NCBI GenBank assembly: GCA_028821475.1
Contig: JAPPGB010000008.1
Location: forward strand, 5,992-47,891
DNA: 41,900 nucleotides
Source: Spirochaetaceae bacterium
GTDB taxonomy: Bacteria > Spirochaetota > Spirochaetia > SZUA-6 > Bin103
Reading direction: 5' to 3'
Shown here piece after piece: positions 1 to 41,900 of this stretch (the stretch's first letter is position 1; the number at the start of each line of letters is the position of its first letter). Position numbers and translations under genes: made by a program. The notes beneath the pieces were generated by a model, which made no database searches, was not told the DNA's origin, and saw only the letters and a list, made by a program, of their open reading frames with translations.

Positions 1-26
1 TCTTCAAAAACCTGGTTGGCTTTTTG

Positions 27-117
27 GGGGGGGGGTTTCCCCCCCCCCCTTTCCCCCACCCCCCCCCCCCCCTCGGGGGGGGGGCGGGGCCCCCCGGGGC
101 CGGGGGGGCCCCCGCGG
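27..117. other. G/C homopolymer tract at contig left end (probable artefact)
   Basis: This stretch consists almost only of runs of g and c (runs of 9 to 13 identical bases). It interrupts rpoB right after codons that still align with the protein (minus frame reading EAVHVKP near 126-143). The translation through it is poly-Gly/Pro, which has no place in RpoB. A similar tract lies at the other end of the window, so I read it as a low-quality contig end and not as biology. The first 26 bases beyond it show no recognisable RpoB continuation in frame. Confidence 0.8.
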
Positions 118-2228
<2,111 letters not shown>

Positions 2229-2324
2229 ATGACTCCTGGAGACCGGTGACCGGTGCCGCCCCGCCGGGCACACCGATACCGCAAGAAGCCGCGCACGCCA
2301 AGCGCACGCGGCAGGGACGCGGAT

Positions 2325-2345
2325 CCGGCGGCGCATCGCCGCCGG
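2325..2345 (-). promoter_or_regulatory. hairpin in the rplL-rpoB spacer
   Basis: A perfect 9-bp inverted repeat (ccggcggcg / cgccgccgg) with a 3-base loop lies in the 146-bp spacer between rplL and rpoB. There is no U-run after it on the minus strand, so it is not a standard intrinsic terminator. In many bacteria this spacer holds an attenuator or RNase processing site that lowers rpoB expression relative to L7/L12. A similar role here is inference from position. Confidence 0.4.
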
Positions 2346-2374
2346 GACAGGCAACTGGTGCGGAGCGGAGGCGT

Positions 2375-2764
2375 TTACTGCACCTCCACGGTTCCGCCGG
2401 CAGTCTCCAACTGCTCTTTCAGCTTCTGCGCCTCCTCCTTGGACACCGCTTCCTTGATCGGGCGATCCTGCTCCTCCACGAGCTGCTTCGCCTCCTTGAG
2501 GCCGAGCCCGGTGATGGCGCGCACCTCCTTGATGATCGGAATCTTCTTGCCGGCGTCGAAGCCCTTGAGCAGCACGGTGAATTCGACCTGCTCCTCCTCT
2601 TCCTCGGCCGCCTCGGCGCCGCCGCCCGGGGCCGCGGCTACCGCCACCGGGGCTGCCGCGCTGACGCCGAACTTGTCCTCGAACGCCTTTACCAGTTCCG
2701 ACACCTCGAGCACGCTCATGCTCGAGACCGCATCTATGATCTGCTCGGTTGAAAGTACAGCCAT
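2375..2764 (-). CDS. rplL: 50S ribosomal protein L7/L12
   Basis: Acidic stalk protein of the large ribosomal subunit; dimers bind L10 and recruit translation factors. It is 129 residues long, the usual size. The N-terminal dimerisation region (residues about 1-33, [21 protein letters not shown]) is followed by an Ala/Gly hinge with an acidic EEEEE run. The C-terminal factor-binding domain is [37 protein letters not shown], with the canonical K-IPIIKEVR and GLGLKEAK motifs. GGGAG precedes the ATG. It lies 51 bp after rplJ and 146 bp before rpoB in the same operon. Confidence 0.98.
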
Positions 2765-2815
2765 CTGTTCACACTCCCTTTGCTAAGTGATTTGATCCGT
2801 GATTGTCCCGTATCT

Positions 2816-3358
2816 TCACGATTCGGTGGTCGTTCCTTGCGCCTTCTGGTCCGCCACCGCCTGCAGCACCCGTGCGACGCGCTCCACCGAAGCGCGCAGC
2901 ACCGTAGCGAGGCCGCGTACCGGACCGTTCATTGCCGACAGCAGCATGGCGAGCAACTGCTCGCGGCCCGGCAGCCGCGACAGTGCGACCACCTCCTGCA
3001 CGCCGATCATCTTGCCTTCGACGTAACCGCCCTTCACCTGTACCGGGGCGCCGCGCCCGAAGTCGAGCAGCGCCTTCGACACCGCAACGGCGTCGCCGCG
3101 CACCAGCGCCACCGCCGTCGGCCCGACCAGGAACTCGTCGGCGCCGTCGCGGCCGAGCTCGCGCAGGGCGATCTTGGTGTAACGGTTCTTGACCACCGCG
3201 TAGCGGGTGTCGTTCTGGCGGAGCTGACCGCGCAACTCGGTGATCTGGCCCACGGTCAGGCCGCGGTAATCGGAGAAGAACAGGGACGGGGCCGCTTCGA
3301 AAGCTTCCTTGAGAGCCGCTACCCGGTCGATCTTGTACTGCTGCACACCCTTGGCCAT
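2816..3358 (-). CDS. rplJ: 50S ribosomal protein L10
   Basis: Base of the L7/L12 stalk, binding 23S rRNA and L11. 180 residues, typical length. The N-terminus has FFSDYRGLTVGQITELRGQLRQ and VVKNRYTKIAL, matching the family's YRGLTV..LR..LR and VVKNTL segments. The C-terminal helix region that holds L7/L12 dimers follows LLSAMNGPVRGLATVL. The gap to rplA is only 6 bp, so there is no room for the separate L10 leader RNA that some bacteria use for autoregulation directly upstream of rplJ; any such control would have to act inside rplA or further upstream. Confidence 0.97.
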   Translation of the reverse strand: MAKGVQQYKIDRVAALKEAFEAAPSLFFSDYRGLTVGQITELRGQLRQNDTRYAVVKNRYTKIALRELGRDGADEFLVGPTAVALVRGDAVAVSKALLDFGRGAPVQVKGGYVEGKMIGVQEVVALSRLPGREQLLAMLLSAMNGPVRGLATVLRASVERVARVLQAVADQKAQGTTTES

Positions 3359-3364
3359 CGTGCC

Positions 3365-4060
3365 CTACCCGGCTGCCGCGCCCGCGGCGTCGGCCGGAGT
3401 CACCTTCACTCCCGGCCCCATGGTGGAACTCACCGCCACCGAACTGATGAACACGCCCTTCAGATCCGCCGGGCGCCGTTTGCCGACCTCGTCGAGCAAG
3501 GCGCTGACATTCTCGCTCACCGGGTGCGCGTCCATCGACACCTTGCCGACCGCCATGTGAACCACTCCGGTGCGGTCGGCACGGAACTCTACCCTGCCGC
3601 GCTGCAACTCGGCAATGGCGGCGGCAAGGTCGTTGGTCACGGTGCGCGTCTTCGGATTGGGCATCAGGCCGCGGCGCCCGAGCACGGGTCCGAGCCTGCC
3701 CACCTCGCGCATCATGTCCGGGGTGGCGACGGCGACGTCGAAGTCCAGCCAGCCGCCGCGAATCTTCTCGACCAGCTCCTCTGCGCCGACATGGGCGGCC
3801 CCGGCCGCCCGTGCCTCGTCCGCCTTCTCGCCGCGCGCGAACACCAGGATGCGCTTCTGGGCCTGAAAGCCGTGCGGCAGTACCGTGGTATCGCGTACGG
3901 TCTGGTTGCCGCGAATGTTCAGCTTGATGTGACACTCCACGGTTTCGTCGAACTTGGCCGACGCACTGCCCTTCACCAACTCGATCGCCTCCAGCAGCGC
4001 GTAGCTGCGTGCGCCGTCGCGGCGCTGCTCGGCTGCCCGGTAACGTTTGCTGCGTGCCAT
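3365..4060 (-). CDS. rplA: 50S ribosomal protein L1
   Basis: L1 stalk protein, which binds 23S rRNA near the E site and in many bacteria represses its own mRNA. 231 residues, typical. Recognisable blocks are [58 protein letters not shown] (the strongly conserved core) and KVFISS-like [18 protein letters not shown] at the C-terminus. The last residues (ADAAGAAAG) form a short Ala-rich tail. It sits 8 bp after rplK and 6 bp before rplJ. Confidence 0.98.
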
Positions 4061-4068
4061 CGTCTGAT

Positions 4069-4500
4069 TCAGCCCTCCACCGTCACGCCCATGCTGCGCG
4101 CGGTTCCGGCAATGACCTTGGCCGCGGCCTGCAAGTCGTTGGCGTTCAGGTCCTGCATCTTGCGCGCGGCGATCTCTTCCAGAGCCGTGCGACTGATGGA
4201 ACCGACCTTCGCGCGATTCGATTCCGGCGATCCCTTGTCCAGGCCGATCGCCTTCTTGATCAGCACCGCCGCCGGCGGCGTCTTGGTCTCGAAGCTGAAG
4301 GTGCGATCGGCGTACACCGTGATTACCACCGGAATGGTAAGCCCCTGCTCTTCGTTCCTGGTGCGGTCATTGAACTGCTGAACGAACTGCGGCGCGCTCA
4401 CCCCGTGCGGGCCGAGCGCCGGCCCCACCGGCGGCGCAGGCGTCGCCTGCCCGGCCGGAACCTGCAGCTTGATTACCGCGTTGACTCGTTTCTTCGCCAC
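4069..4500 (-). CDS. rplK: 50S ribosomal protein L11
   Basis: GTPase-centre protein, binding the 23S thiostrepton loop with L10. 143 residues, typical. The N-terminal domain carries [24 protein letters not shown]; the usual family form is [16 protein letters not shown], so the Lys of the GKA segment is replaced by Gln here. The C-terminal RNA-binding domain includes [37 protein letters not shown] and [19 protein letters not shown]. First r-protein gene after nusG, 29 bp downstream of it. Confidence 0.98.
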
Positions 4501-4529
4501 TTGTTGCCCCCGTTATCCTGACGCCACGG

Positions 4530-5084
4530 TCAGACTTTCTCCACCTGCAGGAATTCCAGCTCCACCGGAGTCGAGCGACCGAAAATACCCACCGAGACGC
4601 GCAGCTTGGCCTTCTCCAGGTTCACCTCTTCGACGGTGCCGGTGAACGATTCGAACGGGCCATCCACGATGCGCACCGACTCGCCGATGGAGAAGGTCTG
4701 CATCGGGCGAATCATGCGGTCGGTCTTGATGGCGCCCGACTTCTGCAGGATGGAACGCACTTCGTCGCCCGAAATCGGTTGCGGCCTGCGTCCGGTCTGC
4801 ATGCCGACGAATCCGGTCACACCGTCGATGCGCCGGATGGCGGATGTCAACTCCTTCCATCGCGCATCGCCGAGCTCCATCTCCAGGAGAATGTAGCCGG
4901 GCAGGAACTTCTTCGAGGTCACCCTCTTCTTGCCGTCCTTGACCTCGACCACCTCTTCCTGCGGCACCTTGACGTCGAACAACTGATCAGTGAACTCCTG
5001 GCTCTCCATGAGCCGCGTCAAGTGCTTCTGCACCTTGTTCTCATAGCCCGAATAGGTATGCACTACGTACCAGCTCTTTGCCAT
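4530..5084 (-). CDS. nusG: transcription termination/antitermination protein NusG
   Basis: Processivity factor that binds the RNA polymerase clamp and links to Rho or the ribosome. The ATG at 5084 gives 184 residues beginning MAKSWYVVHTYSGYENKV, which is the normal NusG start; an in-frame GTG at 5132 would add 16 residues encoded by the upstream tandem repeat and is less likely. The NGN domain runs to about residue 115 (KFLPGYILLEMEL, RRIDGVTGFVG). The KOW domain (FSIGESVRIVDGPFESFTGTVEEV, then KLRVSVGIFGRSTPVELEFLQVEKV) is very close to the treponemal protein as I remember it. The nearest strong Shine-Dalgarno-like sequence, GAGGAG, is 18 bases before the ATG inside the repeat, which is unusually far. 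Confidence 0.96.
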   Translation of the reverse strand: MAKSWYVVHTYSGYENKVQKHLTRLMESQEFTDQLFDVKVPQEEVVEVKDGKKRVTSKKFLPGYILLEMELGDARWKELTSAIRRIDGVTGFVGMQTGRRPQPISGDEVRSILQKSGAIKTDRMIRPMQTFSIGESVRIVDGPFESFTGTVEEVNLEKAKLRVSVGIFGRSTPVELEFLQVEKV

Positions 5085-5094
5085 GTTTCGCGTT

Positions 5095-5160
5095 TCGTTC
5101 GGCTCCTCACTCCGCCTCGTTCGGCTCCTCACTCCGCCTCGTTCGGCTCCTCACTCCGCC
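5095..5160. repeat. three perfect tandem copies of a 22-bp unit
   Basis: Units at 5095-5116, 5117-5138 and 5139-5160 are identical (each starts tcgttcggct and ends cactccgcc). They lie in the secE-nusG spacer. On the transcribed (minus) strand every unit carries GAGTGAGGAGC, an 11-base string that also occurs at the secE ribosome binding site (just before the GTG at 5481). The array therefore repeats a Shine-Dalgarno-like segment three times upstream of nusG. Confidence 0.95.
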
Positions 5161-5235
5161 CACTGCCCGGACCGGCACTGCCCGGATCAACACTGCCCGG
5201 ACCAGCACTGCCCGGACGAGCACTGCCCGGACCGC
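5161..5235. repeat. five tandem copies of a 15-bp unit
   Basis: Directly abutting the 22-bp array are five 15-base units starting at 5161, 5176, 5191, 5206 and 5221. Each begins with the invariant core cactgcccgga and differs only in its last 3 to 4 bases (ccgg, tcaa, ccag, cgag, ccgc). The remaining spacer from 5236 to the secE stop at 5302 holds no gene or repeat that I can see. There are no spacers between units, so this is not a CRISPR array. Confidence 0.93.
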
Positions 5236-5301
5236 CGGCAGCGGACCGACGCGCCCCGCACATCCGCGGGCCGCCACTGCTCCACTTGCCTGCGCCAGCC
5301 G

Positions 5302-5481
5302 CTAGAAGATCAGGTCGATCGCCTGAAAGAAGACGAAATCCACCAACCCCAGCGCCAAGGCAATGAGCGCCACGGAAATCAGAACGATCCTGGTTGAGTT
5401 GCCAACCTCCTCACGACTCGGCCACGACACCTTGCGCAGCTCAGCATAACTCTCGCGAAAAAACTGAACGATTCGCTTCAC
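5302..5481 (-). CDS. secE: preprotein translocase subunit SecE
   Basis: Small essential subunit that clamps SecY in the inner membrane. It encodes 59 residues from a GTG at 5481, with GTGAGGAG just upstream as Shine-Dalgarno. The sequence has RESYAELRKVSWPSREEV, the SecE signature (W-P-S/T-R-E/Q before the membrane segment), followed by one transmembrane helix (RIVLISVALIALALGLVDFVFF) and a short tail ending LIF. Length matches the short single-helix form of SecE found in most bacteria. Position between tRNA-Trp and nusG is the classic arrangement. The 121 bp between it and tRNA-Trp shows no clear element. Confidence 0.95.
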   Translation of the reverse strand: MKRIVQFFRESYAELRKVSWPSREEVGNSTRIVLISVALIALALGLVDFVFFQAIDLIF

Positions 5482-5602
5482 AGCTCCTCACTCGCTGCAT
5501 GCGGCCCCTCGCCGCGTGCAACTGCAGGGCCCGGCCGCCCCCATCCGCCGCAGCATACGCGCGCCTACCGCTTCGACGGCCGCGTCAGGACGGCTTCCTC
5601 TC

Positions 5603-5676
5603 CAGGCCAGGCAGGATTCGAACCTGCAACATCCGGTTTTGGAGACCGGCGCTCTGCCAATTCGAGCTACTGGCCT
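5603..5676 (-). tRNA. trnW: tRNA-Trp (anticodon CCA)
   Basis: The minus strand folds as a standard cloverleaf: acceptor AGGCCAG pairs with CTGGCCT, with discriminator G (as expected for tryptophan). The D-arm is GCTC...GAGC, the anticodon loop CTCCAAA gives CCA, and the T-arm contains GGTTCGAATCC. No CCA is encoded at the 3' end. It lies between rpmG and secE, its usual place in many bacteria. Confidence 0.97.
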
Positions 5677-5804
5677 TCGCTAATGCAACGATCTCCGCCG
5701 ACCGGCAACCGGCCACCACCTGGACACGGAACGGCTACCCACTGCCAATGATGCGGTCCTGCCACCGATACGGGCGAACCGAATCCCGGAAACCCGGAAA
5801 GCCT

Positions 5805-5996
5805 CTACTTCACCCGGGTCTCCCGGTGCCGGGTGTGGACCCGGCAACGCGGACAGTACTTCTTCAACTCCAGCTTGCCCTGCACGGTACGACGATTCTT
5901 GGTCGTCGTGTAATTGCGCAGGTGCACGCCGTTCGAACCCTCCGAGCACGGTACGCACTCAAGGGCCACCAGTTCGACTACCTTAGCCTTGGCCAT
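5805..5996 (-). CDS. rpmG: 50S ribosomal protein L33 (zinc-binding form)
   Basis: Small large-subunit protein. 63 residues with [35 protein letters not shown], typical of L33. Four cysteines at residues 14, 17, 48 and 51 (C-x2-C twice) mark the zinc-ribbon (C+) version, which in several bacteria is paired with a Cys-free paralogue used under zinc limitation; none is in this window. First gene after the promoter at 6032-6060. The 128-bp gap before tRNA-Trp shows nothing I can name. Confidence 0.96.
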
Positions 5997-6031
5997 CTCG
6001 TGGAGATCTCTTCACCTCGTATCGGACCGGA

Positions 6032-6060
6032 AATATAGCCCCCTGTCACGGAAGTGACAA
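6032..6060 (-). promoter_or_regulatory. sigma70-type promoter for rpmG-secE-nusG-rpl-rpoB
   Basis: On the minus strand TTGTCA (6060-6055) and TATATT (6037-6032) are separated by exactly 17 bases, with transcription expected to begin near 6025 and rpmG starting at 5996. The -35 begins at the discriminator base of tRNA-Thr. Its spacer overlaps a 6-bp hairpin (tgtcac/gtgaca, loop ggaa, 6044-6059) lying immediately 3' of the tRNA, so tRNA 3' processing and promoter share the same bases. Confidence 0.7.
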
Positions 6061-6132
6061 GCCCCCGACCGGACTTGAACCGGTGACCCCCACCTTACCA
6101 TGGTGGTGCTCTACCAACTGAGCTACAGAGGC
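6060..6132 (-). tRNA. trnT: tRNA-Thr (anticodon GGT)
   Basis: Minus-strand cloverleaf: acceptor GCCTCTG pairs with CGGGGGC (two G-U pairs), D-arm GCTC...GAGC, anticodon stem CCACC/GGTGG with loop ATGGTAA giving GGT, T-arm with GGTTCAAGTCC. No CCA is encoded. Located upstream of rpmG and tRNA-Trp, the common bacterial order (tuf, often also here, is not present). Confidence 0.96.
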
Positions 6133-6187
6133 GAACAACGGCTCAGCCGCCGGGAAGGACCGCTATGCGAGGCCGTCAAGGCTGGCA

Positions 6188-6216
6188 AGCTAACGATGCA
6201 GGCCGCCGCGTGTCAA
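6188..6216 (-). promoter_or_regulatory. candidate promoter for tRNA-Thr
   Basis: TTGACA (6216-6211, minus strand) is followed after 17 bases by TTAGCT (6193-6188), a poor -10. The tRNA 5' end is at 6132, about 50 bases downstream of the expected start. The -35 is a perfect match to consensus, but the weak -10 keeps confidence low. The rest of the 127-bp rsmD-tRNA gap shows no gene. Confidence 0.35.
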
Positions 6217-6259
6217 CGCCGCGGGCGCAAATTTCCACAACCCTCGGCGCGCACACCGC

Positions 6260-6835
6260 TCAAGCGCCGCCGTATTCCGCCTCATCCGCCACCGAGAACA
6301 AGGCCAGCGCGGCGCCGCCGTACCGGCGCCGGTCGACACAGGCCAGCCGCGGCGGCGCCGCCAGTACCTCGCCGGCCGGCGTGTGCACGACCACCAGCGA
6401 CCCCGCGCGCAGGCCCGCGCAGGCGGCCACGGACGCCAACAGGGCCGCCTTCCGGCGGTAGGCATAGGGCGGATCCGCAAACACCAGGTGCCAGCCGGCG
6501 GCAGCGTTGCGCCGGGCGCGCGCCAGGTAGCGCTCGCACGGCATCACGTGAATGGCCACGCGCGCCGCGACGAAGCCGGTGTTGCGCCGCAGGTAGGAGC
6601 GCTTGCGCGGATCGCGCTCCACCAGGTCGACCGCGGCCGCGCCGCGCGACGCAGCCTCCACCGCCATGATCCCGGTGCCGCTGAACAGGTCCAGGAAGCG
6701 GCACCCTTCGAGCACCACGCCACGCGCCGCGAGCACGTTGAACAGCGCCTCGCGCATGCGGTCGGTCACCGGGCGGATGTCGCCCGGCGGTACCTGCAGC
6801 CGGCGCCCGCGGTAGCGGCCGCCGGTCACGCGCAC
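6260..6835 (-). CDS. rsmD: 16S rRNA (guanine-966 N2)-methyltransferase RsmD
   Basis: SAM-dependent methyltransferase acting on G966 of 16S rRNA in the 30S subunit. 191 residues. It starts MRVTGGRYRGRRLQVPPGDIRPVTDRMREALFNVL (the family's GG..rGr.L..p....RPT.dr.rEalFn.l). FLDLFSGTGIMAVEAASRGA is the SAM-binding motif I, VDLVERDP motif II, and VFADPPY is the catalytic (D/N)PPY motif IV near residue 130. The start is a GTG with no clear Shine-Dalgarno; the region just upstream is an 82-bp repeat shared with the end of recG. Confidence 0.94.
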   Translation of the reverse strand: MRVTGGRYRGRRLQVPPGDIRPVTDRMREALFNVLAARGVVLEGCRFLDLFSGTGIMAVEAASRGAAAVDLVERDPRKRSYLRRNTGFVAARVAIHVMPCERYLARARRNAAAGWHLVFADPPYAYRRKAALLASVAACAGLRAGSLVVVHTPAGEVLAAPPRLACVDRRRYGGAALALFSVADEAEYGGA

Positions 6836-6845
6836 GGCGCCACGT

Positions 6846-7008
6846 GATGGCCGCGGTAGCGGTGACCGGTCACGGACATCGCGCAGAGTCCTGTGCCCAC
6901 TCGCCGGGCCAATGTCGGCGCGGACTTGATGGCCGCGGTAGCGGGCCGCCCGTCACGGACATCGCGCAGAGTCCTGTGCCCCACTTGCCGGGCCAATGTC
7001 GGCGCGGG
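6846..7008. repeat. tandem duplication (about 82 bp) spanning the recG 3' end
   Basis: Copy 1 (about 6846-6927) and copy 2 (about 6928-7008) both begin gatggccgcggtagcg and share a block running from gtcacggacatcgcgcag through gggccaatgtcggcgcgg. They differ at about seven positions near the start, one single-base insertion and two or three substitutions. Copy 2 encodes the last 17 or so codons and stop of recG; copy 1 lies in the recG-rsmD spacer, out of frame after the indel. It contains a perfect 12-bp palindrome, gtgaccggtcac. Confidence 0.88.
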
Positions 7009-9133
7009 CGTGCAGGGCGAGCGGCAGATCGCGCGGCAGCTCGGCGGCACGCAACTCCGGCAGACCCGCCTGGCGCAGCCCGAGCAGCGTTCCCGGCCCG
7101 CGCAGGCCGAGGTCGCGCTCGGCGATCGCGAATCCGTCGCCGCTCTCCTTCATCGCCCGCAGGCGTTCGCGACCCGAGTCGCTCAACGGTTCGCCGTACA
7201 CCAGGTAAGCATACCCCTGCCGCGGCCCACGGCCGACGCGGCCGCGAAGCTGGTGCAGCGTCGCGAGGCCGAACCGCTCGGCGCCGAACACCACGATGCC
7301 GGTGGCGCCCTCGACGTCCACCCCTACCTCCACTACCGTGGTCGCCACCAGGATCGACAGCGCGCCACGCCGGAACTGCTCCATCACCGCGTGCTTGTCG
7401 AGCTCGTTCATGGCGCCGTGGACCAGGCCGGACGCGAACTCCGGGAACACCTCGTCCCGCAGTGCGGCGAACAGGGACTCGGCGTCGCCGGCGTCGGTGA
7501 GCGGAGCGGAGCGGCCGCCGGCAGCCGGTTCGGCCGGCGGCGCGTGCCGCGCGGGCAGCACGGGAGCGCCGATGCGCGGCGCCACCACGTACACCTGGCC
7601 GCCGGACGCGAGCTCGCCGCGCACCCGGTCATACACCTTGCCGACGTTGGCCAGCCGCACGAGGTGGGTGCGCACCGGCAGCCGGCCCGGCGGCAGGGCG
7701 CGGATCACCGTGCGTTCGAGGTCTCCGTATACGGTCATCGCGAGCGAGCGGGGAATCGGCGTGGCGGTCATCAGCAGCAGATCGGCGCGCGGTGCGCGGC
7801 GCAGAAGGTGGCGCCGCTGCAGTACGCCGAAGCGATGCTGCTCGTCGATCACCACCAGGCCGAGGCGGGCGAACGCCACCCCTTCCTGCAGCAGCGCGTG
7901 CGTGCCGAACAGCACGTCGACGGCGCCGCGGCGCAGGTTGTCAAGCAGCGCGGTGCGCGGCAGTGCCTGCACGCCGCCCGGCACCGCCTGCGTGCCGCGT
8001 ACCGCACCGGCGCCGGTCAGCAGCGCCACCGCTATCCCGGCCGGTGCGAGAATACGGCACGCGCTGCTCAGGTGCTGACGCGCGAGCAGTTCGGTGGGTA
8101 CGACGAACGCGACCTGCTCGCCCGCTTCCACCACCCACGCCGCGGCGAGCAGGGCGACCAGCGTCTTGCCGCAGCCCACGTCGCCCTGCAACAGCCGGGC
8201 GCTCGGCCGCGCCGCGCGCAGTCCGGCGCCGATCGCGCGCAGCGCCGCGTCCTGGTCGCCGGTCAGCGTAAACGGCAGCCGCCCGACGATGCGCGCCGGC
8301 AGCGCACCGCACGCGCGCCGCGGCGCACGCTGCGGCGCGCGGCGGCGGCGCAGGGCGCACTGCAGTTGCAGCAGTTCCGCGTATGCGACAGCGGTGCGGG
8401 CACGTTCGACGTCGCCGTCGCAGCGCGGAAAGTGGAGCGCCTGCACCGCTTCGGCCACCGGCGGCAGTCCGCGCCTGCGGCAGTAGCGGTCCCACGGCGT
8501 GGCCACGCCGGCAAGGCAGGCGCAGGCGGCGAGCATCGCGCGGCGCAGCATGGCGGCGCGAACTCCCTCGCTCAGCGGATAGATGGGTACGATGCGTCCT
8601 GAATTTGCGGTGTCGCCGTCGCGCAGCAACTCGAAGCTGCCGGCCTCCCATATCCCGCCGCGCCAATGAAACGTGGCGGCCACCGTAACCACCGCCCCGA
8701 CCGGCAGCGAACGGGCCAGGTAGTTGCGCCCGAAGCAAAGCAGCGCCGCGCCGGGCACCGCACGCGGCACCGGAACGGGGGCTCGGCCGGGCCGATGCTC
8801 CGCGGTGCCCGCTGGGTGCGCGCGCGAGCCGCCGCCGGCATCCGGGACGCGCGCGGCCGGCGCCTGGTCGGTGAGGTCGATGCGCAGGTGCCGGGCGCGC
8901 GGGCCGAACCGGCGGTGCGCCGCGACCCGGACGCGCACCACGGCCGGCCGGCCTTCCGCGAGCGCCTCCAGCGGCGCGATCCGGCGGCGGTCCTCCCAGG
9001 CGCGCGGGAAGTGCTCCAGCAACTCGCCCACGGTCGCGGCTCCCAACTCCGCGAGGCGGCGGCCCCCGGCCGGTCCCACTCCGGGCAGACTGGTGACCGG
9101 CTGCGCGAGCTGCTGCAGCAACACCGCCGTCAT
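6953..9133 (-). CDS. recG: ATP-dependent DNA helicase RecG
   Basis: Branch-migration helicase that remodels stalled replication forks. 726 residues. The N-terminal wedge domain begins LPGVGPAGGRRLAELGAATVGELLEHFPRAWEDRR (helix-hairpin-helix GVGP). Helicase motifs: FTLTGDQDAAL (Q-type), LLQGDVGCGKT (Walker A), VVIDEQHRFGV (Walker B; RecG has DEQH), LLMTATPIPRSLAMTVYGDL (III), VEVGVDVEGATGIVVFGAERFGLATLHQLRGRVGR (V-VI). RecG homologues normally continue past RLGLRGPG...GT.QSG; here the last about 17 residues (RADIGPASGAQDSARCP) come from a repeated DNA segment, so the native C-terminus may have been replaced. A segment around residues 95-130 is unusually Pro/Ala/Arg-rich. Confidence 0.95.
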   Translation of the reverse strand: MTAVLLQQLAQPVTSLPGVGPAGGRRLAELGAATVGELLEHFPRAWEDRRRIAPLEALAEGRPAVVRVRVAAHRRFGPRARHLRIDLTDQAPAARVPDAGGGSRAHPAGTAEHRPGRAPVPVPRAVPGAALLCFGRNYLARSLPVGAVVTVAATFHWRGGIWEAGSFELLRDGDTANSGRIVPIYPLSEGVRAAMLRRAMLAACACLAGVATPWDRYCRRRGLPPVAEAVQALHFPRCDGDVERARTAVAYAELLQLQCALRRRRAPQRAPRRACGALPARIVGRLPFTLTGDQDAALRAIGAGLRAARPSARLLQGDVGCGKTLVALLAAAWVVEAGEQVAFVVPTELLARQHLSSACRILAPAGIAVALLTGAGAVRGTQAVPGGVQALPRTALLDNLRRGAVDVLFGTHALLQEGVAFARLGLVVIDEQHRFGVLQRRHLLRRAPRADLLLMTATPIPRSLAMTVYGDLERTVIRALPPGRLPVRTHLVRLANVGKVYDRVRGELASGGQVYVVAPRIGAPVLPARHAPPAEPAAGGRSAPLTDAGDAESLFAALRDEVFPEFASGLVHGAMNELDKHAVMEQFRRGALSILVATTVVEVGVDVEGATGIVVFGAERFGLATLHQLRGRVGRGPRQGYAYLVYGEPLSDSGRERLRAMKESGDGFAIAERDLGLRGPGTLLGLRQAGLPELRAAELPRDLPLALHARADIGPASGAQDSARCP

Positions 9134-9170
9134 CGCCGGCCGCGCGGCCGGCGGCGGCGCCGGAGCGGAC

Positions 9171-9797
9171 TCAGCCGGTGAGCGGCAGTCCGCCGAACAT
9201 CTGGTTCAGGGAGAAGAAATAGCGCACCAGGAACTCGGTCGCCACCCGGCCTCCGATCCAGATCGCAAACAGGATCACGATGGTAATCAGCAGGTAGTTG
9301 GCCTCGCTGCCGCTGTCGCGCATGGAGACGTAGCGCGACACGGCACGTACCGGAGCTTGCGACAGGGCATGCACCATGCGCGCGATCGGCGTATCGGTGC
9401 GGCCCAGAAACCGCAGCGTGACGAAGCGGGCGACGCACGCAACCAGGAACACCAGCACGATGATCGAGGTCATGCGCCAGGCCGCGAACAGCGACACGCC
9501 GAGAAAGTACCCGATGGTGACCTGTTGCTGATTGGCAAGCTGGCGGGTCATCTCGGAGGCCACCACCAGCACGAATATGCCGGCTAGCGGCGTAAAGTCC
9601 ACGCCGCCGGCGCGCAGAAAGGTAAACCGGGAGAACATCTGCAGGTACGGGTCGGTGAGCTGCCGGAGATAGTGGCTGATGGTACCGAGGGCACCTTCGG
9701 CCGCGGCTCCCCGGAACCAGGTCGACATGATACGCAACACGATGACCAGCATGTATGCGAGCAACGCGATATTGATGACTCGGAAAAAATCCTGCAT
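9171..9797 (-). CDS. YggT family membrane protein
   Basis: Integral membrane protein of the YggT family, which has unclear function (links to osmotic tolerance and cell shape in different bacteria). 208 residues with at least four hydrophobic segments: residues about 6-24, 68-84, 97-125 and 165-190. The two-copy layout of YggT is visible: each half has a helix pair around a polar linker, and the first includes ISHYLRQLTDPYLQMFSRFTF, matching the family's L...TeP.L...R signature; the second half has AVSRYVSMRDSG. It sits 23 bp after hom and 37 bp before recG. Confidence 0.85.
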   Translation of the reverse strand: MQDFFRVINIALLAYMLVIVLRIMSTWFRGAAAEGALGTISHYLRQLTDPYLQMFSRFTFLRAGGVDFTPLAGIFVLVVASEMTRQLANQQQVTIGYFLGVSLFAAWRMTSIIVLVFLVACVARFVTLRFLGRTDTPIARMVHALSQAPVRAVSRYVSMRDSGSEANYLLITIVILFAIWIGGRVATEFLVRYFFSLNQMFGGLPLTG

Positions 9798-9820
9798 TAC
9801 GACGGTACCCGAACGGGCCT

Positions 9821-11107
9821 CTACCCCTGTTCATCCGGAAGTATGCGATAGAATCGCGACTCCGGGAAGATCCCCGGCGCGGCGCTGATGGCGGCCAACG
9901 CGGCGCGGGCGCGGTGCTCGGCAACCGGATCCACGAGCACGTACAAATCGGAGGGCTGATCGGGATCCTCCCACTTCTGGTGCACCGACTCGATGTTGAT
10001 TTCGTGCTCGGCAAGCAGGCCGGTTACCTGCGCCCAGATCCCGGGACGATTCTCGGTCACGAAGTGAAAGTAGTAGCGGAACGTCAAACGCTCCGCGGGG
10101 TACAGATGGCTGCGCGGCGGCGCCGGTCCGGCGGCTGCGCTGCCGGCGAGCAGGTCTGCCAGGTCGGCCGCCACCGACGACGCGGAGGGCCGGTCGCCCG
10201 CGCCGCGGCCGATCAGCACCGACGGGCCCTGGAAGTCGGAATCGATCATTACCGCGTTGAATTCGTCACGCACCGACGCCAGCGGGTGGCCGGTGGCTAC
10301 CAGGGCGGGAAACACCGCCACCGAGGTCATGCCGTCGACCACCCTGCCCATGGCGACCAGTTTGAACACGAATCCCGACATCGCCGCGAACTCGACATCC
10401 TTTGCCGTCACGCTCTCGATGCCCTGCCACAGGGCGTCGCGGTAGCTGCACCAGCCGCCGAACGCGAGGCTGCACAGGATGGCCATCTTCTGCACCGCAT
10501 CGGTGCCGTCCACGTCCAGGGTGGGATCCGCTTCCGCGAAGCCGCGCTCCTGCGCCTCGGCGAGCGCGTCGCCGAACGAAGCGCCCGACGCGGTCATGCG
10601 GGTCAGGATGTAGTTGGTGGTGCCATTGACGATGCCGGTCAGGCTGCGGATCCGGTTGGCGCTGAGGCTCTCACGGATCACCTTGATGACCGGGATGCCG
10701 CCGCACACGGACGCCTCGAAGCGAAGCTGTACGCCGTACCGGTGCGCAAGCGTCAGCAGCTCTTCGCCGTGTTCGGCTATCAGCGCCTTGTTGCCGGTGA
10801 TGACGTGCTTGCCGGCGCGCAGGGCGGCGGTAATCAACTGGCGCGGATGCTCGACGCCGCCCATCAGTTCCACCACCACGTCGACGCGCGGGTCGGCGAG
10901 CACCTTCTCGTAGCCCTGTACCAGCAGATCGGCGGCCACCGGCCGCGGCTTGCCCAGGCGTGCGACCCCCACCCGGACCAGCTCCACGTGCACGCCGTAT
11001 CGGCGGTGCAGCAGTTCGCCGTTGTCCTCGACGAGCCGCGCGAACGCGCCTCCCACCGTGCCAAGTCCCACCAATCCGATGCCGATTCGGTCCTTCACTC
11101 CGTCCAT
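9821..11107 (-). CDS. hom: homoserine dehydrogenase
   Basis: Reduces aspartate semialdehyde to homoserine for threonine and methionine synthesis. 428 residues. The Rossmann NAD(P) motif is IGLVGLGTVGGAF (residues about 9-20). VVVELMGGVEHPRQLITAALRAGKHVITGNKALIAEHG includes the catalytic-region Lys (GNKAL), then FEASVCGGIPVIKVIRE, GIVNGTTNYILTRM and EADPTLDVDGTDAVQKMAIL. The C-terminal part (FVTENRPGIWAQVTGLLAEHEINIESVHQK) is an ACT domain, usually the threonine-feedback site. The ATG at 11107 overlaps the dnaE stop by 13 bp, suggesting coupled translation. Confidence 0.96.
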   Translation of the reverse strand: MDGVKDRIGIGLVGLGTVGGAFARLVEDNGELLHRRYGVHVELVRVGVARLGKPRPVAADLLVQGYEKVLADPRVDVVVELMGGVEHPRQLITAALRAGKHVITGNKALIAEHGEELLTLAHRYGVQLRFEASVCGGIPVIKVIRESLSANRIRSLTGIVNGTTNYILTRMTASGASFGDALAEAQERGFAEADPTLDVDGTDAVQKMAILCSLAFGGWCSYRDALWQGIESVTAKDVEFAAMSGFVFKLVAMGRVVDGMTSVAVFPALVATGHPLASVRDEFNAVMIDSDFQGPSVLIGRGAGDRPSASSVAADLADLLAGSAAAGPAPPRSHLYPAERLTFRYYFHFVTENRPGIWAQVTGLLAEHEINIESVHQKWEDPDQPSDLYVLVDPVAEHRARAALAAISAAPGIFPESRFYRILPDEQG

Positions 11108-14100
11108 GCCTCATTCACCTCGGGGATCTCGCGCAGCCCGGCCAGCACGTCGGGTGCGCCGTCTACCCGCAGGAAGTGATTCGCCCTGATCACCCACTCC
11201 CGGTCGCCGCCCATGCAGTGGATGAACAACTCAAGGTCGCCGCGCGCCGCGATGCAGCGCTCGCGCAACTCGATCAGCCGGTCGTCGGACACCGCGCTGT
11301 CGAGCCGCAGGTGCAGGGTACGGGCGGCGTGGGCAGCGCGCGCGCCGCGGGCAGCGCGGTCGGGAAGCTGGTGCGGATCGGACAGGGCGTCGACCAGCAC
11401 CTTGGCGTCGCCCCGGCTGCGGTCCACGGTACCGGTGGCCGCCACCACCGCTCCGCCTTCGAGCAGCTCGCGGCTGGCGCTGAACGGATCGGCGAAGATC
11501 ACCAGCTCGGCGGACCCGCTCATGTCCTCGAGCGCGGCAAACGCCATCTGCCGGCCGCCGCGGGTCTGGATCTCGCGCACTTCACCGACCACGCCGATCA
11601 CCGTCACCTTGCGCTCGCCCTTGGCGCCCTCGCGCGCCCAGGCGCCGAGATCGGCGAGCGGGACCGCCGCCTTGCGCTCGGCGACCTCGCGAAACTCGTC
11701 GAGCGGATGGCCGGAGAAGAACATGCCCATCGCCTCCTTCTCGATGCGCAGCACCTCGCGCTGCGGCCATGGCCCGTGCGCCTCGAGCGCGTAGCGGGGA
11801 AGCTCGCCGTCGTCTTCGCCGAACAGCGACTGCTGGCCGTAGCGGCGGCTCTCCTTGTCGGCCGTGACCTGATCGAGCAGGCGTTCGAGGTTGCCCATCA
11901 GCGTGGCGCGATCCTCCCCGGCGACCAGGCCGTCGAACGCGCCGACCTGCACCAGCGTCTCCACCACCTTGCGGTTGACCTGCCCGAGTTCCACCCGCTC
12001 CAGGAATTCGGTGAAGCTGGCGTAGCGACCCGCCTGCTCGCGCTGCGCCACGATCTCCGCCACCGCGCCCGTGCCCACGTTCTTGATCCCCTGCAGGCCA
12101 AACACGATGCGTCCGTCGGCGACCGAGAAGTCTCCGATGGAGCGGTTGATGTCGGGCGGCAGCACTTCCAGGCCCATGTCGCGCGCCTCGCCGATGTAGT
12201 CGGCGAGCTTGTCGGTGTCCGCCATCTCGTTGGTCAGGTTGGCGGCCATGAACTCGGCGCGGTGATGCGCCTTCAGATAGGCGGTCTGGAACGACAGGAT
12301 CGAATACGCGGCGGCGTGCGGCTTGGGGAAGCCATACTCGGCGAACGGTGCGAGCATGTCGAACAGATCCGCCGCCACCTTCTGCCGGTGCCCCTGTTCG
12401 GCCGCGCCGCTGATGAACCGCTCGCGCTGCTGCGCCATCTCCGCGGGCTTCTTCTTGCCCATGGCGCGGCGCAGGATGTCCGCCTGGCCGAGCGAGTAGC
12501 CGGCCACGATCTGGGCGATCTTCATCACCTGTTCCTGGTAGATGATGACGCCGTGCGTCTCCTCGAGCACCGGGCGGAGTTCCGGCAGCGGGTACTGGAC
12601 CGGCCGGCGGCCCGCCTTGGCCTCGATGAACTGGTCGATGAACTGCATCGGACCGGGCCGGTACAGCGAGGTCAGCGCCATCAGGTCCTGGATTCGTTGC
12701 GGGCGGGCGCGAGTCAGCAGGCTGCGCATGCCCGGACTCTCGAACTGGAACACGCACGTGGCCTTGCCGTCGCCGAGCATGCGGTAGGTTTCGCCGTCGT
12801 CCTCCGGCACCGCCGAGAGGTCGAACGGGTCGTCGCCGGGCGCCTGCGAAGCACGAATCAGCCGCACCGTGTTCTCGATCACCGTCAGGGTCTTGAGGCC
12901 GAGAAAGTCCATCTTCACCAGGCCGCAGCCCTGCAGAATGTCTTCGCCGGTATACTGGGTGGAGATGGCGCCGGTGCGCGTATCTCGGTACAGCGGCACG
13001 TAGTTGGTGAGCGCATCGCGCCCGATCACGATGCCCGCGGCGTGCGTGGAGGCGTGCCGCGACAGTCCCTCCAGCTTGAGGCTGATGTCGAGCAGCTCGG
13101 CATAGGCGCCGCCGCGCTCGCGCACCGCGCGCAGCCCCGGCTCCTGCGCGATCGCCGTCTTCAGGTCACTCTTCGGGCCGCCCGGCACCAGCTTGGCCAC
13201 GGAATCCGCCTCCGCGTAGGGGATGTCCAGCACCCGCGCCACGTCGCGGATCGCGGCGCGCGCCTTGAGAGTACCGAATGTGATGATCTGGGCCACGCGG
13301 TCCTTGCCGTACTTCCTCGCCACGTAGTCTATTACTTCGCCCCTGCGCGCGTAGCAGAAATCGATGTCGAAGTCGGGCATCGACACCCGTTCCGGATTGA
13401 GGAAGCGCTCGAATACCAGTCCGTACGCGAACGGTTCGATGTCGGTAATGCGCAGCGCGTAGGCCACCAGCGACGCCGCCCCGGAACCGCGGCCCGGCCC
13501 CACCGGCAGCTTGCGGCGCCGGGCGAACGCGATGAAGTCCCACACGATCAGGAAGTAGCCGGCATAGCCCATGGCTTCGACCACCCCGAGTTCGTAATCG
13601 AGGCGCGCGCGCAACTCCGGCGTGACCGTGGCGTAGCGTTCGGCCAGACCGGCCGCCGCGATGTGGCGCAGGTACGACTCCTGGGTGTGGCCGTCGGGCA
13701 CCTCGTACTCCGGAAGCAGCGGCCCGGGGCGGGGAATCTCGAGCTGGCAGCGCTCGGCCACCTGCGCGGTGTTGTACACCGCCTCCGGCACGCCGTCGAA
13801 CAGGCGCAGCATTTCGGCCTCGTCCTTGAAGTAGAACTCGCGGCTGTCGAAGCGCAGGCGGTCGGTGTCGGACAGGCGCTTGCCGGTGCCGATGCAGATC
13901 AGCACGTCCTGAGCGCGCGCATCGTCGCGTTCGGCGTAGTGCACGTCGTTGGTGGCGACCAGCGGAATCTCGGTGCGGCGCGCCATTTCGATCAGTGCCC
14001 GGTTGAGCGTGTCCTGCTGCTCCAGCCCGTGATTCTGCAGCTCCAGGTAGAAGTTGCCCGGCCCGAACAGATCGCGGTAGCTCACCGCCAGGTCGGTGGC

Positions 14101-14583
14101 CTCCGCGGTCCGGTCGTCCGCGATCAGCGCCGGGATCTTGGCCGACAGGCAGCCGGAAAACCCGATCAGGCCGTCGGCGTGGGCGGCGAGCACCTCCTCA
14201 TCGATCCGCGGCCGGTAATAGAATCCCTCGGTGTACCCGATGGTGGAGAGCTGCATCAGGTTGCGGTAGCCGGTCTCGTTGCGCGCCAGCAGGCCCATGT
14301 GGAAGCTGCGCGAGGCGCGTTCGCCGTCGTGGCTGCCGTGGCCGGCGCCGCGGTCGTGTCGCGAGCCGCGGCTGAGGTAGCACTCGGAGCCGACCAGCGG
14401 CGTGACGCCGCGCGCCCGGCAGGCGTCGTGGAAGGCGACGGCACCGAACATGGCGCCGTGGTCGGTGAGGGCCAGGTGGCTCATGCCGCAACCCACCGCC
14501 TTGTCGACCAGGGTGTCGATCGACGCGGCGCCGTCAAGCAGCGAGTAGTCGGAGTGAACATGCAGATGGACGAATCGGGACAT
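11095..14583 (-). CDS. dnaE: DNA polymerase III alpha subunit
   Basis: Replicative DNA polymerase, family C. 1162 residues, typical for DnaE1. The PHP domain starts FVHLHVHSDYSLLDGAASIDTL with TDHGAMFG, keeping the histidines and Asp of an active-looking metal site. The palm carries GPGRGSGAASLVAYAL and PDFDIDFCYARRGEVIDYV (catalytic Asp pair near residues 403-405), and KMDFLGLKTLTVIENT holds the third Asp (about 556). YRPGPMQFIDQFIEAK and HGVIIYQEQVMKIAQ are the finger/thumb regions. After the helix-hairpin-helix (GLQGIKNVGTGAVAEIV) lies an OB fold (KVTVIGVVGEVREIQTRGGRQMAFAALED). Confidence 0.98.
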   Translation of the reverse strand: MSRFVHLHVHSDYSLLDGAASIDTLVDKAVGCGMSHLALTDHGAMFGAVAFHDACRARGVTPLVGSECYLSRGSRHDRGAGHGSHDGERASRSFHMGLLARNETGYRNLMQLSTIGYTEGFYYRPRIDEEVLAAHADGLIGFSGCLSAKIPALIADDRTAEATDLAVSYRDLFGPGNFYLELQNHGLEQQDTLNRALIEMARRTEIPLVATNDVHYAERDDARAQDVLICIGTGKRLSDTDRLRFDSREFYFKDEAEMLRLFDGVPEAVYNTAQVAERCQLEIPRPGPLLPEYEVPDGHTQESYLRHIAAAGLAERYATVTPELRARLDYELGVVEAMGYAGYFLIVWDFIAFARRRKLPVGPGRGSGAASLVAYALRITDIEPFAYGLVFERFLNPERVSMPDFDIDFCYARRGEVIDYVARKYGKDRVAQIITFGTLKARAAIRDVARVLDIPYAEADSVAKLVPGGPKSDLKTAIAQEPGLRAVRERGGAYAELLDISLKLEGLSRHASTHAAGIVIGRDALTNYVPLYRDTRTGAISTQYTGEDILQGCGLVKMDFLGLKTLTVIENTVRLIRASQAPGDDPFDLSAVPEDDGETYRMLGDGKATCVFQFESPGMRSLLTRARPQRIQDLMALTSLYRPGPMQFIDQFIEAKAGRRPVQYPLPELRPVLEETHGVIIYQEQVMKIAQIVAGYSLGQADILRRAMGKKKPAEMAQQRERFISGAAEQGHRQKVAADLFDMLAPFAEYGFPKPHAAAYSILSFQTAYLKAHHRAEFMAANLTNEMADTDKLADYIGEARDMGLEVLPPDINRSIGDFSVADGRIVFGLQGIKNVGTGAVAEIVAQREQAGRYASFTEFLERVELGQVNRKVVETLVQVGAFDGLVAGEDRATLMGNLERLLDQVTADKESRRYGQQSLFGEDDGELPRYALEAHGPWPQREVLRIEKEAMGMFFSGHPLDEFREVAERKAAVPLADLGAWAREGAKGERKVTVIGVVGEVREIQTRGGRQMAFAALEDMSGSAELVIFADPFSASRELLEGGAVVAATGTVDRSRGDAKVLVDALSDPHQLPDRAARGARAAHAARTLHLRLDSAVSDDRLIELRERCIAARGDLELFIHCMGGDREWVIRANHFLRVDGAPDVLAGLREIPEVNEAWTE

Positions 14584-14635
14584 GCGCTAACGGCGGCACC
14601 TTAGTCTGCCGGGGGCCCCGCGTCCAGTGACCCGC

Positions 14636-15901
14636 TCAGGCACTCGGACGCGCCCCGCCGCCGGCGCGCAGGTGGACGCGAATGTCCGCCAGCTTGGCCG
14701 CCTCCACCGGGTCGTTGCGCACCCGGACCAGGTACTCCAGGAAGAACGCCGCCAGCATCGCGACCCCGAGCGCGGTCAGCGCGGCGAGCACGCACACCAG
14801 CGCGCGGTTCGGCCAGTGCCGGACCTCCGGCACCTCGACCGGCTCGATCACCTGGAAGGTGCGCGACGGGTCGGTCTCGTCGATTCGGGTCAGCTCGTAC
14901 TGCTGCCGGAGCACGGCGTAGAGCTGTTCCTGCAACTCCAGGTCGCGGCTCAGGTTGAGATACTCCGCCGCCACCGCCGGCAGGTCATCGCGGGGAATCG
15001 TCTGCGGCGAGAACGAACTGAATCCGCTCTGCAATTCGTCCAGGACGCGGCGCACGATCTCGATCTCGCTGCGCAACTGTACCACCGAGGCGTCGCTGTC
15101 CGGAAAAAACTCGCGCAACGACTGCAGTTCCACCTCCTTGGTCAGCAACTCGCGCTTGTATTCCGCGAGCAGGCGGCCCGACTCGGTCGACTGTTCCTGG
15201 ATGTCGACGATGCCCGTGGCGCGATGGAACGCGACCAGACGGTCCTGAGCCGCCTGCCGGTCGGCGCTGACGGCCCCCAGGCGCTCTTCCACGTGCTGCT
15301 TGCGCAGCGACACCGTCTCCATGGTCAGGGCGCGAAAGCGCTGCTCCAGGAGCACCAGGATGCGGGCCAGCACGGCGGCGGCGAATTCCGGGTCGGGATC
15401 CTCGTAGGCGACGCTGAGGATCGCCGACTCGGGTTCGAATTCGTACTGCAGCGACCCGGCAACCAGGCCGCGCGCCGCGCTGCGCGGATGTTCGGCGGCG
15501 CTGAACCGCTCGAGCAGCCCGAACTCGTCGATGATCCGGTCGTGAATCGTGCGCCCCGCCAGCAGCTCCTGGGCCAGCGCCGCGCTGCTGTTTCCGCCGG
15601 CGACGCCGAGCAGTTGGCCGAGTGCGCCGGAGCCCTCGGGTCCCAGTGAGAGCGACCCCAGGCCGGACGAGTCCTCCTCCGCCAGCAGCACCTTGGCGTC
15701 GGGTCGATAGATGTCCGGCAGCAGGTTCCAGGAACTGGACGCCGGCAGCACCAGGGACAGCAGCGCGTAGCCGAACACCAGCAGCGTGCCGGTGACGGTG
15801 ACCGAAACGATCAGCCAGCGCCGCCTGACCAGCACTCCCACCAGGTCGAGCAACGAAAGCGCGTCGTCGTGTTCAGCAGCATCCGGCGGTCGCTCAGACA
15901 C
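14636..15901 (-). CDS. Wzz/GNVR-type chain-length determinant protein
   Basis: Polysaccharide co-polymerase-like inner membrane protein. From the GTG at 15901 it has 421 residues. It has an N-terminal transmembrane helix (about 29-52, after LSLLDLVGVLVRRRWL, the typical Wzz start) and a long periplasmic region with coiled-coil helices (about 170-330). A second transmembrane helix near 367-390 (ALVCVLAALTALGVAMLAAFF) is followed by a short cytoplasmic tail. ESAILSVAYEDPDPEFAAAVLARILVLLEQR and the GNVR-like EVEVPEVRHWPNRALV join before TM2 fit the family. There is no tyrosine kinase domain. The frame extends upstream over ligA but that part has no homology. No polysaccharide synthesis genes are nearby, so substrate is unknown. 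The 52-bp gap before dnaE suggests cotranscription. Confidence 0.8.
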   Translation of the reverse strand: MSERPPDAAEHDDALSLLDLVGVLVRRRWLIVSVTVTGTLLVFGYALLSLVLPASSSWNLLPDIYRPDAKVLLAEEDSSGLGSLSLGPEGSGALGQLLGVAGGNSSAALAQELLAGRTIHDRIIDEFGLLERFSAAEHPRSAARGLVAGSLQYEFEPESAILSVAYEDPDPEFAAAVLARILVLLEQRFRALTMETVSLRKQHVEERLGAVSADRQAAQDRLVAFHRATGIVDIQEQSTESGRLLAEYKRELLTKEVELQSLREFFPDSDASVVQLRSEIEIVRRVLDELQSGFSSFSPQTIPRDDLPAVAAEYLNLSRDLELQEQLYAVLRQQYELTRIDETDPSRTFQVIEPVEVPEVRHWPNRALVCVLAALTALGVAMLAAFFLEYLVRVRNDPVEAAKLADIRVHLRAGGGARPSA

Positions 15902-15984
15902 GCTGCGGACGCTACCACTCCTGGCCTCATGGCGGCAACTGCACGGCCCCGGCGCGGCTGTTTGGGGGTACAATACCAGCCGCC

Positions 15985-18051
15985 ATGAAGCACGCGCCCC
16001 GCGACCGGCACGCGGAACTGGCCGCCCTGCTGCGCCGCTACGAGCACGAGTACCATGTCCTGGCCCGGCCGACGGCAAGCGATGCCGACTACGACAGACT
16101 GTTCGACGAGCTGTGCCGGCTGGAAGCCGACCACCCCGAGCTGAGGCGGCCCGACTCGCCGAGCGCGCGCGTCGGTTCGGACCTGCGCCAGGACCTGCCC
16201 GAGGTGGCGCACTCGGTGCCGGTGCTGAGCCTGGACAAAGCGTACAGCTCCACCGAGGTGACTGCATGGATGGACAAGTGCGCCACCGCGGCCGGCACCC
16301 CGCTGAGCTTCACCGTGGAGGAGAAGATCGACGGCTCGTCGATCGTCCTGTATTACCGCGCCGGCGCACTGGAGCGGGCGGTGACGCGCGGCAACGGTGC
16401 CGTCGGCAACGACGTAACGGCCAACGTGAAGACGATCCGCTCGGTGCCGCTGCGCCTGACGGAGCCGCTGGAGGTGGCGGTGCGCGGTGAGCTATTCCTG
16501 CCGCTGGCGGAATTCGCGCGCCTCAACGCGGCCGCCGAGGAGGCGTACGCCAATCCGCGCAATTTCGCCGCCGGCGCCGTGCGCCGGGTCAAGAGCCGGG
16601 ACGTGGCGGCCATCCCGTTGCGGCTCATCGCCTACGAAGCGCTGTTCGCCGCCGGCCCGCCGCCCGACCACGCTTCCTCACTGGACCGGCTGCGCACACT
16701 CGGCTTCCCGGTCAACGCCTCCAACGCGCTGCTGGTGCCGGCCGAGCAACTCGATGCGGCGCGCGACCGCCATGGGGGCTGGCGGGTCGAGCCGCTGGCG
16801 GCACTGCCGGCGCTGCTTGAGCGGGCAACCGGGCATCGCGCCGGGCTCGACTACGAAATCGACGGCATGGTGATCAAGGTGAACGAGGCGGCCGTGCGGG
16901 CGCGGCTCGGCGTGACCGGCCACCACCCGCGCTGGGCGCGGGCGTTCAAGTTCGACGCTCCCGAGGCACAGAGCACGGTGCAGGCGATCGCCATCCAGGT
17001 GGGGCGCACGGGGCGCATCACGCCGGTAGCGCGGGTGGCGCCGGTGGCGATCGGCGGCACCACGGTGGCCAACGTCACCCTGCACAACCAGCACTACGTC
17101 GACACCCTGGAACTGGCGGTGGGCGACCAGGTGGCGGTGTCCCGGCGCGGCGACGTGATTCCCGCGGTGGAGCGGGTGCTCGACAAGAACAGCGCCGGCA
17201 ACACCACCTGGCGCATGCCGGAGCTCTGCCCCGCGTGCGCCGCGCCGCTGGAGTTGGCCGGCGCCCACCACTTCTGCCGCAACGGGCAGTGCCGCGACCA
17301 GGTGCGCGGGCGCATCCACTTCTTCGCCGCCCGCGGGCAGATGGATATCGACAATCTCGGCAGCGAGACGCTCGACCAACTCATCGAGCGCGGCGTGCTG
17401 CGCGACGTCGACGACATCTACCGGTTCGACACCGGCCAGCTCCTGGACTGGGACGGCTTCGGCGAACGCAAGGTGGCGCTGATCGAGGCGGGCATCGAGC
17501 GCAGCCGGGGGCAACCGTTCCGGACCGTGCTGCCGGCGCTCGGCATGCCGGAGATCGGACCCAACGCCACCGAGCTGCTGATCGCGGCCGGCTACCACGA
17601 CATCGACAAGATGATGCAGGCTGCCGAGGCCGGTGATCCGGAGCCGCTCACCGCGATCGAAGGCATCGGCGAGCGTACCGCCGCGGCGGTAATCCGCGAG
17701 CTCACCGACGCGGCCAACGTACGCCGCATCGAAGCGCTGCGCGAAGCCGGCCTCAGCTTTGCGGCGCCCCCCCCGGATCCGGACGACGCGGCTGCCGGCG
17801 AGGGAGCGTTCGCGGGCCAGACGTGGTGCGTGACCGGCAGTTTTGCGCAGTTCCGCCCGCGCGACCTGGCGGCCGCGGAAATCAGGGAGCGCGGCGGGCG
17901 CGTCACCGGCGGCGTCACCTCGCGTACCACCCACCTGCTCGCCGGCCGCGCCGCCGGCAGCAAGCTGGCCAAGGCGCAGCGGCTCGGCGTGACCGTGATG
18001 TCCGAGAAGCAGTTCCTGGAACTGCTCGAAGGCGGGCCGGCAGATGTGTGA
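15985..18051 (+). CDS. ligA: NAD-dependent DNA ligase LigA
   Basis: Seals nicks in replication and repair using NAD. 688 residues. The N-terminal Ia domain (YEHEYHVLARPTASDADYDRLFDELCRLE) binds NMN. The adenylation motif EEKIDGSS has the catalytic Lys at residue 114; GNGAVGNDVTANV is the ligase R-G-D-G-x-x-G-E-D-VT equivalent, slightly altered. OB fold near VGRTGRITPVARVAPV. Zinc finger cysteines at 415, 418, 431 and 436, helix-hairpin-helix region to about 590, BRCT domain 612-688 (WCVTGSFAQFRPRDLAAAEIRERGGRVTG). A TACAAT hexamer at 15969-15974 ends 10 bases before the ATG with no Shine-Dalgarno, so the transcript may be nearly leaderless. Divergent from the Wzz gene with an 83-bp spacer. 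Confidence 0.98.
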   Translation: MKHAPRDRHAELAALLRRYEHEYHVLARPTASDADYDRLFDELCRLEADHPELRRPDSPSARVGSDLRQDLPEVAHSVPVLSLDKAYSSTEVTAWMDKCATAAGTPLSFTVEEKIDGSSIVLYYRAGALERAVTRGNGAVGNDVTANVKTIRSVPLRLTEPLEVAVRGELFLPLAEFARLNAAAEEAYANPRNFAAGAVRRVKSRDVAAIPLRLIAYEALFAAGPPPDHASSLDRLRTLGFPVNASNALLVPAEQLDAARDRHGGWRVEPLAALPALLERATGHRAGLDYEIDGMVIKVNEAAVRARLGVTGHHPRWARAFKFDAPEAQSTVQAIAIQVGRTGRITPVARVAPVAIGGTTVANVTLHNQHYVDTLELAVGDQVAVSRRGDVIPAVERVLDKNSAGNTTWRMPELCPACAAPLELAGAHHFCRNGQCRDQVRGRIHFFAARGQMDIDNLGSETLDQLIERGVLRDVDDIYRFDTGQLLDWDGFGERKVALIEAGIERSRGQPFRTVLPALGMPEIGPNATELLIAAGYHDIDKMMQAAEAGDPEPLTAIEGIGERTAAAVIRELTDAANVRRIEALREAGLSFAAPPPDPDDAAAGEGAFAGQTWCVTGSFAQFRPRDLAAAEIRERGGRVTGGVTSRTTHLLAGRAAGSKLAKAQRLGVTVMSEKQFLELLEGGPADV

Positions 18052-18061
18052 ACTGCTCAAC

Positions 18062-18292
18062 TCATGGAATCAGCTTCAGCAAGGCGACGATTGCCGCCGC
18101 GGCCGCCACACCGGTACCCACTGTCCACTTCGTGGCAGCGTCCTGCTTGTCGCCAATCTGCTGCGTGAGTTCACGCTTGGCCGACTCGATTTCCGTCCTT
18201 ACGGTCTCGGTACGCGTGTTGCTTGCCTCGATCTTGGCCTTGAGTGCCTCAATGTCGGCCTTCCGCGCTACATCGCCCGTGAGATGGCGCAC
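18062..18292 (-). CDS. small coiled-coil protein with C-terminal membrane anchor (possibly truncated)
   Basis: 76 residues from a GTG (18292). A charged amphipathic helix (EALKAKIEASNTRTETVRTE and onward to about residue 50) is followed by one hydrophobic segment (VGTGVAAAAAIVALLKLIP). This layout resembles small DUF1640-like proteins found in multiple copies in many genomes, but the N-terminal part of that family is missing: the frame is closed by a TAA a few codons upstream of the GTG. No Shine-Dalgarno is evident. Convergent with ligA, 10 bp apart. It may be a remnant; I give no function. Confidence 0.45.
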   Translation of the reverse strand: MRHLTGDVARKADIEALKAKIEASNTRTETVRTEIESAKRELTQQIGDKQDAATKWTVGTGVAAAAAIVALLKLIP

Positions 18293-18396
18293 CTGCTCTT
18301 CCTGGCGTTATACTTGTAGCTATCCTGGTAGGCCTCTTGGACCCGCGCTTCTACGTCTGCGTGCGCATCGAGCAGCAGGATCATATAGATGTGCAT
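18268..18396 (-). pseudogene. 42-codon remnant of an unrelated small gene
   Basis: A short ORF reads MHIYMILLLDAHADVEARVQ then EAYQDSYKYN and runs out of frame into the previous ORF. The start (hydrophobic strand, Asp, then VEARVQEAYQDSY-YN) resembles the first 30 residues of a widespread small hypothetical family whose members continue with a hydrophobic FFLV strand; that continuation is absent. I read it as the 5' end of a gene joined by a deletion to the 3' end of another. The resemblance is from memory of the family pattern and is uncertain. Confidence 0.35.
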
Positions 18397-18405
18397 GCCC
18401 CTAGT

Positions 18406-19674
18406 CTATCGGAATACCCCCGCCGAGGCTTGCGCTACTCGGCGCCCCCCCAGCAGTTGGATGATGCCGCGGCGTCCGTTGATCAGCCACTCGCGGTCGC
18501 GGCCGGCAAGTTGCGCGGCCTGCCCCGGCGCAAGGCCGGCGACGATCTCGCTCTTCAGCGTACGCAGTATCAGCGCCGGCGCCGGCAGGTAGCCGACGAT
18601 GGCGCCGACGTCGGCATCCGGCGGCCACTGGCGGTCGGACAGCAGGCGCCGGTAGTTGACGTCACCCTTGAAGATCACCAGGTCGGCCTGTGCCAGGGCA
18701 CCGGCGAGTTCCTTTGGCAGATCGGGGTAGTGGCGCGGTCCGTTCCAGAACCAGTGCGGCTGTACGCGCAGGGAGCCGTCGGCGAGCGCACTGGTCAGGC
18801 GCCGGCCAATCGCACGCGCCGGCGGCGGCAGCGCGTGCAAGGCCGCCAGCGTGGCGTGCAGGTCGGCGGCGGTGGCATCCGACACGAAGAACGGCGCGTC
18901 CTTGACGTGCAGCCGCACCTGGCGGACGCCGCCGGCGAGCAGGCGGTGGACCAGCGCCAGGTCGCAGGTCAGCTCCGCTCCGGCGTTGTCGGTGGCGATG
19001 TCCACGCGCCGCGCACGGGCCAGGCAGCGCAGCGCGGCCGCGGCGTGGTCGATCACCAGCTCGTCGGGTGCATCCTGCCCGCCGGCGTCCGGCGACCCCG
19101 ATGCGGACGCGATTACCACGCCGGCGTGGCCGCGGTCGATTTCGTAGTTGGACAGGTCGACGCGGTTGCCCCACAGCGACGAGCGCAGCAGCACCGGCAA
19201 CTCCGCGTCCGCCAGCTCGGCTGCCAGCCGCGGGCCGTTGCGCTGCAACTCGGCCTGCTTGAGGTGGGCAAACGGATCCCGTCCATAGCCGGGCGCGGCA
19301 CGCTCGTAGTAGCCGGTGGCGGTGAGCACGCGCAGGTAGAACGAGGCCTCCGCCTCGTACCACGGCAGGTCCAGCCACGGTCTGCCGATCAGCGGGCGTA
19401 GCGCCTGTTGCCAGGCGTACCGTTCTGCCGGCAGCAGCGGCGGGCCGCCGCCGGCCGCGAACGGGTCGCCGAACCGGCCGCCGCCAATCTCGCGATCAAG
19501 CGTCCGCAGGCCGGCCACCGCGGCGGACGCGAGGCCGCCGTCGCGGCCGGTAGCGAGCAGGTCGGCGATGATCGAGTGCTTGCGCTGCTCGATGGTGCGC
19601 CGCGCGAACGATCCGGGCGTGCCGGTGTGCAGCGGCGGCGGGAGGTCCTCGCGGGTGCCGGGATCAGGTTTCAT
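18406..19674 (-). CDS. DUF89 / ARMT1-like metal-dependent phosphatase
   Basis: Member of the damage-control phosphatase family (DUF89, subfamily III, ARMT1-like). Characterised relatives dephosphorylate sugar phosphates such as fructose 1- and 6-phosphate with Mn, Co or Ni. From the ATG at 19674 it has 422 residues. Family residues seen: RSSLWGNRVDLS (about 164-175), ATDNAGAEL (227-235, the metal-binding D-N), HVKDAPFFVSD (256-266), KGDVNYRRLLSDRQW (336-350) and RTLKSEI (371-377). An in-frame TTG at 19713 would overlap the divergent kinase and is less likely. Only 32 bp separate it from the FGGY kinase on the other strand, suggesting shared control and a linked sugar-phosphate role; that link is inference. 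Confidence 0.85.
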   Translation of the reverse strand: MKPDPGTREDLPPPLHTGTPGSFARRTIEQRKHSIIADLLATGRDGGLASAAVAGLRTLDREIGGGRFGDPFAAGGGPPLLPAERYAWQQALRPLIGRPWLDLPWYEAEASFYLRVLTATGYYERAAPGYGRDPFAHLKQAELQRNGPRLAAELADAELPVLLRSSLWGNRVDLSNYEIDRGHAGVVIASASGSPDAGGQDAPDELVIDHAAAALRCLARARRVDIATDNAGAELTCDLALVHRLLAGGVRQVRLHVKDAPFFVSDATAADLHATLAALHALPPPARAIGRRLTSALADGSLRVQPHWFWNGPRHYPDLPKELAGALAQADLVIFKGDVNYRRLLSDRQWPPDADVGAIVGYLPAPALILRTLKSEIVAGLAPGQAAQLAGRDREWLINGRRGIIQLLGGRRVAQASAGVFR

Positions 19675-19706
19675 CCGGCGCGCCGATTCGGTAGGGTAAC
19701 GCCGCC

Positions 19707-21104
19707 ATGACAAGCTGGGACGCCCCGGTACTGGCCATCGACGTCGGTACGTCGGCGGTCAAATGCGGCCTCGCCCGCGGCGACGGCTCGATCGTCACCG
19801 CCTCGAGGCCGGTGGCCACCACGGCGGCTCCCGGCGGCGTGCACGAGGTGGACGCCGGCGACTGGCTGCGCGCGGTGGCCGCGTGCATCGGCGCCCTGGG
19901 CACGCCGGCCGCGCTGACGGCGGTGGTGGTAACCGGAAACGGGCCCACCGTGGTGCCGGCCGGCGCGGACGGCCGGCCGTTGCATCCGGCAATCACCTGG
20001 CTCGACCGGCGCAGCGGAGCGGAGGTGGCCCTGATTGCCGAGCGCACCGGCCGGGCCCGCGAGGCGAGCTTCTTCCTGGCCAAGATCTACTGGGTGTTTC
20101 GCCATGCCCCGGAACTGTACCGGCAGACCCGCGGCTTCGTCTCCGGCCCCGAGTACGTCGCGCTGCGCCTCACCGGGTGCTGGCACACGGCCCTGGCGGC
20201 GCCGCCGTTTCAGCGCTACTACTGGGACGACGCCCTGCTCGACGCGCTCGCCCTCGACCCCGCCAAGCTGCCCGCGTTCGTCGCCACCGGCAGCGCGCTC
20301 GGCAGCACCACGGCGGCTGCCGCGGCCGAACTGGGCATTCCGGCCGGCGTACCGGTGTACGCCGGCGCGCCGGACTTCGTGATGGCCATGCTGGGCACCG
20401 CGGCGGTGACGGAGGGCGCCACCTGCAACCGTTCGGGCAGCTCGGACGGCGTGAACTACTGCTCCCGGCGCCCGGTCGACGACGCGCGGCTGCTGTGCCT
20501 GCCGCACATCGTCGACGGCCTGTTCAGCGTAGCGGGATTGATATCCACTACCGGCAAGGCGCTGGAGTGGTTCGCCCGCATCGCGCAGGACGACGGCTCG
20601 CTGTGGGAACGAGCGGCACGCAGCGCGCCCGGTGCGGGCGGGGTGCTGTTTCTGCCCTACCTGGCCGGCGAACGGACGCCGCTGTGGCGCAGCGACGTGC
20701 GCGCGGTGTTCAGCGGGCTCGGCCTGGAGCATGGGCGCGAGCAGATGGCGCGTGCGGTGCTGGAATCGGTCGGTTACGCGCTGCGCGACTCGGTGACGGC
20801 GATCGAGGAGGCGGCCGGCCCGGTCGACGCGATCCGGCTGTCCGGCGCACGCGCCGGAAACCGCCGGCTGAACCGGATCAAGGCCGACATCGTCGGCCGA
20901 CCGCTGCTGGTGCCCGAGGTGCTGGACGCGGAATTGACCGGTTGCGCATGCGTGGCCGCGCATGCGCTTGGATTCGATCCGAGTGTCGGAGCGGCAGCCG
21001 CCCGGCTGGTGAAGTTCGGCGCCGCAATCGAGCCGGGCACCCGGCACCGCGCGCTCTACGATGACGGATTCGCGCGCTACCGGGTCCAGCAGGCGCTGCT
21101 CTGA
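19707..21104 (+). CDS. FGGY-family carbohydrate kinase (xylulokinase-like)
   Basis: ATP-dependent sugar kinase. 465 residues. The first actin-like ATPase domain begins VLAIDVGTSAVKCGLARGDG, the usual phosphate-binding start. AITWLDRRSGAEV and GAPDFVMAMLGTAAV follow, the latter with the likely catalytic Asp at residue 223. The second domain has GGVLFLPYLAGERTPLWRSDVRAVFSGLGLEHGREQMARAVLESVGYALRDSV and IRLSGARAGNRRLNRIKADIVGRPLLVPE, the typical C-terminal FGGY block (GG.a.s..w.qi.AD..g.pv). The exact sugar cannot be told: no isomerase or transporter is adjacent. A TAGGGT hexamer lies 9 bases before the ATG and there is no Shine-Dalgarno. It is shorter than standard XylB (about 485-500). Confidence 0.85.
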   Translation: MTSWDAPVLAIDVGTSAVKCGLARGDGSIVTASRPVATTAAPGGVHEVDAGDWLRAVAACIGALGTPAALTAVVVTGNGPTVVPAGADGRPLHPAITWLDRRSGAEVALIAERTGRAREASFFLAKIYWVFRHAPELYRQTRGFVSGPEYVALRLTGCWHTALAAPPFQRYYWDDALLDALALDPAKLPAFVATGSALGSTTAAAAAELGIPAGVPVYAGAPDFVMAMLGTAAVTEGATCNRSGSSDGVNYCSRRPVDDARLLCLPHIVDGLFSVAGLISTTGKALEWFARIAQDDGSLWERAARSAPGAGGVLFLPYLAGERTPLWRSDVRAVFSGLGLEHGREQMARAVLESVGYALRDSVTAIEEAAGPVDAIRLSGARAGNRRLNRIKADIVGRPLLVPEVLDAELTGCACVAAHALGFDPSVGAAAARLVKFGAAIEPGTRHRALYDDGFARYRVQQALL

Positions 21105-21163
21105 GCAGCAACCTGCTCTGAGCAGCTGCGGCTGCTCTTGGCGGCAACCGCTGCTTCGGCAGC
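21095..21163. terminator. cluster of three hairpins between convergent genes
   Basis: Three perfect inverted repeats follow each other: gctgct-ctg-agcagc (21095-21109, overlapping the kinase stop), gagcagc-tgcg-gctgctc (21120-21137) and gctgc-ttcg-gcagc (21150-21163). The last has a C(UUCG)G tetraloop, which is exceptionally stable. They lie between the kinase and the convergent gene ending at 21201. No U-run follows, so if they terminate transcription they do so as bidirectional, U-less structures or by blocking 3' exonucleases. Confidence 0.55.
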
Positions 21164-21200
21164 AGGCGGCGCGGGCCAATGGCGTTCGGCCGCTGCGCTG

Positions 21201-21788
21201 CTATCCGCGGCCGAACATGCTGCCGAGATCCTGCTTGACCTGCTGCAGCACGTTGCCGTAGCGGTCTTCGAGCAGCGCCATCTGCTGGCGCAGCAACTGC
21301 ACGTACTCGGGGTCGGTGGCCGGATCGATGCGCACGCGGCTGCCGGTGCGGCGGGCAAGCTCCTCTTCCTTCTGCTGCAGGCGCGGCGCGTATTGGCGAT
21401 CGACGTTCTGCTTGAGCTGCTGGCGCTCCTGGAAGTACTCGGTGAAGAACTGCTCGAGCTGCTGGCCCATGATGCGCAGCCGGCGCTGATCGCGCAGGAT
21501 GGCGGAGAATCCCTGCATGGCGCGCCGGTTTCGCTTCAGCCCGTATTCGTCGGTGGGCAGCGCCAGGTTGGACAGCAGCGCATCGAATACGCCCTCGCTC
21601 ACCCATGCGCGCTCCTTGCCGGCGTGCTCGCGGACCTTCTTGGCGAGCGACAGCTCCGGGTCTCCGAGGAACTGCGACACCAGTTTCTTGCCGGCGGTGG
21701 CGAAGCTGCTCGCCTTGAGCGTCTCCGGGTCGGCCTGCACATCCCTGGTGCGCTCCAATGCGATTTCCAATGACGACTTGATACTCAA
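21201..21788 (-). CDS. conserved helical protein of spirochaete type, function unknown
   Basis: The TTG at 21788 (LSIKSSLEIALERT) is preferred because GGAGGGGAG lies a few bases upstream; it gives 195 residues. The protein is soluble and almost wholly helical and charged, with long coiled-coil stretches (residues about 100-190, RRLRIMGQQLEQFFTEYFQE onward). It ends LLEDRYGNVLQQVKQDLGSMF. I associate the start (IKSxLEIALERT..v..D...l) and the WVSEGVFDALLSNLALP-like segment with a spirochaete-restricted unknown family, but cannot name a function. No signal peptide or membrane segment. The 103 bp before the next gene holds nothing I recognise. Confidence 0.7.
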   Translation of the reverse strand: MSIKSSLEIALERTRDVQADPETLKASSFATAGKKLVSQFLGDPELSLAKKVREHAGKERAWVSEGVFDALLSNLALPTDEYGLKRNRRAMQGFSAILRDQRRLRIMGQQLEQFFTEYFQERQQLKQNVDRQYAPRLQQKEEELARRTGSRVRIDPATDPEYVQLLRQQMALLEDRYGNVLQQVKQDLGSMFGRG

Positions 21789-21891
21789 GACGGCTCCCCT
21801 CCCTGCTGGCGACGGTGTCATCGGCCCCCACGGCGCGACGACCGTCTGCGGTGCACTAACAATGCCACGAAATGGCCGCCGCGGCCATCAT

Positions 21892-22551
21892 TCACGGGCC
21901 GGGGCGGCCGGGGCGGCCGGGGCGCCGGCCTCGTTGCGGGCCGTGCCGGGCGCTCACCACCTCCCGCTCGGTGACCACCAGGTCGACCGGCAGGTCATGT
22001 CCGGCGCGCGGCACGAAATCGAGCAGTTGGTCGGAGAAGCAGACCCCGATCAGCACTGCGCTGCCGCGCGAGCGCGACAGCGCAGCCAGGGTGCGGTCGT
22101 AGTGGCCGCCGCCCCACCCGAGCCGGCCGCCGGTGCGGTCGAACGCCGCGCCCGGCACCAGCACCGCCACCTCCGCCGGCAGGCAGTCAAAGTCCAGACG
22201 CGGCGCGTCGGGCGCCGGCTCGGCCACGCCGCGGTATCCGCGCCGCAGGCCCGTCGGCAGGCGCTCCGCCGACGCGCCCCGTGGTTCGACCCTGTGGTAG
22301 TGAAGCAGCTTCCCGGCAACGCGCGGCAACCCGACCACCAGCCCGTTCGCGTACGCGGCAGCCAGCGCCGGCGCCGTTGCCGGCTCGCGGGCGGTGGCGG
22401 CGAACCCCAGCATGCAGCGCCAGGCGTGCCAGCGCGGATGGCTGATCAGCGCCTCGGCCAGAGCGCGCCCCGCGGCCACGCGCCGCTGCGCCGTGGCGCC
22501 GCGCACCACGGCACGCATGCGCGCACGGTCGGCACGCTTGGCGCCGTCCAC
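21892..22551 (-). CDS. 5-formyltetrahydrofolate cyclo-ligase
   Basis: Converts 5-formyl-THF to 5,10-methenyl-THF with ATP, recycling a stalled folate. The signature is AAFDRTGGRLGWGGGHYDRTLAAL (family: G.aFd..G.RlGyGgGyYDr.L). PAEVAVLVPG precedes it and GVCFSDQLLDFVPRAGHDLPVDLVVTE ends the domain. The frame is open much further upstream across tRNA-Pro, so a start near GTG 22551 (VDGAKRADRARMRAVVRG, 219 residues) is chosen by family length; ATG 22518 is the alternative. No Shine-Dalgarno marks either. The C-terminus ends in a GRP-GRP repeat from three perfect 9-bp units (gccggggcg, 21898-21924), a recent-looking expansion. Confidence 0.85.
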   Translation of the reverse strand: MDGAKRADRARMRAVVRGATAQRRVAAGRALAEALISHPRWHAWRCMLGFAATAREPATAPALAAAYANGLVVGLPRVAGKLLHYHRVEPRGASAERLPTGLRRGYRGVAEPAPDAPRLDFDCLPAEVAVLVPGAAFDRTGGRLGWGGGHYDRTLAALSRSRGSAVLIGVCFSDQLLDFVPRAGHDLPVDLVVTEREVVSARHGPQRGRRPGRPGRPGP

Positions 22552-22645
22552 CGCCGCGTCGGCCCGGTTTGACCTGTCAGGCCTTCTCGATGAATCAGCA
22601 CGGTACCCGGCGTCGATCACGATCCGGCACGTGCCCGCGGAAATA

Positions 22646-22718
22646 TCGGGCTGGGCGGACTTGAACCGCCGACCCCACGCCCCCCAGACGTGTACGCTAC
22701 CAACTGCGCCACAGCCCG
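22646..22718 (-). tRNA. trnP: tRNA-Pro (anticodon GGG)
   Basis: Minus strand: acceptor CGGGCTG pairs with CAGCCCG, discriminator A. The D-arm is GCGC...GCG, the anticodon stem CACGT/GCGTG (one G-U) has loop CTGGGGG giving GGG, and the T-arm contains GGTTCAAGTCC. No CCA is encoded. It has its own promoter directly upstream and ends about 95 bp before the cyclo-ligase start. Confidence 0.95.
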
Positions 22719-22730
22719 CTGTGTGCCGCG

Positions 22731-22759
22731 AATGTAGCACCCGGCGGGTGGCGGGTCAA
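22731..22759 (-). promoter_or_regulatory. sigma70-type promoter for tRNA-Pro
   Basis: On the minus strand TTGACC (22759-22754) and TACATT (22736-22731) are spaced by 17 bases. Transcription should begin near 22724, only a few bases before the mature tRNA 5' end at 22718. Both hexamers are close to consensus. Confidence 0.7.
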
Positions 22760-22798
22760 CGCGCTCCGCGAGCGCCGGGCACGGCAGGGCGGCCGGCC

Positions 22799-23266
22799 TC
22801 ACCGGCCCGCGGCCGCGGGCGGCAGGAACTCCCGGAACTCGTACTCCACGCGTCCGTCGTCGGCTACCGCCATGGTTGCGTACCCGCCGCGCACCATCTG
22901 GTCGAGGGCGCGCTCCGCCTCCTCCACCGACAGCGGCGTGTCGACCGCCACCAGCGCCGGCGTGATCCGGCCGCCCTGGCGGCGCGCTATCTTCAGCACC
23001 TCGGTTTGCGCGTCGGGCGGAGCCGGCGCGCGCAGGTGGCGCGCAGTACCGATCCGGCGCAGCGACAGGAAGCCCTTGACGGCGGGCAGCATGCCGGCGA
23101 ACGCCAGCGGGAAGATCCAGAACCAGCCGCCGTGAACCAGCAGCAGGACGACGAACACGGCGCTGAACGTGAGGCCGCTCGCCAGCTCTCCTTCCGCCTT
23201 CTTGCGCTCCTTGCGCAACTGCCTCGCCGCGCGCTCGGCGGGATCCTCAGCCGACACAGCCATCAC
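22799..23266 (-). CDS. membrane protein with C-terminal winged-helix-like domain, unknown function
   Basis: 155 residues. A charged N-terminus (AERAARQLRKERKKAEGELA) precedes a pair of hydrophobic segments (about 31-49 and 50-65). After a short linker comes a soluble domain (about 86-148): EVLKIARRQGGRITPALVAV, then PLSVEEAERALDQMVRGGYA and a beta-like VEYEFREFLP. The same domain, with closely matching motifs, ends the TM2 protein at 32573-33040, also 155 residues. The helix-turn-helix-plus-wing look suggests a winged-helix fold, perhaps protein binding; that is inference. A TATTAT hexamer lies about 14 bases before the start but lacks a good -35. Start could be either of two adjacent codons. 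Confidence 0.75.
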   Translation of the reverse strand: MMAVSAEDPAERAARQLRKERKKAEGELASGLTFSAVFVVLLLVHGGWFWIFPLAFAGMLPAVKGFLSLRRIGTARHLRAPAPPDAQTEVLKIARRQGGRITPALVAVDTPLSVEEAERALDQMVRGGYATMAVADDGRVEYEFREFLPPAAAGR

Positions 23267-23335
23267 CGTGCTACAGCATAATACGCACCGTCGCCGGAGG
23301 CGAATCGGACCCGCCCAGCGGCGGGCCGCCGGCCA

Positions 23336-24541
23336 CTACCCTCGCTGACCCAGCGCGCGCACCTGCTCGGGCAGCCCGTACAGGTTGATGAAGCCGGTGG
23401 CATCGGCATGGTCGTAGCTGCCGGCCGCGAACGACGCAAGGTCATGGCGGTACAGCCCGTTGCACGAACTGCGGCCGATCACGGTCAGATTGCCCTTGTA
23501 CAGGGCGAGGCTGACCGATCCGCTCACCACCCGGCACAACCGCTCGCAGAACGCCTCCAGGGCAGCGCGCAGCGGGGTGAACCACTTGCCATTGTACACC
23601 AGCTCCGCGTAGCGCAGCGCCAGTTCCTGCTTGGCGTGCAGCGCGTCGGCATCGAGGGTCAGCGCTTCCAGCTCGCGCAGCGCGGTCCACAGTATGGTGC
23701 CGCCCGGCGTCTCGTACACGCCGCGGCTCTTCATCCCGACCAGCCGCGACTCGACCAGGTCGGCACGGCCGATGGCATTGCCGCCGCCGAGCCGATTGAG
23801 CCGTGCGAGCAGGGGCACCGGCTGCAGCCGCTCGCCGTCCACCGCCACCGGCACCCCCGCCTCGAACTCGATGGTCACCGCGGTTTCGCTGTCGGGAGCC
23901 TCCCGCGGCGCCACCGAGCGCTGGAACAGCGCCTCGCCCGGGCGGTTGGCGGGGTCTTCCAGGTCGCCGCCCTCGTGGCTGATGTGCCACAGGTTGTCGT
24001 CGCGCGAGTAGATATTGCGCCGTGAAATGCCGGCCAGGTCGATGCCATGCGCGGCGGCGTAGTCGATCGCCTGCTCGCGCGAGCGGATCTCCCACAGCCG
24101 CCAGGGTGCAATCACGGCAAGTTGCGGGGCCAGGGCGCGATAGGTCATCTCGAATCGCACCTGGTCGTTGCCCTTGCCGGTGCAGCCGTGGGCCACGGCG
24201 TCGGCTCCCTCTTCGAGCGCCACCGCGACCTGGTGCTTGGCCTGCAACGGGCGCGCGATCGATGTGCCGAGCAGGTACTTGCCTTCGTAGACAGCCCCCG
24301 AACGCAGCAGCGGGAACAGGTATTCGGTCACGAACTCTGCGCGCAGATCGCGCAGGTGAAGCTTGCTGGCGCCGGAGGCCAGGGCGCGCTTCTCCAGACC
24401 GCTCGTATCGTCAGCCTGCCCGACATCGGCACAATAGGCGATCACCTCGGCGCCGGGATAGCGGTCCTTGAGCCAGGGAATGATGATCGACGTATCCAGG
24501 CCGCCGGAATAGGCGAGGACGATCTTGCGCAGTTCGGCCAC
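23336..24541 (-). CDS. argG: argininosuccinate synthase
   Basis: Joins citrulline and aspartate with ATP, the penultimate arginine step. 401 residues, typical. The ATP pyrophosphatase motif is LAYSGGLDTSIIIPWL near the start. Other conserved segments: YLLGTSIARPL, VAHGCTGKGNDQVRFEM, LAVIAPWR, YSRDDNLWHISHEGGDLEDP, GGGNAIGRADLVESRLVGMKSRGVYETPGG and VSGSVSLALYKGN. The GTG start at 24541 directly follows the argD stop (TAG then GTG), so it is the last gene of the arg operon and translationally coupled. argH and argF are not in the window. Confidence 0.97.
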   Translation of the reverse strand: MAELRKIVLAYSGGLDTSIIIPWLKDRYPGAEVIAYCADVGQADDTSGLEKRALASGASKLHLRDLRAEFVTEYLFPLLRSGAVYEGKYLLGTSIARPLQAKHQVAVALEEGADAVAHGCTGKGNDQVRFEMTYRALAPQLAVIAPWRLWEIRSREQAIDYAAAHGIDLAGISRRNIYSRDDNLWHISHEGGDLEDPANRPGEALFQRSVAPREAPDSETAVTIEFEAGVPVAVDGERLQPVPLLARLNRLGGGNAIGRADLVESRLVGMKSRGVYETPGGTILWTALRELEALTLDADALHAKQELALRYAELVYNGKWFTPLRAALEAFCERLCRVVSGSVSLALYKGNLTVIGRSSCNGLYRHDLASFAAGSYDHADATGFINLYGLPEQVRALGQRG

Positions 24542-25768
24542 CTACTCGCCTCCGAGCGCGGCGACCGCATCCGCGATCATCGCCAGCGCTTCGTCTATTT
24601 CCGCCTCGCTGACGATCAGCGGGGGCGCCAGCCGCAGCACGTCGTCGCCGGAGCGCAATGCCAGCATGCCGGCGTCGCGCAGCGCGGGCACCAGCTTGGC
24701 GATCGCCGGTGCGCCGTCCACCTCTCCGGTCACCGTGACGCCGGCCAGCAGGCCGGCGCCCTTGACCGTGCCAAGCATCGGACTGGCGCCGGCGAGCTTG
24801 CCAAGCGCGTCGTGCAGGTAGCGCCCGCGGCTGCGCACGGTTGCCACGAACTCGGGCGCGGCAACGGTGTCCCACACCAGGTTGCCGACCGCGCAGGTCA
24901 CCGGGCCGCCACCGAAGGTAGTGCCGTGGTCACCGATGTGCAGCAGCGCATTGATCTGCCGCGGAATCAGCGTCGCGGCCAACGGCAGGCCGCCGCCGAG
25001 CGGCTTGGCAAGCGTGATCAGGTCCGGCTCCAGTCCCACCAGGGAGCTGGCGTACAGCTCGCCGGTACGGCTCAGACCGGTCTGCACCTCGTCGGCGATC
25101 AGCATGATGGCATGCCGGCGGCACAGTTCATTGAGCTTGTGTGCGAACCGCTCGCTCATCACGTCGAGGCCGCCCTCGCCCTGCACCACCTCGACGATCA
25201 CCGCGCAGAACGAGTCGTCGAGGGTTGCGGCGGCGGCATCGGCGTCGTTGAAGGGCAAAGCGGTAACGCCGCCGACAAGCGGCGCGAACGGCTCCTGGTA
25301 CTTGTCGGTCGGCGTGCAGCTCAGCGCGCCCATGGTGCGGCCGTGGAACGCGCCGCTGAAGCAGGCGATGCGGTCCTTGCCCTGCTTGCCGCCGCGCGAG
25401 GCCAGCAGGCGCGCATACTTGAGCGCCGTCTCGTTGGCCTCCGATCCGCTGTTGGTGAACTGCACGTTGGCAATGCCGGCCCGCGCCGGCGCCGATGCGA
25501 TCAGCTTCTCCGCCAGCGCCAGGGCCGGCTCGGTTGCGTACAGGTTGGACACGTGGACCAGCTTGCGCATCTGGTCGGCCGCGGCCTGCGCCAGGTCGTC
25601 GCGCCCGTAGCCGAGTGCGTTGACCGCGATTCCGCCGCCGAAGTCCAGGTAGGACCTGCCGGCGACGTCGCTCACCCGGCAGCCGTTGCCGTGGTCGAGG
25701 ACCAGCAGTTCCGGAGTGAATACGCCCGGCATCGGGTGTTCGCTGACTATCGCACCATCTCGTTTCAT
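24542..25768 (-). CDS. argD: acetylornithine aminotransferase
   Basis: PLP enzyme making N-acetylornithine from its semialdehyde with glutamate. From the ATG at 25768, with a perfect AGGAGGT Shine-Dalgarno 6 bases upstream, it has 408 residues. Class III aminotransferase motifs: GRSYLDFGGGIAVNALGY, VQFTNSGSEANETALKYAR, FHGRTMGALS, MLIADEVQTGLSRTGELYA and LITLAKPLGGGLPLAA (Schiff-base Lys). HGTTFGGGPVTCAVGN comes near the C-terminal half. Its ATG shares one base with the argB stop (TAATG). A longer open frame extends over argB but is a shadow. Confidence 0.97.
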   Translation of the reverse strand: MKRDGAIVSEHPMPGVFTPELLVLDHGNGCRVSDVAGRSYLDFGGGIAVNALGYGRDDLAQAAADQMRKLVHVSNLYATEPALALAEKLIASAPARAGIANVQFTNSGSEANETALKYARLLASRGGKQGKDRIACFSGAFHGRTMGALSCTPTDKYQEPFAPLVGGVTALPFNDADAAAATLDDSFCAVIVEVVQGEGGLDVMSERFAHKLNELCRRHAIMLIADEVQTGLSRTGELYASSLVGLEPDLITLAKPLGGGLPLAATLIPRQINALLHIGDHGTTFGGGPVTCAVGNLVWDTVAAPEFVATVRSRGRYLHDALGKLAGASPMLGTVKGAGLLAGVTVTGEVDGAPAIAKLVPALRDAGMLALRSGDDVLRLAPPLIVSEAEIDEALAMIADAVAALGGE

Positions 25769-26619
25769 TACCGTACCTCCTGTGTCGGTTGCTGTGTTGG
25801 TTGCTTGGTTGCAGTGTCGGGAAGATCGTGATTGTGAGGGAGCATGGTGGTCCCGGCCGCCCCGGTCAACAGCCTCGCCAGGTCTCCGGGCGCGGCGAAC
25901 CGGCCGATCACCACCCGGCGCACGCCCTGTGCCAGGGCGTGCAGCGCGGCCTCGACCTTCGGAATCATGCCGCCGCCGATGGTCCCGGCGGCGATCTCCG
26001 CGGCCGCCCGGTGCGGCGTGAGCACCGCCAGCGCGGCGCCGTCCTTCAGAACGCCGGGAACGTCCGACAGGAACAGCAGGCGATCGGCGGCCAGCGCCGG
26101 CGCCAACCGCAGGGCGACCGCGTCGGCGTTGATGTTCACCGCCAGCGCCGGCGGTTGCACGCTCGTCGGAGCAACCACCGGCAGGTAGCCGTGCTCGACC
26201 AGCAGCCGCGGCAGCCGGGTGTCTACCTGTGCCACCGTCGCCGTGCGGTTGCCCGCGCCGGCAGCGGCGCCGGCCAGCGGTGCGCCGGTAAACATCGGTC
26301 CGTCCGATCCGCTCAGACCCACCGCACGCAGGCCCGCGGAACCGAGCACCCGTACCAGCCTCTTGTTGACGGCGCCGCACAGCACCATGTCGACGTACGG
26401 CATCTCCTCCGGCGTGGTAATCCGTATGCCGTCGCGAAACCGCGGCTCAAGCCCCAGCCGCCGCGACAGCGCGCTCACCTCGGCGCCGCCGCCGTGTACC
26501 AGCACGATGCGCGCCCCGCCCCGCGCCAGCGCGGCCAGCTCGCGCGCAAACGCGGTCAGTGACGGTTCGTGGTCGGCCGCGGCACCGCCGAGCTTGATCA
26601 CCAGCAGTTCGCCGTCCAT
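25768..26619 (-). CDS. argB: acetylglutamate kinase
   Basis: Phosphorylates N-acetylglutamate, usually the arginine-inhibited step. From ATG 26619 it has 283 residues starting MDGELLVIKLGGAAADHE. Amino acid kinase motifs: VIKLGG, ARIVLVHGGGAEVSALSRRLGLEPRF, NINADAVALRLAPALAADRLLFLSDVPGVL, and GGGMIPKVEAALHALAQGVRRVVI (family GGMiPKv.aa..A...GV). The first 12 residues of a longer frame would be encoded in the palindromic element and are left out. The C-terminal tail is Thr/Gln/Pro-rich from a small DNA repeat. The stop overlaps the argD start by one base. Confidence 0.95.
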   Translation of the reverse strand: MDGELLVIKLGGAAADHEPSLTAFARELAALARGGARIVLVHGGGAEVSALSRRLGLEPRFRDGIRITTPEEMPYVDMVLCGAVNKRLVRVLGSAGLRAVGLSGSDGPMFTGAPLAGAAAGAGNRTATVAQVDTRLPRLLVEHGYLPVVAPTSVQPPALAVNINADAVALRLAPALAADRLLFLSDVPGVLKDGAALAVLTPHRAAAEIAAGTIGGGMIPKVEAALHALAQGVRRVVIGRFAAPGDLARLLTGAAGTTMLPHNHDLPDTATKQPTQQPTQEVR

Positions 26620-26623
26620 GACG

Positions 26624-26789
26624 CTAGCAGCCCGTGGTGGAACCCGGCGTCGCACCGAGAGCGGCGAGGCGCCCGGCTGGCAAGGCGCGACGAACGAGCA
26701 TATCAGGGTATATGTGAGCGAGGAGCAACGCAGCCAGCCGGGATGGATCGCCGCTCGAATGCAGCCGGAGTTTCGCCACGGGCTGCTAG
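26624..26789. repeat. 166-bp imperfect palindrome (fold-back element) between argC and argB
   Basis: The ends are perfect 14-bp inverted repeats (ctagcagcccgtgg at 26624-26637; its complement at 26776-26789), and 18 of 20 bases match if extended. Inside, further complementary blocks stay in register: agcggcga (8 bp) and cccggctggc (10 bp) on each side, and catat/atatg at the centre around cagggt. The whole element can fold as one long hairpin. The right end contains the argC stop codon (complement of cta, 26786-26788) and the left end stops 4 bp before the argB ATG. No ORF. Size, terminal inverted repeats and a ctag at both edges resemble a MITE-like element; a second copy is not present in the window. 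Confidence 0.85.
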
Positions 26790-27826
26790 GCCTCTCCGTG
26801 CAGCGGCAGGGCCGAGCCTTCCGGCAGTCCGAAGCGCAGGTTCATGTTCTGCACCGCCTGCCCGGCGGCACCCTTGAGCAGGTTGTCGATGACCGAGAAC
26901 AGCACTACCTCGCGCCCGCTCACGCGCCACCCGATGTCGCAGCGGTTGGCGCCCCATACGTCGGCGGTCGCCGGGATGCGATCCCCGGCGAGGGCGACGA
27001 ACCGGCACCCGCCGTACGCTTCCTCCAGTATGCCGGCGACCCGCGCCGCGGCACCCGGCTCGCGCAGCGTGGCCACCGTGGTGGCCGCCAGGCCGCGCCG
27101 CATCGGCACCAGGTGAGGCGTGAACAGCAGGTCGAGATCGTCCGCCGCCGGGCCGAGTTCGCTGGCCATCTCGGCATGGTGACGGTGGCTGCGAGCCGGT
27201 GCGTACGCGGTAACGCTCTCGCTCAGTTCGGTGAACAGGTAGTCCGCGCTCACCTTGCGGCCGGCGCCGGTAACCCCGCTCATGGCATTCGCGATCACCG
27301 TGCCGCGCAGCACACCGGCCGCCGCCAGCGGCAGCAGCGGCAGCAACACCGCGGTCGGGTAACAGCCCGGGTTGGCGATGATCGACGCCTGCGCAATTGA
27401 CTCGCGGTGCCACTCGCTGAGCCCGTAGGCGGCGCTCGGCAGCAGGTCGGGGCGCGGCGGCGCCGTTCCGTACGCGGCCGCGAACAGTGCGTGATCGCGA
27501 ATGCGAAAGTCCGCCGCCAGGTCGATCACCACCGCCGAGTCGAAGTATGGGTCGGCGCCGGCCGCCGACTGCAACGGCGGCAGCGCGGAGAACACCACGT
27601 CGGTGGGGCGCCGCGCCGCCTCCTCGGCGCTTACCAGGTTGCCATCGCCGAGCTTCTCGGAGGCCGCGGTCGCCAGCCCGGCGAACGCCGGCAGCGCGGC
27701 GGCGAGCGGCTGACCGGCGCGCGACGAGGAAACGGCCACGATGGCGCTAACGGCGGGATGCTCGAGCAGCAGGCGCAGCAGCAGCGAGCCGGCGTAGCCG
27801 GTTGCGCCGAGTATGGTGGCGATCAC
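26786..27826 (-). CDS. argC: N-acetyl-gamma-glutamyl-phosphate reductase
   Basis: NADPH-dependent reduction of the argB product. 346 residues. The dinucleotide motif is MIATILGATGYAGSLLLRLLLEHP. VVFSALPP, VIDLAADFRIRD and the catalytic Cys motif IIANPGCYPTAVLLPL follow, then VSGVTGAG-like MSGVTGAGRKVS and SHRHHAEM (catalytic His region). FTPHLVPMRRGLAATTVATL and FSVIDNLLKGAAGQAVQNMNLRFGLPE end the family alignment. ATG overlaps the argR stop by 4 bp (ATGA). Its stop codon lies inside the terminal repeat of the palindromic element. No argJ follows. Confidence 0.97.
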   Translation of the reverse strand: MIATILGATGYAGSLLLRLLLEHPAVSAIVAVSSSRAGQPLAAALPAFAGLATAASEKLGDGNLVSAEEAARRPTDVVFSALPPLQSAAGADPYFDSAVVIDLAADFRIRDHALFAAAYGTAPPRPDLLPSAAYGLSEWHRESIAQASIIANPGCYPTAVLLPLLPLAAAGVLRGTVIANAMSGVTGAGRKVSADYLFTELSESVTAYAPARSHRHHAEMASELGPAADDLDLLFTPHLVPMRRGLAATTVATLREPGAAARVAGILEEAYGGCRFVALAGDRIPATADVWGANRCDIGWRVSGREVVLFSVIDNLLKGAAGQAVQNMNLRFGLPEGSALPLHGEA

Positions 27827-28353
27827 GGCGTGCGCTCCGCGAGTCCCCGGATGCGCCGCATCAGCTCCCGGCGTACCTGGTCCGCGCCGGTGCCCTCCGC
27901 CAGCACCGCCAGAATCGTGTCGTCCCCGGCGACGGTACCGATGATCCCGGCCACCGCCAGCCTGTCGAGCGCGAACGCCACGCTCGCGGCGTGGCCGGGC
28001 AGCGTGTGGATTACCGCCAGGTTGCCGGAAAAGGAGATCGACCGATAGCCGTGCAGGAACATCGCCTGCACGTCTTCCTCCGCACCGCCGGTGGCGTCGT
28101 CGCGGACCGTATACGTGTAACCGCCGCGGCCATTGGGCAGCTTGCCCACCTTCAGTATCTTCAGGTCGCGCGACAGCGTCGCCTGCGTAACAGGGTGGCC
28201 GCGCGCCGACAGGTGCTTGAGAAGCTGGCCCTGACTGCTGATCGCACCGCCGGCGATCAGTTCGAGAACGGCGCGGCGGCGACCGGCGGCGGTGGCGCGA
28301 GTTGCATGGAGAGAGGTGGTTGTGATAGGCTCCATAGTTGTATTTTCATTCAT
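27823..28353 (-). CDS. argR: arginine repressor ArgR
   Basis: Arginine-dependent hexameric repressor. 176 residues from ATG 28353. The winged helix-turn-helix is RRRAVLELIAGGAISSQGQLLKHLSARGHPVTQATLSRDLKILKVGKLP, with the classic TQATLSRD recognition helix. The C-terminal oligomerisation and arginine-binding domain includes AVIHTLPGHAASVAFALDRL and IIGTVAGDDTILAVL (GT.AGDDT, arginine contact). The start is uncertain: ATG 28353 lies 7 bases after a TATATT -10 (leaderless), and ATG 28335 would place the operator wholly upstream. Neither has a Shine-Dalgarno. First gene of argRCBDG and probably autoregulated. Confidence 0.94.
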   Translation of the reverse strand: MNENTTMEPITTTSLHATRATAAGRRRAVLELIAGGAISSQGQLLKHLSARGHPVTQATLSRDLKILKVGKLPNGRGGYTYTVRDDATGGAEEDVQAMFLHGYRSISFSGNLAVIHTLPGHAASVAFALDRLAVAGIIGTVAGDDTILAVLAEGTGADQVRRELMRRIRGLAERTP

Positions 28354-28373
28354 TTTGGCGAATATATATGTCA
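28337..28373. promoter_or_regulatory. tandem ARG-box-like operators
   Basis: The minus strand carries TGAATGAAAATACA (28352-28339) and TGACATATATATTCG (28373-28359). Both resemble the ArgR half-site pair TGAAT-N4-ATTCA. The first matches 15 of 18 positions of the extended box. Their centres are about 20.5 bp apart, close to the 21 bp of tandem ARG boxes in E. coli. The first covers the expected transcription start and the second covers the -10 of the argR promoter. Confidence 0.65.
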
Positions 28374-28389
28374 TTACGGGGCCGGTCAA
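28361..28389 (-). promoter_or_regulatory. sigma70-type promoter for argRCBDG
   Basis: TTGACC (28389-28384) and TATATT (28366-28361) on the minus strand with a 17-bp spacer. The expected start falls at about 28354, at or next to the argR ATG, inside the ARG-box pair. The same AT-rich block could serve a weaker rightward promoter for hisC (TTGTAT at 28339-28344, then aatata at 28361). Confidence 0.7.
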
Positions 28390-28432
28390 CCGTGTCGGAG
28401 CCGCGTTGTTCCGGCGCCGCGCCGCCTGACGC

Positions 28433-29590
28433 ATGATGTTCGACGCAGCACGCAACGCCGCCCCCGGCATCGCCGACATTGCACCGTACGTACCGGGCCG
28501 CACCATCGTCGAGGTGGCGCGCGAACTCGGCACTACCGACATCACCGACATCATCAAGCTTGCATCCAACGAGAATCCCCTCGGGGTCAGTCCCATGGCG
28601 GTTGCCGCCATGGCCGCCAGCCTCGAGCGCGGCCACCAGTATCCGGAGGTGATCAACCCGGTGCTCCAGGAGGCGCTCGGCGCGGCCAACGGCGTGGCTC
28701 CCGACTGCGTGGTCACCGGCAACGGCGCCGACTCCATACTGCTGGCCGCGGCGTTGGCGTTCCTGCGCCCGGGCGACGAAGTGCTGGTGCCGGAGGTCAC
28801 CTTCGACATGTACCGCATTGCCGCGCTGACCAAGGGGGCGACCGTGGTGGACGTGCCGATGCCGGATCTGGAGCTGACCGCGGACGCCATCCTGGAGCGG
28901 ATCGGAGGGCGCACGCGCATGGTGTTCCTGTGCAACCCGAACAATCCGACCGGCGCGTTGTTCCCGCGCGCCGCAATGCGTCGCCTGCTCGCCGCGCTGC
29001 CGGAACGGGTCGTGCTCGTGCACGACGAGGTGTACCGGGAATTCGCCGACCCGGAGGCGTTCCCGGAGTTGCGGGCGCGCGCCGCGGGCGGTCATGGCAA
29101 CCTGATCCTGGTACGCAGCATGGCGAAGGCATACGGCCTGGCCGGCGTGCGCTTCGGGTACGGCATCATGGCGGCGGACACCGCGGCGCTGCTGCATCGC
29201 GTACGGCCGCCGTTCGACACCTCGGTACTGGCGCAGGCCGCCGCCCTGGCAGCGCTGCAGGACGAACAGTTCCTGCACCGTACGCTCGACCTCAATCGGT
29301 GCGGCAAGCGGCAACTGTACGCGGCGTTCGCACAACTCGGACTCGACGCCGTCCCGTCGCACGCCAACTTCATCCTCGTGCACGTCGGCCGGCCCGCCGC
29401 CGCCGTGGCGCGCCGGCTGCTCGAGCAGGGGGTGATCGTGCGTGCGCCGCGCCATCCGGCCCTCGCGCGCCACCTGCGCGTGAGCATCGGCACAACTCAG
29501 GAGCTGCAGCGATTCATTGCGGCGCTGCGCCGCACGCTGGCCGAGCCGGCATGCGACACGGAGGCGCCGGGTTCCGGCGCGGGAAGGTGA
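28433..29590 (+). CDS. hisC: histidinol-phosphate aminotransferase
   Basis: PLP enzyme of histidine synthesis, converting imidazole acetol phosphate to histidinol phosphate. 385 residues. ITDIIKLASNENPLGVSPMAVAAM is the HisC N-terminal substrate segment. VTGNGADSILLAAALAFLRPGDEVLVPEVTF, VFLCNPNNPTGALFP, HDEVYREFAD and RSMAKAYGLAGVRFGYG (Schiff-base Lys at 232) follow. The C-terminal FILVHVGRPAAAVARRLLEQGVIVR and LRVSIGTTQELQRFI are typical. HisC and related aromatic aminotransferases overlap in sequence, so a broader substrate range is possible. It diverges from argR over a 79-bp spacer and overlaps the lipoprotein gene by 4 bp. hisB is 4 kb away, not in an operon with it. Confidence 0.93.
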   Translation: MMFDAARNAAPGIADIAPYVPGRTIVEVARELGTTDITDIIKLASNENPLGVSPMAVAAMAASLERGHQYPEVINPVLQEALGAANGVAPDCVVTGNGADSILLAAALAFLRPGDEVLVPEVTFDMYRIAALTKGATVVDVPMPDLELTADAILERIGGRTRMVFLCNPNNPTGALFPRAAMRRLLAALPERVVLVHDEVYREFADPEAFPELRARAAGGHGNLILVRSMAKAYGLAGVRFGYGIMAADTAALLHRVRPPFDTSVLAQAAALAALQDEQFLHRTLDLNRCGKRQLYAAFAQLGLDAVPSHANFILVHVGRPAAAVARRLLEQGVIVRAPRHPALARHLRVSIGTTQELQRFIAALRRTLAEPACDTEAPGSGAGR

Positions 29591-30297
29591 CGCGCTGCAC
29601 GGGGGCGGCTCGCGGTACGCTCCCGGCGAGAGCCGCCGCCGGCGCGACGGCAGCGCTGTACCTGTGTGCGGCGCTCGTCCTGTCCTTGGCTCTGGCGGGT
29701 TGTGAGACCAGCGCCCCGGAGCTGTACGAACTGCAGTGGCTGCTGGTCGATTTCGACGACCGCGACCTCGACCGCCGCTATGAACGACTGAGCGTGTTCG
29801 TGCGCGCCGCGGATGCCGACGGACTCGACGACCTCGACGAGTTGTACGTCATCCACGACGGGGGCGAGCTGTTCTGGCACGCCACCGCCGACACCTGGAC
29901 GCGCGACGAACGCGACGGCGCCACCTGGGTCGGCGCCGCCTCGCTGGCCATGCCGGGCGAACAGCCGTTCCCGTCCGGCGCATATCGCGTACTGCTGATC
30001 GATACGGGGGGCGAGCGTGCCACCTCCCGCTTCGTGATTCCCGAACAGCGCCGTTCGACTCCTCTGCCCGAGGTACGGCAGCGCGGGGGTACCTTTGCGG
30101 TGAGCGGCGACGCGGACTACAGCCTGTGGATCGTGTCCGAGGGCATGCTGCGCGAGTCGCTGGCCGCCGCCGGGGAAGTGCACCTGCGGGGCGACGACTA
30201 CCGCGCCGGGATGCGCTATGAAGTGTACGTGTTCGGCAAGCTGCCGGGTGCGGACAAGGGGGCCTTGAGCGGACCCTACTTCTGGCAGCCGGAGTGA
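29587..30297 (+). CDS. lipoprotein of unknown function
   Basis: From GTG 29587, which overlaps the hisC stop (GTGA), it has 236 residues. The N-terminus has Arg residues, a hydrophobic stretch (about 18-35) and the lipobox LALAGC with Cys39. A lipoprotein signal peptide should place it on the periplasmic or outer membrane face. The mature part is acidic and beta-rich: ELQWLLVDFDDRDLDRRYERLSVFVRAADADGLDDLDELYVIHDGGELFW, later YRVLLIDTGGERATSRFVIPE. I associate this pattern with a lipoprotein conserved in spirochaetes, but no function is known to me. It ends 15 bp from the convergent tRNA-Phe. Confidence 0.8.
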   Translation: MTRCTGAARGTLPARAAAGATAALYLCAALVLSLALAGCETSAPELYELQWLLVDFDDRDLDRRYERLSVFVRAADADGLDDLDELYVIHDGGELFWHATADTWTRDERDGATWVGAASLAMPGEQPFPSGAYRVLLIDTGGERATSRFVIPEQRRSTPLPEVRQRGGTFAVSGDADYSLWIVSEGMLRESLAAAGEVHLRGDDYRAGMRYEVYVFGKLPGADKGALSGPYFWQPE

Positions 30298-30312
30298 CCC
30301 GGCCCGAGAGCA

Positions 30313-30385
30313 TGCCGCCGAGCAGAATCGAACTGCTGACACGAGGATTTTCAGTCCTCTGCTCTACCATCTGAGCTACAGCGGC
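30313..30385 (-). tRNA. trnF: tRNA-Phe (anticodon GAA)
   Basis: Minus strand: acceptor GCCGCTG pairs with CGGCGGC, discriminator A. The D-arm is GCTC...GAGC, the anticodon loop CTGAAAA gives GAA, and the variable loop and T-arm (GTTCGATTC) are standard. No CCA encoded. Confidence 0.97.
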
Positions 30386-30397
30386 GGTACGACCGAT

Positions 30398-30427
30398 AGT
30401 CTACTGACCTGATCCCCGGCCGGTCAA
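30398..30427 (-). promoter_or_regulatory. sigma70-type promoter for tRNA-Phe
   Basis: TTGACC (30427-30422) and TAGACT (30403-30398) on the minus strand with an 18-bp spacer, about 12 bases before the mature 5' end at 30385. Confidence 0.65.
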
Positions 30428-30435
30428 TGCGACGC

Positions 30436-30499
30436 GGGGTGCCGTGGGTGCCGGGGAGGTACCGGGGAGTGCCAGGGTGTGGGAGTGCGGGAGTGCGGG
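30436..30499 (+). other. G-run tract with G-quadruplex potential
   Basis: Eight runs of three or four G (30436, 30446, 30453, 30464, 30475, 30481, 30489, 30497) are separated by 3 to 7 bases, with short direct repeats (gggagtgc twice; accgggga-like units). This fits the common rule for intramolecular G-quadruplexes (four G-runs, loops up to 7). It lies between the tRNA-Phe promoter and the small ORF upstream of the FliG-like gene, on the coding strand of that operon. Confidence 0.55.
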
Positions 30500-30555
30500 C
30501 GCGCAGGTGCGTCGGTTGTCAAGAGCGGTTGCCGTTGGTAGCGTGCAGCGTCCGC

Positions 30556-30756
30556 ATGCTTGCCCACGTCAGCCACCTGTTGCTTGCAGAAGACGCCCTG
30601 CGCGAGGCCGCCGCCGCCGAGGCAGGCGATCGGGGGCTGGGCGCAACCCTGCACGGCAACAGCTGCGCGCCGGCGCACGGCCAGCCGCTCGCGCTTCCAG
30701 AGCTGTGCGAGCAGCTTCCGGCGCCGCGGCGGAGCGCCGGCCCGGAGGTGCCGTGA
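30556..30756 (+). CDS. small ORF upstream of the FliG-like gene, unknown
   Basis: 66 residues from an ATG at 30556. It is helical at first (HVSHLLLAEDALREAAAAEA), then has a Cys-containing stretch (GNSCAPAHGQPLALPELCEQL). Third codon positions are mostly G or C as in the neighbours, and its TGA overlaps the next GTG (GTGA), the same kind of coupling seen elsewhere in the window; these two points are the only support. I do not recognise a family. The frame is open back to 30427 through the G-run tract, which I leave out. Confidence 0.4.
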   Translation: MLAHVSHLLLAEDALREAAAAEAGDRGLGATLHGNSCAPAHGQPLALPELCEQLPAPRRSAGPEVP

Positions 30757-31126
30757 GCGATGCGGCCACCCGCGGATTCGTTCGCGGCACCGAACGCGAC
30801 CGCGGCTTCGAGCAGGTAGCGAGGTTTCTACTGTTGCTCGGCGCCGAACGGTCGGCTCCGGTTCTCACCGGGCTGACCGAACGCGAGGTAGTCGGCATCG
30901 CACGCGAGGTTGTCGCCCTTGGCCCCCTCGAGCCGCGCGAGCAGCGGCACACGTTGGAGGCGTTCGGCTACCCCGTTCCGCCCGCCTCCGCAGCGCCGGG
31001 CGGCGGGACCGCGGCGGCGGGTCGCCTGCTGCGCGCCGCATTTGCCGAGGAGCGGGCGGAAGCACTCTTGCAGGCCGCGCTGCACGACGCCGGCGATGAG
31101 CGGGCGCGGCAAAGGAGCGAGGAACC

Positions 31127-31130
<4 letters not shown>
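30753..31130 (+). CDS. stand-alone FliG N-terminal-like domain protein
   Basis: 125 residues from GTG 30753, with GGAGGT just upstream. Residues about 17-105 align with FliG_N, the domain that joins the flagellar switch to the MS ring. FEQVARFLLLLGAERSAPVLTGLTEREVVGIAREVVALGPLEPREQRHTLEAF matches KAA-LLL-LG-E-AA-VL--L---EV--L--EI--LG-V---E---VL-EF. GGTAAAGRLLRAAFAEERAEALLQ matches the GG--YA--LL--A-GEE-A--IL helix pair. The middle and C-terminal FliG domains that contact FliM and torque generators are absent, so it is not a full switch protein. It overlaps asnS by 4 bp (ATGA). MgtE_N shares this fold, so a non-flagellar role remains possible. Confidence 0.65.
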
Positions 31131-32464
<1,334 letters not shown>

Positions 32465-32490
32465 CGGACGCGGCCTGCCCCGAATGTGCC

Positions 32491-32553
32491 CGGCACCGGC
32501 GTCGAAGGCGCGCCGGTCCCGCGTACGTTGAGCCACACATATCCCTGAACGGA
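32491..32553 (+). repeat. degenerate second copy of the asnS 3' end
   Basis: Bases 32491-32553 repeat 32401-32468. Both carry cgcg(t/c)ac(g/a)ttgagcc and ccctga(a)cgga. Translated in the matching frame the copy reads GTGVEGAPVPRTLSHTYP then stop, against GTHHVRESAPFPRTLSRIYP then stop in asnS. It therefore looks like a leftover or duplicated synthetase C-terminus in the gap before the TM2 gene. Its ttgagc plus the following gatata or tatact could also act as a promoter for that gene, though the spacing is not ideal. Confidence 0.75.
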
Positions 32554-32572
32554 TATACTCTCGGCAGGCGGT

Positions 32573-33040
32573 ATGTACTCTCTGCTCATCGCATACCTGT
32601 TGTGGGCGGTCGGCGGGCTCGGCTCGCTCGGCCTGCACCGCTTCTACCTGCGCAGGTACGGTACCGGCGTGCTGTGGTTGCTGACCGGAGGCCTGTTCGG
32701 GATCGGAGCGATCGTGGACCTGTTCAGAATTCCGACTCTGGTGCGCGAGAGGGCGTTGGAGGACGAGCGGGAACTGCTGAGCGAGGCCGCTGCGCCGGTT
32801 GTCGAGTCGCTCGAGCAGGTGATCCTGCGGATCGCGAGAGCGGGCGGCGGCCTGGTGTCGCCCGCGCTGGTGGCCACCAGCGGTCCCTGGAGCCTGGACG
32901 ACTCGCGAGCCTTTCTGGATGAGATGGTGCGCAAGGGACATGCCGAACAGCGCGCCACCCGGACCGGGGCGCCGCCGGTGGTATACGTGATCCCGGAGTT
33001 CCTTACCGACGCCGGCCGGCAGCAGATCGAAGAGTACTGA
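32573..33040 (+). CDS. TM2-domain membrane protein with C-terminal winged-helix-like domain
   Basis: 155 residues. The N-terminal TM2 domain (1-52) has [42 protein letters not shown], with the G-LG-HRFYL and G--D signatures between two helices. A charged helix (56-82, [16 protein letters not shown]) leads to a domain at about 82-145: [49 protein letters not shown]. That domain matches the C-terminus of the 22799-23266 protein. AGGCGG stands before the ATG. TM2 proteins have no general known function in bacteria. Convergent with hisB, 27 bp apart. Confidence 0.85.
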
Positions 33041-33053
33041 CCGCGCGCGCCGG

Positions 33054-33076
33054 GTCGGCGGCGGCGGTCAGCCGAC
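33054..33076. terminator. possible small hairpin between convergent TM2 gene and hisB
   Basis: gtcggc (33054-33059) and gccgac (33071-33076) form a 6-bp stem with an 11-base loop, overlapping the last codons of hisB. There is no U-run. Weak on its own; listed because it lies exactly where two convergent genes meet. Confidence 0.25.
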
Positions 33077-33658
33077 GCGCCCCTTGGTGGACATGGCGCG
33101 CCGTGAGGGCGCGTAGGCGGCCGCCAACGCACGCCCGAGCGCCTTGAACAGCGCTTCCACCATGTGGTGCGCGTTGGCTCCATGGCGCAGCGTGGCGTGC
33201 ACGTTGATCTGAGCGCGCATCGCCAGGGCGAGCAGGAACTCGCGCACCAGGGCGACGTCGAAGTCGCCCGCAACCGGCTGCGGGTAACGCGCTTCGTAGT
33301 GCAGATAGGGGCGCCCGCCGACGTCGACCACCACCTCTGCCAGCGCGTCATCCATCGGCACCAGGGCACTGGCGAAGCGCGCTACCGGCGCGGCGCCGCG
33401 CGCCGCGCGCAGACAGTCGCCGACCACCAGCCCCACGTCCTCCACCAGGTGGTGAGGATCCACCTCGACGTCGCCGCGCGCACGCACCGACAGAGCGAAG
33501 CCGCCGTGAAACGCCATCGCTTCCAGCATGTGGGTGAAGAACGGCACCGGCGTGTCGATGCTCACTTCGCCGGCGTCGTCGAGCCCGACGTGCACGCTGA
33601 TCTGGGTTTCGTTGGTGCACCGCTCGCGGCGTGCGCTGCGCCCCGGTTCCACCGCCAT
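33068..33658 (-). CDS. hisB: imidazoleglycerol-phosphate dehydratase
   Basis: Mn-dependent dehydratase of histidine synthesis. ATG 33658 gives 196 residues, the size of the monofunctional enzyme (no phosphatase domain). Metal-binding motifs: FFTHMLEAMAFHGGF, DVEVDPHHLVEDVGLVVGDCL, and GANAHHMVEALFKALGRAL. The family's early E-TKI-V segment reads NETQISVHVGLDDAG. C-terminal SRRAMSTKGRVG is close to the usual PSTKG.L. It follows the nitroreductase gene by 14 bp and is probably cotranscribed. A longer open frame upstream is a shadow. Confidence 0.95.
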   Translation of the reverse strand: MAVEPGRSARRERCTNETQISVHVGLDDAGEVSIDTPVPFFTHMLEAMAFHGGFALSVRARGDVEVDPHHLVEDVGLVVGDCLRAARGAAPVARFASALVPMDDALAEVVVDVGGRPYLHYEARYPQPVAGDFDVALVREFLLALAMRAQINVHATLRHGANAHHMVEALFKALGRALAAAYAPSRRAMSTKGRVG

Positions 33659-33672
33659 GACCGTAGCGCGAC

Positions 33673-34182
33673 CTACCAGTGGTTGTACGCGACGATGTCG
33701 GACAGCGGCTTCCGGCCCTGCGGAGGCAACTGCTGATCGGTGTAGCCGAACGCCAGCATTACTACCACGCGCATGGCATGAGGTATGCTCAGGAGATCCT
33801 GCACTTCCTGCTCGTCGAAGGTGGTCATGGCGCAGGACTCGACTCCGTCGTGGGTCGCCTGCAGCATCATGAACGCGGCCGCGATGCCGAGGTCGACCGG
33901 AAAGGAAAGTTGCCCGTTGGGCATGCGGTAGTCGACGTTGGTGGTACACACGGCAACGACCACCGAGGCGGTTTCGATCTGTTCGGCGCCGAACGACGCC
34001 GACGCCAGCTTCTCGCGGAGGTCATGGCGGTTCACGACGATGAAGCGCCATTCCTGCCTGTTCTTGGCCGACGGCGCCAACCGACCGGCCTGCAGAATGC
34101 GCTCCACGCACTCCTTGCTGACCTGCCGCGCACTGAACCGCTTTGCACTTCGCCGTGCAACTATAGCCGGAAGCAACTTCAT
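33673..34182 (-). CDS. nitroreductase family protein
   Basis: FMN-dependent oxidoreductase family. ATG 34182 gives 169 residues. It starts AIVARRSAKRFSARQVSKECVERILQAGRLAPSAKNRQEWRFIVV, the nitroreductase FMN-binding signature (RRS.R.F....v....l..il.aa..aPSa.N.Q.w.f.vv). FPVDLGIAAAFMMLQATHDGVESCAMTTF and MRVVVMLAFGYTDQQLPPQGRKPLSDIVAYNHW are the C-terminal half (GyP....P..R.pl.eiv...). Real substrate unknown. The start is chosen by family; no Shine-Dalgarno is clear. It shares a 54-bp divergent spacer with the M28-like gene, with an AT-rich TAATAT in the middle. Confidence 0.9.
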   Translation of the reverse strand: MKLLPAIVARRSAKRFSARQVSKECVERILQAGRLAPSAKNRQEWRFIVVNRHDLREKLASASFGAEQIETASVVVAVCTTNVDYRMPNGQLSFPVDLGIAAAFMMLQATHDGVESCAMTTFDEQEVQDLLSIPHAMRVVVMLAFGYTDQQLPPQGRKPLSDIVAYNHW

Positions 34183-34236
34183 CACTAGATCGCCAGGTGC
34201 CCGGCACAACGGGCCGCTACAGACTAATATAACCCT

Positions 34237-35949
34237 ATGCGCCGTGCAACAAGAGCAATCGCCACCGCGGGTCTGCTGCTCGCGTTGGCGGCGGCGCCGC
34301 AGGCGCAGGACGCGGAAACACCCCGTTGGCACGGCTCGTTCCAGGAGGACGTGCAGTTCTTCTCCGACCTCGCCGCACGCGGCGAGGAGTCGACCATGGA
34401 GTGGGCCGCGGCGCAACACATACGCGGACGTCTCGCGTTGTCCGGCTTGAGGCCCCGGCTGCACGCCCTGACCGAGCCATTCGGCGAGTCTCGCTCGGCC
34501 ATCGTCGAAGTGGCGGTCGCGGGACGCCGGGACGACACGCTGCTGATCGTCGTCCCGCTGGCCCTTGCCGATGCGCCAGACGCCCAGCCGCACACCGACG
34601 GACCTACCCTGGCGCTGATCCTCGGCTTCGCTCGGTTCCTGGCCCAGGCCCCCGAACGTCCGCCCGTCTCGGTGCGCTTCCTGTTCCTGGGTGGAGAACG
34701 CGGCGACCCCGATCACGGATACCCGTTCGGCAGCCGCTCCTTTCTGCAGGAATACCTCACCAACGCGCCCACCGCGGTAGTGTACTTCGACCTGATCGGC
34801 CGCCCGGGCAGCGTGCAACTGCACACCGGCGGCGACCGGGTAGTTGCTCCGCCGTGGCTCGTGCGCGGCGTGCTCAGCGCTCTGCAGGGGGCCGGGCAGC
34901 CGGTACGCATCCCGGCCGCGCACGCCAACGACCTGGTTCGTCTCGGGCTGGCCGAGGAACCACGCCTGGCGCCGTTTTTCCGCGCCGGGCATCCTGCGTT
35001 GCGCGTGAGCGGTTACCGGGGCGCGGCCGGCGCCGGTGCCGATCCCGACCTGTGGCTGGCGCGGATGGCGCAGTTTCTGGTCCTGCTCACCGCCGAATAC
35101 GAAGACGGCATACCCGCCGCCTGGGACCGCAACTACCTGCTGCTCGGCGGCGCCACGGCACCGCTGATCGTTGCCGAACAGGACTACGTTGTGCTGGTGG
35201 TCCTGGCGATCGCCGCGGTCATCTTCTACGCCTTTGCCGCGTCCACGCAGCTCCGGTACGCCACCCGCACGCTGTGGCAGTACGGTTGGCGCATCCCGTT
35301 GATGGGGGCCGTCGCGGTTGCCGCGCTCGGCGCCGGTTCCGCCGCGCTTGGCCTGCTGCCGCGAGCGGCACGGAACCCGCTCCTGTGGCACGAAGCGCCG
35401 GTGCTGTTCCTGGCCCTGAAGCTCGGCCTGGCCGCGCTGGTCGCCGCGCTCGCGCATTACGCGATCGGTCGCCGGTGGTTGGAACAGGATCGCCGTGCGC
35501 CGATCGCCAGCTTCTACCTTGCCGCGGCCGCGGTGATGCTGCTCGTCGTGGTAGCGGCGGCGGCGGCAGTGAACGTTGCGCTCGCCTACCCGTTCGTCTG
35601 GGCGCTGCTGTGCGTGCTGCTCGCCAACCTGGCTCGCAACCGCTGGCACTCGCTGCTCTGGATCGTCCTGGCCCCGGTGTGGATCGTTCGCCTGGTGGCC
35701 AGCCTGTATCTGCAACCGGCGCAGGCGTTCGTGGCGTTGACGCTGTTCGCCCCGCTCTCGGTGGACCTCGTGGCCGCTGCACTGCTGCTGCCGATGGTGC
35801 TGCTCGGGCGCGCCACGCTGGTGAGCTTTTTCGGATACCGCAACGTCAACACCGCCTACCGCCGACAGTTGTGGCGGCGGCTCGGCATCGCGCTGCTCGT
35901 GGCCCTGATCGGCGTCGGCAGCGCGGTCGCCCTGTCGCTCAGCACCTAG
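34237..35949 (+). CDS. M28-like peptidase domain fused to a multi-helix membrane domain
   Basis: 570 residues. Signal peptide about 1-23 (ATRAIATAGLLLALAAAPQA). An extracytoplasmic domain at about 24-305 resembles the M28 aminopeptidase fold: strand-rich TLLIVVPLAL, GPTLALILGFARFL, VSVRFLFLGGERGD (Glu154 in the place of the M28 catalytic Glu) and YGFGS-like YPFGSRSFLQEYL, AVVYFDLIGR. The usual first metal motif (H-x-D after the strand) is replaced by ALADAPDA, so activity is doubtful. From about 308 there are roughly seven transmembrane helices. The layout recalls ERMP1-type proteins. A TAATAT 6 bases before the ATG and no Shine-Dalgarno suggest a leaderless start. Confidence 0.65.
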   Translation: MRRATRAIATAGLLLALAAAPQAQDAETPRWHGSFQEDVQFFSDLAARGEESTMEWAAAQHIRGRLALSGLRPRLHALTEPFGESRSAIVEVAVAGRRDDTLLIVVPLALADAPDAQPHTDGPTLALILGFARFLAQAPERPPVSVRFLFLGGERGDPDHGYPFGSRSFLQEYLTNAPTAVVYFDLIGRPGSVQLHTGGDRVVAPPWLVRGVLSALQGAGQPVRIPAAHANDLVRLGLAEEPRLAPFFRAGHPALRVSGYRGAAGAGADPDLWLARMAQFLVLLTAEYEDGIPAAWDRNYLLLGGATAPLIVAEQDYVVLVVLAIAAVIFYAFAASTQLRYATRTLWQYGWRIPLMGAVAVAALGAGSAALGLLPRAARNPLLWHEAPVLFLALKLGLAALVAALAHYAIGRRWLEQDRRAPIASFYLAAAAVMLLVVVAAAAAVNVALAYPFVWALLCVLLANLARNRWHSLLWIVLAPVWIVRLVASLYLQPAQAFVALTLFAPLSVDLVAAALLLPMVLLGRATLVSFFGYRNVNTAYRRQLWRRLGIALLVALIGVGSAVALSLST

Positions 35950-36000
35950 CGCGCCGCAGGGCCGCGGGCCGGCGTAGCGGAGCGGCGCCGTGCGAGCGGA

Positions 36001-36804
36001 TCAGCCGCCCGAGTTGCGCACCTCCGAAATGTAGCTGCCGTCCATTCCATCCACCTGCTGCACCCACGCCAGGAATTTCTCCGCCTCCTTGCGGCTACCG
36101 TACGGACCGACGCGCACGCGGAAGAATACCTCCGCGTCGGTGGACCGCGTCGTGACGCGGCTGATGATGCCGTGGTCGCTGAGGCGCTGCTCGAGGGCGT
36201 TGGCGCGCGCTCGGCTGGCGAAGCTGCCCACCTGTACCCAGAACTCGTGCAGTGGCAGCTTGGGCGCGAGCTTGGCAAGAGGCACGCTGCGCTTCGCCTC
36301 CGCCGCCGGAGCTGCCACGGCCGGCGCGTCAGCAGACCCGGTGCGCGCGCTGGTGGTGGCGATGGCACGCACCTCTGGGGCGGCGGCCGGGATGTCGGCG
36401 GCGCCGGCGGGCTCCTGCGTGTCAAGCGTGATGCGCGGCTTCGGTTGGCGGGCGGCAACCTGGCGCGAGTCGGTGGCGACTGCCTCGGCCGCCGGCGACG
36501 CCGCCGCGAGCGTCGATGCCGGCAAAGCGTCGGCGGTGTCGGCGGTGTCGGCGGTGTCGGACGTGCCGGCGGCGGCCGGGTCGCCGGCCGGAGTCTCGCC
36601 TGCCGGCCGCTCGGGAGCCGCCGCCACGCCCGGCGTGGCGACGAACTCGAACGGTTGGGCGTCCTGCGCCGGCCGCGGCAAGGCGAGGTCGGCCCGCGCC
36701 ACGCTGTCGACCGGGCGCAACCAGTACAGCCCTCCGGTCAGCACGACCACCAGCAGGAGGGCGACCCCTCCCATGACCCACCAGAGCCGATTTCTCGAAT
36801 CCAT
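36001..36804 (-). CDS. SPOR-domain membrane protein
   Basis: 267 residues. A cytoplasmic stub (MDSRNRLWW), one transmembrane helix (about 9-29, VMGGVALLLVVVLTGGLYWL) and a long Ala/Pro/Thr-rich periplasmic linker come first. The linker includes a DTA-DTA-DTA repeat from three 9-bp units, cggcggtgt, at 36531-36557. A C-terminal SPOR domain (about 187-262: FWVQVGSFASRARANALEQRLSDHG, FRVRVGPYGSRKEAEKFLAWV) follows. SPOR domains bind denuded septal peptidoglycan, so a role at the division site, FtsN- or DamX-like, is likely. GAGGGGGG precedes the start. The 151 bp between it and aroDE shows only GC-rich sequence with a possible CATAAA -10. Confidence 0.88.
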   Translation of the reverse strand: MDSRNRLWWVMGGVALLLVVVLTGGLYWLRPVDSVARADLALPRPAQDAQPFEFVATPGVAAAPERPAGETPAGDPAAAGTSDTADTADTADALPASTLAAASPAAEAVATDSRQVAARQPKPRITLDTQEPAGAADIPAAAPEVRAIATTSARTGSADAPAVAAPAAEAKRSVPLAKLAPKLPLHEFWVQVGSFASRARANALEQRLSDHGIISRVTTRSTDAEVFFRVRVGPYGSRKEAEKFLAWVQQVDGMDGSYISEVRNSGG

Positions 36805-36955
36805 TTGCCCCCCTCGTGGCGCCGGCCCCGGCCCGACTTGCGCCGGGGCCGCCCGGCCAACCCGCTCACCTCCCGGTGGCGCCGCGCACCTCGCTTCTGC
36901 TTTTATGATCGACGCACCGAGCGGGCGCCTTGAAGTACCCTGACGGGCGGCGGGA

Positions 36956-38491
36956 TCAATCGGGTCCGAGCAACCTGCTCAGGCGGCGGCGTTCGACCGA
37001 GGGGTACGGCACGCCGGTGAACAGGCGGAACTGCTCGTATGCCTGACCGAGCAGCATTTCGTGACCGAACACTATGGTGCAGCCGGCCGCGCGCGCGCGC
37101 GCCAAGAGCGGCGTCTCGGGCGGGGCGTACACGATGTCGTACACGATCTCACGCCCGCTGAGCGGCACATGCGCGATCGGATCTCGTACCGGTGCCTGCG
37201 CCCCCTCGCCATGGCGTTCCATGCCGAGGCTGGTCGCCTGGACAATCAGGTCCGAGTAGTCCGAGACGTGCTGCGCCAGATCGGAGGCGGTCAGTGCCAC
37301 CGCGTCCGCGGACATCTCGGCCGCCAGCACCTGCGCTCGCGGCAGCGTGCGGTTGGCGATCAGCACGTCGACCCCGGCCTCGCGCAACGCCCACACGATG
37401 GCACGGGCAGCACCGCCGGCGCCGATTACCGTGGCTCGACGGATGCCCCCGCGCGCCAACAGCCCGGCGAGCGGTTCCATGAAGCCGGCCGCGTCGGTGT
37501 TGAAACCGGTCCAGCGACCCTGTTCGAGCACCACCGTGTTGCACGCGCCGGCGCCGCTGACCGACGGGTCGGCGCGGTGCAGCAGGGCCATTACCGTTTC
37601 CTTGTGCGGTATGGTTACCGACAGTCCGCGCACGCCCAACGACGGGGCCAGATCGAGAAACCGGTCCACGTCATCGACCAGGAACGGCACGTACACGGCG
37701 GGCACCCCGGCAACCGCCATGCCGCGGTTGTGAATCTCCGGCGACCGCGAGTGGGCCACCGGGTTGCCGATCAGACCGTACACCGGGGTGGCGGCGCCGA
37801 TGGCACCGAAGCGGTAGCGGCGTTGCATGGTGTGCGGGTCCAGGTGTCCCGGCGCCGCCGCCCGCCGTCCCGCGGAGGTGAACGTCAGCAGGGAGCCCAG
37901 CTTGGCGGCGAGCAGCCGCGTGGCAACGCCGTAGGGTCCCATGCCGAGCACGATGTGGGGCCGCGGCGCCGCCTGCGCCGCCCCCACAATGCGCGCCAGA
38001 TCGGCGCAGCCGTGCGGGGTTACCGCGAGCTTGGGAATCTCGCGCCCGCTGCGCGGCAGCGCGCGCAGCAGTGCCGGAAGGTGCGGCGGCGTGCCGTCGG
38101 TGTCGTGCAGGGAGCGGATGATGCGCGGTCCGCGGGGCGGCAGCGGGACGGCGCCGGTCGGCAGATCGGATTCGAGGTCGAGGTAGCGGAATGGGGCGCG
38201 GGCGGCGGCGGTCAGCAGCCGGCGGCGCACCGCCTCGGGCGCTATCCAACGGCCGCCGTCGCGTGGGCGACGTATGGTGCACATCGCCGGCAGCGGGCAC
38301 TCGGTCGCGAAGCGAGCGACACCCGCCCACTGCCGGTGGTGCAGCAGGTCGACGCGCAGCTCCACCAGGTCGACCAGGTGCCGATGGGCGCGCGCCTGCT
38401 CAAGGCACGCGCCGAGGGTGGGTTCGGTCAGGCTGAGACACAGCGACGGGCGCGCCGTCCCTGCAAAGCGGGTTGCGGAGCGCAACGGCAA
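36956..38491 (-). CDS. aroDE: bifunctional 3-dehydroquinate dehydratase (type I) / shikimate dehydrogenase
   Basis: Fusion of two consecutive shikimate-pathway enzymes, 511 residues. The AroD type I part (about 1-225) has RPSLCLSLTEP, LVELRVDLL, RSLHDTDGTPP (active-site His), EIPKLAVTPHG (Schiff-base Lys) and AAPGHLD near its end. The AroE part (about 235-511) has YGLIGNPVAHSRSPEIHN, GLSVTIPHKETVM (catalytic Lys), GACNTVV, GFNTDAAGF (catalytic Asp), TVIGAGGAARAIVWALREAG (NADP Rossmann) and DIVYAPPETPLLARARAAGCTIVFGHEMLLGQAYEQFRLFTG. The same fusion order occurs in plants and some bacteria including chlamydiae. The start is a TTG at 38491 and uncertain. It lies 34 bp after the LysM lipoprotein gene. 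Confidence 0.95.
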   Translation of the reverse strand: MPLRSATRFAGTARPSLCLSLTEPTLGACLEQARAHRHLVDLVELRVDLLHHRQWAGVARFATECPLPAMCTIRRPRDGGRWIAPEAVRRRLLTAAARAPFRYLDLESDLPTGAVPLPPRGPRIIRSLHDTDGTPPHLPALLRALPRSGREIPKLAVTPHGCADLARIVGAAQAAPRPHIVLGMGPYGVATRLLAAKLGSLLTFTSAGRRAAAPGHLDPHTMQRRYRFGAIGAATPVYGLIGNPVAHSRSPEIHNRGMAVAGVPAVYVPFLVDDVDRFLDLAPSLGVRGLSVTIPHKETVMALLHRADPSVSGAGACNTVVLEQGRWTGFNTDAAGFMEPLAGLLARGGIRRATVIGAGGAARAIVWALREAGVDVLIANRTLPRAQVLAAEMSADAVALTASDLAQHVSDYSDLIVQATSLGMERHGEGAQAPVRDPIAHVPLSGREIVYDIVYAPPETPLLARARAAGCTIVFGHEMLLGQAYEQFRLFTGVPYPSVERRRLSRLLGPD

Positions 38492-38525
38492 CGGACGCCC
38501 TGCTACGGTACCCCGCCGCGCGCGG

Positions 38526-39839
38526 TCAGCGCGGCGGGATGTAGAGCTGCCAGCCGGGAAAGATCAGATCGGGATTCTGGATGAGCTTGCGATTCCGATG
38601 CCAGATTTTCGGCCACAACCACGGATTTCCGTAAATGAAGTCGTATTCCGCAATCCGCCACAGCGACTCGCGGCGCTCCGGAATCAAGCGCACGGTGTAG
38701 ATCTGCGTGACCGCGAACTCGGCAAATGCTGCCCCGTAACGCTTCGCGCGCTCGAAGTAGGTCACGGCACGCCGGTACTCGCCGGCGTTGCGGCGGTCGA
38801 CGCCCAGCCGCCACAACTCCTTGGCATGCTCCAGCAGGGTGTGCTGCGGCACGTCCTCGACACCGGCTCCGATCAGCGCCTGCAGCGCATCGCGCGCGGC
38901 GGCGTCCAGCCCGGCGTCGCCGTTCTCCAGGTACGGGGTGCCCTGCCACGGCGCCGGTTCCACCACGATCTCGTCGTCGGTGATCACGTCCAGCACGGAG
39001 GCGGCCTCAAGCTCGTTCATCACCACGAGCATCAATTCGTCAGCCTGCGCCATGGTGACTTCGCCGACGCCACCGTCGGTGACCGGCAACGCGGCGCGGC
39101 CGGCGCTGCGCGCCGCCCCGAAGTTCCGCTCCGCGTCGTCGAGGGCAAAGCGATCCAGGGCTTCCTTGCCCGCCTCGTAACGCTCCTGCAACTCGGCAAC
39201 CTGCGCTTCCGCTCCGAGGCGCGAACCCTGCTCGTCGATGCGGTCCATCAACCCTTCGCTGGCGCTTTTCAATTCGAGCACACGGGCAAGTTGGTCGGCC
39301 ACCATGTCGCGCAACTGCTCCATGCGTGCGATCGCGGCGGACGCCGTGTCGGCGCCGTCGGACAAGCGGCCGGCCGCGAACAGGTCGCGCGCGTCGGTAA
39401 CGGTGCTGACCGCGTCGGCATATTCTTCCGGGGCAAACTGATCCACCTGATCCTCGCGGAGCTGCTCCAGGAGATCGGTCATCTGCAGATCCAGGGCGCG
39501 CTGCGCCAGACCGAGCGCGTTCTGGTAAGCGGTATTCGCCTTCAGCGACGCCAGCATCAGCGCTTCGCGAGCTGCCTTCGGATCGCTGGACTGCAACCGC
39601 TCGCCCTCGGCAAGAGCGTCGCGCGCCTCCTGCAGCGTGACCGGATCGTAGGTCGCCGCGTCCGCCTCGGCGGCACGGGCAATCGCGACTCGGGCCTGCC
39701 GCAACTCTTCGGCAAGGTTGCCGGACACCGCCGGTGTCCCGGACGCGTCCGCGGCGCCGTCCATTCCGGGCGGCGTGGTTGCGCAGTAGACCAGTGACAG
39801 GGGCAGCAGGATGGCGAGGGCAAGCCTAGGAATCTTCAT
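38526..39839 (-). CDS. LysM-domain lipoprotein with long helical region
   Basis: ATG 39839 gives 437 residues (the frame opens 6 codons earlier). Signal peptide with lipobox LSLVYC, Cys19. Residues about 40-260 are helical, charged and Ala-rich (TYDPVTLQEARDALAEGERL, KAAREALMLASLKANTAYQN), probably TPR-like or coiled coil. Residues about 340-375 (LLEHAKELWRLGVDRRNAGEYRRAVTYFERAKRYG) look like one TPR. The C-terminus (about 385-437, YTVRLIPERRESLWRIAEYDFIYGNPWLWPKIWHRNRKLIQNPDLIFPGWQLYIP) is a LysM domain that should bind peptidoglycan. Probably tethers the envelope to the wall; family known from treponemes as I recall. It follows ugpC by 39 bp and precedes aroDE. Confidence 0.88.
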   Translation of the reverse strand: MKIPRLALAILLPLSLVYCATTPPGMDGAADASGTPAVSGNLAEELRQARVAIARAAEADAATYDPVTLQEARDALAEGERLQSSDPKAAREALMLASLKANTAYQNALGLAQRALDLQMTDLLEQLREDQVDQFAPEEYADAVSTVTDARDLFAAGRLSDGADTASAAIARMEQLRDMVADQLARVLELKSASEGLMDRIDEQGSRLGAEAQVAELQERYEAGKEALDRFALDDAERNFGAARSAGRAALPVTDGGVGEVTMAQADELMLVVMNELEAASVLDVITDDEIVVEPAPWQGTPYLENGDAGLDAAARDALQALIGAGVEDVPQHTLLEHAKELWRLGVDRRNAGEYRRAVTYFERAKRYGAAFAEFAVTQIYTVRLIPERRESLWRIAEYDFIYGNPWLWPKIWHRNRKLIQNPDLIFPGWQLYIPPR

Positions 39840-39878
39840 GCACCGTTCCGATATCAACCTAATGTTCCGGTACGCTCA

Positions 39879-40994
39879 TCAGGCGCGGACCCCGGTCGGC
39901 TGGGCGACGGCGGCCTCGCTCTCCATGTCGAACACGTGCAGCTTGGACACGTCCGGGTGCAGGTTGACCTCCTCACCCACCTGGAAGTCGTGGCGAGGCG
40001 GAACCCTGGCGATGATCTGGTTCTGCGAGGTGCTTACGTAGAGGTGGATCTCCGCGCCGAGCGGCTCCACGACCTCGACGCGCGCCTTGATGTTGTTCTT
40101 CTGCGCCGGGCTCTCGTCATACAGCAGATCCTCGGGCCGAATGCCGAACAACACGTCCTTGTCGACGTGCGAGCGCAGCGTATCGGCCATCTCGCCGTCG
40201 AGCTGAATCTGGAAGTCGCCCTCGTCGATCATCAACCCGTCGCCCGACGCCACCACCTTGGCGGTGACGATGTTCATCGGCGGGGAGCCGATGAAACCGG
40301 CCACGAAACGGTTCACCGGCTGATTGTATAGCCCGAGCGGCGTGCCGATCTGCTGAATGAGTCCGTCTCGCATGACCACGATGCGGTCGCCCATCGTCAT
40401 CGCCTCGACCTGGTCGTGGGTGACGTAGATCATGGTTGCCTGCAGGCGCGAGTGCAGGCTGGAAATCTCCGCCCGCATCTGCACGCGCAGCTTGGCGTCG
40501 AGGTTGGACAACGGCTCGTCGAACAGGAACACCTTCGGCTTGCGCACGATGGCCCGGCCCACGGCGACCCGCTGCCGCTGCCCGCCGGACAGTGCCTTCG
40601 GCTTGCGGTCGAGCAACTCCTCGATATCGAGAATGCCGGCGGCCTCGTGCACGCGCACGTCGATTTCCTTCTTGGCGTACTTGCGGATCTTGAGACCGAA
40701 CGCCATGTTCTCGTACACCGACATGTGCGGGTACAGGGCGTAGTTCTGGAACACCATGGCGATGTCGCGGTCCTTCGGCGCTACGTCGTTCATGATCTTG
40801 CCGTCGATAAGCAGTTCGCCGGAGGTGATCTCCTCCAGGCCCGCGATCATCCGCAAGGTGGTCGACTTGCCGCACCCGGACGGCCCTACCAGGACCACGA
40901 ATTCCTTGTCGCTGACGGCAATGTTGGCGGCATCCACCGCCTTCACGCCGCCCTCGTATACCTTTGTTACGTTCCTGAGCTCGACATTCGCCAC
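39879..40994 (-). CDS. ugpC: carbohydrate ABC transporter ATP-binding protein (UgpC/MsmK type)
   Basis: Energises CUT1-type sugar importers. 371 residues. Walker A is GPSGCGKSTT (residues about 37-46), Q-loop FQNYALYPHMSV, signature LSGGQRQRVAVGRAI, Walker B VFLFDEPLSNLDAKLR, and H-loop VTHDQVEAMTMGDRI. GSPPMNIVTA then the C-terminal TOBE/MOBE region (FGIRPEDLL, VEVVEPLGAEIHLYVS) are typical of MalK, UgpC and MsmK. Substrate cannot be told from the ATPase; one such protein often serves several permeases. It starts with a GTG and has AAGGAG upstream. A consensus-like promoter lies at 41083-41111. Next to it is a solute-binding-like gene. Confidence 0.95.
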   Translation of the reverse strand: MANVELRNVTKVYEGGVKAVDAANIAVSDKEFVVLVGPSGCGKSTTLRMIAGLEEITSGELLIDGKIMNDVAPKDRDIAMVFQNYALYPHMSVYENMAFGLKIRKYAKKEIDVRVHEAAGILDIEELLDRKPKALSGGQRQRVAVGRAIVRKPKVFLFDEPLSNLDAKLRVQMRAEISSLHSRLQATMIYVTHDQVEAMTMGDRIVVMRDGLIQQIGTPLGLYNQPVNRFVAGFIGSPPMNIVTAKVVASGDGLMIDEGDFQIQLDGEMADTLRSHVDKDVLFGIRPEDLLYDESPAQKNNIKARVEVVEPLGAEIHLYVSTSQNQIIARVPPRHDFQVGEEVNLHPDVSKLHVFDMESEAAVAQPTGVRA

Positions 40995-41082
40995 TTCCTG
41001 CTCCTTGTTGCCGGCGTTCGCGGGCCGGCGATGCCGGTCGACCGATTGCCGTTATTTCATATTTGGGAATAGCTGCGCTACG

Positions 41083-41111
41083 ACGGTAACGAAAGCGAAT
41101 CGTTATGTCAA
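41083..41111 (-). promoter_or_regulatory. sigma70-type promoter for ugpC
   Basis: TTGACA (41111-41106) and TACCGT (41088-41083) on the minus strand with a 17-bp spacer. The -35 is perfect, the -10 keeps T, A and the final T. A leader of about 80 bases follows, containing an AT-rich patch (41053-41070), unusual in this GC-rich window. Confidence 0.55.
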
Positions 41112-41155
41112 CGCGCATGGCGCACCTGCAGCCGGGATTCGCCACGAGCCACGCT

Positions 41156-41788
41156 CTAGGGTGCGTCGACGGTGCGGCGCCATCGGCTGACCGCCTGCGC
41201 AAGCGGCGGCTGCCCCGGCGGCGGCAGGGCTCCGGCGATGGCGGCGGCGCGCAGCCACGGTTCCACCAGCTCCCTGCGCGCCGCGGCCCAATCGATCGGC
41301 GGCGGCTCCGGTACGCGCAGCAGGGCGGCATCGGGCATGCGCCCGAAGAGAAACGCGTGCGAGCGCGGCAGCATGCGCTCGCTCACCTCGCGCAGCGCGG
41401 GAACGCCGCCGGCCAGACCGAAACCGCGCAGCCACGTGAAGTTGGCCGCCCCGAGCAGGTGCGCCTGTATCGGGGGCTGCGAAATCCAGCGCAAGAACAG
41501 CGCCGCACCGGCCGGATTGTCCGCCGCGGCCGGAACCGCAAACGAACGATAGTCCTCGAGGAGCGGGATACGGCCATCGACCGTCAACCAGCGGAAGTCC
41601 AGCAGCTCGCGCTTCTCCTCCGGGAGGCGTGCGTAGCTGGCGATGTCGGTCACGTACAGGAGAATGCGCCCCTCGATCACCAACTGGTGGAGGGGCAGGT
41701 GCAGGTAGACGTCGGCAAACCGCCGGTGGCCGGCAATGCCGCCGGGGCCGGATTGCAGCCAGTCGTGAACCGCCCCGACCGTGGCCGC
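41156..41788 (-). CDS. extracellular solute-binding-like protein, C-terminal part (partial)
   Basis: The frame is open into the homopolymer tract at the right end, so the N-terminus is missing; about 211 residues are supported. It reads AVHDWLQSGPGG, RFADVYLHLPLHQLVIEGRILLYVTDIASYARLPEEKRELLDFRWLTVDG, LEDYRSFAVPAAADNPAGAALFLRWISQPPIQAHLL and GGVPALREVSERMLP. A bound-ligand-lobe pattern with an 'F.vP..a.N...A..F..W' segment near the C-terminus is typical of sugar-binding proteins of ABC importers, and the adjacent ATPase supports this. Not certain: the C-terminal 60 residues are Pro/Ala-rich and unlike the family core. It ends about 45 bp from the ugpC -35. Confidence 0.6.
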   Translation of the reverse strand, partial: AATVGAVHDWLQSGPGGIAGHRRFADVYLHLPLHQLVIEGRILLYVTDIASYARLPEEKRELLDFRWLTVDGRIPLLEDYRSFAVPAAADNPAGAALFLRWISQPPIQAHLLGAANFTWLRGFGLAGGVPALREVSERMLPRSHAFLFGRMPDAALLRVPEPPPIDWAAARRELVEPWLRAAAIAGALPPPGQPPLAQAVSRWRRTVDAP

Positions 41789-41880
41789 GGGGGGGGGGCC
41801 GGGGGGAGCCCCCCCCCGCCCCCCCGGCGGCCCCCCCCCCCCCCCCCCCCCCCCGGGGCGGCCGGGGAGGGGGGCCCCCG
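41789..41880. other. G/C homopolymer tract at contig right end (probable artefact)
   Basis: Runs of g and c (one run of 25 c) interrupt the solute-binding-like gene and encode only Gly/Pro/Ala. It mirrors the tract at 27-117. I treat it as unreliable sequence. Beyond it, 41881-41900 has no recognisable content. Confidence 0.8.
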
Positions 41881-41900
41881 GGGCACACCACCCGGGTAAA

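Follow-up and report, generated by a model that had tools for sequence, protein, structure and literature searches.

What is a long fold-back sequence doing between argC and argB, in an operon whose genes otherwise abut or overlap? In the window, the whole stretch of 41,900 nt that was analysed, the identities of argR, argC, argB, argD and argG are confirmed with NCBIfam, and the tight junctions reported by the first-pass annotation hold (a 4-bp overlap for argR/argC, a 1-bp overlap, TAATG, for argB/argD, and 0 bp for argD/argG). That annotation offered two readings of the segment separating argC from argB: a MITE-type mobile element, or an RNA structure attenuating argB, argD and argG. The features of the locus are the following.

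26786..27826, minus strand: argC (TIGR01850)
26790..26796, minus strand: putative original argB Shine-Dalgarno sequence GGAGAGG, in the 3' end of argC (from the duplex energies with the anti-SD and the site as it read before insertion, CACGGAGAGGCCTAGCGTCATGG)
26786..26788, minus strand: argC TAG stop, rebuilt from the duplicated TA and the first G of the element
26787..26788, no strand: right TA target-site duplication, doubling as the TA of the argC stop (from the ends and the empty site of the congener G002)
26776..26786, no strand: right terminal inverted repeat CCACGGGCTGC
26627..26786, no strand: the fold-back (MITE-like) element proper, GCAGCCCG...CGGGCTGC, 160 bp (multi-copy in its own genome, absent at the orthologous site of G002)
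26667..26756, no strand: inner half GAGGCGCCCGGCTGGCAAGGCGCG ... AACGCAGCCAGCCGGGATGGATCGCCGCT, common to Desulfobacteria palindromes (75% Desulfosarcina plasmid match, pattern matches, joint alignment)
26627..26637, no strand: left terminal inverted repeat GCAGCCCGTGG
26625..26626, no strand: left TA target-site duplication (single TA in the G002 empty site; TA at the termini of young copies)
26617..26619, minus strand: start codon (ATG) of argB, the TA duplication being 5 nt away
25768..26619, minus strand: argB (TIGR00761)

The segment at 26624-26789 was correctly delimited in the first-pass annotation, including its perfect ends and strong fold. A perfect 14-bp inverted repeat, which counts the TA duplication and the flanking C/G, joins 26624-26637 (CTAGCAGCCCGTGG) to 26776-26789 (CCACGGGCTGCTAG), and its arms extend to 20 nt at 90% identity. 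One end supplies the argC stop (TAG, 26788-26786 on the minus strand), and the argB ATG at 26619 begins 4 bp beyond the other, as had been described. A 187-nt stretch folds at -111.4 kcal/mol; dinucleotide shuffles reach -79.0 +/- 4.3 (z -7.6), and 0 of 200 folds as well. Searching Rfam 15 gave no match above the gathering score (best 20.2 bits versus a threshold of 79). The mobile unit itself is slightly smaller than the annotated segment, a 160-bp imperfect palindrome at 26627-26786, the outer C and G belonging to a host CTAG site as the empty site of the congener shows. We conclude, with a probability of roughly 0.85, that the segment is a non-autonomous MITE-like fold-back copy inserted in the TA of the argC TAG after the split from this congener.

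The congener, G002, is a genome of the same genus whose argC is 92% identical, and it is the only one of the 148 relatives searched to hold recognisable copies. Its orthologous argC-argB junction is empty and reads GGCGAGGCG-TA-GCGCGATG, with a single TA; the occupied site here reads GAGGCC-TA-(160 bp)-TA-GCGTCATG. The flanks across the site are 85-86% identical between the two genomes. The empty site with its single TA thus defines the element as 26627-26786, accompanied by a TA duplication. Judged from these sequences, the element entered the argC-argB junction after the two genomes had diverged.

The own genome (5.73 Mb) yields 64 BLAST matches to the segment, ranging from 100% to 73% identity, with about 20 full-length copies among them (98% down to 73%). 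Full or partial copies number about 35 or more, and a search with the terminal repeats gives 89 matches versus 19 for the reversed control. The best-preserved copies are flanked by TA/TA, and elsewhere the duplications mostly differ by one-step transitions (TG, CA), though the ends and duplications of some degraded copies are uncertain. The element is short, lacks coding capacity, and carries terminal inverted repeats; its TA is doubled relative to the single TA of the empty site, and its many dispersed copies have empty sites in relatives. Two findings, the in-genome family whose copies keep their ends and the empty site in a close relative, bear out the MITE-type reading.

Size variants with the same ends are also present, some shorter (57-110 bp) and others longer (247 bp). 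The 247-bp form (L010:1505-1752 and L028:1338-1585, with parts in L020 and L026) carries about 87 extra bases (GTAGGAGTCTGTCGGGTTCCGACAGGCTCCTACGC...CCATTGGACGGCGGTTTCGGGGCG) at a constant position in the apical loop, and does so in copies that differ considerably in age; it could represent an ancestral subfamily of greater length, or one palindrome nested within another. At the other extreme, L037 and L043 hold very short palindromes that retain the ends (e.g. CTAGCAGCCCGTGGCGAAACTCCGGCTGCTAG), as if left by internal deletions between GGCTGC repeats.

The position of the argC-argB copy relative to the stop codon recurs across the family. Among 36 copies with both ends, 15 lie exactly on a stop codon, versus an expected share of 3-5% if all TAs outside gene interiors are considered. 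At 15 of the 17 junctions entered by a clearly coding frame, the stop consists of the junction TA plus G, versus a null of 1/3 for frame (p = 4e-6); the stop at L006-420, one of the 15, is read as TAA, the first base of the element having changed. Since the element starts with G whichever end is read, the argC TAG was rebuilt after insertion. A flank-joined search of G002 found further element-free sites at which a TAG or TAA was already present, as at argC: L036 (where it is TAA), L012, L030, L006, L039 (just below the coding-score cut-off used for the junction count) and L044 (where the G002 stop lies a few bases off in the alignment). L008 is occupied in both genomes.

The preference for stops is strong but not absolute, as two copies demonstrate. 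The L009 insertion lies about 8 codons before the original stop. The copy at L002:1502-1661 interrupts an ABC-transporter permease gene, of which the G002 paralogues read through the site, so that an insertion away from a stop is able to break a gene.

At 42 of 72 ends the TA has a C on its outer side, which suggests a CTAG-like target. CTAG is rare in this genome of 69% GC, with 33 sites in 115 kb, and stop codons make up 25-42% of the CTAGs outside gene interiors, a range set by gene-calling stringency and drawn from home-made gene calls over 115 kb with only about 26-28 such sites. The stop-codon preference would therefore follow from a CTAG-like target, the rarity of CTAG, and the large share of non-internal CTAGs that are TAG stops. 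Active targeting of stop codons is unneeded once CTAG rarity is counted; a CTAG-like target and the loss of gene-breaking copies would, on these small numbers, be enough for the excess. In the mechanism that we propose, the element would take the TA of a CTAG-like target and the G at either of its ends would restore a TAG stop; gene-breaking copies would be lost, and the rarity of CTAG would leave many of the others on stops.

The inner half of the element, GAGGCGCC-GGC-GGCAAGGCGCG / AACGCAGCC, consisting of a bulged neck (GGCAAGGCGCG / AACGCAGCC) and an apical hairpin, has a wider distribution than its ends. It is common to 157-bp palindromes abundant in Desulfobacteria. Distant BLAST searches gave one significant plasmid match, intergenic, in Desulfosarcina sp. 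BuS5 (75% over 90 bp), the other plasmid matches being at chance level. The pattern GGCAAGGCGCGN{30,46}ACGCNGCC occurs in 36 of 291 genomes of the Desulfobacteria class, often in many copies, and the reversed control gives 0 matches; a few of the Desulfobacteria matches (L176, L178, L186, L189) look like coding sequence. Local alignment of the inner halves scores 80, 68 and 38 for three Desulfobacteria subtypes, versus shuffled maxima of 27-28. The Desulfobacteria elements resemble ours in inner half, bulged neck and near-equal length (156-159 bp), and they too rebuild a stop codon at some junctions. They differ in their outer arms (GGGTTCGC...AAAAATAA, with ends GGG[TC]TCGC...AAAAATAA), which are unrelated to those of the own-genome elements, and in a duplication of three bases (TNA, as TTA..TTA or TAA..TAA) where ours is TA. 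A joint alignment of both families exhibits 33 pairs changed on both sides, versus 14.7 in shuffled and at most 17 in slid alignments. Such an excess indicates that pairing has been kept while sequence changed.

Outside these two groups the signal is sparse. Among 393 genomes of the own phylum, no convincing core turned up beyond the own genus: apart from the own genome, the core pattern gave single matches in six genomes, and the most core-like of them (L312) reads as coding sequence. The type-specific pattern GTGAGNGAGGAGNAACGC has no match in 20 named genomes of other groups nor in viral contigs, and phage records gave no match. Core matches in viral contigs are mostly chance, with one plausible case: L243:1715-2052 (IMGVR_UViG_2551306410_000001) carries convincingly the same neck (GGCAAGGCGCG...GTGCAACGCGGCC) in a hairpin with other outer arms (GGGCCTGTTCAC...), followed by further long palindromes. 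It is possibly a third taxonomic group with the neck structure. The inner-hairpin family is previously unnamed and new to the sources searched.

What moves such an element? That it is an ordinary IS-derived MITE, whose parent transposase of IS630 type (TA) or IS5 type (TNA) exists or existed in these genomes, has in our estimate somewhat less than an even chance. MITEs of this origin typically have terminal inverted repeats and a TA or TNA duplication; RUP offers a precedent, having been ascribed to IS630-Spn1 by matching ends and TA target (PMC2229807); and the genome still has two broken DDE_3 genes. However, none of the transposase loci examined (three DDE_Tnp_1 and the two broken DDE_3) has matching ends, and families that share their interior but not their outer arms are the opposite of what recognition of ends by one transposase would give. 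In the complete Desulfobacteria genome G250, paired terminal repeats lie almost only about 163 bp apart, with none at IS length. A 1.5-kb terminal-repeat pair in L171 was also considered as a parent IS and rejected: it encloses a beta-propeller-like gene, not a transposase.

In the reading preferred here, the candidate enzyme presumably recognises the element as a folded strand or cruciform during mobilisation. More tentatively, the own-genus and Desulfobacteria palindromes may form one hitherto unrecognised superfamily across phyla, defined by the bulged neck (GGC-AA-GGCGCG / AACGC-A-GCC) and not by the ends. Outer arms and duplication would then have been swapped between families, and mobilisation would proceed by folded-strand recognition, possibly by host machinery, and not through ends read by a parent IS.

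Several known repeats resemble the element in parts. ERIC/IRU sequences of Enterobacteriaceae (127 bp) are likewise imperfect palindromes of similar size with TA termini and scattered copies, co-transcribed in intergenic spaces, and the ERIC traits of a TA duplication and a long palindromic fold (PMC2229807) are found here as well. To the eye, the internal stretches GGC-GGCAAG and CAACGC are similar. ERIC differs in ends and length, and the literature examined ties it to no stop codon. Homology to ERIC was rejected: the local scores of seven ERIC copies against the own and Desulfobacteria elements fall mostly within the shuffled range. In an ERIC copy on a Citrobacter plasmid (L326), both arms (GGCGGCAAGGCAGCGAATC on the left, GACGCAGCCAACGC on the right) bear a resemblance to the neck motif that is not significant. 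Correia (CREE/NEMIS) and RUP elements are similarly MITE-like, with a TA duplication and long hairpin transcripts, and differ in ends and sequence; RUP shares its ends with an IS of the same genome, of which no counterpart was found here.

Whatever its source of mobility, the MITE-like copy would be mainly a passenger between argC and argB, one that may incidentally affect how argB is translated through a displaced Shine-Dalgarno sequence. Such an effect remains plausible because the insertion parts the putative GGAGAGG, which lay at a normal distance from the ATG in the pre-insertion sequence, from the AUG, now about 160-170 nt away. The predicted anti-SD duplex is also stronger at the argC end (-6.6 kcal/mol) than just upstream of the present argB AUG (-2.5 kcal/mol). 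On this basis the ribosome-binding site might be split, the hairpin looping out 160 nt so that argB translation depends on the fold: with 2 + 5 bases left unpaired by the outer stem, GGAGAGG would come within about 7 nt of the AUG, and genes 38 and 25 of phage T4 provide precedents for a hairpin between Shine-Dalgarno sequence and AUG (PMC3014915). Yet bridging has been shown there for spacings of 22 and 27 nt; here the loop is far longer, the spacing being about 170 nt and made up by a mobile element, and bridging is hypothetical. Moreover, part of the SD region is itself paired in the predicted fold, argB might be translated by reinitiation or by initiation without an SD, and an in-frame GTG lies within the element (26655). 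We regard a split site as possible but rather unlikely.

The second reading of the first-pass annotation, taken here as an RNA attenuator or processing hairpin under selection for setting the argRC : argBDG expression ratio, is improbable. It has in its favour a very stable fold in a tight operon, and ERIC and Correia elements are known to alter the stability of the mRNAs that carry them (PMC2229807, PMC10969869). However, the operon of the congener does without the element, and the same sequence stands at dozens of unrelated sites. We found no intrinsic terminator on either strand, no U-tract or terminator tail after the GC-rich stem, and no sigma-70-like promoter in the element. The copies of the own genome decay with little compensatory change, their two-sided changes being only slightly above shuffles (12 versus 8.4) with a covariation term near zero; little covariation within the genome is expected if single copies decay after landing. 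The attenuation reading was thus not upheld. A REP/REPIN-type palindrome moved by a RAYT (Y1) transposase can be dismissed as very improbable, since, although the element is repeated, palindromic and intergenic and the CTAG at its ends recalls tetranucleotide-tagged REPs, the 96% complete genome contains no Y1_Tnp gene (5 of 14 controls were positive) and REPs are 20-40 bp long (PMC3733652) versus units of 160 bp with a TA duplication here.

The MITE-like family presents a sequence rule for harmless settling in compact operons, namely a TA in CTAG combined with a G at both ends, under which the stop codon survives in either orientation. The inner structure shared with Desulfobacteria links palindromic repeats of two phyla and suggests that the fold is the thing recognised, and the question of what moves ERIC-like palindromes becomes testable outside enterobacteria. 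The argC-argB junction, for its part, is a natural setting in which to ask whether a Shine-Dalgarno sequence can be bridged to its start codon by a hairpin of 160 nt.
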